Source: a virus. Taken from it: 36,201 nt of DNA. Numbering within the stretch: the stretch's first letter is position 1; each line of letters opens with the position of its first letter. Location: IMG/VR virus record IMGVR_UViG_3300042525_000084, positions 1 to 36,201 of that record. One strand, 5' to 3'. The position numbers and the translations under genes are program-made. Below are positions 1 to 36,201 of this stretch, piece by piece. The notes beneath the pieces are model-generated. The model saw only the letters and a list, made by a program, of their open reading frames with translations, made no database searches and was not told the DNA's origin.

Positions 1-47
1 GATGCGTCAAGAAGGGACGCACCCGCGGAACGATGGTGAAGATGTAA
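1..47 (+). CDS. C-terminal end of an upstream small basic protein (partial)
   Basis: Frame 3 is open from the window edge and ends with TAA at 45-47. It encodes the tail CVKKGRTRGTMVKM. The stop overlaps the ATG of the next gene by one base (TAATG), the same coupling used by the following genes. The tail resembles the KKGKTRG stretch inside the next protein, so this is probably a tandem relative of it. Only 14 residues are visible, so function cannot be assigned. Confidence 0.6.
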   Translation, partial: CVKKGRTRGTMVKM

Positions 48-448
48 TGCCAACTGTTTCTGACAAACAAGAAAGGTTCATGCAAGCAGTCGCGCATAAC
101 CCTAAGTTTGCGAAGAAGGTAGGCGTTCCTCAATCAGTAGGTAAAGAATTTACCAAAGCAGAAGGTGGGCAAATGAAAGAATCCAAAGCAATGATGAAAA
201 AAGAGGTGGGCTTTATGAAAGCTAAAGGCGCGCCAAAGTCCATGATCAAGCACGAAGAAGCCGAGATGAAAGCCATGAAGCGTGGCGGCAAGGCTTATGC
301 TGCTGGCGGATTGGCTGCTGGTCACAAGGCTGCTGACGGCATCGCTAAGAAAGGTAAAACCCGTGGCATGGAAGTAACTATGAAGGGTTCTACCGGCATG
401 AAAGCTGGTGGCAAGGTCAAGAAAATGAACTACGGCGGTAAGTGCTAA
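47..448 (+). CDS. Small basic Lys/Gly/Met-rich phage protein, 133 aa
   Basis: The chosen start is ATG 47. It overlaps the stop of the upstream frame (TAATG), has a GGTGAAG stretch just upstream, and gives the natural-looking N-terminus MPTVSDKQERFMQAVAHNP. An in-frame start at base 2 would add 15 residues that overlap the upstream coding frame. The protein begins with a short helical region (KQERFMQAVAHNPKFAKKVG) and becomes strongly basic, with repeated MK, GGK and KKG words and a C-terminus rich in Gly and Lys. No catalytic motif is visible. It opens a run of tiny basic proteins in front of the tail genes. I recognise it as a conserved type in uncultured aquatic phages, but no function is known to me. 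Packaging or nucleoid binding is only an inference from charge. Confidence 0.75.
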   Translation: MPTVSDKQERFMQAVAHNPKFAKKVGVPQSVGKEFTKAEGGQMKESKAMMKKEVGFMKAKGAPKSMIKHEEAEMKAMKRGGKAYAAGGLAAGHKAADGIAKKGKTRGMEVTMKGSTGMKAGGKVKKMNYGGKC

Positions 449-726
449 TGATCGCTTCAAGGGGCATGGGGGCAATCATGCCCTCAAAGATGCCTACGGC
501 TCGGCGTAAAAAACGTCGAGACGATACGGACTTTATGGCTTTTGCTGAAGGCGGCGAGTCTCGTGTCAATGAAGCAGGTAATTACACTAAACCGGGAATG
601 CGTAAGTCTTTATTCAATCAGATTAAAGCCGGTGGTAAAGGTGGTTCACCAGGGCAATGGTCAGCTCGTAAAGCACAAATGCTTGCCATGAAGTACAAGC
701 AAAAAGGCGGGGGCTACAGAGATTGA
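448..726 (+). CDS. Small basic conserved phage protein, 92 aa
   Basis: ATG 448 overlaps the TAA of the previous gene (446-448). An in-frame GTG at 442 and later ATGs at 466 and 478 also exist, and the G-rich stretch just before 478 could serve that later start, so the N-terminus is uncertain. The C-terminal half, roughly residues 48-90, has the pattern KSLFNQIKAGGKGG followed by QWSARKAQMLAMKYKQKGGG. I recognise this as a recurrent small domain of unknown function in phages and large DNA viruses (possibly the DUF5872 family; not verified). It is highly basic with no membrane segment or signal peptide. It is the last gene before the inverted homing endonuclease gene, and the chain of basic proteins resumes at 1299. 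Confidence 0.7.
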   Translation: MIASRGMGAIMPSKMPTARRKKRRDDTDFMAFAEGGESRVNEAGNYTKPGMRKSLFNQIKAGGKGGSPGQWSARKAQMLAMKYKQKGGGYRD

Positions 727-758
727 AAGCCCCGCAGAAAAGTCTAAAAGATTGGACG

Positions 759-1271
759 TTATGTTTTTATTGCTGCGCTAACCGAGGAATGAGATGTCCC
801 AAATAGTTTGGCAATTTGGCGTAGACTATAACCTTGGTTTAGTAAGGCGAGATATTCTTGCTTACGCGCTTCGTGAATACGGCGTTTTGCGCTTGCAATT
901 TTTTGAGATTCCCAATTATGCCTTTCGCTGCCGTACCCAGAGTTTTGTTTGGCGGTTACCCATCGCAAATTGGAAACATGGTTATTTTGGCGGTTGCCGT
1001 CTATGTGATCAACTTGAGGCAGATTTTCTGGGTTTTGCAAAAACATCTGCGCTACAAGCCGATGAACGTACCGATAACTACCGCGACCAAGCGCTACACG
1101 CATGTAACCAGTTGAATGCTTCCAAGGCTGTAATCGCTTTATTTTGTCAATTTTTATACGATGTGTTAACCCGCGTTGCGGGATATCTGACCAATTTGCT
1201 TGTACGTTTCCAAAATTACTTACCGAATAACGTCCGCCAGAGTCGGCAATTTCTATCCAAATTTCGTTCAT
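759..1271 (-). CDS. Free-standing HNH homing endonuclease (NUMOD4-HNH-HTH), 170 aa
   Basis: Three parts are visible. An N-terminal NUMOD4-like segment (about residues 3-25: IWIEI...GGRYSVSNFGNV) is followed by an HNH_3-type core (about 65-106) with H70, D88-H89, N93 and the conserved NLRWVT. A C-terminal helix-turn-helix of the NUMOD1/HTH type (about 146-168: YSLRQIAKLFGTSHSSVSAAI) would supply DNA specificity. This is the standard build of phage homing endonucleases that nick or cut an intron-less or related target so that the gene is copied in. Length is normal and the active-site residues look intact. The SD (AAGGAG) lies 6-8 bases before ATG 1271. It is the only leftward gene within the structural module, which supports insertion as a selfish element. 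No group I intron core was seen next to it. Confidence 0.92.
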   Translation of the reverse strand: MNEIWIEIADSGGRYSVSNFGNVQANWSDIPQRGLTHRIKIDKIKRLQPWKHSTGYMRVALGRGSYRYVHRLVAQMFLQNPENLPQVDHIDGNRQNNHVSNLRWVTAKQNSGYGSERHNWESQKIASAKRRIHEARKQEYLALLNQGYSLRQIAKLFGTSHSSVSAAIKT

Positions 1272-1298
1272 TTCGTTCTCCTTTTAGTGGATTATGAC

Positions 1299-1550
1299 AT
1301 GGCACTACGAGAAAGTCAAAAATCTCTAAAGGATTGGGGCAAGCAACTTTGGAGGACTAAAAGTGGCAAACCTAGTACACAGGGTCCAAAAGCAACTGGC
1401 GAGCGGTATCTCCCATCGGCGGCAATTGATGCTCTTACACCTTCAGAATACGCTGCGACATCAAGAGCAAAACGAGCAGGAAAGAGTTCAGGTAAGCAGT
1501 TTGTCAAACAACCGGCAAAAATTGCCGCAAAGACTGCGAGATTTAGATGA
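1299..1550 (+). CDS. Small basic conserved phage protein, 83 aa
   Basis: ATG 1299 gives MALRESQKSLKDWGKQLWRT. The in-frame extension back to 1200 runs antisense through the homing endonuclease gene and is not credible. The protein is basic throughout. Its motifs WRTKSGKPS, RYLPSAAI, L-T-P-S-E-Y-A-A-T-S-R-A and the terminal QPAKIAAKTARFR recur in many podoviruses and other aquatic phages, where the family has no assigned function as far as I know. The gene ends TGA at 1548-1550, overlapping ATG 1547 of the next gene (ATGA), so translation is probably coupled. It probably once followed directly on the 448-726 gene before the endonuclease gene arrived. Confidence 0.75.
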   Translation: MALRESQKSLKDWGKQLWRTKSGKPSTQGPKATGERYLPSAAIDALTPSEYAATSRAKRAGKSSGKQFVKQPAKIAAKTARFR

Positions 1551-2485
1551 CCACTAGCGGTTCAACTGGGTTTTCACCAGAGTTCACAGAAATAGCCGAA
1601 GAGGCGTGGGAGAGAGCTGGCCGTGAGATGCGGACTGGTTATGACTTACGCACTGCGCGGCGTTCCATGAACCTGATGACCATTGAGTGGCAGAACCGTG
1701 GTATCAACATGTGGACCATTGATCAGGGGACTATCACCCTGACGGCTGGTGTAAATACATATGCTTTGCCTGTAGATACGATTGATTTGTTAGAACACGT
1801 CATTCGTACCGGCCAGAATGTATCGTCTACGCAAGCAGATCTAACGATTACACGTATTAGCGTTTCGACTTACGCCACGATCCCAAATAAGCTACAACAA
1901 GCTAGACCCATTCAGGTTTGGATTCAAAGACTCTCAGGTCAGGTTTCCCCCGCTAATGCAACATTGTCTTCGACGATTAACTCAACGACAACGACAATTA
2001 CCCTTAGCTCAACGGCAAGTCTTCCAAGCGCAGGATTTGTTCGTATAGACAGTGAAGATATTCTGTATCAATGGTTAGATGGTAATTCGTTGGGTGGAGT
2101 TGTACGTGGGCAAAACGGTACAACGGCGGCAAGCCATACGGCTGGGGCAACGATATACAACCCAAATCTACCTGCTGTAACAGTCTGGCCTACGCCAGAC
2201 AACAGCACGACTTATCAGTTTGTCTACTGGAGAATGCGAAGAGTACAAGACGCAGGATCAGGTATACAGACTGCGGATATGAACTTCCGTTTCCTACCAT
2301 GTCTGGTTGCAGGCCTTGCGTATTACATCGCTATGAAGCAACCAGAACTTGTATCTCGAGTTGATATGTTGAAGATGGCTTATGAAGAGCAATTCAACTT
2401 AGCGGCAGGAGAAGACCGAGAGAAAGCAGCCATTCGATTTGTACCACGCCAACAGTTCATAGGATCTGGAGGTGGATATGGGTAA
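1547..2485 (+). CDS. Head-to-tail adaptor / tail-tube-like protein, 312 aa
   Basis: The N-terminal ~65 residues (EIAEEAWERAGREMRTGYDLRTARRSMNLM split across helices, ending NMWTIDQ) and the following beta-rich segment with N-T-Y-A-L-P are characteristic of podoviral connector proteins of the T7 gp11/P22 gp4-like class that join portal to tail. Residues about 145-205 form a separate beta-rich insert (TTITLSSTASLPSAGFVRID..., RGQNGTTAASHTAGA), a module also found in unrelated phage structural proteins. The C-terminal third is helical (MLKMAYEEQFNLAAGEDRE). The next gene starts inside its last codons. The exact ring position (adaptor versus tube) is inferred from order and fold pattern only. Confidence 0.72.
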   Translation: MTTSGSTGFSPEFTEIAEEAWERAGREMRTGYDLRTARRSMNLMTIEWQNRGINMWTIDQGTITLTAGVNTYALPVDTIDLLEHVIRTGQNVSSTQADLTITRISVSTYATIPNKLQQARPIQVWIQRLSGQVSPANATLSSTINSTTTTITLSSTASLPSAGFVRIDSEDILYQWLDGNSLGGVVRGQNGTTAASHTAGATIYNPNLPAVTVWPTPDNSTTYQFVYWRMRRVQDAGSGIQTADMNFRFLPCLVAGLAYYIAMKQPELVSRVDMLKMAYEEQFNLAAGEDREKAAIRFVPRQQFIGSGGGYG

Positions 2486-2891
2486 CAGATTTGCTTCAGG
2501 CAAAAACTCTATCGCCATGTGCGATAGGTGTGGTCAGCAATTTAAGTTAAAGAAACTTAGAACAGAAGTTATAAAAACCAAAAGATATAACTTATTGGTT
2601 TGTGACGAATGCTGGGATCCCGATCAGCCGCAATTGCTTCTTGGCATGTTTCCTGTGGACGATCCTCAAGCTGTTAGGAATCCACGTAAAGATACAACTT
2701 ACGTCACGGCTGGGGTAAATGGGCTGGAGTTACTGCCTAATTCAACAGGCGGCTTTCCAACGGGTGGGTCTCGGGACATCCAATGGGGATGGAACCCAGT
2801 AGGCGGTGCATCGGCATATGATGACGCGTTAACGCCAAACTACTTGGTTGCAACGACGGCTCTTGGTACAGTAACGATATCTCTCACTTAG
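2478..2891 (+). CDS. Zinc-ribbon-containing phage protein, 137 aa
   Basis: ATG 2478 has a GGAGG SD at 2468-2472 with five bases of spacing. The GTG at 2472 is inside that SD and is less likely. Residues about 15-50 contain two CxxC knuckles (CDRC and CDEC) separated by a basic segment, which fits a small zinc ribbon. After it comes a conserved-looking stretch with DDPQAVRNPRKD, then a Gly/Ser-rich tail. The gene overlaps the upstream adaptor gene by eight bases and lies between two adaptor-type genes, so a virion or assembly role is likely. I do not recognise a named function. Confidence 0.7.
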   Translation: MGNRFASGKNSIAMCDRCGQQFKLKKLRTEVIKTKRYNLLVCDECWDPDQPQLLLGMFPVDDPQAVRNPRKDTTYVTAGVNGLELLPNSTGGFPTGGSRDIQWGWNPVGGASAYDDALTPNYLVATTALGTVTISLT

Positions 2892-2900
2892 GGGTGAAAA

Positions 2901-3074
2901 ATGGACGCAAAGACTGCGGTACATAAACATGAAAAGGCTATGCATCCAGGCAAGCCATTAACCAAATTAGCCAAAGGCGGCAAGACTAATGCCAACATGT
3001 TGAAGATGGGGCGTAACCTTGCTAAGGTTGCAAACCAAAAGAAGTCTTCATTTACCTATCGAGGCATGAAATGA
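2901..3074 (+). CDS. Tiny basic protein, 57 aa
   Basis: ATG 2901 follows a GGGGTGAAAA stretch and the frame ends TGA at 3072-3074. The product begins MDAKTAVHKHEKAMHPGKPL and continues with LAKGGKTNANMLKMGRNLAKVANQKK. It is rich in Lys and Gly with no hydrophobic segment, like the small basic genes at 47-726 and 1299-1550. The stop overlaps ATG 3071 of the next gene (ATGA). I recognise the MGRN.A.VANQK pattern from small phage proteins but know no function. Confidence 0.7.
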   Translation: MDAKTAVHKHEKAMHPGKPLTKLAKGGKTNANMLKMGRNLAKVANQKKSSFTYRGMK

Positions 3075-3223
3075 AAGACATAAAAGTTGTTAAGAAGCCG
3101 AAGCCTGTGCCGGTTGTACATACAGCAGGCTATCCCGAAAAAGATATTAAAACCTCGGGTATCAAAATCCGTGGGACAGGCGCTGCCACTAAAGGTGTAA
3201 TGGCTAGAGGGCCAATGGCGTGA
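3071..3223 (+). CDS. Tiny basic protein with RGTGAATKG motif, 50 aa
   Basis: The frame starts at ATG 3071 (overlapping the previous TGA) and ends TGA at 3221-3223. That stop overlaps the GTG start of the adaptor gene at 3220. The product has a basic, Pro/Val-rich N-terminal half (KVVKKPKPVPVV) and a C-terminal KIRGTGAATKGVMARGPMA. The (R)GTGAATKG.xxRGPM tail is a recurrent signature of very small proteins in aquatic podoviruses. Overlaps on both sides indicate an active, coupled gene. Function is unknown. Confidence 0.72.
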   Translation: MKDIKVVKKPKPVPVVHTAGYPEKDIKTSGIKIRGTGAATKGVMARGPMA

Positions 3224-3873
3224 CGTATAACGAACTTGTTACAGCGGTTCAAGATTATCTTGAAACGACATTTTCTACGACGGACATCAATACGATGATC
3301 CGTCAGGCGGAGCAACGTATTTACAATACGGTGCAGATAGCCAATCTTAGAAAAAACGTAACAAGTTCATGCACGGCTTTAAACAAATACCTTCAATGCC
3401 CAAATGACTTTTTATCAACGTATTCGATAGCCGTTTATCCACCTGGTGGCGGCGATTATGTTTACTTGTTAAACAAAGATGTTAACTTTATTAGAGAAGC
3501 GTACCCTTCTGCTTCTGATACAGGCAAGCCAAGACACTATGCAATTTTTGGCCCTGATTCATCGGCGGTAACAGAGTTAACGTTTATCTTAGGTCCAACG
3601 CCAGACTTGGCATACGGTGTTGAACTGCATTATTACTACTACCCAGAGTCAATAGTCACGGCCACCACTACATGGTTAGGCGATAATTTTGATTCGGCTC
3701 TATTGAATGCAACGTTGTATGAAGCTTCTACATTCCTGAAGCAAGAGCAAGATTTGATGGCGTTGGCAAAAGACAGGTACGTACAGTCTATTGCTTTGCT
3801 TAAGAACCTTGGCGACGGTAAGCAAAGGATGGATGCGTACCGTGATGGACAGGTTAGGGTTCAAGTGTCATGA
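3220..3873 (+). CDS. Phage adaptor protein (tail-tube gp11/SU10-adaptor-like), 217 aa
   Basis: The start is GTG 3220, which overlaps the upstream stop (GTGA). The sequence opens with the helical pair typical of podoviral adaptor proteins (MTYNELVTAVQDYLETTF, then DINTMIRQAEQRIYN), followed by a beta domain with LQCPNDFLSTYSI and a C-terminal helical part (LLNATLYEASTFLKQEQDL...YVQSIALLKNLGDG). This order matches connector rings that sit between portal and nozzle in short-tailed phages. The gene ends in an ATGA overlap with the next. The family call rests on motif order and context, not on a search. Confidence 0.75.
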   Translation: MTYNELVTAVQDYLETTFSTTDINTMIRQAEQRIYNTVQIANLRKNVTSSCTALNKYLQCPNDFLSTYSIAVYPPGGGDYVYLLNKDVNFIREAYPSASDTGKPRHYAIFGPDSSAVTELTFILGPTPDLAYGVELHYYYYPESIVTATTTWLGDNFDSALLNATLYEASTFLKQEQDLMALAKDRYVQSIALLKNLGDGKQRMDAYRDGQVRVQVS

Positions 3874-4286
3874 GTATTGTCCAAGGTCAGACAACAAGTT
3901 TTAAAGTGGAGTTATATGAGGGAGTTCATAACTTCCTCACGGATACTTTTAAGATTGCGTTGTATACAGCCAATGCAGATTTAAATCAAAGCACGACTGT
4001 TTACGATTCAACGAACGAAGTAAGTGGGACTGGTTATACGTTAGGCGGTAAAACGTTAACAGGAACAACAGTTAATTCTTCTGGCACGGTTGCATATATA
4101 GATTTTGATAATGTTATTTGGGATCCTGCATCTTTTACTGCAAGGTGTGCGTTAATTTACAACTTCAGTAAATCAAACAAATCGGTGGCAGTGTTAGATT
4201 TTGGGTCGGATAAAACTACGACAACAAAATTTACAATTACGATGCCAACAAACTCTGCAACAAATGCATTGATACGAATGGATTAA
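3870..4286 (+). CDS. Conserved beta-rich virion protein, 138 aa
   Basis: ATG 3870 overlaps the adaptor stop. The protein is Thr/Ser-rich and beta-strand-like, with recognisable conserved blocks: FKIALYTANADL near residue 28, VSGTGYTLGGKTL near residue 50, AYIDFDNVIWDPASFTARCALIYN in the middle and a C-terminal VLDFGSDKTTT. I recognise this pattern from tail-region proteins of many phages but know no assigned function. There is no signal peptide or membrane segment. Its place between adaptor and tail fibre suggests a tail component. Confidence 0.65.
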   Translation: MSIVQGQTTSFKVELYEGVHNFLTDTFKIALYTANADLNQSTTVYDSTNEVSGTGYTLGGKTLTGTTVNSSGTVAYIDFDNVIWDPASFTARCALIYNFSKSNKSVAVLDFGSDKTTTTKFTITMPTNSATNALIRMD

Positions 4287-4288
4287 AG

Positions 4289-4384
4289 ATGTGGACCGTG
4301 ATACCAACTAACGTTACTACAACGTGGTCTGTAATTACGCTTGGTGTGACTACTACTTGGACCGTAGTTACTACGTCTTCATAA
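4289..4384 (+). CDS. Tiny Trp/Thr repeat peptide, 31 aa
   Basis: ATG 4289 lies two bases after the previous stop and the frame ends TAA at 4382-4384. The product, starting MWTVIPTNVTTTWSVITL, has three short repeats of the form W-(T/S)-V-(I/V)-x-T spaced about 12 residues apart. Similar W-repeat miniproteins occur beside tail fibre genes in related phages. The repeat regularity argues against chance. A weak SD and small size leave doubt. Confidence 0.5.
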   Translation: MWTVIPTNVTTTWSVITLGVTTTWTVVTTSS

Positions 4385-4393
4385 GGAAATAAG

Positions 4394-7150
4394 ATGACTG
4401 TCAACTACACCAGTCTGTTAAAGCTAGCCCAGCCGGTCAATGGACAAGAAGATGGTTCTTGGGGTACGGTAGTCAATGATTCGCTTACATCGCCATTAGA
4501 TGTAGCTATAGCTGGTACGGCGTCTATTGATGTTAGTTCAGGTAATGTCACGTTATCTACTGGAGATGGGTCGGCTACCAATACATCTCGCTATGCTATT
4601 TTGTCAGTGACAGGTAGCCCGGGCGTATCAAGAAACATTGTTGGCCCCGGCACGAGCAAGATATATATTGTCAAAAACGGTTCCGATGCCAGTGTTGTAG
4701 TAAAAGCTTCTGCCACAACAGGCGTAACTATACCAACTGGTGTAACGGCTGTTGTTTACTGGAATGGCTCCGACTATGCAATTGGGGCTGTGACAGGCCC
4801 AACATCTAGCACAGATAATGCTGTTGCAAGATTTGATGGGACAACAGGTCAAATCCTACAGAACTCGGCGGTCACGATTGCAGATACGACGGGTGACATT
4901 ACTGGCGGAAAGTACAACAAAGTAACAATCACTTCTCCGGCTACTGGTTCTACATTGACAGTGGCTGATGGCAAGACGTTCACAGCAAGCAACACGGTTA
5001 CGCTATCAGGGACCGACGGTTCAACGATGGCATTTGGTGCTGGCGGAACGGTTGCCTATACGTCAGACAAACTCTCGGCGTTTGCATCAACGACCTCGGC
5101 AGAACTGCGAGGTGTTATTTCTGATGAGACAGGTACGGGATCGCTGGTATTTGCGACTAGCCCAACACTTGTTACGCCTATCCTTGGTACACCAACGTCC
5201 GTCACACTGACGAATGCAACGGGACTACCTTTATCTACGGGTGTTACCGGGACGCTTCCCTATGGTAATGGTGGCACAGGGCTTTCAAGTCTTGGGTCGG
5301 CGTTACAAGTGCTACGGGTTAATGCTGGTGGAACTGCTCTTGAATACGCAACCGGTGGGACAGGTGATGTAGTTGGACCATCTTCTGCTACAGATGGTCA
5401 AATCACGTTATTTGATGGCAGCACAGGAAAATTAGTTAAAGCGGCAACGACTACAGGCTTGTTAAAAGCTTCTAGCGGTGTTCTTGCTGCGGCGGTAAGT
5501 GGAACCGACTATGCGCCTGCTACAAGCGGCACAAGCATTCTTTATGGAAATGGTTCTGGTGGCTTTAGCAATGTGACGATTGGTAGTGGCCTGTCCTTTT
5601 CAACAGGTACGCTATCTGCCACAGGCGGTGGGACTACGACCAATGCGCTAACCATGAACAATTCTGGTTCTGGCGTAGCGTCAGGGACCACATTTGATGG
5701 TTCGGTAGCAAGGACAATTAGCTACAACACAATTGGTGCGCCTAGTACGACAGGAACAAATGCTTCAGGAACATGGAGCATTGCTATTACGGGTAATGCG
5801 GCTACAGCGACATCGGTTGCTGGTGGATCTGCAAACAAGGTTCTCTATCAATCGGCATCTGACACGACTGCATTTGTGGATGCGCCGGTTTCTGCTGGGA
5901 CATACTTAGGCTGGAATGGTTCTGCTTTCGCTTGGAGTACTCCGTCAGGTTCTGGTACGGTTACTTCAGTGGCTCAGACTTTTACCGGCGGTATCGTATC
6001 CGTCTCTGGTTCGCCTATATTCTCATCTGGAACGCTTGCGCTTACGGTTGCTGGTACAAGCGGTGGCATTCCTTACTTTTCTAGTGGAACGACTTGGGCA
6101 AGTTCTGGCGCCTTGGCGGCTAATGCTTTGGTTGTCGGTGGCGGTGCAGGAGCAGCTCCAAGTACAGTTACAACAGGCACTGGTGTTGTAACGGCATTAG
6201 GTGTAAACACAGGTTCCGCAGGGGCTTTTGTAGTAAACGGTGGCGTATTAGGTACGCCATCAAGCGGTACGTTAACCAACGTAACGGGATTACCTTTATC
6301 GACGGGGGTAACCGGAACTCTTCCGGTTGCTAATGGTGGCACTGGTCAATCTTCGTTCACCGACGGTCAGTTGATGATTGGTAATACATTGACAGGCCTG
6401 CTAAGTAAATCAACTCTGACTGCTGGTTCTAACATCACTATCACGAACGGCAATGGAAGCATTACGATTGCTTCTACGGCATCAGGTTCTGGTGATGTTG
6501 TAGGCCCATCTTCATCGACCGATAATCAGATTGTGCTTTTTGATAGCACCACAGGAAAGCTAATAAAGGCTGCAACAACCACGGGTCTGCTAAAAGCCTC
6601 GTCAGGTGTTATAGCTGCGGCAGTATCAAGCACTGATTACGCTCCTGCAACAAGCGGAACATCTTCTCAGTTATTGGGGAGTAATGGCACAGGCGGGTTT
6701 AGCAATGTCACAGTAGGTTCTGGTCTTACTTACTCTGCTGGAACCTTGTCGGCATCAGGTGGTACTGGCGATGTTGTTGGCCCTGCTTCAGCGAGTGATA
6801 ACGCTTTTGCAAGGTTTGATGGAACAACCGGAAAGCTAATTCAAGGCAATACATACGCAAGTCTTTCTGATGCGGGCGCAGCAATCTTTGGCGATTCTGT
6901 CTCCATTCAGCAGGGATCAGGAAATGATCCTTATCTTGAGCTTTACTCTGCCAACGTGTCAGGCATCAAGATTCTTAGATTGAAGGCTAATTCTTCTCAG
7001 TCTACTTCAACAAACACCTACACATTCCCTACAGGTTACGGATCAAACGGACAGGTTTTAACCAGTGACGGTTCTGGTGGCTTATCTTGGTCTACCGCAT
7101 CTGGTGGTAGTGGATTTAGTCCTGTGACAGCAGCAATGATCTTTGGATAG
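4394..7150 (+). CDS. Tail fibre protein with internal duplications, 918 aa
   Basis: ATG 4394 follows an AAGGAAATAAG SD. The N-terminus (MTVNYTSLLKLAQPVNGQEDGSWG) is the kind of segment that anchors fibres to short tails. The rest is Gly/Ser/Thr-rich and built of repeated beta modules. Four copies of a GDVVGPSSxTDxxIxxFDGTTGK-like unit start near residues 132, 324, 700 and 793. A block of about 90 residues is duplicated (324-414 and 700-791). A TLTN(A/V)TGLPLSTGVTGTLP module occurs near residues 264 and 620. There is no chaperone or endosialidase-type C-terminal peptidase. It would act outside the cell as a receptor-binding or extension fibre. The following two genes probably make the distal parts. 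Confidence 0.85.
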   Translation: MTVNYTSLLKLAQPVNGQEDGSWGTVVNDSLTSPLDVAIAGTASIDVSSGNVTLSTGDGSATNTSRYAILSVTGSPGVSRNIVGPGTSKIYIVKNGSDASVVVKASATTGVTIPTGVTAVVYWNGSDYAIGAVTGPTSSTDNAVARFDGTTGQILQNSAVTIADTTGDITGGKYNKVTITSPATGSTLTVADGKTFTASNTVTLSGTDGSTMAFGAGGTVAYTSDKLSAFASTTSAELRGVISDETGTGSLVFATSPTLVTPILGTPTSVTLTNATGLPLSTGVTGTLPYGNGGTGLSSLGSALQVLRVNAGGTALEYATGGTGDVVGPSSATDGQITLFDGSTGKLVKAATTTGLLKASSGVLAAAVSGTDYAPATSGTSILYGNGSGGFSNVTIGSGLSFSTGTLSATGGGTTTNALTMNNSGSGVASGTTFDGSVARTISYNTIGAPSTTGTNASGTWSIAITGNAATATSVAGGSANKVLYQSASDTTAFVDAPVSAGTYLGWNGSAFAWSTPSGSGTVTSVAQTFTGGIVSVSGSPIFSSGTLALTVAGTSGGIPYFSSGTTWASSGALAANALVVGGGAGAAPSTVTTGTGVVTALGVNTGSAGAFVVNGGVLGTPSSGTLTNVTGLPLSTGVTGTLPVANGGTGQSSFTDGQLMIGNTLTGLLSKSTLTAGSNITITNGNGSITIASTASGSGDVVGPSSSTDNQIVLFDSTTGKLIKAATTTGLLKASSGVIAAAVSSTDYAPATSGTSSQLLGSNGTGGFSNVTVGSGLTYSAGTLSASGGTGDVVGPASASDNAFARFDGTTGKLIQGNTYASLSDAGAAIFGDSVSIQQGSGNDPYLELYSANVSGIKILRLKANSSQSTSTNTYTFPTGYGSNGQVLTSDGSGGLSWSTASGGSGFSPVTAAMIFG
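5363..5635 (+). repeat. Tail fibre module, copy 1 (~90 codons)
   Basis: This block encodes GDVVGPSSATDGQITLFDGS, then KAATTTGLLKASSG and GGFSNVTIGSGLSFSTGTL. It is repeated at 6491-6763 with most residues kept and many synonymous base changes. The two copies are in the same frame 1128 bases apart. Confidence 0.8.
6491..6763 (+). repeat. Tail fibre module, copy 2 (~90 codons)
   Basis: This is the second copy of the block at 5363-5635, with KAATTTGLLKASSGV kept exactly apart from its end. One or two extra codons follow ATSGTS. A shorter third relative (first ~25 codons only) begins near 6770. Confidence 0.8.
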
Positions 7151-7158
7151 GAACAAAC

Positions 7159-7533
7159 ATGGCAGCTCCAAACCTACTCTCACCGACAACCATTAACGGC
7201 AAGACCGTTACGGTTGACTTATCTTCCACCTCTGCGACTTCAATCCTTAGTAATGCTGCAAGCTCTGGAAAAGTCTTAAAGATCAACTCGCTTTATGTTG
7301 CCAACGTAGACGGAACGAGCAACGCAGAGATCACAATCAACTACTACTCTGCTGCTTCGCTAGGTGGTACGGCTACACAGATAGCGTCTACGGTTGTTGT
7401 TCCTGCTGACTCTACCTTAGTGGTGATTGATAAAGACGCTTACATCTATCTTGAAGAAGATCGCTCACTAGGTGCTACGGCTGGAACGTCTAGCGACTTG
7501 AAGGTTGTTTGCTCTTACGAAGATATTAGCTAG
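7159..7533 (+). CDS. Small beta-sandwich virion protein, 124 aa
   Basis: ATG 7159 has AGGAAC upstream. The sequence starts MAAPNLLSPTTINGKTVTVD and alternates hydrophobic and polar residues in the way of a beta-sandwich. Conserved-looking blocks are ILSNAASSGKVLKINSLYVANVDG and VVVPADSTLVVIDKDAYIYLEE. I recognise this as a small protein that often sits beside tail fibre genes in phages. No enzyme motif is present. A tail or fibre-associated role is inferred from position between two fibre-type genes. Confidence 0.65.
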   Translation: MAAPNLLSPTTINGKTVTVDLSSTSATSILSNAASSGKVLKINSLYVANVDGTSNAEITINYYSAASLGGTATQIASTVVVPADSTLVVIDKDAYIYLEEDRSLGATAGTSSDLKVVCSYEDIS

Positions 7534-7541
7534 GAGTCGCC

Positions 7542-8468
7542 ATGCCTAGAGGTAACGGCGGGATAATCGGCCCCGCAAACATCCCAACGATAACATCTGC
7601 AAAAGGTGTTTGGTCGCTTGTCGAACAGATGATTGCAAAACAACAAGGCATTTGGCCTGCCGTTGTTTTGATTGAAACATTTACAGCTTCCACGACATGG
7701 ACATGCCCATCAGGAATAACAAGTGTTGATTACCTAATTGTGGGAGGCGGTGGCGGTGGCGGTGGGTCTTATTACGCCGGTGGTGGAGGTGCTGGTGGAT
7801 TTAGAACTGGGACATCTGCATCTGTTTCTGCCGGAACTACCTATACGATTACTATAGGTGGTGGTGGTGCTGGCGGATCTCATTTAGGCCCAAATGGGTC
7901 TCCAGGCTCTGCGTCATCAGTTGTTGGCGGGACGTCTCCCTCTCCTTTCGCCTCACCTGGAATAAGTTCTGCTGGTGGCGGCGGGGGTAATAGAAATAAC
8001 GGTAATGGAGCTGCTGGTGCTTCTGGTGGCGGCGGCGGCCACGGTGGAGGCTTAGGCGGCGCAGGTAATACACCGGCAACTTCTCCCGCCCAAGGAAGTA
8101 ACGGAGGGGCATCCACTGGATATACTGGAGGAGGTGGAGGCGGCGGTGCTGGTGCAGTGGGTAGTGACAGTACCAATAATAATGGTGGTGCTGGCGGGGC
8201 GGGAGCTGATTCATCAATAACCGGAAGTAACGTTACTTACGCTGGAGGTGGAGGCGGTGCTGGATGGTCAGGCACAGGTGGGGCAGGTGGTTCAGGAGGT
8301 GGTGGTAAAGGATATGACTACAACCAATCTGGCTCAGGCTCACCATTCAATGGTGGAACCAATACTGGTGGAGGTGGCGGTGGAAGAAGTGGTTACAACG
8401 GAGGGGCTACCGAGGGATCTGGAGGAACAGGTGGTTCTGGTGTCATTATTCTTAAACTAAATCCATAA
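7542..8468 (+). CDS. Glycine-rich tail adhesin (receptor-binding), 308 aa
   Basis: TAGGAG precedes ATG 7542. The first ~45 residues look like a conserved attachment region. A short beta segment (LIETFTASTTWTCPSGITSVDYLIVGGGGGGGG) then leads into about 240 residues dominated by Gly runs separated by short polar loops, ending GGTGGSGVIILKLNP. This is the glycine-rich-domain architecture known from phage adhesins, in which packed polyglycine-II helices display variable loops that contact the receptor. The intact C-terminal VIILKL strand is typical. It would act at the tail tip, attached to or beside the 918-residue fibre. The loops between Gly runs are the likely host-range determinants. Confidence 0.8.
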   Translation: MPRGNGGIIGPANIPTITSAKGVWSLVEQMIAKQQGIWPAVVLIETFTASTTWTCPSGITSVDYLIVGGGGGGGGSYYAGGGGAGGFRTGTSASVSAGTTYTITIGGGGAGGSHLGPNGSPGSASSVVGGTSPSPFASPGISSAGGGGGNRNNGNGAAGASGGGGGHGGGLGGAGNTPATSPAQGSNGGASTGYTGGGGGGGAGAVGSDSTNNNGGAGGAGADSSITGSNVTYAGGGGGAGWSGTGGAGGSGGGGKGYDYNQSGSGSPFNGGTNTGGGGGGRSGYNGGATEGSGGTGGSGVIILKLNP

Positions 8469-8719
8469 TGAAACAAATATACAAGTTTGTTGGCATTGAT
8501 ACAGCCATATTCTTACTTCGCCCAGGTGCGAAGTGGGAAATATCAAACAACGTCTTTACAAGGTGGGATGATCCACGGCCATGCCCAAGCATTGAAGAAG
8601 TGTATTGGGTGATTGACAAGATCAGAGAGTTTGAGGACAGCATCCCAACGATCTACACGGACGAGCAACTGAAAGAAATGGGCATAGCCAAAGAGGAATT
8701 TGAACGTGCAGTTGCATAA
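8468..8719 (+). CDS. Small conserved phage protein, 83 aa
   Basis: ATG 8468 overlaps the adhesin stop (TAATG). The product contains FRWDDPRPCPSIEEVYWVID-like wording (residues about 31-50: TRWDDPRPCPSIEEVYWVI) followed by a helical acidic region with FEDSIPTIYTDEQLKEMG. I recognise this short family from genes directly after phage fibre genes, without known function. No membrane segment, signal or metal motif is seen. It overlaps the oxygenase gene by 14 bases. Confidence 0.65.
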   Translation: MKQIYKFVGIDTAIFLLRPGAKWEISNNVFTRWDDPRPCPSIEEVYWVIDKIREFEDSIPTIYTDEQLKEMGIAKEEFERAVA

Positions 8720-9308
8720 CCTATTCCCCATTCCTGTTGGCTTTGCAGAGCTTGGCAGACCTCTGAACGATGAGGAGTTGTTCTTCATCCGTGAACTGCC
8801 AACAAGACCTAACATGGGTAACACCACAAGTACAGATAACTTTGTACTGCGTAACCCTGCGCTGACAAGCCTACGTTCGTTTGTTGAAGATGCGGTATCG
8901 GATTACTTCAAAAGTACGGTCAATCCTAAGCACAACGTCAGTCTTAGAGTTACGCAAAGCTGGTGTAACTACTCGGAACCTGGGCAATACCATCACAAAC
9001 ACGCACATCCTAATAGCTACATCTCGGGCGTGTTTTATGTGCAGACCAATGACAACGACAGGATTTACTTTTACAAAGACGGTTGGCAGCAGATCAAGTT
9101 CCCGCCGGAGCAGTGGAACCAGTACAACTCTGAATCTTGGTGGTTTGAAGCCACATCAGGAAAGTTGATTCTGTTTCCGTCAAGCCTGACTCACATGGTT
9201 CCTGAAGTCAAAGGCGACAACACAAGAATTTCACTATCGTTCAATACCTTTCCTGTCGGTGTTGTCGGGGAAGAAATGGATTTAACTGGACTTAGGCTGG
9301 AGGCGTGA
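8706..9308 (+). CDS. 2-oxoglutarate/Fe(II)-dependent oxygenase, 200 aa
   Basis: GTG 8706 is preferred. It has AGAGGA at 8692-8697 with eight bases of spacing, whereas the TTG at 8700 is only two bases from that SD. The protein matches the putative 2OG-Fe(II) oxygenase family seen in marine and freshwater phages (TIGR02466-like). It has a HxHPNSYISGVFYV block with iron-ligand candidates H99/H101, a distal LILFPSSLTHMV with H163, and R174 in NTRISLSFN for 2-oxoglutarate. Members are thought to hydroxylate protein side chains or other substrates; the substrate here is unknown. Its place among fibre genes suggests modification of a virion or cell-surface protein, which is only an inference. Confidence 0.85.
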   Translation: MQLHNLFPIPVGFAELGRPLNDEELFFIRELPTRPNMGNTTSTDNFVLRNPALTSLRSFVEDAVSDYFKSTVNPKHNVSLRVTQSWCNYSEPGQYHHKHAHPNSYISGVFYVQTNDNDRIYFYKDGWQQIKFPPEQWNQYNSESWWFEATSGKLILFPSSLTHMVPEVKGDNTRISLSFNTFPVGVVGEEMDLTGLRLEA

Positions 9309-9682
9309 TGGCGCACTACGCTTTTTTAGACGCAAATAACATCGTTACCGAAGTCATTGTCGGTAAAGACGAAGGCGAAGAAGGTATTGACTGGGAGGTA
9401 CGATACGCTGAGATACGAGGACAACCTTGTAAGCGTACAAGCTACAACACCCAAGGCGGCCAGCATCCTAACGGAACGCCATTTAGAAAAAACTATGCAG
9501 GCATTGGTTACACCTATGATGCAGTGCGGGATGCTTTTATCCCTCCGCAGCCCTTTGCTAGTTGGGTACTGAACGCTGGTTCTTGCCTTTGGGAGGCTCC
9601 CATAGCAATGCCAACAGACGGAAAGATGTATAGCTGGGATGAAGCAACAACCTCTTGGGTAGCGAATGAAAATCAACCTTGA
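9308..9682 (+). CDS. Conserved tail-region protein, 124 aa
   Basis: ATG 9308 overlaps the oxygenase stop (TGATG) and has TGGAGG upstream. The N-terminus (MAHYAFLDANNIVTEVIVGK) and the blocks FRKNYAGIGYTYDAVRDAFIPPQPF and CLWEAPIAMPTDGKMYSWDE are typical of a small family that follows fibre genes in cyanophages and related viruses. The Trp/Tyr-rich C-terminus suggests ligand or protein binding. No catalytic motif is seen. I know no established function. Confidence 0.72.
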   Translation: MAHYAFLDANNIVTEVIVGKDEGEEGIDWEVRYAEIRGQPCKRTSYNTQGGQHPNGTPFRKNYAGIGYTYDAVRDAFIPPQPFASWVLNAGSCLWEAPIAMPTDGKMYSWDEATTSWVANENQP

Positions 9683-9818
9683 ATTAACGATTGAAGAAAT
9701 CAATCAAATCCTTGGCACGTTAGATCAAATGCCATATAGGCAGGTGGCTACGTTGATTGACAACATCAAAGCACAGGCAATCGCGGCCATGCAGAAAGAC
9801 GAGTCATCGGAGAAGTGA
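9666..9818 (+). CDS. Small acidic helical protein, 50 aa
   Basis: The frame starts at ATG 9666 inside the last codons of the previous gene and ends TGA at 9816-9818, abutting the next ATG at 9819. The product begins MKINLELTIEEINQILGTLD and continues as an amphipathic helix (YRQVATLIDNIKAQAIAAMQ). The pattern (K-I-x-L-E-L-T-x-E-E-x-N) is familiar from a short protein of cyanophages and other aquatic phages. Function is unknown. Confidence 0.7.
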   Translation: MKINLELTIEEINQILGTLDQMPYRQVATLIDNIKAQAIAAMQKDESSEK

Positions 9819-10088
9819 ATGAACTGGTCAGACGTTCTTAAGGCGGTCATCCCTGTTATTGTGGCTTCGCTCGCTTGGCTACTCGGGCAGGTAGCTGACT
9901 TCTCAACCCGTCTGACCAAGATTGAAGGCGCAATGCCTGCGCTGATTACCAAGGAAGGGGTGCCGACTGATTCACCTATTAGTGCTGAACGTCGCGCTGC
10001 CATGAAAGAGCAACTCATGCAGCACATTAACGAACTTCAGGTCAAAGTCAGACTGCTTGAAGAACGTGAAAAGCTAGGAAAGAAATAA
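9819..10088 (+). CDS. Membrane-anchored coiled-coil lysis-cassette protein, 89 aa
   Basis: It starts at ATG 9819 directly after the previous stop. One hydrophobic segment (residues about 7-24: LKAVIPVIVASLAWLLGQV) is followed by a long charged helix (ERRAAMKEQLMQHINELQVKVRLLEERE) likely to form a coiled coil. This build suits a pinholin, antiholin or inner-membrane spanin component. Its neighbours are two further membrane proteins and an endolysin. Which lysis role it plays cannot be decided from sequence. Confidence 0.6.
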   Translation: MNWSDVLKAVIPVIVASLAWLLGQVADFSTRLTKIEGAMPALITKEGVPTDSPISAERRAAMKEQLMQHINELQVKVRLLEEREKLGKK

Positions 10089-10573
10089 TGTTTGAGCTAC
10101 TGGGCGGCGGTCTTTTAGGTTCTATCTTCGGTGGCTTATTCAGGCTTGCACCTGAAGTCCTAAAGTTCTTAGACAAAAAGAACGAACGCCAGCATGAGCT
10201 ATCCATGTTTCAACTTCAGACCGATCTGGAGAAGATGCGCGGTGAATTCAAGATGGAGGAGAAGTACGTTGACTACTCTATCCAGCAGATGGATACGATC
10301 AAAGAGGCATTTAAAGAGCAGGCTCAGACTGCTAAAGAGGCAGGATGGATTGCAAGTTTCATTACTGCTATTACACGCCCCGGCCTTACTTGGATTGCAT
10401 TTGGCGTATACGTGGCTGTCAAAGCTGCTGGTCTGACGATTGCTTTCCAGACCAATGCTAACTGGGCCGAGGTCTTAACCAAGAGCTACGACGAGGATGA
10501 CTTCGCCATGCTGAACATGATGTTAACGTTCTGGTTTGTAGGACGGTCTATTGAGAAGTACAACAAGTCATAA
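10088..10573 (+). CDS. Holin, 3-TM GTA-holin-like, 161 aa
   Basis: The start overlaps the previous stop (TAATG). A Gly-rich hydrophobic N-terminus (LLGGGLLGSIFGGLFRLAP) is followed by a charged helical stretch and two further hydrophobic segments (about residues 92-115, SFITAITRPGLTWIAFGVYV onward, and 140-152, MLNMMLTFWFVGRS). The TRPxxTW and FWFVGRSxEK features match the three-TM holin family first described from gene transfer agents. Holins form the membrane lesion that releases the endolysin. Its place two genes before the lysozyme supports this role. Confidence 0.72.
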   Translation: MFELLGGGLLGSIFGGLFRLAPEVLKFLDKKNERQHELSMFQLQTDLEKMRGEFKMEEKYVDYSIQQMDTIKEAFKEQAQTAKEAGWIASFITAITRPGLTWIAFGVYVAVKAAGLTIAFQTNANWAEVLTKSYDEDDFAMLNMMLTFWFVGRSIEKYNKS

Positions 10574-10758
10574 TGGAAACGATTGCCGAGTCCCTTGCCA
10601 AGGTCTGGTTTCTTGGGGTTGCGGTTGTTGGGATTGCGGCCTATGCGGTAACACTCAAAGTCAGAGTTGATTACCTTGAGAAGAACTACGACAAGCAGAT
10701 CACTGCTCTTTGGGAGCAAGTCAATAAGATAGTGGATGAAAGGTCCGGCGGTGAATGA
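10573..10758 (+). CDS. Small single-TM lysis-cassette protein, 61 aa
   Basis: The start overlaps the holin stop (TAATG). One hydrophobic helix (about residues 12-28: WFLGVAVVGIAAYAVTL) is followed by a short charged coiled coil (DYLEKNYDKQITALWEQVNKI). This could be an antiholin or an inner-membrane spanin-like protein. No lipobox-bearing outer-membrane spanin gene was found inside or after it, so a classical Rz/Rz1 pair is not evident. It overlaps the lysozyme gene. Confidence 0.6.
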   Translation: METIAESLAKVWFLGVAVVGIAAYAVTLKVRVDYLEKNYDKQITALWEQVNKIVDERSGGE

Positions 10759-11218
10759 AGCCAAAAAGCTTTGCAAGGACGTACTAATCAAGCCCTTTGA
10801 GGGCTTGGCAAAGCGTTTGCCTGATGGACGAGTTCAAGCCTACCCCGACCCGGGAACCCGTGGACATCCCTGGACAATCGGTTGGGGAGCAACCGGCCCA
10901 GACATCAACCCCGACACAATCTGGACGATACAGCAGTGCGAAGACGCGCTAGATCATCATGTGGAGTATTTTTGGCGAGAGCTAATTAAACAGTCCCCTA
11001 CCATTCAAACCGCGCTACCAAGGCGCATTGCCGCAGTGATTAGCTGGGTTTACAATCTAGGCCCAAGGAATTATCAGATTTCCACGTTTAAGAAACGTAT
11101 TAATGCGGGGGATTGGGATGGTGCAGCAGACCAATGTATGCTCTGGAATAAAGCTGCCGGTAGAGTTCTCCCCGGCCTCACGCGCCGCCGTGCAGCAGAA
11201 GCTGCTTTGATGAGGTGA
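10751..11218 (+). CDS. Endolysin, GH24 lysozyme, 155 aa
   Basis: The protein carries the T4/P21-type muramidase motif: FEGL with catalytic E17, YPDPG with D33 and TIGWGAT with T42, followed by the usual C-terminal WVYNLG, FKKRINAGDW and GLTRRRAAEAAL blocks. It hydrolyses the MurNAc-GlcNAc bond of peptidoglycan. GTG 10751 is preferred because an AAAGG stretch sits seven bases upstream. ATG 10736 would add five residues but lacks a nearby SD. There is no signal peptide or SAR helix, so release depends on the holin two genes upstream. Length is normal for the family. Confidence 0.92.
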   Translation: MNEAKKLCKDVLIKPFEGLAKRLPDGRVQAYPDPGTRGHPWTIGWGATGPDINPDTIWTIQQCEDALDHHVEYFWRELIKQSPTIQTALPRRIAAVISWVYNLGPRNYQISTFKKRINAGDWDGAADQCMLWNKAAGRVLPGLTRRRAAEAALMR

Positions 11219-11311
11219 CTAGATGAGTCCTTTGCGCTTATCCCAGTACGCTTACTTTGCTGCATATAAACGCACGCGGTGTTCTCCGTGTTTAAGTAGG
11301 AGAATTGTTGC

Positions 11312-13453
11312 ATGTTAACAAAAATACTTGCAAAAAGTGGCGTGAACCGCGAAAACACAAGATACACCAGCGAAGGGGGTTGGTATGTCTCCGACAAGGT
11401 ACGTTTCCGTCAAGGCACCCCTGAAAAAATTGGTGGTTGGGCCAGAATCTCATCCAATACATTCTTAGGTACGTGCCGTGCGTTATGGAATTGGGTAACG
11501 CTTACTGCCAATAACCTCATGGGATGCGGCACTAGTGCCAAGTACTACATTGAAAAAGGTGGTGTGTATTTTGATGTCACACCTTTAAGGACATACGATT
11601 ACACCACGACACTCACTAACCCTTTTGACACAACAAGTGGGTCTGCCGCTGTCACTGTAAATGATACGGCGCATGGGGCAGCAGCCGGAGATCTGGTCTA
11701 TTTTTCTGGCGCAACAGCAGTCGGTGGTGTTCCTGCCGAAGAGTTAAATACACGTCATGTCATCACGTCCATAACAAGCGCAAACGCTTATGTCATTACC
11801 GTAACTACAAACGCATCTTCAACAGTTACAGGTGGTGGCGGTACGGTCACGGCAGACTACTATATTGACGCTGTCTTGCTTGGAACAGACCCATTCAGCA
11901 CGACAAGTGGATCTGCGACGGTTACGGTCACGGCGACAGGTCACGGCGGACAAACAGGCGACTATGTCACTTTCTCAGGTGCAAGCACTGTTGCAGGTTT
12001 GGATTTGAACGGCAACTTTATGATGACCGTTACGACCGCCAATGCTTTTACGATCACCGCTTCTGCGGCTGCATCCGGTACAACAACTGGTGGTGGTTCT
12101 ACAGTACGTGCCGCTTATGAAATAACAATTGGCCCAGCAGCACAAGTTCCTCAAGTGGGCTGGGGTGCTGGTGCTTGGAACTCAGGGACATGGGGTGGCG
12201 TTGGTGTATTTGTTGCAGATGCACTAAGACTTTGGTCTGCCATGAACTTTGGTGAAGATCTAGTGTTTGGACCGCGTGGTGCTGGGGTTTATTACTGGGA
12301 TGCAACGACAGGTTTAAACGAAAGAGCAGTAAGCATAGAAACATTACCTGGAGCGACTGATCCCCCGGTGGTGCAAAACCTTGTGTTTGTGTCAGATGTC
12401 TATCGTTTTGTGTTTTGTTTAGGTGCTAATGACGTTGGGGATACAGCGCAAGATCCTATGCTTATCCGTTGGGCAGACCAAGAGTCGGTTACGGATTGGC
12501 TACCATCAGCAACCAATCAAGCTGGTTCACTAAGACTGTCACATGGCTCACAGATTGTTGCTGTTGCTCAAACACGCCAAGAGATCTTAGTCTGGACTGA
12601 TACGGCACTCTATTCGGTTCAATACTTAGGCGCGCCGCTAGTCTGGGGAGCGCAGCTCTTAGCCGACAACATCTCTATTGTTGGTCCCAATGCTGCGTCG
12701 GTAGCTAATGGTATTGCCTTTTGGATGGGTGTTGATAAGTTTTACATGTACGACGGTAGAGTCCAGACGCTTAACTGTGATCTCAGAAGGTATGTATTTC
12801 AAGACATTAACACCACACAGTATCTTCAATATTTCTCAGGAACCAACGAAGGATTTAATGAAATCTGGTGGTTTTACTGCTCATCAACGACAAACAATAT
12901 TGATCGGTATGTTGTATACAACTACTTAGAAAAGATCTGGTATTACGGCACGATGGCAAGAACTGCATGGTGTGATGCAGGACTGAGGGATTACCCGCAA
13001 GCAGCAACGTATAGCAATAATCTGGTCAACCATGAGTTTGGCAATGATGATAATGTCAGTGGATCACCAACGGCAATAAACGCTTATATTGAATCATCAG
13101 AGTTTGACATTCAGGATGGGCATAACATCGGATTTGTTTACCGTGTATTGCCTGACATTACGTTCTCTGGGTCTAATACAAACAACCCGCAAGTAACCAT
13201 GTCACTTATACCCATGATGAACTCAGGTTCCGGGTATAACAGTCCTCAGTCATTAGGCGGATCATCATCTGCCACCGTAGCCAGAACATCTACCGCAGTG
13301 ATTGAACAATTTACTGGGCAAGTGTATGTACGAGTGCGTGGCAGACAGATGATCTTTAAGATTGAGTCTACAGATTTAGGTAGCTCATGGCAGCTTGGCG
13401 CTCCAAGGATTGACATCAGGCCAGATGGCCGAGCTACAGGGAGTGGTGCATGA
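11312..13453 (+). CDS. Tail nozzle / tail-tube B-like protein with inserted beta repeats, 713 aa
   Basis: ATG 11312 follows TAGGAG. The N-terminus (NRENTRYTSEGGWYVSDKVRFRQGTPEKIGGW split over residues 12-43) is the conserved start of podoviral stabilisation or nozzle proteins (P22 gp10/T7 gp12-like class). The large C-terminal part has propeller-like repeats (LVFGPRGAGVYYWD, WADQESVTDWLP, ILVWTDTALYSVQYLG, FWMGVDKFYMYDGRV). Two tandem beta modules are inserted near residues 105-180 and 194-265, each with TTSGSAxVTV, HGxxxGDxVxFSGA and a GGG-TV end. It would form the distal tube through which DNA passes. The next gene overlaps by ATGA. Confidence 0.75.
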   Translation: MLTKILAKSGVNRENTRYTSEGGWYVSDKVRFRQGTPEKIGGWARISSNTFLGTCRALWNWVTLTANNLMGCGTSAKYYIEKGGVYFDVTPLRTYDYTTTLTNPFDTTSGSAAVTVNDTAHGAAAGDLVYFSGATAVGGVPAEELNTRHVITSITSANAYVITVTTNASSTVTGGGGTVTADYYIDAVLLGTDPFSTTSGSATVTVTATGHGGQTGDYVTFSGASTVAGLDLNGNFMMTVTTANAFTITASAAASGTTTGGGSTVRAAYEITIGPAAQVPQVGWGAGAWNSGTWGGVGVFVADALRLWSAMNFGEDLVFGPRGAGVYYWDATTGLNERAVSIETLPGATDPPVVQNLVFVSDVYRFVFCLGANDVGDTAQDPMLIRWADQESVTDWLPSATNQAGSLRLSHGSQIVAVAQTRQEILVWTDTALYSVQYLGAPLVWGAQLLADNISIVGPNAASVANGIAFWMGVDKFYMYDGRVQTLNCDLRRYVFQDINTTQYLQYFSGTNEGFNEIWWFYCSSTTNNIDRYVVYNYLEKIWYYGTMARTAWCDAGLRDYPQAATYSNNLVNHEFGNDDNVSGSPTAINAYIESSEFDIQDGHNIGFVYRVLPDITFSGSNTNNPQVTMSLIPMMNSGSGYNSPQSLGGSSSATVARTSTAVIEQFTGQVYVRVRGRQMIFKIESTDLGSSWQLGAPRIDIRPDGRATGSGA

Positions 13454-14841
13454 CTTATGTTGTCACCTCTGATTATCAGCTTACCAAGATTGCAGCGCCT
13501 AATCTTCCTTATGCGCCGCAAGAATGGAATCCGCAGTATCAGGAGCAGCTAAACAACGTCTTACGTTTGTACTTTAACCGTCTTAACAATTATTTATCAC
13601 TGCTTATGGCAACCGATAACACATTACCAGTCACCTTCCCAGGGACGTACTTTGATGCGTTTGGTCGCCAACGGGTGAGTGAACCATATACCCTCTTTGA
13701 TAGTCAGAATAGGTACGCTGCTGATAATCAATTCAGTACCTCCACGTCTGGCACGGGGACCTCAACCTTTAATACCAATCAGTCAAGCGTTAGCATGACT
13801 GTTACCAGCGGCGGCGTTGGTTCTGTGGTGCGTCAGTCCTATAGGAATATGCTGTACCAGCCAGGAAAAGGCTTGCTAGTGTTAGCAACCTTTCAGATGG
13901 ACAACGGTACTTCTGCAAATCTTAATCAGAAGGTTGGTTACTTTAATACTCAAAACGGGCTTTTCTTCCAACGCGCTGGTGGTATAAATTCGTTTGTATT
14001 ACGTACAAATACTTCTGGTACACCAAGCGATTCAAGAGCTGCAAGCCAGACAGAGTGGAACGGTGACAAGCTTGATGGGACGGGCGAATCTGGGCTAACG
14101 CTTGATTTATCGCACCCTCAAATTCTGTGGATGGATCTTGAGTGGTTGGGTGTTGGCTCGGTACGCTGTGGGTTCATCATCAATGGCCAGTACATTGTTT
14201 GTCATACGTTTGACACGGCAAATGTTTATGGAACGACGGTGTACATGACCACGGCTATCTTGCCTGTGCGATATGAAATCACCACGACAACATCGGCAGT
14301 AGCTGCAACGCTCACGCAGATATGCTCATCGGTTATATCGGAAGGTGGCTTTGAGGCTACATCTATTCAGCACGTTGCAAGACGTACAACCATTCTTAAT
14401 ACCATTAACACGGCTGCTAATTTCCTTCCGGTTGTTTCAATCAGGCTGGCATCAACGGCATTAGGTGCAGTGGTGCTACCAAACCGCATACAATTCCAGC
14501 CAACGACGTTGCAAAATTACGAAATTGCATTGATCAAAAATCCGGTTCTTACTGGGGCAACTTGGGCTGCTACCGTTCCTTCTGATAGCAACGTAGAGCT
14601 TGATGTTGCAGCCACGGCTATTGCCACAGCAGGTACTATTGTGCAGACTGGATATATTGCAAACAGTGGTGGTGGCGGGCAAGCGGACACGTTATCCCCA
14701 ACCGGGTTTAACTGGGACCAGCAGATTGGTGTTTCATTGACAGACGTTAGTGACATCTACACCTTGGGTGTTCGCACTATTTCTGGCGCAACAACAGGGG
14801 ATGGGGTTGGATCCATTTCCTTCTATGACTTAACCCAATAA
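13450..14841 (+). CDS. Virion fibre-like protein, 463 aa
   Basis: ATG 13450 overlaps the nozzle stop. The first ~55 residues (PYAPQEWNPQYQEQLNNVLRLYFNRLNNYL, amphipathic) look like a trimeric coiled-coil attachment helix. FGRQRVSEPYTLFDSQNRY near residue 72 is a conserved start of a beta-rich domain found in several phage and cyanophage structural proteins. The remainder is beta-rich and Thr/Ala-heavy with no enzymatic motif. A head- or tail-fibre role fits best. The call rests on remembered family resemblance and position. Confidence 0.65.
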   Translation: MTYVVTSDYQLTKIAAPNLPYAPQEWNPQYQEQLNNVLRLYFNRLNNYLSLLMATDNTLPVTFPGTYFDAFGRQRVSEPYTLFDSQNRYAADNQFSTSTSGTGTSTFNTNQSSVSMTVTSGGVGSVVRQSYRNMLYQPGKGLLVLATFQMDNGTSANLNQKVGYFNTQNGLFFQRAGGINSFVLRTNTSGTPSDSRAASQTEWNGDKLDGTGESGLTLDLSHPQILWMDLEWLGVGSVRCGFIINGQYIVCHTFDTANVYGTTVYMTTAILPVRYEITTTTSAVAATLTQICSSVISEGGFEATSIQHVARRTTILNTINTAANFLPVVSIRLASTALGAVVLPNRIQFQPTTLQNYEIALIKNPVLTGATWAATVPSDSNVELDVAATAIATAGTIVQTGYIANSGGGGQADTLSPTGFNWDQQIGVSLTDVSDIYTLGVRTISGATTGDGVGSISFYDLTQ

Positions 14842-14866
14842 AATGGGCTACTTAGCGGAGTAAGCC

Positions 14867-14953
14867 ATGTCAGCAGAAGATCTTTATGGTGTAAGCGGTA
14901 GTTCGTCTAGCGGCTCAGTAATATTGACGGCAACTTTTGTTTCCTCAATTTAA
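14867..14953 (+). CDS. Possible tiny protein, 28 aa
   Basis: ATG 14867 has a good SD (GCGGAG, about seven bases upstream) and the frame ends TAA at 14951-14953, two bases before the next start. The product is MSAEDLYGVSGSSSSGSVIL plus a short hydrophobic end. It fills the only gap between two large genes. It is too short for similarity arguments. Confidence 0.4.
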   Translation: MSAEDLYGVSGSSSSGSVILTATFVSSI

Positions 14954-14955
14954 CG

Positions 14956-17900
14956 ATGGCTTTTACTGACGAACAATACAACATAGCAGGGCAATTTATC
15001 CTTGCTAATCTGGGCGATCCAAAGTTAATTGCAACCAGAGGTCAAGAACTTGGGCTGACGTTAGATGATCTTGTACGAGCAGCGCAAACAGTCAACCCAT
15101 CATTAAACCTGTCGTCAGTTCAACAATATTTTTCTAACGCCGGTATTAATTATTTAGAACCTGTAATAAGTACACAAAACGAAACAGAACTTGTTACGGG
15201 AGTCAAACCTGGCGAAGGTATTGCGTCAGTAGTCCCTGTATATACAGCGCCAGTCTATGTTGAACCTCCGGTAGCACCTCCGGTTTATGTTGAACCTCCG
15301 GTAGCACCTCCGGTTTATGTCGAGTCTCCCGTAGCACCTCCTCCTGTTGCACCACCGCCTGTTGTTGATACTTATCCTACACGGTATGCAGAAATGCAGG
15401 GGATTCTTAGCGGTATTGCAGGTACTGGCCCAGCAGACTTTGAGTGGTGGGCAAGAAATAAAACGCCAGATGAAGCTAGAGCATTTGTAGCGCAACAAGT
15501 TGCATCTCTTGCTCCAGTAGTCGCCCCTACGTCTCCGCCAGTAGCCCCACCTATTGCTCCACCTGTAGCACCACCTGTAGCACCTCCTACAGCGCCACCG
15601 GTTGCTCCTCCCGTAGCGCCGCCAATTGCTCCGCCAGTTGCCCCACCTGTCGCTCCACCGGTTGCTCCTCCCGTAGCGCCGCCAACGGTTCCACCAACAA
15701 CACCTCCTACAGCACCAACAGAGCCACCTACAGCACCAACAGTTCCAAGTGTATTTCAGGTGCCGCCAAACTGGCTTCCAGGTTTAACAGCAGAACAGGC
15801 AGCAGAAAGAGGGTTGCCTGCCGCAGTCAAAACTTTGCCAAATGGTATGCAAGTTCGTTCTGCATATGATGGTTATATACAGAACTTTAAAAGTGCTTAT
15901 GACAACACAAGTAGTAGCTACCCAGACTATCTGCGTAGCATGTTTGCGCAAAACCAGACAGCAGAAACGTTAGATTTCTATAGGCAGTTTGGCGCTACAA
16001 AACCAGAAGACTTACAAAACTTTTGGACTGGCACAACGTTTGATGGGATTAATTTTATTGTTGGCCCAGACGGCAAATTAGTTAAACAGTGGTACAGCGA
16101 GTTATCAGACAAAAGAGGGGCAGAATTTAAAGATTTTGTCCGTGATACGACCTTGGGAATTCTGTCTGCTGGTGCTGGTGGACCAATAGCGCAAACTGCC
16201 ATACGCGCATATCAAGCCTATAACGCTGTTAAAGCTGGAGACATTCTTGGTGCAGCATCAAATGTTGCGGGAATGGCAGGGTATACAGATGCGGCATCAG
16301 TTCTTGCTGGTTTAAAAGCTATTCAAAATCAAGATCCTTTGGGATTGTTATATGCTGTTGGATCTAGTTCGTTAGGAAACTCAACGCTTGGTGATACAAA
16401 CATCACATTACGCGAGGCATCAATTGCCGCAAGTATTGCCGACAACATTGACAAAGGTAACTACGATAGAGCATTAACCGGACTAGGCGGGTTGACAAAT
16501 AGCCCAGATGCAGTTCTTGCTGGAAGAGCATTAACGCTAGTCAAAGCAATTAATAGCAATGACCCATCAAAAATAGCTTCGGCAATATATCAACTAACCA
16601 ACACGGTAACCAATGCATCTAATCAGGGAATAAAGGAACAAGCAGGTCAGCCAACTACTCCTGTACCCACTTCTGCGCCAACAGAATCCCCTACAGCACC
16701 ACCTACTGCCGCGCCTACAGTTGTAGCAGAAACTCCTGTTGCCCCTGCTACTGTTCCTACTGCATCGTATACACCGACCGCTACACTTGCGGATAGTTAT
16801 ATTAGTACGTTACAAAAGTTAGGTTTAGAAGAAGATGACGACCTACCTCCGGTTCTAACATATACCCCTTCAGGATTCTTAGGAGCAACAGGGCAACAGC
16901 TTGCACAGGCTGGATTTGCGGGAGGAATGTCTTTAGGGACAATATTTGAATTAAATAATCAGTGGGCGGCATCCAAGGGATTAAATCTCCGAGAAGGAGA
17001 AAAAGATGTTAGTCAAGGATTTGGGACGCAAGACACTGATGACTACGGGAAACTATTAGTTAATTATCAACTGTCAGCAACAGATGCATCTGGCAACCCA
17101 ATCCAGTACCAAGCAGTTTACGACCCTGATACAGGTACAACTTTTTATAGAACTAATATTTCTGGGCAAGTGATTACTAGCCAAGAAAGGCCAGAAGCTG
17201 ATGGTAATGTTCTTTATATTGGTAATCGTGGCATCAACTTAAAAGAAACCGCGCCAGCCGATGCAAGTGTTTTAGTAAGCGCTCCTACTACTACGTATAA
17301 TGATCTGTTAGATATCTTAACTCCAACAAAAACGCCGACTTCGCCAGTAACCCCTGTTACGCCGGTGCAAACACCAGTAGCACCAACACAAGCGCCAACG
17401 GCACCAACCGAAACTCCGGCAACACCAACAGCGCCAACCACTCCTACTGTTCCAACTGTAACGCCTGCTGTTCCTACTCAAACACCAGTTGTAGATATCT
17501 ATACGCCAACAACAACGTATGAAGACATCCTAGACATACTGACCCCAACCAAAGCACCAACTTCACCACCTACGGCACCGCCAGTTGCGCCACCAATTGC
17601 TCCGCCTGTAGCCCCACCGATAGCGCCAACTCCTGTTGCTACGCCGGTAGCAACACCAACGGCGGCTCCAGTAGAGACACCAGTAACGCCGGTTGCTACA
17701 CCAATTACCCCGATTGCCGCACCTGTTGTCCCAACAGAAACACCGACTGCCCCGCCGACAGCACCACCAACAAAGACGCCTGTTGCGCCAGTAACTCCCA
17801 CAGGAGTTCCTACAGGTACAACACCTACTGGTACACCGACTGGAACACCTACGGGAACGCCAACTGGGACACCTACTGGAACCCCGGCTGGTGTTCCTAC

Positions 17901-18657
17901 GGGAGTTCCTACGGGAGAACCAGGAGGTGTGCCAACCGGTACGCCTGCCGGAGTACCAACGGGAACTCCTACTGGGACTCCAACCGGCACCCCTATTGGT
18001 ACGCCAACAGGGGTTCCTACAAGCACTCCAACAAGTACGCCAACCGGATCGCCAACTGGGACACCTGCGGGAACGCCGACTGGAACTCCGACTGGAACTC
18101 CTGCGGGGACACCAACAGGAACTCCTACAGGCGTTCCAACCACACCAACAAAACCACCGGTCGCGCCTCCTATTGCGCCTCCGGTAGCTCCTCCTGCTGA
18201 ACCACCTACAACCCCGACAGAACCGCCTGTTGCTCCACCTACAGCACCACCGACAACTCCAACGACGCCACCAACAACACCTATTGCGCCACCGGTTACA
18301 CCGATTAAACCTCCAACAACGCCCGTAGCTACGCCGACAGCGCCTACCACTCCAATTTCTTGGCCGATGGCGCAAGCTATAGCGGCTTCATTTGGTATGC
18401 CGCAGTTGGCTAATGTTTTCTACTACGGCAAAGAGTTTGGCTCGAAGAAACAAAAGCTAACCAAAGAAGGAACGGTTGAAGAAGAAGAATACAAACCTCT
18501 CAGTGTTACTCAACCTGGTGCAGAACCAGAACAAATTGCTGAACAGATTGAAGGCAAAGCAAAAAGAGAGGAAAATTCTGTGGATCAAGTACTTAGGGCA
18601 GTCGATGACGATAACTTATCGTTTGATGACCTAATACGAATTTTAAGAGGGCAGTGA
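14956..18657 (+). CDS. Proline/threonine-repeat virion-region protein, 1233 aa
   Basis: The N-terminal ~65 residues form a helical domain (FTDEQYNIAGQFILANLGDP...). Proline-rich linkers made of VAPP/IAPP units follow at residues 95-135 and 188-265. A central predicted globular domain (about 270-560) is Ala/Gly-rich and helical. A second folded part (about 610-770) is followed by alternating P/T-rich linkers, a (P-T-G-T)n tract at about 948-1062 and further APP repeats, ending in an acidic helical C-terminus (QIEGKAKREENSVDQVLRAVDDDNLSFDDLIRILRG). A TTTY(N/E)D(L/I)LDILTPTK motif occurs twice (776-796 and 850-870). I do not recognise the family. Position suggests a structural or internal virion protein. 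No signal peptide or clear TM helix was seen. Confidence 0.7.
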   Translation: MAFTDEQYNIAGQFILANLGDPKLIATRGQELGLTLDDLVRAAQTVNPSLNLSSVQQYFSNAGINYLEPVISTQNETELVTGVKPGEGIASVVPVYTAPVYVEPPVAPPVYVEPPVAPPVYVESPVAPPPVAPPPVVDTYPTRYAEMQGILSGIAGTGPADFEWWARNKTPDEARAFVAQQVASLAPVVAPTSPPVAPPIAPPVAPPVAPPTAPPVAPPVAPPIAPPVAPPVAPPVAPPVAPPTVPPTTPPTAPTEPPTAPTVPSVFQVPPNWLPGLTAEQAAERGLPAAVKTLPNGMQVRSAYDGYIQNFKSAYDNTSSSYPDYLRSMFAQNQTAETLDFYRQFGATKPEDLQNFWTGTTFDGINFIVGPDGKLVKQWYSELSDKRGAEFKDFVRDTTLGILSAGAGGPIAQTAIRAYQAYNAVKAGDILGAASNVAGMAGYTDAASVLAGLKAIQNQDPLGLLYAVGSSSLGNSTLGDTNITLREASIAASIADNIDKGNYDRALTGLGGLTNSPDAVLAGRALTLVKAINSNDPSKIASAIYQLTNTVTNASNQGIKEQAGQPTTPVPTSAPTESPTAPPTAAPTVVAETPVAPATVPTASYTPTATLADSYISTLQKLGLEEDDDLPPVLTYTPSGFLGATGQQLAQAGFAGGMSLGTIFELNNQWAASKGLNLREGEKDVSQGFGTQDTDDYGKLLVNYQLSATDASGNPIQYQAVYDPDTGTTFYRTNISGQVITSQERPEADGNVLYIGNRGINLKETAPADASVLVSAPTTTYNDLLDILTPTKTPTSPVTPVTPVQTPVAPTQAPTAPTETPATPTAPTTPTVPTVTPAVPTQTPVVDIYTPTTTYEDILDILTPTKAPTSPPTAPPVAPPIAPPVAPPIAPTPVATPVATPTAAPVETPVTPVATPITPIAAPVVPTETPTAPPTAPPTKTPVAPVTPTGVPTGTTPTGTPTGTPTGTPTGTPTGTPAGVPTGVPTGEPGGVPTGTPAGVPTGTPTGTPTGTPIGTPTGVPTSTPTSTPTGSPTGTPAGTPTGTPTGTPAGTPTGTPTGVPTTPTKPPVAPPIAPPVAPPAEPPTTPTEPPVAPPTAPPTTPTTPPTTPIAPPVTPIKPPTTPVATPTAPTTPISWPMAQAIAASFGMPQLANVFYYGKEFGSKKQKLTKEGTVEEEEYKPLSVTQPGAEPEQIAEQIEGKAKREENSVDQVLRAVDDDNLSFDDLIRILRGQ
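15520..15745 (+). repeat. (V/I/T)-A-P-P codon repeat tract
   Basis: About 20 tandem 12-base units encode V/I/T-A-P-P. Units vary at synonymous positions, so they are old or under codon diversification rather than freshly expanded. Similar units recur at 15250-15370, 17560-17640 and 18150-18310 in the same gene. Confidence 0.8.
17800..18140 (+). repeat. (P-T-G-T) 12-base tandem repeat tract
   Basis: Roughly 28 tandem 12-base units encode PTGT with variants (PAGV, PTGV, PTST, PIGT). Gain or loss of units preserves the reading frame. The unit sequence varies at wobble positions. The tract lies within the 1233-residue protein. Confidence 0.8.
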
Positions 18658-18658
18658 A

Positions 18659-20446
18659 ATGAAACCAATCTATGATGCAGATGGCAACTTAATTGGGTAT
18701 GAAGATGATGGAGATGTGACATCTGAAGATGACAGTTGGTTTTGGAATTCTATAGGCATTGATCCAACAACTATTTCTTATACAGAAACTAGCCCTACAA
18801 ATGAAGAGATTGAAAGAACTTTAGGAATTTCGTCGTCCCCATTAGATTTTCTTAAAGCTGTTTTTTCCGGTAAATCAAGCCTTGGTAAAGCTGGTCAATT
18901 TGCTGGGATATTAGGCACCGCAGCACTAGCAAACAAAATGTTTGGTTCTAGCGGAGGTGGTGGATATGCTGGATATCAAGGTGGTATACCTAGTTACACA
19001 GCAAGCAGAACCATGCTGCCAATACCAACTACTACAAAAACTGTTTCCCCACAAGGAGTAGAAACGTTAGTGCCAAGACGACCAGGATCTGGTGGTATTA
19101 CTTATTTTTCACCCATGACGTATACGTTAAACCCGTCTGGTACAACCACTGGAACAACTACTGGAACAACTACCGGTACAACCACTGGTAGCAATACGGG
19201 GTCGACTACCGGTACAACCACTGGTAGCAATACGGGGTCGACTACTAACACGACTACTGGTACAACCACTGGTGGCAATACGGGAACGACTACTGGTACA
19301 ACCACTGGTACAACTACCAGTACAACCGCTGGGAGCAATACGGGGTCGACTACAAACACGACTACTGGTAGCAATACGGGGTCGACACAAACAACTCAGT
19401 CATCAGGTGCAACAACAAATGCTACGCCCATGATTAGCGCAGAGGACTGGAGCAGGATCGTCCAGTCTGGCGGTAGTGAAATTTATCCATCTTATATGGG
19501 CATGGGCGAATTTTCCACGTCATGGCGCGATCCAAATTCTGGGTATGGCGTTGGTGTTTCCTATGACCCCGCAACTAAGAATGTAGACAGACTTAGGTTT
19601 TTTGACCCGCGTGGGCTACCGCTTTATAGCGGCACCATGAGTCCGCAAGATATTTATAAATTTGCTAGCGATTACGGTGTGGATTTAAGTAGCATAGGAT
19701 CACTTGGATCGTCATTAACTAATGCGGGCGTTAAGTACCTTCCCGGTGAACTATATTCTGGAACCGGATCTAATCTTGGCGTGAACTTCGCAGATATAGC
19801 GGTTAATAAATTAGGGTCAGCATACGACTGGACGCAAGACCCTTTTGCTTCGCAGAAAGGTTCTGGTTCCGTTGAACAACTTGCAGAACTCCAAGCGCTT
19901 GCACAAAAGCTTGGTATTGATCTCACAAAATCAGAAAACTTAGCAACACTCTCCCCGCAACTGGCCGGTGACGTTACGCGACAATTTGTCGTTTATACGC
20001 CAAGCATATCCGGGTCGCCGACTTATTCCTGGTATGACACGCAGCAGGCAGCCGACCAAGCCGCTCAACAGTATGGTGGTAATGTCATCAATCTTGGTGG
20101 TAAAACGATAGATGTGCCAAAAGGGGCAAGAGGCGGAATAGCTTCACTATCACACGGCATACAAAATGGACATCTAGGTTCTTATTCAGACGGTGGTCAA
20201 CTTCTCCGTGGGCCAGGAGATGGAGTAAGTGATGATATTCCCGCAACCATTGCAGATAAACAGCCTGCTCGTCTCGCTGACGGGGAGTTCGTGATTCCTG
20301 CAAGAATTGTTTCTGAATTGGGTAATGGATCTACAGAAGCTGGGGCAAGGAAACTTTACGCCATGATGGATAGGATTAAAAAGGCTAGACGTAGCGCAAA
20401 AGACATTGCTGCCGATACTAAAACTGATCGTTATTTGCCGAGGTAA
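18659..20446 (+). CDS. Virion protein with TTTG repeats and a conserved C-terminal domain, 595 aa
   Basis: ATG 18659 follows a GAGGG SD. An acidic N-terminus (MKPIYDADGNLIGYEDDGD) leads to a short hydrophobic Ala/Gly segment (GQFAGILGTAALANKMF, about residues 80-96). A Thr/Gly/Ser/Asn repeat tract follows (about 160-245), then a folded middle region. The C-terminal ~90 residues contain GQLLRGPGDGVSDDIPATI and KQPARLADGEFVIPARIVSEL followed by NGSTEAGARKLYAMMDRIKKAR. I recognise that block as a strongly conserved element of podoviral structural proteins, sometimes found in shorter stand-alone proteins. The gene sits just ahead of the putative internal virion proteins. The exact role is unknown. 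Confidence 0.72.
   Translation: MKPIYDADGNLIGYEDDGDVTSEDDSWFWNSIGIDPTTISYTETSPTNEEIERTLGISSSPLDFLKAVFSGKSSLGKAGQFAGILGTAALANKMFGSSGGGGYAGYQGGIPSYTASRTMLPIPTTTKTVSPQGVETLVPRRPGSGGITYFSPMTYTLNPSGTTTGTTTGTTTGTTTGSNTGSTTGTTTGSNTGSTTNTTTGTTTGGNTGTTTGTTTGTTTSTTAGSNTGSTTNTTTGSNTGSTQTTQSSGATTNATPMISAEDWSRIVQSGGSEIYPSYMGMGEFSTSWRDPNSGYGVGVSYDPATKNVDRLRFFDPRGLPLYSGTMSPQDIYKFASDYGVDLSSIGSLGSSLTNAGVKYLPGELYSGTGSNLGVNFADIAVNKLGSAYDWTQDPFASQKGSGSVEQLAELQALAQKLGIDLTKSENLATLSPQLAGDVTRQFVVYTPSISGSPTYSWYDTQQAADQAAQQYGGNVINLGGKTIDVPKGARGGIASLSHGIQNGHLGSYSDGGQLLRGPGDGVSDDIPATIADKQPARLADGEFVIPARIVSELGNGSTEAGARKLYAMMDRIKKARRSAKDIAADTKTDRYLPR
19138..19390 (+). repeat. Thr/Gly/Ser repeat tract with near-identical DNA units
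   Basis: Twelve-base units encoding TTTG alternate with GSNTGSTT units. The DNA word AGCAATACGGGGTCGAC occurs four times almost unchanged, unlike the more diverged APP and PTGT tracts upstream. This points to recent expansion or recombination. Unit length keeps the frame. Confidence 0.85.
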
Positions 20447-20448
20447 TT

Positions 20449-21273
20449 ATGACTACCACTACTACGCCAGCCGCTGGTACATCGACCCAATCAACGCTTT
20501 CGGACTGGGCAGGCAAGTATGTAACCGACATGTTAGGTAAAGCACAAGCTTTATCGCAACAGCCTTATCAGGTTTATGGTGGTCCGATGACTGCTGGGGA
20601 ATCTTCCCTTCAGTCAAAGTACTTTTCAGGACTAGGTGGTCTGACGTTTCCTACACAGTTAGGCCAAAGCTTTTCGTCTTCGACGGCTCCAACGTTGCCG
20701 ACGGCTACCGGACCGGCAGGATCTACTACGCCTACAGGTCCAGCGGCGCAGTACATGAACCCTTATTTACAAGCAGTACTTGCTCCGCAACTGGCAGAAC
20801 TACGTAGGCAAGCTGGTATTACACAACAAGGTTTGGCTGGAAAAGCTGCACAGGCCGGTGCTTTTGGTGGAACAAGGTATGGTCTTCAAGAAGCTGAAAA
20901 CCAAAGAAACCTAATGCAAGAGATGAACAAAACCATTGGTACGGGTTATGCAAGTGCTTACGATAAAGCTATGCAACAGTTCAATCAAGAACAAGGCCAA
21001 GCCAAGACATTGGCTGACATGATTGCAGGAGCTGGCGCGCAACAGCGGGGTATTGAGCAAGAAGGTATTACAGCGGATTACAACGAGTTCCTTGCTCAAC
21101 GGGATTACCCCATGAAGCAAGTTCAATTTTTGCAATCTATGTTGCAGGGATTGCCCATTTCCACGGTATCAACTTCGCAAGCACAGCAATCAGGAATTGG
21201 GCAGTTGGCTTCAACTGCTGGCGCATTAGGATCGACCTACGATCTGTTGAAGAAACTAGGTGTTATTGGTTAA
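20449..21273 (+). CDS. Internal virion protein candidate A, 274 aa
   Basis: ATG 20449 follows GAGGTAATT. After a Thr/Ser-rich start, residues about 100-215 are helical and contain MNPYLQAVLAPQLAELRRQA, KAAQAGAFGGTRYGLQEAEN and EFLAQRDYPMKQVQFLQSML. I recognise this pattern from podoviral virion proteins encoded just before the large ejection proteins. Size and place match T7 gp14, the smallest of the three proteins ejected to form the trans-envelope conduit, although sequence similarity to gp14 is not visible. No TM helix or enzyme motif is present. Confidence 0.65.
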   Translation: MTTTTTPAAGTSTQSTLSDWAGKYVTDMLGKAQALSQQPYQVYGGPMTAGESSLQSKYFSGLGGLTFPTQLGQSFSSSTAPTLPTATGPAGSTTPTGPAAQYMNPYLQAVLAPQLAELRRQAGITQQGLAGKAAQAGAFGGTRYGLQEAENQRNLMQEMNKTIGTGYASAYDKAMQQFNQEQGQAKTLADMIAGAGAQQRGIEQEGITADYNEFLAQRDYPMKQVQFLQSMLQGLPISTVSTSQAQQSGIGQLASTAGALGSTYDLLKKLGVIG

Positions 21274-21282
21274 GGAATAGCT

Positions 21283-23091
21283 ATGAACCTTGTTCAAATC
21301 CAAGAGCGACTCAAGGACATGCCGTTACAAGCGGTGATGCAGTATGCCAACGGCATGAACCCGGAGGTTCCTCCGTACCTAGCGCTTGGGGAACTGAACC
21401 GGCGAAAGAAGATGGAACAGGCCATGCATCCTGCGGAAATGCCGCAAGGCACAATTAAAGAACAACTTGAACAAGAGGTTGGTCTTGCTGCGCTGCAAAA
21501 ACAATTGATAAATCAATTACAGACTCAAGGTCTTCGCCAACAGCAAACGGCTATGAGTCAAGGCCAGCAGATGGCAAGAATGCCTGGGCCTGCACCACAG
21601 GGTGTACCGCAACCAGAAGTTCCTGAAGAAATGGAAATGGCCGACGGTGGTGTAGCTACATTAAGAGTTCCAGACGATCAGTTTGAGTTTGGATCGGGCG
21701 GGATTATTGCGTTTAAAGAGGGTGGGGATAAGGGTCGAAGAATACCCACATCTGAATTAGACATAGACCCATTAGGAACGTCAGAAGCTGGAACAGAGGC
21801 TTACTTAGCAAAGTTAGCTAAAGAAGCTGAAGAAAAGAAAAAACAGGAAGACGCAGCAAGACTTGAGTTCTTGGAAAGGGCAGGCGTACCTGTTGATATG
21901 TCAAAAGCCGTTCAAGAAGGACGTGTGCTAACGACCAATCCTATTACGCGAGACATGCCGGACAACCGTGGATCAGCGCAACGATTCCCACCCGGACCGC
22001 CCCCTCCTCCTGCTTCCGCTCCCGCACCAGCAAGACAACCTGCTGTTCAAGCGGCTGCGCCTCAAGGTATTGCTGCTGTTGCACCGCAACAAGTAGCATA
22101 CCCCCAAGCTGGTCCTATGCAACAAGCGTTAGCAGCTATGGCTACTGGACCACAAGCGCCATATCCAAGTTATGAGCAAATGCGTAAAGAAGCAGAAGCT
22201 AAAGATGAGTATCTTACGAAACGTCCAGGCGAAAAGCTTGAGCAATACTTAGCCACGTTGGAACGACGTGATCGAGAAGACCAAGAACGTTTCCAAGAGA
22301 TGGAGAAAGAACGTACCCGTGGTGCGTTGTGGAAATCATTGATGGCTGCTGGAGAGGCGTCTCGAGGGCAGCGCGGTATTGGCGCATTGCTAGGTGGATT
22401 TGGCAGAACATCTGAAACCGAGATGGAAGCTGCTCGAGGCCGTGAAGAAAAGCAACGTGCTTTGATGCGCGAACGTGAGATGAATCGCGTCAAGATGTCG
22501 CAAGAAATTGAAAGCGCCAGGATTGCAGCATCAGAAGGTCGGTTCAAAGATCAACGTGAACACGAGCAAAAAGCCGCGCAATACAATCAAGAAAACAAAA
22601 AGATTGATGTTCAATTGGCTACGACACAAGCGGGTATTGAAGCGGCTCAACAAGGTCGCCAGTACGAATCTGCAAGTGCTATGGCGCGAGAGCAACTTCG
22701 TATTGAGGCCGAAGCAAGAGAAAGAAACTTGGATCGGCAATCTCGGGAACGCGTTGCTAATTTACCTACGGGTGAAGAACGCATGGCAAGTGCTTTCATT
22801 AATAACTACATGAAGGAAAATCCCGGAAAGAAATATCACGAAGCATATGCTGCGTATAAACAATCTGGACAAGGTGGGATACCCGCAGAACGTCAACAGT
22901 TGGCTGAACTCAAAGCTTTACAGAGTAGTTTAAAGAGTCAATTAGAAACAACCTTCAAAACAGAAGATCGTAAAAAAGTTCAAGAACAACTTAATCAAGT
23001 GAATGAGGCTATTGGCCGTATGGCTGGAATTGGTGCGGCGCAAAACGTACCTTCAGATATTCAAGATATCCTTAAAAGATATTCTAGATAG
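21283..23091 (+). CDS. Internal virion protein candidate B, coiled-coil, 602 aa
   Basis: AAGGAATAG precedes ATG 21283. The N-terminus (MNLVQIQERLKDMPLQAVMQ, then YANGMNPEVPPYLALGELNRR) is conserved in my memory among aquatic podoviruses. A short ADGGVATL...GSGGIIAFKEGG motif follows near residues 120-148. Residues about 220-290 are Pro/Ala-rich. From about 300 to 560 the sequence is a long, highly charged helical region likely to form coiled coils. There is no TM helix. It lies between the smaller and the giant member of the putative ejection set, matching the position of T7 gp15. Confidence 0.65.
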   Translation: MNLVQIQERLKDMPLQAVMQYANGMNPEVPPYLALGELNRRKKMEQAMHPAEMPQGTIKEQLEQEVGLAALQKQLINQLQTQGLRQQQTAMSQGQQMARMPGPAPQGVPQPEVPEEMEMADGGVATLRVPDDQFEFGSGGIIAFKEGGDKGRRIPTSELDIDPLGTSEAGTEAYLAKLAKEAEEKKKQEDAARLEFLERAGVPVDMSKAVQEGRVLTTNPITRDMPDNRGSAQRFPPGPPPPPASAPAPARQPAVQAAAPQGIAAVAPQQVAYPQAGPMQQALAAMATGPQAPYPSYEQMRKEAEAKDEYLTKRPGEKLEQYLATLERRDREDQERFQEMEKERTRGALWKSLMAAGEASRGQRGIGALLGGFGRTSETEMEAARGREEKQRALMREREMNRVKMSQEIESARIAASEGRFKDQREHEQKAAQYNQENKKIDVQLATTQAGIEAAQQGRQYESASAMAREQLRIEAEARERNLDRQSRERVANLPTGEERMASAFINNYMKENPGKKYHEAYAAYKQSGQGGIPAERQQLAELKALQSSLKSQLETTFKTEDRKKVQEQLNQVNEAIGRMAGIGAAQNVPSDIQDILKRYSR

Positions 23092-23099
23092 GAGCCGTC

Positions 23100-26000
23100 A
23101 TGGCAAACATGAACGATCTTTATGATGCACTGCGTCGTGCGGATGCGGCTGGTGATACAGAAAGCGCAAGGAAACTAGCTAATTACATAAGGTCGTTACA
23201 GGCTCCTGCACCACAGCCTCCGTCAAGAGAGCGTACTTACGGTGAAGCGCTTCAAGATATTGGAGCCGGTGTAGTCGGTGGTATTGGGTCGTTAGTTCAA
23301 CTACCAGGCCAGCTTTATGGTTTGGCGACTGGTGATATGAGTCGTACCGGCGCATTAGGCGTTGGTAAAGATATTGAGGAATACGCAGAGACACTGAAGT
23401 CTGCTGGTCTTAAAGCCAGAGAAGAAGCAAGACGCAAAGCTATTGAAGAAGCTACTGCCAAAGAAGGACAGTTCGGTGCGTTCAAATCTGCATTCTCAGA
23501 GACGGTCAAAGATCCGGCATTACTGCTTACGTTCCTAGCCGAGCAGGCACCACAGTTACTCGTTCCTTTTGGCGCAGCAAAGATTGCTAAGGGTGTTACT
23601 GCTGCCAAGGGTGCAGAAGCCGCCGCACAGGCTGGCGTACGTGGCGCAGTCGGAGCCGCTGGTGTTCAGCAAGGTGCAGACGTAGGTGCAGGTGCATACG
23701 AAAACATTTACGCAGAACTGAAGTCTAAAGGCGCATCAGATAGAGAGGCGGCAGAAGGCGCATTAAATCTTGCTCGAGCAGCAGGCGCATCTGGTGCGAT
23801 TATTTCTGTACTGGCTCAACGACTTCCTGGCGCGAAGGCGTTGGAAGAAACATTTGCTGGTGTGCCGGGAACAGCAGGTAGGGCTGCTCGTGTATCTCGA
23901 GGTGCATTAGGTGAAAGCGCAGGCGAAATAACCGAGGAAGTTGGCGGTCGTTTCGGTCAGAACCTGGCGATGCGGGAAGTCAAACCAGAGCAGTCATTGA
24001 CTGAAGGTCTGGGTGAGACTGCTGGTATGGCTGCTATTGGTGGTGGCTTATTAGGTGGCGTAGCAGGGTTGGCTCGTCGTCCTCAGCCACCTGCTGAACC
24101 GGTTGTTGAACCGCCTCCTCCTCCACCAACACCAGAACAGCAACGTATAGAACAGCTCACTGGTGTACAGAGACCACCTGCTGTAGGTATTGAAGGATTA
24201 CTTTCTGCCCAAGAAGCGGCAAGACAAGAAGCTGAACGCGCGCCATTACAACCTGGCCAAGCAAGGGCAACGTTGCCTGAATTTGAACGTGGAGTTACCT
24301 CATTACTAAGGCCGGGAGAAACACGGGCAGAACCGTTACCGGAATTCCTAACCAGCAAGTATGGCTTGCGTCCCGGAGAATCTCGTGTTGTAGGTGAAAT
24401 GCCGTCGTTTGAAGCTCCTGCTACGGCTGAAGTGAGGCAGGTTCAAGAAGATGTTGCAGCGCGGGAAAAGATCGCAAGAGATGCTGAAGCCAAACGGGTA
24501 AGAGAAGTACAGACCGTACCGGGAGAAGCTAGATCAGCGACGGACGAAATGCTGGAAATCATTCGTCGGATACAGATTGCTGACTTGCCTAACTCGCCTG
24601 AACCGTTGACTACAGAGCAACGCAACTACTTGCGTAACCGTTTAATTGAGCTTCAACAACAAGCAAAACCTCAGCCTCGAGTAGGACCAGAGAGTCGTCC
24701 AGAAGTAAAAACTGAAGGCGCTTTAGGCCAGCTACCAACTGAAACAAAACCAGAAGTATTAGCACAACGACAAGCCGAAGTTGAGAAACGCCGTGCAGAG
24801 GCTGGCTTCCCAACAGCGGAACAACGCCGAGAAGGTATACGGGTTGTTGAGAAACCTAAAGCCCCACCAAGATCGCCAGTGCCGAGGCTTGCTGATCCTC
24901 GTCCTATGACACAAGAACAAGCAAACGCAAGGCTTGGCGTCATGAGAAGTATGCTGACCAATGAAGGCGGTGATCCTAATAGTCTTGGTATCGTTCCTCA
25001 CCCGTCTGCGTCAGGTAAGTTTGCAATCAAGTCATTTGACTTACCGTTTAAGCTTTCCCCAGAAACCCAAGCCACGGCATTTGGTACGCCAGAGAAACCG
25101 GTAATCATCGATCCGGTGGAGGCGTACGTCAACATTGCTAGACAGACAAATACGCCTGCGGCAAAAAGGTTTGTCAAAGACTGGGAAGCAGGACGTATCC
25201 CAAGAGAGGATGTTGAACGTGCGTTACAGACTGAACGTCAACTGTTGAGTCTGCCACCGCTAACATTCCTTGGATCACCTGGGGCGAAGATCTCTCAACA
25301 ACCTATTGCTGGCCCAACGCTAGAAGGTGTGAGAGATGTATTTGATCGCCCAATTACTAATGTTGCAAAGCCTCCCCCTAAACCATACGATGTACCTACT
25401 CCTAGCGTTCCATTTTCATCAACGACTTGGAATGTATCAGCCGGTCAGGTTGAACCAACAAGCAATCTTGAGTTGCCTGCTATCCAATTTTTGAACAACC
25501 CGAGTGTAGATCCTGTGGATTATTACATTCGCATGTTAACGAACCTGACAAATATAGATCCAACATCGTTAGCAACCAACGAAGAGAAAGCACAATTCCA
25601 AAAAATTAAAACATTCCTTGAAGCGTACAGCCAAAACAAAGTACCAAGATCGTTTATTGAAAATGCATTAAAACGAACCGGTCCAACTGGAACACCAGTA
25701 ACCGAACAGCCACCTACGCAACAACCTCCTACTCAAGCAACTGGAGAATTGACGTTTGAAGAATTTAAAAAACGTATGCCAGTTCAAAGACAAAATGCAG
25801 AAGTAGAAGCTGCTAATAAAGCAGGAGATTTAAAGAAGCTTGGCGAAGCATTGATCAAGAGTTCTAACCCAGCTATTGCACGAATAGGTGAACTTACGAA
25901 ATTAATTGTTGGTAAAGTGACGCTTAAAAAACCAACAAAGTTACCTAAAGGTACAGCCGGTCAATATGCGTATATTGATGATTCTATTCAAATGGACCGT

Positions 26001-29000
26001 GCTTATGCTGGCGATGAACACACTAACGCACATGAGATTGTCCACGGGTTGATTGCTAAATCACAAAGATTCCCTGGCCCAAAGCAAAAGCGTTATGCAA
26101 AAGATTTGCAAACGTTATATGAACACGTCAGGACAGAACTAAATAAACAAGGCATGGGATGGGGAAGAGGATATAAAACTCAAGTTTACGGTTTGCTTAA
26201 CGAGCGAGAGTTTGCATCAGAAGCAATGACGAACCAAGAGTTTCAATTCATGCTAATGAAAATCCCATACAAAGGGAAAAAGTCAGCATGGTCACAGTTT
26301 GTTTCCATCGTTGCTAATCTTTTAGGCATCAAAGATACAAATGCCTTAAGCGAAGCAATGCTGTTAATTGAAAATCTTGCAAAGGCTGGAAGGCCACTCA
26401 AGACACCGTTTGACCCATCGCTTGTAGATGCACGGGTGACAGCAGAGCAAGTAAAAGAGAAGGCCAAACAAGCGTTACAGAAACGTGGTCCGTTAAAACT
26501 TGCTCCACAGGTATCCGAAGAAACAGCAACAAAGTTACAACAAACATTTGCGCCTGAGAACAAGACCATCATCGATAAGATCGAAGGCCTTAAGGATCGT
26601 TTCTGGCAGCGCATGTCTCAGGGTATTGCTGATCAGTTCAGGTCTATCAAAGAGTACGACGAGAAAGCCTACATGCAGGCGCGTCTGTCAAAGTCTGTTG
26701 ACGGTGGACTAGAAGGTCTACTGTTCTACGGTGAGGTCTATAACGACGACGGCGCATTGAACATCCGTAAGGACGGCAAAGGTTTGATCAAAGTCTTGGA
26801 ACCTGTAGGGACTGAGGTCGATAACTTCATGATCTGGGTGGCGTTGAACCGTGAGGAACAGCTCCAACGGGAAGGGAAGATTCCCTCTATCCCTGAAGAC
26901 TTGATCGCAGAGAAGAACAACCTATCCAGTGGTACGTTGAACGGCCAGCCAAGACTGCAAGTCTATAAGCGCGTATTAGAGGACATGAACAAGTTAAACC
27001 GTTCTGTCTTGAAGATTGCGTTAGACACCGGTCTTATTGATCAGAACGGCTACGATAAGTTTTCAAGTGATATCTATTACGTTCCGTTCTATAAAGAGAT
27101 GGAAGGCAAAGACATTGATGCGCCGTCTACTGCGTCAGGTCTAACAAGCCAGTACTTCTCTAAGCAACTCAAAGGTGGCGAACGTCCGTTTGGTGATTTG
27201 GTAGAGAACACCTTGCGGAATTGGAATCACATCCTCTCTGCGGCCATGAAGAACCAGGCTGCGGTATCCACCATACAGTCTGCGTCACGGTTTAGGTTAG
27301 GTGATACACCAGTTGTAGAACCTACAACTGAGAAAACCGGATCTGCAAAGATCATGGTTGATGGGCAGGCGCAGTACTTCAAGATCAATGATCCCTTGTT
27401 GTTTGAAGCTATCTCAGCGATTGGATACTTAGGACCGAAGTCTAAGTTCCTTGATGTCGCAAGAGACTTTAAAAATATCCTACAGTTTGGTGTGACACTG
27501 TCGCCCGCGTTCAAAGTTAATAACTTGATACGTGACTCGGTTTCTGCCATGGCTGTCACGGAACTTAACAAGAACCCGATTGCCAACGTTCTTAACGGCG
27601 TATCGATCTTTAACAAAAACGATCCGACATACATATCAGCACTCGCTGGTGGGGCAATCTTTAACTTCGGTACAGCGTACGAAGGCGATCAATCAAAACT
27701 GATTAAACGATTAATTGAAAAAGGAATTAATCGTGACACTATTTTAGATACTCCAGACCGAATTAGAAAGGGTCTTCGGATGGCTTGGGATAAATACCAA
27801 GACTGGGGTAATGCATCAGAAGCGGCTAATAGATTGGCTTTGTATAAGCAGTTGCGTGACAAGGGTATGAGTCACCTCGAGGCTACATACCAAGCCCGTG
27901 ATCTGTTGGACTTCTCGATGCAGGGATCATGGCCTGCGTTTAGACTGGTTACACAAGTTGTACCGTTTATGAACGCACGTATCCAAGGCTTGTATAAACT
28001 TGGACGTGATGGCGTTATACCGACGTCACGAGTTCTTTATAACGTTGCAACAGGCAAAGAGATCGAAGGAACCGACAAACAGAAAGCCGAAGCATTTGGA
28101 TTGGTTACTGGTGCGGTCATGCTTGCATCGATGGCGTTGTACTTGACGTTCAAAGATGATGAGGAATACCAAAAACGTGATGAGTGGGATCGTGACAATT
28201 TCTGGTGGTTCAAGCTACCAGGCATGGACGTAGCGTTACGGGTTCCAAAGCCTTTTGAGATTGGCGCATTCGGTACGCTGACTGAACGTATCCTCGAGCA
28301 AGTAGTCGATGAAGGCGCAGAAGGGAAACAGTTTACTGACGCGCTGACAAGGATGTTGGGAGATACGTTTTCATTGAACCCAACACCACAAATGGTTAAA
28401 CCGCTACTTGATCTATACGCCAACAAAGACTCGTTTACTGGCGCGCCTATCGAGTCAGCAGGTCTGGAACGTTTATCGAAACAAGAACGCATCAACGATA
28501 ACACCAGCGCTTTAGCTATAGCACTAGGTGGTATATCAACAGTCTTCCCCGAAAAGTTCCAGTTGTCCCCTGTACAAGTTGACTACGCAATCAAAGGATA
28601 CTTTGGTTGGCTTGGTGGATTAGCTTCAACGACTTCTACCTATGCAGTCATGCCATTCAAAGAAGGTTCGTATCCTGATACCAAGTGGATCGACAGGGCG
28701 AGTCTTGGGCTAGCTCGTGACCTACCTTCTAACCAAGCAAGGTACGTCACGGCGTTCTATGAGAATGGAAAGGAAATCAATCAGGCCTATGCCGACATGC
28801 GTCATTACGCAGAAGTTGGTGATGCGGAAAAGGTAGAAAAGATTCTCGAGGAAAAGGGTGACAAGATTGCACTGGCTAAGTTCTACGATAAGACCGCAAA
28901 GAACATGTCAGAGATTCGCAAGCAGATCAGAGTCATCATGGCTGACACCACCATGGATGGTGCAGCCAAACGAGAAGAGATTGATCGTATGAAGATAATC

Positions 29001-29051
29001 ATTGCTGAACTAGCTAAACAGGCTGAAGAAGCTAGAAAGTCATTCAAGTAA
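23100..29051 (+). CDS. Giant internal virion protein with zinc-peptidase motif and LPD38-like region, 1983 aa
   Basis: ATG 23100 follows ATAGGAGCC. Residues 60-330 are Ala/Gly-rich helices that may associate with membranes. Residues ~335-850 are Pro/Glu-rich and probably flexible. At 978-983 lies HEIVHG, with N-E-R-E-F-A-S-E (1035-1041) downstream, the HExxH...E arrangement of zinc peptidases (H978, H982, E1041 candidates). From ~1150 the sequence is continuous and well folded. Residues ~1448-1640 (SKFLDVARDFKNIL..., FKVNNLIRDSVSAM..., DLLDFSMQGSWPAFRLVTQV) match large polyvalent protein-associated domain 38. A TM-like segment follows (AFGLVTGAVMLASMALYLTF, ~1664). Position and size match T7 gp16, but no lytic transglycosylase motif is seen; the peptidase may replace it. 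The C-terminal end overlaps the convergent nuclease gene by 12 bases. Confidence 0.78.
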   Translation: MANMNDLYDALRRADAAGDTESARKLANYIRSLQAPAPQPPSRERTYGEALQDIGAGVVGGIGSLVQLPGQLYGLATGDMSRTGALGVGKDIEEYAETLKSAGLKAREEARRKAIEEATAKEGQFGAFKSAFSETVKDPALLLTFLAEQAPQLLVPFGAAKIAKGVTAAKGAEAAAQAGVRGAVGAAGVQQGADVGAGAYENIYAELKSKGASDREAAEGALNLARAAGASGAIISVLAQRLPGAKALEETFAGVPGTAGRAARVSRGALGESAGEITEEVGGRFGQNLAMREVKPEQSLTEGLGETAGMAAIGGGLLGGVAGLARRPQPPAEPVVEPPPPPPTPEQQRIEQLTGVQRPPAVGIEGLLSAQEAARQEAERAPLQPGQARATLPEFERGVTSLLRPGETRAEPLPEFLTSKYGLRPGESRVVGEMPSFEAPATAEVRQVQEDVAAREKIARDAEAKRVREVQTVPGEARSATDEMLEIIRRIQIADLPNSPEPLTTEQRNYLRNRLIELQQQAKPQPRVGPESRPEVKTEGALGQLPTETKPEVLAQRQAEVEKRRAEAGFPTAEQRREGIRVVEKPKAPPRSPVPRLADPRPMTQEQANARLGVMRSMLTNEGGDPNSLGIVPHPSASGKFAIKSFDLPFKLSPETQATAFGTPEKPVIIDPVEAYVNIARQTNTPAAKRFVKDWEAGRIPREDVERALQTERQLLSLPPLTFLGSPGAKISQQPIAGPTLEGVRDVFDRPITNVAKPPPKPYDVPTPSVPFSSTTWNVSAGQVEPTSNLELPAIQFLNNPSVDPVDYYIRMLTNLTNIDPTSLATNEEKAQFQKIKTFLEAYSQNKVPRSFIENALKRTGPTGTPVTEQPPTQQPPTQATGELTFEEFKKRMPVQRQNAEVEAANKAGDLKKLGEALIKSSNPAIARIGELTKLIVGKVTLKKPTKLPKGTAGQYAYIDDSIQMDRAYAGDEHTNAHEIVHGLIAKSQRFPGPKQKRYAKDLQTLYEHVRTELNKQGMGWGRGYKTQVYGLLNEREFASEAMTNQEFQFMLMKIPYKGKKSAWSQFVSIVANLLGIKDTNALSEAMLLIENLAKAGRPLKTPFDPSLVDARVTAEQVKEKAKQALQKRGPLKLAPQVSEETATKLQQTFAPENKTIIDKIEGLKDRFWQRMSQGIADQFRSIKEYDEKAYMQARLSKSVDGGLEGLLFYGEVYNDDGALNIRKDGKGLIKVLEPVGTEVDNFMIWVALNREEQLQREGKIPSIPEDLIAEKNNLSSGTLNGQPRLQVYKRVLEDMNKLNRSVLKIALDTGLIDQNGYDKFSSDIYYVPFYKEMEGKDIDAPSTASGLTSQYFSKQLKGGERPFGDLVENTLRNWNHILSAAMKNQAAVSTIQSASRFRLGDTPVVEPTTEKTGSAKIMVDGQAQYFKINDPLLFEAISAIGYLGPKSKFLDVARDFKNILQFGVTLSPAFKVNNLIRDSVSAMAVTELNKNPIANVLNGVSIFNKNDPTYISALAGGAIFNFGTAYEGDQSKLIKRLIEKGINRDTILDTPDRIRKGLRMAWDKYQDWGNASEAANRLALYKQLRDKGMSHLEATYQARDLLDFSMQGSWPAFRLVTQVVPFMNARIQGLYKLGRDGVIPTSRVLYNVATGKEIEGTDKQKAEAFGLVTGAVMLASMALYLTFKDDEEYQKRDEWDRDNFWWFKLPGMDVALRVPKPFEIGAFGTLTERILEQVVDEGAEGKQFTDALTRMLGDTFSLNPTPQMVKPLLDLYANKDSFTGAPIESAGLERLSKQERINDNTSALAIALGGISTVFPEKFQLSPVQVDYAIKGYFGWLGGLASTTSTYAVMPFKEGSYPDTKWIDRASLGLARDLPSNQARYVTAFYENGKEINQAYADMRHYAEVGDAEKVEKILEEKGDKIALAKFYDKTAKNMSEIRKQIRVIMADTTMDGAAKREEIDRMKIIIAELAKQAEEARKSFK

Positions 29052-29297
29052 ACGTTCAATCGTTACAGAAAGTGCATCAAGTTCATCCATCTTACGGATG
29101 GACCATGCTCTTTTCTGACCGTGCCAACCAAGGATAGAACCTTGGTGGCAGTCTTTGCATAAGGCAACCACGGTGTATTGTTGATGTTGCTTTACGTGAT
29201 GTGCATCCGAAGGACCAGGCGCATCACATACGGAGCAGGGTAAGGACTTCACCCTGCGTACGTGTTCACGTTCCTTTGCGGTTAACTTGTTGTTCAC
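29040..29297 (-). CDS. HNH-type nuclease, Ref-like, 85 aa
   Basis: GTG 29297 is chosen, with GGGAAAGAAAG upstream. It gives MNNKLTAKEREHVRRVKSLP and overlaps the previous gene by 32 bases. The upstream ATG at 29378 would run 113 bases into that gene. Zinc-ligand pairs CSVC (21/24) and CKDCH (47/50/51) flank HH at 33-34, a compact HNH/beta-beta-alpha-metal fold. The LCKDCHQG...GWHGQ and MDELDALSVTIERLL wording resembles phage proteins annotated as RecA-dependent Ref-type nucleases. It is the last gene of the leftward recombination operon, consistent with a role in strand processing. Assignment to Ref rather than generic HNH is uncertain. Confidence 0.75.
   Translation of the reverse strand: MNNKLTAKEREHVRRVKSLPCSVCDAPGPSDAHHVKQHQQYTVVALCKDCHQGSILGWHGQKRAWSIRKMDELDALSVTIERLLE
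29123..29149. other. Strong inverted repeat inside the HNH gene near the convergent junction
   Basis: ACCAAGG (29127-29133) and CCTTGGT (29140-29146) form a 7-bp stem with loop ATAGAA. Flanking GCC/GGC adds three pairs across a one-base bulge. It lies about 75 bases past the stop of the rightward virion operon. There is no T-run on either strand. Confidence 0.5.
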
Positions 29298-29472
29298 GTT
29301 TCTTTCTTTCCCGCAGCATCTCTTCTGCAATGTTGAAACAGGTTTCTGGTAATTCGTTGTAGGGAATCTTGCTTGCAAAACTCATTAACGCAAAGCTTGC
29401 ATACCAGTCCAACATCGTCAGTTCAGAAACGGATGGATCCTCAGTAGGTACAAGTGATTCAACCCCGCGCAT
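29266..29472 (-). CDS. Small conserved phage protein, 68 aa
   Basis: ATG 29472 gives MRGVESLVPTEDPSVSELTM followed by LDWYASFALMSFAS and a basic helical end (AEEMLRERKKREQQ). The longer in-frame version back to 29628 overlaps the upstream gene in another frame and has a composition unlike a real protein. The S-E-L-T-M-L-D-W-Y-A-xx-A-L word is familiar from small early phage proteins of unknown function. It overlaps its neighbours by 14 and 32 bases. Confidence 0.65.
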   Translation of the reverse strand: MRGVESLVPTEDPSVSELTMLDWYASFALMSFASKIPYNELPETCFNIAEEMLRERKKREQQVNRKGT

Positions 29473-29710
29473 CTTGTTCACCGTGGGCAAATAGGCTTCT
29501 CCAGTACGCCCATTTCTTTTGGTATGCCGGATCTTCCGTCGGTGGAATCCAGAGTGCTTCCGTGTCGGGCCATTCAAGTTCTTCTCGTTCGATGGGAATT
29601 GGTTCGCTCTTTTTTCCATACAGATCAATCTTCACAACGTGAGTGGGTGCTTTTTGTTTTCTCCAAAGTGCCATGGCATCTGCGCCAGACTTCCAAAGTC
29701 TTTCATTCAT
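29459..29710 (-). CDS. Small protein of unknown function, 83 aa
   Basis: ATG 29710 overlaps the stop of the ribbon-helix-helix gene (ATGA) and is preceded by AGGA. The product begins MNERLWKSGADAMALWRKQK and is rich in Trp, Glu and Pro in its second half (WPDTEALWIPPTEDPAYQKKWAYW). No known motif was recognised. Tight coupling on both sides supports it as a real gene. Confidence 0.6.
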   Translation of the reverse strand: MNERLWKSGADAMALWRKQKAPTHVVKIDLYGKKSEPIPIEREELEWPDTEALWIPPTEDPAYQKKWAYWRSLFAHGEQDARG

Positions 29711-30012
29711 TTCTTTTTCCTATTTGGTTTTTGATGAACGATCATCGGGGTTAATAAGTCTTCGATGTAATACGCTAAGGTCAAGCCTTTAAGACCAATC
29801 AGGTTGCAGTAATCGTCTTCGTGTAAAGCACTGATTACATCTCTTATTGCTTTGTTATAACCAGCGTTGAATTCGTCATTGCCTTCAATCATCATCGTGA
29901 TGGCATCACGTACCAACGCCGTGGCTTTACGGTCTTGTGCGGCCTCTTTGACCTTTAAGTAAATATCCTCCCTCAGATGGACTGAGTAGGGGATGAGACG
30001 TTTGCTTTCCAT
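29707..30012 (-). CDS. Ribbon-helix-helix DNA-binding protein, 101 aa
   Basis: ATG 30012 has AGGA nine bases upstream and lies inside the end of the preceding gene. Residues about 5-45 fit an Arc/MetJ/CopG ribbon-helix-helix: a beta strand (LIPYSVHLRED) followed by two helices (IYLKVKEAAQDRK and ALVRDAITMMIEG). The rest is helical with a very basic C-terminus (HQKPNRKKK). RHH dimers bind palindromic operators, so it is a candidate regulator of the 26-bp palindrome at the operon's head; this link is inference. No toxin partner is adjacent. Confidence 0.7.
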   Translation of the reverse strand: MESKRLIPYSVHLREDIYLKVKEAAQDRKATALVRDAITMMIEGNDEFNAGYNKAIRDVISALHEDDYCNLIGLKGLTLAYYIEDLLTPMIVHQKPNRKKK

Positions 30013-30413
30013 GAATTGAATTCCTGTTCGATAACGAATAATCGTTTGGCTAATGATGGCTTGTCTTTTAGTTCTGACCGAGAGGTAATACCTAGCGTGT
30101 CTTTGAGCCAGTCAGTGGCTGCGCTTTCAGACTCCTCGAAGGTATTGCCTGTCTCTACTAAGAAGTTATGAAAGACTGGATCTTTGCATAACATGGCAGA
30201 GGCTCTTACGGGATCACGACCGTACTCACGTTCACGAACCATCGGTGTTTCGTCAGTGTTAAGTCGGACCATGACAACCTGGTATCTAGCCCCAACAAAG
30301 TCCCTGAGTATTTCGTCAGGGATCTCATCGGGGTGTATACATAATGTAAGCACATAGCCCGTCTTATCCTGTTTGATTGCCACCTTAGCGGCTTCAAATT
30401 GGGAAGTCTTCAT
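29973..30413 (-). CDS. Conserved protein next to ssb, 146 aa
   Basis: ATG 30413 lies two bases after the SSB stop. The product begins MKTSQFEAAKVAIKQDKTGY and reads VLTLCIHPDEIPDEILRDFVGARYQVVMVRLN, then a mixed helical part (DPVRASAMLCKDPVFHNFLV) and a C-terminal region with SELKDKPSLAKRLFVIEQEF. I recognise it as a family that often sits directly after ssb in phages of this type. It has no known function to me. Context suggests a replication or recombination accessory. Confidence 0.68.
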   Translation of the reverse strand: MKTSQFEAAKVAIKQDKTGYVLTLCIHPDEIPDEILRDFVGARYQVVMVRLNTDETPMVREREYGRDPVRASAMLCKDPVFHNFLVETGNTFEESESAATDWLKDTLGITSRSELKDKPSLAKRLFVIEQEFNSWKANVSSPTQSI

Positions 30414-30415
30414 GA

Positions 30416-30793
30416 TCAGAAAGGGATTTCTTGGTCATCGTCTTGCTTGATAGCAGGCTTCTCAGGACGGCCTGCCTCACGATTCCCACCAAGCATCGTC
30501 ATAACGGTACAAACGATATCGACAGTGGTCTTTTCAACGCCGTCTTTGTCGGTGTATTTGCCGTACTTGATGGACCCTTCCACGTAGATCTGGATACCTT
30601 TTTTGACCCACTCGGCAACGATCTCGGCAAGCTTTCCAAAGAAAACTAATCTATGCCATTGGGTTTCTTCCTGACCTTTTACTTTCTGTGAAGTGGCAAG
30701 GGATAAGTTGGCAATCGCCATGCCGTCGCCGGTGTAGCGAACGACAGGGTCTTGTCCCACACGACCGACTAGGGTTACGCGATTCACACTCAT
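30416..30793 (-). CDS. ssb: Single-stranded DNA-binding protein, 125 aa
   Basis: The OB-fold signature is clear: NRVTLVGRVGQDPVVRYTGDG at the N-terminus (MSVNRVTLVGRVGQDPVVRY), IANLSLATS, TQWHRLVFFGKLAEIVAEWV and YVEGSIKYGKYTDKDG. A short linker follows and the C-terminus ends DDDQEIPF, the acidic tip by which bacterial SSB recruits partner proteins. It would coat single strands made by the operon's nuclease and assist ERF. ATG 30793 overlaps the ERF stop (ATGA), so the two are co-translated. The linker is shorter than in E. coli SSB, as in other phage versions. Confidence 0.95.
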   Translation of the reverse strand: MSVNRVTLVGRVGQDPVVRYTGDGMAIANLSLATSQKVKGQEETQWHRLVFFGKLAEIVAEWVKKGIQIYVEGSIKYGKYTDKDGVEKTTVDIVCTVMTMLGGNREAGRPEKPAIKQDDDQEIPF

Positions 30794-31494
30794 GCTTCAT
30801 CTCCTTTTTCGAACTTAGCTTTTGTAGAAGAAAAGTCTTCCATCAAAAGCTTGTATGTACCGGGGTCTAACTGTTTGAGTTTGTCAAAGATGTTCCTGTT
30901 GACTTTGAATAAGTCAGTCACATCCGTTTTGTTTGCACAGAACGTAAGACCAGTCTTTGCCGCTTGGGTTACTTTCTCTGACCAGTCCTCGAGGTTTGCC
31001 TCTGGTGTCACGGTGACTTTGATCTGCCAGCCGGTATCGAATCCTTCGATGTGAGCTGGGATCTTAGTCTCAACCTTTGGTTCTACCTTGGGTTCAGGTT
31101 TGGGTTCAGGCTTTACAAACTTCTTACTAGCGGCGTTAGCGTCATCGTCTTCTGGTGCGATGCCACATGCAGCCATGAGGCTATACCTTCTTGCATAAGT
31201 TAACGCCGATCCATACCCTTGGGGATCTTGTTTGGCAGCAGGCACATGAAGTCTTCCTGTGCTTAACATCTCCCCTGACTCATGCATAAAGATAGTCTCT
31301 ACACTGACGCCGTTATCGCATTCATGAGTCTGTTGAATTAAAGCAATCCCGTTATCGTTTAAAGCGTCTATGACGGCCTCAACGCAAGCAGATAGGTCTG
31401 CATACTTCGTACGGAAATGCGGGTTCGTAGAGGACTTTAGGGCCGGTCCAAAGGCCTTCTGTGCTTTAACGAATGACTGGGCGATCTTCTGCAT
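30790..31494 (-). CDS. erf: ERF-family single-strand annealing recombinase, 234 aa
   Basis: The N-terminal ~120 residues match the ERF superfamily: SFVKAQKAFGPALKSSTNPH, KYADLSACVEAVIDALNDNG and the hallmark GYGSALTYARRYSLMAACGI followed by APEDDDANAA. ERF proteins anneal complementary single strands and are phage recombinases of the Red-beta functional class. A Lys/Pro/Glu linker (KPEPKPEPKVEPKVETK, ~128-145) precedes a smaller C-terminal domain. A strong SD (AGAGGAGA) lies inside the overlapping 40-residue gene upstream. With SSB and the PD-(D/E)XK nuclease encoded in the same operon it forms a complete annealing module. Confidence 0.93.
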   Translation of the reverse strand: MQKIAQSFVKAQKAFGPALKSSTNPHFRTKYADLSACVEAVIDALNDNGIALIQQTHECDNGVSVETIFMHESGEMLSTGRLHVPAAKQDPQGYGSALTYARRYSLMAACGIAPEDDDANAASKKFVKPEPKPEPKVEPKVETKIPAHIEGFDTGWQIKVTVTPEANLEDWSEKVTQAAKTGLTFCANKTDVTDLFKVNRNIFDKLKQLDPGTYKLLMEDFSSTKAKFEKGDEA

Positions 31495-31588
31495 CGTCGT
31501 CTCCTCTTAGAATGATTTCTATTTCAAGCAACATTTGTCTGATGTCGTAGATCAAATACATCAGTCGGTTCATTTCTTCTTGGCTCAT
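31466..31588 (-). CDS. Overlooked 40-residue helical protein overlapping erf
   Basis: ATG 31588 overlaps the previous stop (ATGA) and the frame runs to TAA at 31466-31468, 29 bases into erf. The product begins MSQEEMNRLMYLIYDIRQML and continues LEIEIILRGDDDAEDRPVIR: a regular amphipathic helix with an acidic tail. It carries the SD of erf within its codons. Its coupling to both neighbours suggests it is translated. Function is unknown. Confidence 0.55.
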   Translation of the reverse strand: MSQEEMNRLMYLIYDIRQMLLEIEIILRGDDDAEDRPVIR

Positions 31589-31851
31589 GCTGGCTTCCTT
31601 CCTGGCTTGGCCCGTGGTGTGCCGTCTTTCTTCAAACCGTACTTGGCTTTCCTAACCTTGGGTTCTGGCTTAAATTCTGGTTTGGGTTCTGCCATTTGTT
31701 GGGCTTTTTTCTGTTCAAACTCTAAGTTGAGCCGTTCGTTCTTTTCAATGTTCTGAAGTCGAACGATTAAGTGATTAGCCTCTACCCAAGGAAGAACCAT
31801 CAGTCCACGGAATACGAGTTCAAGATCTTTTCCAGACAGTTGCACGTTCAT
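31585..31851 (-). CDS. Small basic protein with PKPE linker and AT-hook-like tail, 88 aa
   Basis: ATG 31851 overlaps the nuclease stop (ATGA). The first ~50 residues are helical (LSGKDLELVFRGLMVLPWVEANHLIVRLQNIEKNERLN). A PKPEFKPEPKV linker, strikingly like the linker in ERF, then leads to a basic tail ending KDGTPRAKPGRKPA, which resembles an AT-hook or other minor-groove binding tail. I do not recognise the family. Context suggests a DNA-binding accessory of the recombination module. Confidence 0.6.
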   Translation of the reverse strand: MNVQLSGKDLELVFRGLMVLPWVEANHLIVRLQNIEKNERLNLEFEQKKAQQMAEPKPEFKPEPKVRKAKYGLKKDGTPRAKPGRKPA

Positions 31852-32726
31852 GTTTTCTCCAAATAAGTTTTGTACTGCTTACAAAAATTAGCGACCTGAC
31901 AGTACGATTTGCAACGTACTCGCTCGCCTTCTCTAACCTCCACGGTGTAACCCTTGGAGTCCTTCAAAGAAGTGAATGCAGCATTCGCTTCTTCCAAAGT
32001 TGGGTGGACTGACTTAGCCCGGACATTCCCGGTCTTGATCAGTGCGTAGGTTGTTGGTCTTTCCCACATCTCCTCTGATGAACACTCCGGCATGTCATCG
32101 TCTAACTGAAGTGCAAAGTAGGCATCGTTGTGTTTCGATAATCTGGATTTGACATAGGCCTCACGGGCCTCAGAAGGCCACAGGGGGATGTCAATCACAG
32201 CGACGGGGGATTGTGGGTATCCGTCCTTCGTTTGCGCTTCACGGGCCGTCCAATCCCTTACGATGGCTACTATCTTGGCGGCTTTGACTGGGACGTTCTT
32301 GCACCGTTCAATCAACCAGGCGTAAACGTTTAGTTGGTTATGCCAGTCTTGCTTCTCATTCATCACGGCCCAAGCACCGGTGACTTTGTAGTCCGAGATG
32401 ATGATGCCGTCTTGCTCTACCTCTTGTAGGTCCATCTGTCCTGACAATGTCCATCCATCGAGTTTGGTATAGAGGCGTTCCTCGATAACGTGATGGGAAT
32501 CCTTGCCATGCTCGAGGACTTTATGAACGGCGGAGCCGAACAGTTGCCATACCATCTCCGAAGCATCCTGTTCTAAATCATCCCAATGCTTATGCTTAAG
32601 ACTCACAATCTGAGGAGAGTTAAGAAGTTCAGTCACCGAGATATGAGAGTCACCCTTGGTATAGGTAGGCCTCTTGATGACGTTGATAAACGTCTGAGGT
32701 AAATCAAACTTATTAGTGAGCTTCAT
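31848..32726 (-). CDS. PD-(D/E)XK nuclease, RecB/Cas4-like with putative Fe-S cluster, 292 aa
   Basis: Active-site elements appear in the canonical order: GSAVHKVLE with H68, GQMDLQEV with D99, ISDYKV with D112 and K114, and the QxxxY motif Q131-Y135. Four cysteines, C215 and then C272-x3-C276-x5-C282, are placed like the cluster ligands of Cas4 and AddB-type nucleases. Such phage enzymes resect DNA ends to give single strands for annealing proteins. It lies three genes upstream of erf and five before ssb in one operon, fitting an exonuclease partner. ATG 32726 overlaps the first gene of the operon. It is not part of a CRISPR locus; no repeats are present. Confidence 0.85.
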   Translation of the reverse strand: MKLTNKFDLPQTFINVIKRPTYTKGDSHISVTELLNSPQIVSLKHKHWDDLEQDASEMVWQLFGSAVHKVLEHGKDSHHVIEERLYTKLDGWTLSGQMDLQEVEQDGIIISDYKVTGAWAVMNEKQDWHNQLNVYAWLIERCKNVPVKAAKIVAIVRDWTAREAQTKDGYPQSPVAVIDIPLWPSEAREAYVKSRLSKHNDAYFALQLDDDMPECSSEEMWERPTTYALIKTGNVRAKSVHPTLEEANAAFTSLKDSKGYTVEVREGERVRCKSYCQVANFCKQYKTYLEKT

Positions 32727-32964
32727 GAAGTGACCAATTCAAAAGTTTGTAAAAGCACATCGAGTCTTTGTTCGATCCGCCTAACCACGTTTGCCATGTC
32801 GGACTTACTTCGTCGTAAGTAAAAAGAAGCATGAGGTGGTAGTACATCGCGGCGTCATACTCTTCGTTCTGGTAGTAGTGCCACATCAGGTCTAAGTTTT
32901 TGGCCTGCTCACTGACGTAAAAGGCGTATTCCCTGGCACGTCGGATAACCTCTAATCGTGTCAT
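32713..32964 (-). CDS. First gene of the recombination operon, 83 aa, unknown
   Basis: ATG 32964 has AGGAGA at 32969-32974 and lies about 23 bases from the predicted transcription start. The product is helical and rich in Tyr, Trp and Met (EYAFYVSEQAKNLDLMWHYY, then MYYHLMLLFTYDEV). It has no signal peptide or convincing TM segment. I do not recognise a family. As the promoter-proximal gene it would be the most highly expressed of the operon. Confidence 0.65.
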   Translation of the reverse strand: MTRLEVIRRAREYAFYVSEQAKNLDLMWHYYQNEEYDAAMYYHLMLLFTYDEVSPTWQTWLGGSNKDSMCFYKLLNWSLHEAH

Positions 32965-32993
32965 GTCATCTCCTGTCTGCTAGTTATGTAGTC

Positions 32994-33022
32994 AATATAG
33001 CAGGTAGGTTCAGGCATGTCAA
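32994..33022 (-). promoter_or_regulatory. Sigma70-type promoter for the leftward operon
   Basis: Read on the - strand, TTGACA (33022-33017) is followed after exactly 17 bases by TATATT (32999-32994). That is a perfect -35 and a 5/6 -10 at optimal spacing. The predicted start near 32987 leaves a short leader before the SD and ATG at 32964. The -35 lies nine bases from the 26-bp palindrome, so a regulator bound there could affect it. Confidence 0.85.
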
Positions 33023-33030
33023 CTAGGTTT

Positions 33031-33056
33031 AAACTCCATAAATATTTATGGAGTTT
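33031..33056. promoter_or_regulatory. 26-bp perfect palindrome (operator and/or SD-sequestering hairpin)
   Basis: The half-site AAACTCCATAAAT is followed directly by its exact reverse complement, centred between 33043 and 33044. The right arm contains GGAG, the SD of the nuclease gene starting at 33059, and the left arm contains CTCC, so an RNA copy would hide that SD. It also sits just upstream of the leftward promoter. It fits a dimeric repressor operator or an RNA switch. Confidence 0.8.
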
Positions 33057-33058
33057 TG

Positions 33059-33346
33059 ATGCGACGCGCAGCCAGGGTTGATGAAAATCAAGGACTTATC
33101 GTCAAGGCGTTACGTGCGTGTGGTGCGACGGTACGGATCATCACGCAGGGTGATGGCATACCTGATCTGTTGGTTGGGTACCGAGGCCATACGATCTTGA
33201 TGGAAGTGAAGGACGGGAATAAGCCACCTTCGGCGAGACAGCTCACCACGGCAGAGCAGATCTTCTTTGATCAGTGGACTGGCGGAAAGTTATTTATCGT
33301 GAACAGCGTAGAAGAAGCGCTTGATGTATTGAAGGATTGCCGATAG
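33059..33346 (+). CDS. VRR-NUC domain nuclease, 95 aa
   Basis: ATG 33059 has GGAG seven bases upstream. The product shows the compact VRR-NUC arrangement of the PD-(D/E)XK superfamily: an N-terminal helix with E9, GIPDLLVGYRG with D36, MEVK with E49 and K51, and a following Q61 in SARQLTTAEQIFFDQW. Phage stand-alone VRR-NUC proteins are structure-specific nucleases thought to act on branched or flapped DNA. It is transcribed away from the recombination operon and is followed by a terminator. Its SD lies in a perfect palindrome, which suggests tight control. TTG 33056 is a less likely start. Confidence 0.88.
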   Translation: MRRAARVDENQGLIVKALRACGATVRIITQGDGIPDLLVGYRGHTILMEVKDGNKPPSARQLTTAEQIFFDQWTGGKLFIVNSVEEALDVLKDCR

Positions 33347-33368
33347 CATGGAGGCTGTAGGTCCATGT
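33346..33368 (+). other. Hairpin after the VRR-NUC gene
   Basis: CATGGA (33347-33352) pairs with TCCATG (33362-33367) around a 9-base loop. One more G-U pair is possible at the base. No T-run follows, so it is not a terminator by itself. It may protect the 3' end of the message ahead of the true terminator. Confidence 0.45.
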
Positions 33369-33386
33369 TGTCTCCTGTTGTAACTT

Positions 33387-33414
33387 TGCCCCTTGCAATG
33401 AGGGGCATTTTTTT
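33387..33414 (+). terminator. Rho-independent terminator
   Basis: TGCCCCT (33387-33393) pairs with AGGGGCA (33401-33407) around a 7-base loop, followed by seven T. It ends the VRR-NUC transcript and separates it from the RNA region to the right. Confidence 0.88.
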
Positions 33415-33422
33415 GATATAGT
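33393..33422 (+). promoter_or_regulatory. Extended -10 promoter in front of the structured RNA
   Basis: TGA immediately precedes TATAGT (33417-33422), giving an extended -10 element with a 5/6 hexamer. TTGCAA (33393-33398, in the terminator loop) lies 18 bases upstream as a 4/6 -35. The predicted start, 33428-33430, coincides with the first base pairs of the first RNA hairpin. Confidence 0.55.
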
Positions 33423-33427
33423 CATCT

Positions 33428-34026
33428 GGTCGGTGTGGCAACCGGCAGCGAGTGAAGGAACCCCAGATTATTTAGGTGGGGCTTGTGTGGTCACAATGTC
33501 TTTCTTCACTCAGACTGCGTGATTGCCCAACGCCAAGGGCCATGCCCCTCCTAAGTATTCTGGGGTTTTGCTTTTGGTGGCCGATCTTGCAAGAGTCTAT
33601 CGGGAAAGGCTTCAGACCGAGGGTAGGTAGCAAGTAACCGTACTGCGTCATGGCATCGGCGAACGTGGAGTCCCCAAGGAGCAGAGCCACAACAGTTTCT
33701 GGCTTGCAAGTATCCGCCGCACAGAAGTCTCCCAAAGCGGCCCACAGGGAGGCGTGTCGTAAAGGTTAGCTGCCTTGGATGGCGAGACCAATCCGATCCT
33801 TCATTGAGACGGTACACGGTTGTGAGAATAGCGATGCCCGCCGGATGTGTGTTAGGGAAAGCCATGTGTCGCATGGCTTAATCCGGTGGATAGGTTACGT
33901 CAGCGACTGAACGTAGCCCCTGTCGAGGCGAACGAAACGACCGACGAGCAGGTAAGCCTGGCTGAATTGGGAACACCGATTCAGTTAGGCAAGCTTTTGT
34001 CTCCGCTTCACTCACTCTCTCGGAGC
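33428..34026 (+). ncRNA. Candidate large structured non-coding RNA, ~600 nt
   Basis: No credible gene lies here, yet helices can be paired by hand along its length. Main ones: 33429-33434/33441-33446; 33450-33457/33504-33511 closing a three-way junction with 33461-33465/33477-33481 and 33483-33487/33492-33496; 33531-33540/33570-33579 with 33544-33548/33562-33566 inside; 33581-33585/33599-33603; 33630-33636/33641-33646; 33657-33661/33715-33719; 33727-33733/33747-33753; 33777-33782/33788-33794; 33838-33846/33881-33889 enclosing 33859-33866/33872-33879; 33893-33903/33907-33918; 33919-33925/33945-33952; 33956-33970/33976-33990 (15 bp, 3 G-U); 34001-34005/34021-34025. Loop bases 33550-33557 can pair with 33469-33476 as a kissing loop. 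Four 60-base lines counted by hand are 52-62% G+C, higher than the flanks. Size and phage setting recall GOLLD and ROOL RNAs; identity is not established. Confidence 0.7.
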
Positions 34027-34031
34027 AGGTA

Positions 34032-34235
34032 ATGAAATACTACTATTTCAAGAAACCCAGTTCAGCGGCTCATATCTGGTTAGTTGATGACACGGCGTGT
34101 CGTATGTACTCGACTGGCGGCATAAGAAAAACCGGCAAGGTATACGATCACCCTGCCGGTCGGCGTATATGTCAAATGTGTAGTCGAGCAGAACCTGAAA
34201 AGGTAGAACTGCGAGATGCAACGATTTACTTGTGA
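34032..34235 (+). CDS. Small Cys/His protein, putative zinc binder, 67 aa
   Basis: ATG 34032 has CGGAG six bases upstream, in the last stem of the RNA region. The product begins MKYYYFKKPSSAAHIWLVDD and has H14, C23 and a C47-x2-C50 pair in GRRICQMCS, spaced so that a zinc site is possible. The rest is basic. Similar short proteins with a terminal RRxCxxC occur in phages without known function. It is the only gene downstream of the RNA on the same strand. Its 3' end overlaps the convergent gene by ten bases. Confidence 0.65.
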   Translation: MKYYYFKKPSSAAHIWLVDDTACRMYSTGGIRKTGKVYDHPAGRRICQMCSRAEPEKVELRDATIYL

Positions 34236-34435
34236 TGATCAATAAATTCGTCAAGGCCTGAGCCGGTCAGGACATAAGCGGCGTCGTTATATTCCACAGT
34301 GATTAGCTGTTTTCTTAGCCACTCGTATCGTTTGAGTTGGTGTTCTAGTTCTTCAAGTCTTACTGCTGCTCGCTTCGCTACAGCGGCGTCGGCCCAGGGT
34401 CCGTTAATCCCCTTTAGCTGGTCGATCAAGTTCAT
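34226..34435 (-). CDS. Small coiled-coil protein, 69 aa
   Basis: ATG 34435 has AGGA upstream and lies inside the end of the previous gene. The product (MNLIDQLKGINGPWADAAVA..., RLEELEHQLKRYEWLRKQL) is helical with a heptad-like middle and a short polar end. It is the last gene of the second leftward operon and meets the + strand Cys/His gene tail to tail with no visible terminator. The family is unknown to me. Confidence 0.6.
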   Translation of the reverse strand: MNLIDQLKGINGPWADAAVAKRAAVRLEELEHQLKRYEWLRKQLITVEYNDAAYVLTGSGLDEFIDHHK

Positions 34436-34586
34436 TGGTTAAATCCTTCAGGAGTTCTTCGGCCATGGCTTTTATAGCGATGGACTTTAGCATCAGCGCA
34501 TAGGCCTGACGGTAGGCATGTTCTGCCTCGTCATAGAGCTGCTCCACGCGGACCTGTAGTTGTACTCTTGGATCAATTTTTAACAT
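34404..34586 (-). CDS. Small helical protein, 60 aa
   Basis: ATG 34586 (MLKIDPRVQLQVRVEQLYDE) has AGGGG at 34594-34598 with seven bases of spacing. The adjacent in-frame ATG 34589 is also possible but close to that SD. The longer frame back to 34622 overlaps the sigma-like gene. The product is one long amphipathic helix followed by LLKDLTNELDRPAKGD. Coupled to both neighbours by overlap. Function unknown. Confidence 0.58.
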   Translation of the reverse strand: MLKIDPRVQLQVRVEQLYDEAEHAYRQAYALMLKSIAIKAMAEELLKDLTNELDRPAKGD

Positions 34587-35424
34587 CATGTAACCCCTGT
34601 TTCCATCCCTCACGAAATGCATCTATGATGTAAACGTCATCGAGAGGGATCTTGTTAAAGTGACGGTAGGCGGTCCAGAAATGTGATCGACTAACCACCC
34701 GCTTTTCACAATTCTGGGTGGCTCTGTCATAGGCATAGTAAAAGGCTAGTTCACAGGCATCAAGAAGTTCTTTGGCAGGTTTCTTTCTTGCCACAAAAAT
34801 ATGCCAAGCGGCAGAACGTTTACTGGAAAACGTTTCTATATCAAGGCAGGACATTAACTTGTCTTTACGATGGGCCTCTCTAAGTTTCATTAATCCTTTA
34901 TGTTCAAGCTGCCTAGCCCTTTCTCTTGTTACATCAAAGGCTTGACCCACTTCTTCTAAGTTGTGTTCTTTGGAGCCGTCCATGCCGTAACGCATCTTGA
35001 TGATCTTCACTTCCTTTGGCGACAAAGTCTGTAAGACCTCATGGACTTTCTCTTTGATTTCTTTTTTGTGAACCATGTCCTCAAGGGATAAGGTCTCTTC
35101 TTCCCCGCCGTAAGTCAGAACGGACATCTGATGTTTATCCAACAAGACCTGGCCTTTGTTGGTGGTCAAAGTATTCCAGAGTTGTTCTTCGGACCAAAGA
35201 TCTTCAGGTAAGGCACAGAAATAATCTAATAACTTTTGTGCAGTGGCTGTGAACGTACCGTCTTGTCTTAGCGGCGTTTCTTTTAAAGTTATCAATCGGT
35301 GAATGGACTGCATATGAACGCCGATGTCTCGAGAGAACTCAGCAATTGATTTAAACCCAGCATTCTCTATGGCAGTTAGCAGTAGATTGTTTTTTATTTT
35401 TAGTTCTACGCGATACTCTTTCAT
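34573..35424 (-). CDS. HTH plus sigma70 region 4 transcription factor-like protein, 283 aa
   Basis: ATG 35424 has GGGAGGAG upstream and overlaps the previous stop (ATGA); the frame could extend five codons but the SD would then be inside it. Residues ~11-70 resemble a Cro/xre-type helix-turn-helix (NLLLTAIENAGFKSIAEFSR, DIGVHMQSIHRLI). Residues ~134-183 are a clear sigma70 region 4 (LSPKEVKIIKMRYGMDG, LEEVGQAFDVTRERARQLEH), which in sigma factors contacts the -35 element and core flap. No region 2 (-10 recognition) is visible, so it is unlikely to be a full sigma factor. The C-terminal ~90 residues are of unknown fold. It could redirect host polymerase to late phage promoters. Confidence 0.8.
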   Translation of the reverse strand: MKEYRVELKIKNNLLLTAIENAGFKSIAEFSRDIGVHMQSIHRLITLKETPLRQDGTFTATAQKLLDYFCALPEDLWSEEQLWNTLTTNKGQVLLDKHQMSVLTYGGEEETLSLEDMVHKKEIKEKVHEVLQTLSPKEVKIIKMRYGMDGSKEHNLEEVGQAFDVTRERARQLEHKGLMKLREAHRKDKLMSCLDIETFSSKRSAAWHIFVARKKPAKELLDACELAFYYAYDRATQNCEKRVVSRSHFWTAYRHFNKIPLDDVYIIDAFREGWKQGLHDVKN

Positions 35425-35672
35425 GGCTTCTCCTCCCATGCTGCTTGGAATCCTTTAAGCCAAGCCTTCTCCCAACAGATACACCACAGGTCATATGACC
35501 CATCAAGTGGGAACTTAAAATCTTCTTTGCCTTTCATCATGGCTTTAACATCTTTGCGTTTGATGAATGCTTCCCAAGCTTTGTCTCTGTCAGGGTTAAC
35601 AAGGGGTACGTCGTCAAACAGTCCTTTCTTACTGCCTTTACTTTTCTGGTGCATGTTGTGATTGCCACTCAT
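35421..35672 (-). CDS. Small basic protein, 83 aa, unknown
   Basis: ATG 35672 has AAGGAG seven bases upstream and overlaps the previous stop. The N-terminus is basic and polar (MSGNHNMHQKSKGSKKG). The rest reads DKAWEAFIKRKDVKAMMKGK and YDLWCICWEKAWLKGFQAAW, with a Trp-rich end. The W-E-x-A-W-x-x-G-F-x-A-A-W wording resembles small phage proteins of unknown function. No metal motif beyond two cysteines is visible. Confidence 0.6.
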   Translation of the reverse strand: MSGNHNMHQKSKGSKKGLFDDVPLVNPDRDKAWEAFIKRKDVKAMMKGKEDFKFPLDGSYDLWCICWEKAWLKGFQAAWEEKP

Positions 35673-35998
35673 TTCTCACTCCTTGCTCGGATTGCTTGCG
35701 CGGCCACCTTTGTAATGTCTGACGCATATTCAGGATGTACAGCAAGCACATCACACACCTTCGCACACGCCTCACGCTCTTGCTCACGAACCTGCCAATC
35801 AAGCTCTTGCAGCAGTTCTTCAATCGTGTCGCCATGTCCCGTTGCGTAGCCCCTTGCTATCATCCATGCAGCAACCTTCTCACGCTCTGCTGCTGCGACA
35901 AGGGCGGCGAAGCGTGTTACAGAATTTAATGGCTTTTCGTCAGATCCGTAAGCTAGTCCAGCCTCCCGCGCCATGCGGATTATTTCTTCTCTATCCAT
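35669..35998 (-). CDS. Conserved early phage protein, 109 aa
   Basis: ATG 35998 follows GGGGAAGAATT. The start MDREEIIRMAREAGLAYGSD, the RFAALVAAAEREKVAAWM block and the terminal EREACAKVCDVLAVHPEY...AAQAIRARSEK are typical of a very common family of small phage proteins, often duplicated within one genome, with no established function. It is helical and acidic. Its stop overlaps the next start (ATGA). Confidence 0.72.
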   Translation of the reverse strand: MDREEIIRMAREAGLAYGSDEKPLNSVTRFAALVAAAEREKVAAWMIARGYATGHGDTIEELLQELDWQVREQEREACAKVCDVLAVHPEYASDITKVAAQAIRARSEK

Positions 35999-36201
35999 AA
36001 TTCTTCCCCTTCTTTGTTACTCCATTCTTGCCACCTTGCTGCGATGAGATCTGACAAATGTTTAAGCAGCGATTGATCTGAATCAGATAAATCATCTATA
36101 CCTGCGTACTCAAACAGCAAGTTCCATATAGCTTCGCGCTCATGCTCGGCAACAAGATATGCAAAGTATTCAAGCTGATAAAAAGCATGAACAACCCCGT
36201 T
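35980..36201 (-). CDS. C-terminal 73 residues of an early phage protein (cut by window)
   Basis: The reverse frame is open from the window edge to TAA at 35980-35982 and carries the SD of the next gene in its last codons. It reads NGVVHAFYQLEYFAYLVAEH, then AIWNLLFEYAGIDDLSDSDQ and a Trp-containing helical end. The start lies outside the window. The overlap of 19 bases and helical composition match its neighbours. Function is unknown. Confidence 0.62.
   Translation of the reverse strand, partial: NGVVHAFYQLEYFAYLVAEHEREAIWNLLFEYAGIDDLSDSDQSLLKHLSDLIAARWQEWSNKEGEELWIEKK

Follow-up and report, generated by a model that had tools for sequence, protein, structure and literature searches.

Loci of the type III toxin-antitoxin class exemplified by ToxIN are laid out as a promoter, a short RNA, a terminator and then a product made by read-through. 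The ToxIN RNA has been described as forming a pseudoknot (PMC5772629). GOLLD and ROOL, structured non-coding RNAs of large size, are found in phages and prophages, often near tRNA genes (PMC12286853). The phage locus analysed here resembles ToxIN in that a promoter, a short RNA with a predicted pseudoknot and a terminator precede a product that would be made by read-through, yet there are no tandem RNA repeats and a long structured RNA follows rather than a toxin gene. The long RNAs of the locus are, like GOLLD and ROOL, large, structured, phage-borne and sometimes beside tRNA genes, but module B, the long RNA of the present locus, is shorter (350-440 nt vs about 600-800 nt for GOLLD and ROOL), is preceded by an autonomous pseudoknotted terminator module, is exchanged as a cassette, often lies beside an HNH gene and has no Rfam match. 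A structured RNA directly 5' of a gene for an HNH-type protein also recalls HEARO and the omega-RNAs of IscB and IsrB, whereas the partner protein here is a small phage homing-type HNH without RuvC, no guide was found and HEARO gave no match. With group I introns that carry HNH homing endonucleases, and with GIR1, the locus has in common the size class, a homing-nuclease neighbour and, in two of its RNA families (B2 and C2), a P3-P7-P8-like strand order; unlike them, the long RNA is intergenic and follows a terminator, with no exons, no P4-P6 domain and no Rfam match. No published description of such a locus was found in the open-access literature searched, many journals and preprints lying outside its coverage.

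The locus lies in a 36,201-bp virus record from IMG/VR (IMGVR_UViG_3300042525_000084, hereafter the window), which encodes phage virion genes, an Erf-like recombinase, an exonuclease and a sigma-factor-like gene. Coordinates without a locus label refer to the window, and the features described are on its plus strand. A sequence-only reading had singled out positions 33428-34026 as a gene-free stretch of raised G+C that folds as a single RNA of about 600 nt, possibly GOLLD, ROOL or a new class. The structured, gene-free stretch is real and its boundaries were well chosen: 33,428 falls close to the expected start of the module A transcript, 7 nt past the -10 box, and conserved module B runs to 34,026. 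The G+C content does rise, to 0.55-0.56 compared with about 0.43-0.50 nearby, and the plus strand folds better than its dinucleotide shuffles (z -4.2, 0/20), whereas the minus strand shows no clear excess (z -1.7). No tRNA was detected within 33,428-34,026, and a protein gene was rejected for both strands; in close relatives a 107-aa minus-strand ORF has substitutions at all codon positions, and no frame matching it was present in distant relatives. Taken separately, modules A and B have fold z-scores of -4.6 and -2.1, the latter being modest evidence, so that it is the comparison of relatives, not single-sequence energy, that proves B.

Homologous loci were anchored on the gene upstream, a VRR-NUC or Holliday-junction-resolvase-like gene at 33056-33346 (PHROG 93 endonuclease, E 5.8e-10), and 80 viral loci were kept. 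A near-perfect palindrome, AAACTCCATAAATATTTATGGAGTTT, lies just 5' of this gene at 33031-33056 and is also present in the relative L002. Further along the window (35,733-36,012), and downstream in L085 and L089, there are short repeats and several similar small ORFs (M.REDIIRMAREAG...), which suggests duplicated small genes.

Comparison of these loci by BLAST and nhmmer indicates a two-part structured RNA locus rather than one RNA of about 600 nt: one set of loci matches module A only (to ~33,577) and another module B only (33,588-34,026), and the same class of A is found with different long RNAs, as is the converse. In the fold of the window, a predicted helix closes A onto the 3' end of B, pairing GAGUGAAG at 33450-33457 with CUUCACUC at 34006-34013. 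This helix is not conserved; it is lost in relative L003, in which the 5' strand becomes GAAACAAG and changes together with its true partner inside A. Since the pairing that covaries is the one between leader and loop within A, the helix joining A to the 3' end of B is a coincidence of the window sequence. A single 600-nt molecule was therefore rejected, on the differing distributions of A and B and the lack of conservation of the closing helix. The proposal of a large structured phage RNA, perhaps of a new class, thus holds for module B and fails for the 600 nt as one RNA, which is better read as two independently inherited modules.

Module A (33429-33577) is predicted, from its fold, homologues and alignment, to be a short RNA of about 150 nt whose intrinsic terminator has a loop that pairs with the 5' leader. 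A sigma-70-like promoter (TTGCAA-18-TATAGT, 33393-33422) matches by sequence in front of it and overlaps the terminator of the VRR-NUC gene; promoter-like matches of at least 10/12 occur upstream of 45/96 homologous cassettes, against 4/96 shuffles. The terminator consists of a G+C-rich stem (5' strand 33460-33482, 3' strand 33544-33565) and a U-rich tail, UUUUGCUUUU at 33566-33575, the 3' strand and tail together spanning 33544-33575, and the same arrangement of hairpin and U-tract is found in the homologues. The predicted pseudoknot joins GAGUGAAG (33450-33457) to CUUCACUC within the terminator loop (33504-33511), and the two strands covary, being GAAACAAG/CTTGTTTC in L003, GCTAAGG/CCTTAGC in L002 and TGACAGAAAT/ATTTCTGTCA in L185. 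The 42 distinct A elements compared were picked by a hairpin search and inspected by eye; in 38 of them leader and loop can form an uninterrupted run of 7 or more Watson-Crick pairs, in 34 different sequences, a length reached in 8.6% of non-cognate leader/loop combinations. Only Watson-Crick pairs were counted in this test, an earlier version that allowed G-U pairs having had a background too high for use.

Module B (33588-34026), on the evidence of nhmmer and covariation across its relatives, is a conserved structured RNA of about 440 nt. Its relatives, gathered by motif scans, an HNH protein search and iterative nhmmer, fall into family B1, to which the window belongs (16 distinct loci, about 430-440 nt), and family B2 (about 25 members, about 350 nt); the two families share the sequence motif UCUAUCGGG as well as both outermost helices. 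In B1, 26/58 pairs changed on both sides, with 96.3% of cells paired and slid controls reaching at most 8, and in B2, 52/72 pairs did so, with 92.6% of cells paired and slid controls at most 27; these counts are to be read against the slid controls and not as probabilities, because the structures were derived from the same alignments and the sequences are related. In the window, compensatory changes support helix P1 (33588-33593 with 33703-33708; 3/6 pairs), helix P2 (33608-33612 with 33684-33688; 3/5) and a hairpin at 33716-33741 (33716-33720/33737-33741; 3/5). Hairpins that fit those of the sequence-only reading were supported as well: both tiers of the two-tier hairpin (33838-33889) covary (33838-33846/33881-33889, 6/9 pairs; 33862-33865/33873-33876, 3/4), as does the basal part of the 11-bp hairpin with a bulge (33893-33899/33912-33918, spanning 33893-33918; 4/7), and the continuous 15-bp hairpin at 33956-33990 is replaced in relatives by a hairpin of different sequence. 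Of two outcomes named beforehand as telling against the sequence-only reading, homologues that keep a protein frame and helices lacking compensatory changes, neither was found when the relatives were checked. In B2, two crossing helices (163-166/229-232 and 221-227/264-270) have compensatory changes in 10/11 pairs, so the pseudoknot of B2 is real; this group I-like P3-P7-P8 crossing order, which covaries in B2 and C2, was not found in B1, and there is no P4-P6 domain. At its conserved 3' edge, module B of the window carries GGAG (34022-34025), a likely Shine-Dalgarno sequence of the next ORF, and in homologues it is placed likewise before HNH. In one large group of B2 loci (L039-L045, L067, L186), a hairpin and then a T run close the RNA and there is no attached ORF, an argument for an independent role of the RNA.

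Downstream of module A there is almost always a large structured RNA, drawn from at least seven sequence families, or fewer if these are module-mixing relatives, as may be the case because several share 5' pieces. Long RNAs other than B include C1 (L002, L004, L058, L005), C2 (L051, L049, L065) and C3 (L031), and two more, C4 and C5, follow A upstream of HNH genes. Alignments of C1 to C5, small sets of 4 to 14 sequences, gave better folds than their column-shuffled versions (z -8.4, -7.7, -7.8, -5.7 and -3.8), and a pseudoknot that covaries in C2 follows the strand order seen in B2. None of these families that were scanned exceeded an Rfam cut-off. Exchange is seen between the window and L002, whose flanks share 94.4% identity across 1,789 bp on one side and 93.7% across 1,451 bp on the other and whose sequences are wholly different between 33,577 and 34,239. 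This is a clean cassette swap, B1 against C1: the exchangeable cassette of the window (33578-34238) holds B and a 67-aa ORF, in place of which L002 carries a C1 RNA. No truly empty cassette site was seen among the relatives compared.

Other RNA-like elements occur near these units. A hairpin element, GGGTTAGCGCC ... CACTGCTTYATGTGAGC, lies beside or between A and B (L008 6930-7040, L026, L084, L044, L012, L020, L028) and Rfam gave it no identity where it was scanned; a conserved inverted motif, CAACACGCATGGGG ... CCCCAGCCGTGTTGG, is found in the same RNA-rich island (L008 6370-6460, L028 1460-1540). Directly 5' of the A-B unit there are tRNA genes in L008 (6603-6768; Pro, His) and L006 (2624-3045; Met, Pro, Asn).

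An HNH gene lies downstream of the long RNA in 50/98 distinct cassettes, a figure biased by one locus fetch that used HNH, and is missing from 48/98; among B1 loci it is present in 10/16. The HNH protein of L092 belongs to PF01844 (E 3e-9) and is of the phage homing type, and scans of the HNH protein returned no other domain, RuvC included. Half of the cassettes (50/98) thus encode an HNH protein within the element, as an HNH homing cassette does, but the window's own does not; in place of the gene it has the 67-aa ORF (34032-34235), which is conserved in L003, L085 and L089 and matched nothing in Pfam or PHROG. Relatives of the HNH protein in Pantoea phage LIET2 and two Microcystis phages lie in ordinary gene runs.

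Among named phages, Myovirus ctsTn925 (MW202426.1, an environmental sample) carries both A and B2. At L193 3849-4258 (MW202426.1 7572-7981), GenBank 'hypothetical proteins' UOF76796.1 and UOF76797.1 have been annotated beside and inside the B2 RNA; these are probably not genes. The cultured Vibrio phages 2.095.A and 1.178.O have the same layout, a promoter, an A-type element and, after an interval of a few hundred bases, an HNH gene, with leader and loop matching by eye over 7 bases in 2.095.A (GTGGTGA/TCACCAC) and 8 bases in 1.178.O (GTGAGATG/CATCTCAC). In the cultured Sulfitobacter phage phiGT1 (L204 1263-1905) the gene order is likewise VRR-NUC, a 640-nt gap and HNH; the gap includes a short C2-like piece but folds no better than shuffles and was left unassigned. 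Searches of phage DNA with the whole stretch and of plasmid DNA with module B gave no match, the conserved B1 motif was absent from GTDB genomes, and phage DSL-LC04, which shares 85% identity in a single virion protein, lacks B. The B2 motif was hit in four genome contigs, where only ~25 nt matched, and these were judged to be chance.

The window had no match to any Rfam 15 model at the gathering cut-off (cmscan), the stretch had none at E<=10, GOLLD, ROOL and the group I intron included (a sub-threshold RyhB hit lies upstream, outside it), and 18 homologous loci (E<=1 to 3) gave nothing above the gathering cut-off and no group I intron match. The suggestion of GOLLD (RF02032) or ROOL (RF03087) accordingly found no support, there being no covariance-model match to either in the window or the 18 loci. 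It could still be argued that A and B form one large ornate RNA of this type, with A as a 5' domain and possibly as a multimer, since A and B are always adjacent and the size class, phage location and nearby tRNA genes (L008, L006) are similar; this is improbable, as a U-tract terminates A, which combines freely with long RNAs unrelated to one another, relatives do not keep the helix predicted between A and B, and Rfam gave no match. Decay of a former gene, or a fold arisen by chance, for which one could cite the 107-aa minus-strand ORF and the modest fold energy of B alone (z -2.1), is hardly credible and already contradicted by the compensatory changes in both modules and the unconserved ORF frame.

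The gene that follows the RNA invites three other explanations. B may be a long structured 5' leader acting in cis on whichever gene comes next, HNH or, in the window, the 67-aa ORF, as a riboswitch or translational control element, and the likely ribosome-binding site in its conserved 3' end, with a start codon within a few bases, speaks for this; such a role nonetheless seems unlikely, given that 48/98 cassettes have no HNH gene downstream, that the B2 group ending in a hairpin and T run has no ORF attached, that B is kept while the following gene changes and that 440 nt is large for such an element. The position directly before a homing-type nuclease gene, and the covarying pseudoknot of B2 and C2 with its group I P3-P7-P8 strand order, would also fit a new ribozyme that processes itself and matures the HNH mRNA in the manner of GIR1, the lariat-capping ribozyme found before a homing-endonuclease gene. 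We regard this as quite unlikely: the family models of the group I intron (RF00028), GIR1 and other Rfam ribozymes were not matched, so that membership of the former two, considered for the pseudoknot order and the HNH gene, was not supported, and there is no P4-P6 domain, no cleavage or splice site was identified and half of the cassettes have no HNH gene. By analogy with the omega-RNA of IscB and IsrB, the long RNA might instead be the guide or scaffold of an RNA-guided HNH nuclease, the gene order of a structured RNA directly 5' of an HNH protein being the same; this is very improbable, because an HNH domain of the phage homing type (PF01844) is all that scans of the protein revealed, with no RuvC match, no guide-like variable end was found, many cassettes have no HNH gene and HEARO was not matched. 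Assignment to HEARO or omega-RNA found no support, as Rfam gave no hit and the partner protein scans as HNH only.

It seems to us reasonably probable that the stretch is a mobile phage RNA cassette, a two-part non-coding locus that is transcribed when polymerase reads through a pseudoknotted terminator. This rests on computational observations: the division into two modules, the conserved base pairs of each, their reassortment and the clean swap of the cassette. A sigma-70-type promoter would direct synthesis of the short RNA A as far as an intrinsic terminator, the loop of which is paired to the 5' leader, and polymerases that pass this terminator would make the long structured RNA, B in the window. 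As little as ~12 nt separates the U-tract of A from B, and no promoter fits there (window, L010, L092); it is therefore most likely that B is made by read-through. Module A would most likely set, in this way, the proportion of short RNA to both long RNA and nuclease mRNA. The cassette, B included, is exchanged among phages at one fixed site, and in about half of the loci sampled it also includes an HNH gene with its likely ribosome-binding site at the 3' edge of the long RNA. Given the HNH family and the cassette swap, the enzyme probably spreads the cassette by homing. The long RNA itself most likely acts as a folded RNA, and a folded, possibly catalytic, molecule is favoured by its pseudoknotted core and wide conservation.

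More tentatively, the locus may represent an undescribed and widespread system in which a promoter and a tunable pseudoknotted terminator, module A, dock at least seven exchangeable families of large RNA, each functional or catalytic and travelling with HNH, perhaps as an RNA-protein partnership. Taken alone, the RNA is a new family among large structured phage RNAs, and the arrangement is one for which we found no precedent.

In summary, our results add RNA families with clear compensatory changes, absent from Rfam 15, that substitute for one another at a single site downstream of a common control module. The role of large phage RNAs thereby becomes testable, as the module is open to deletion, exchange and probing and the layout recurs in cultured Vibrio phages.
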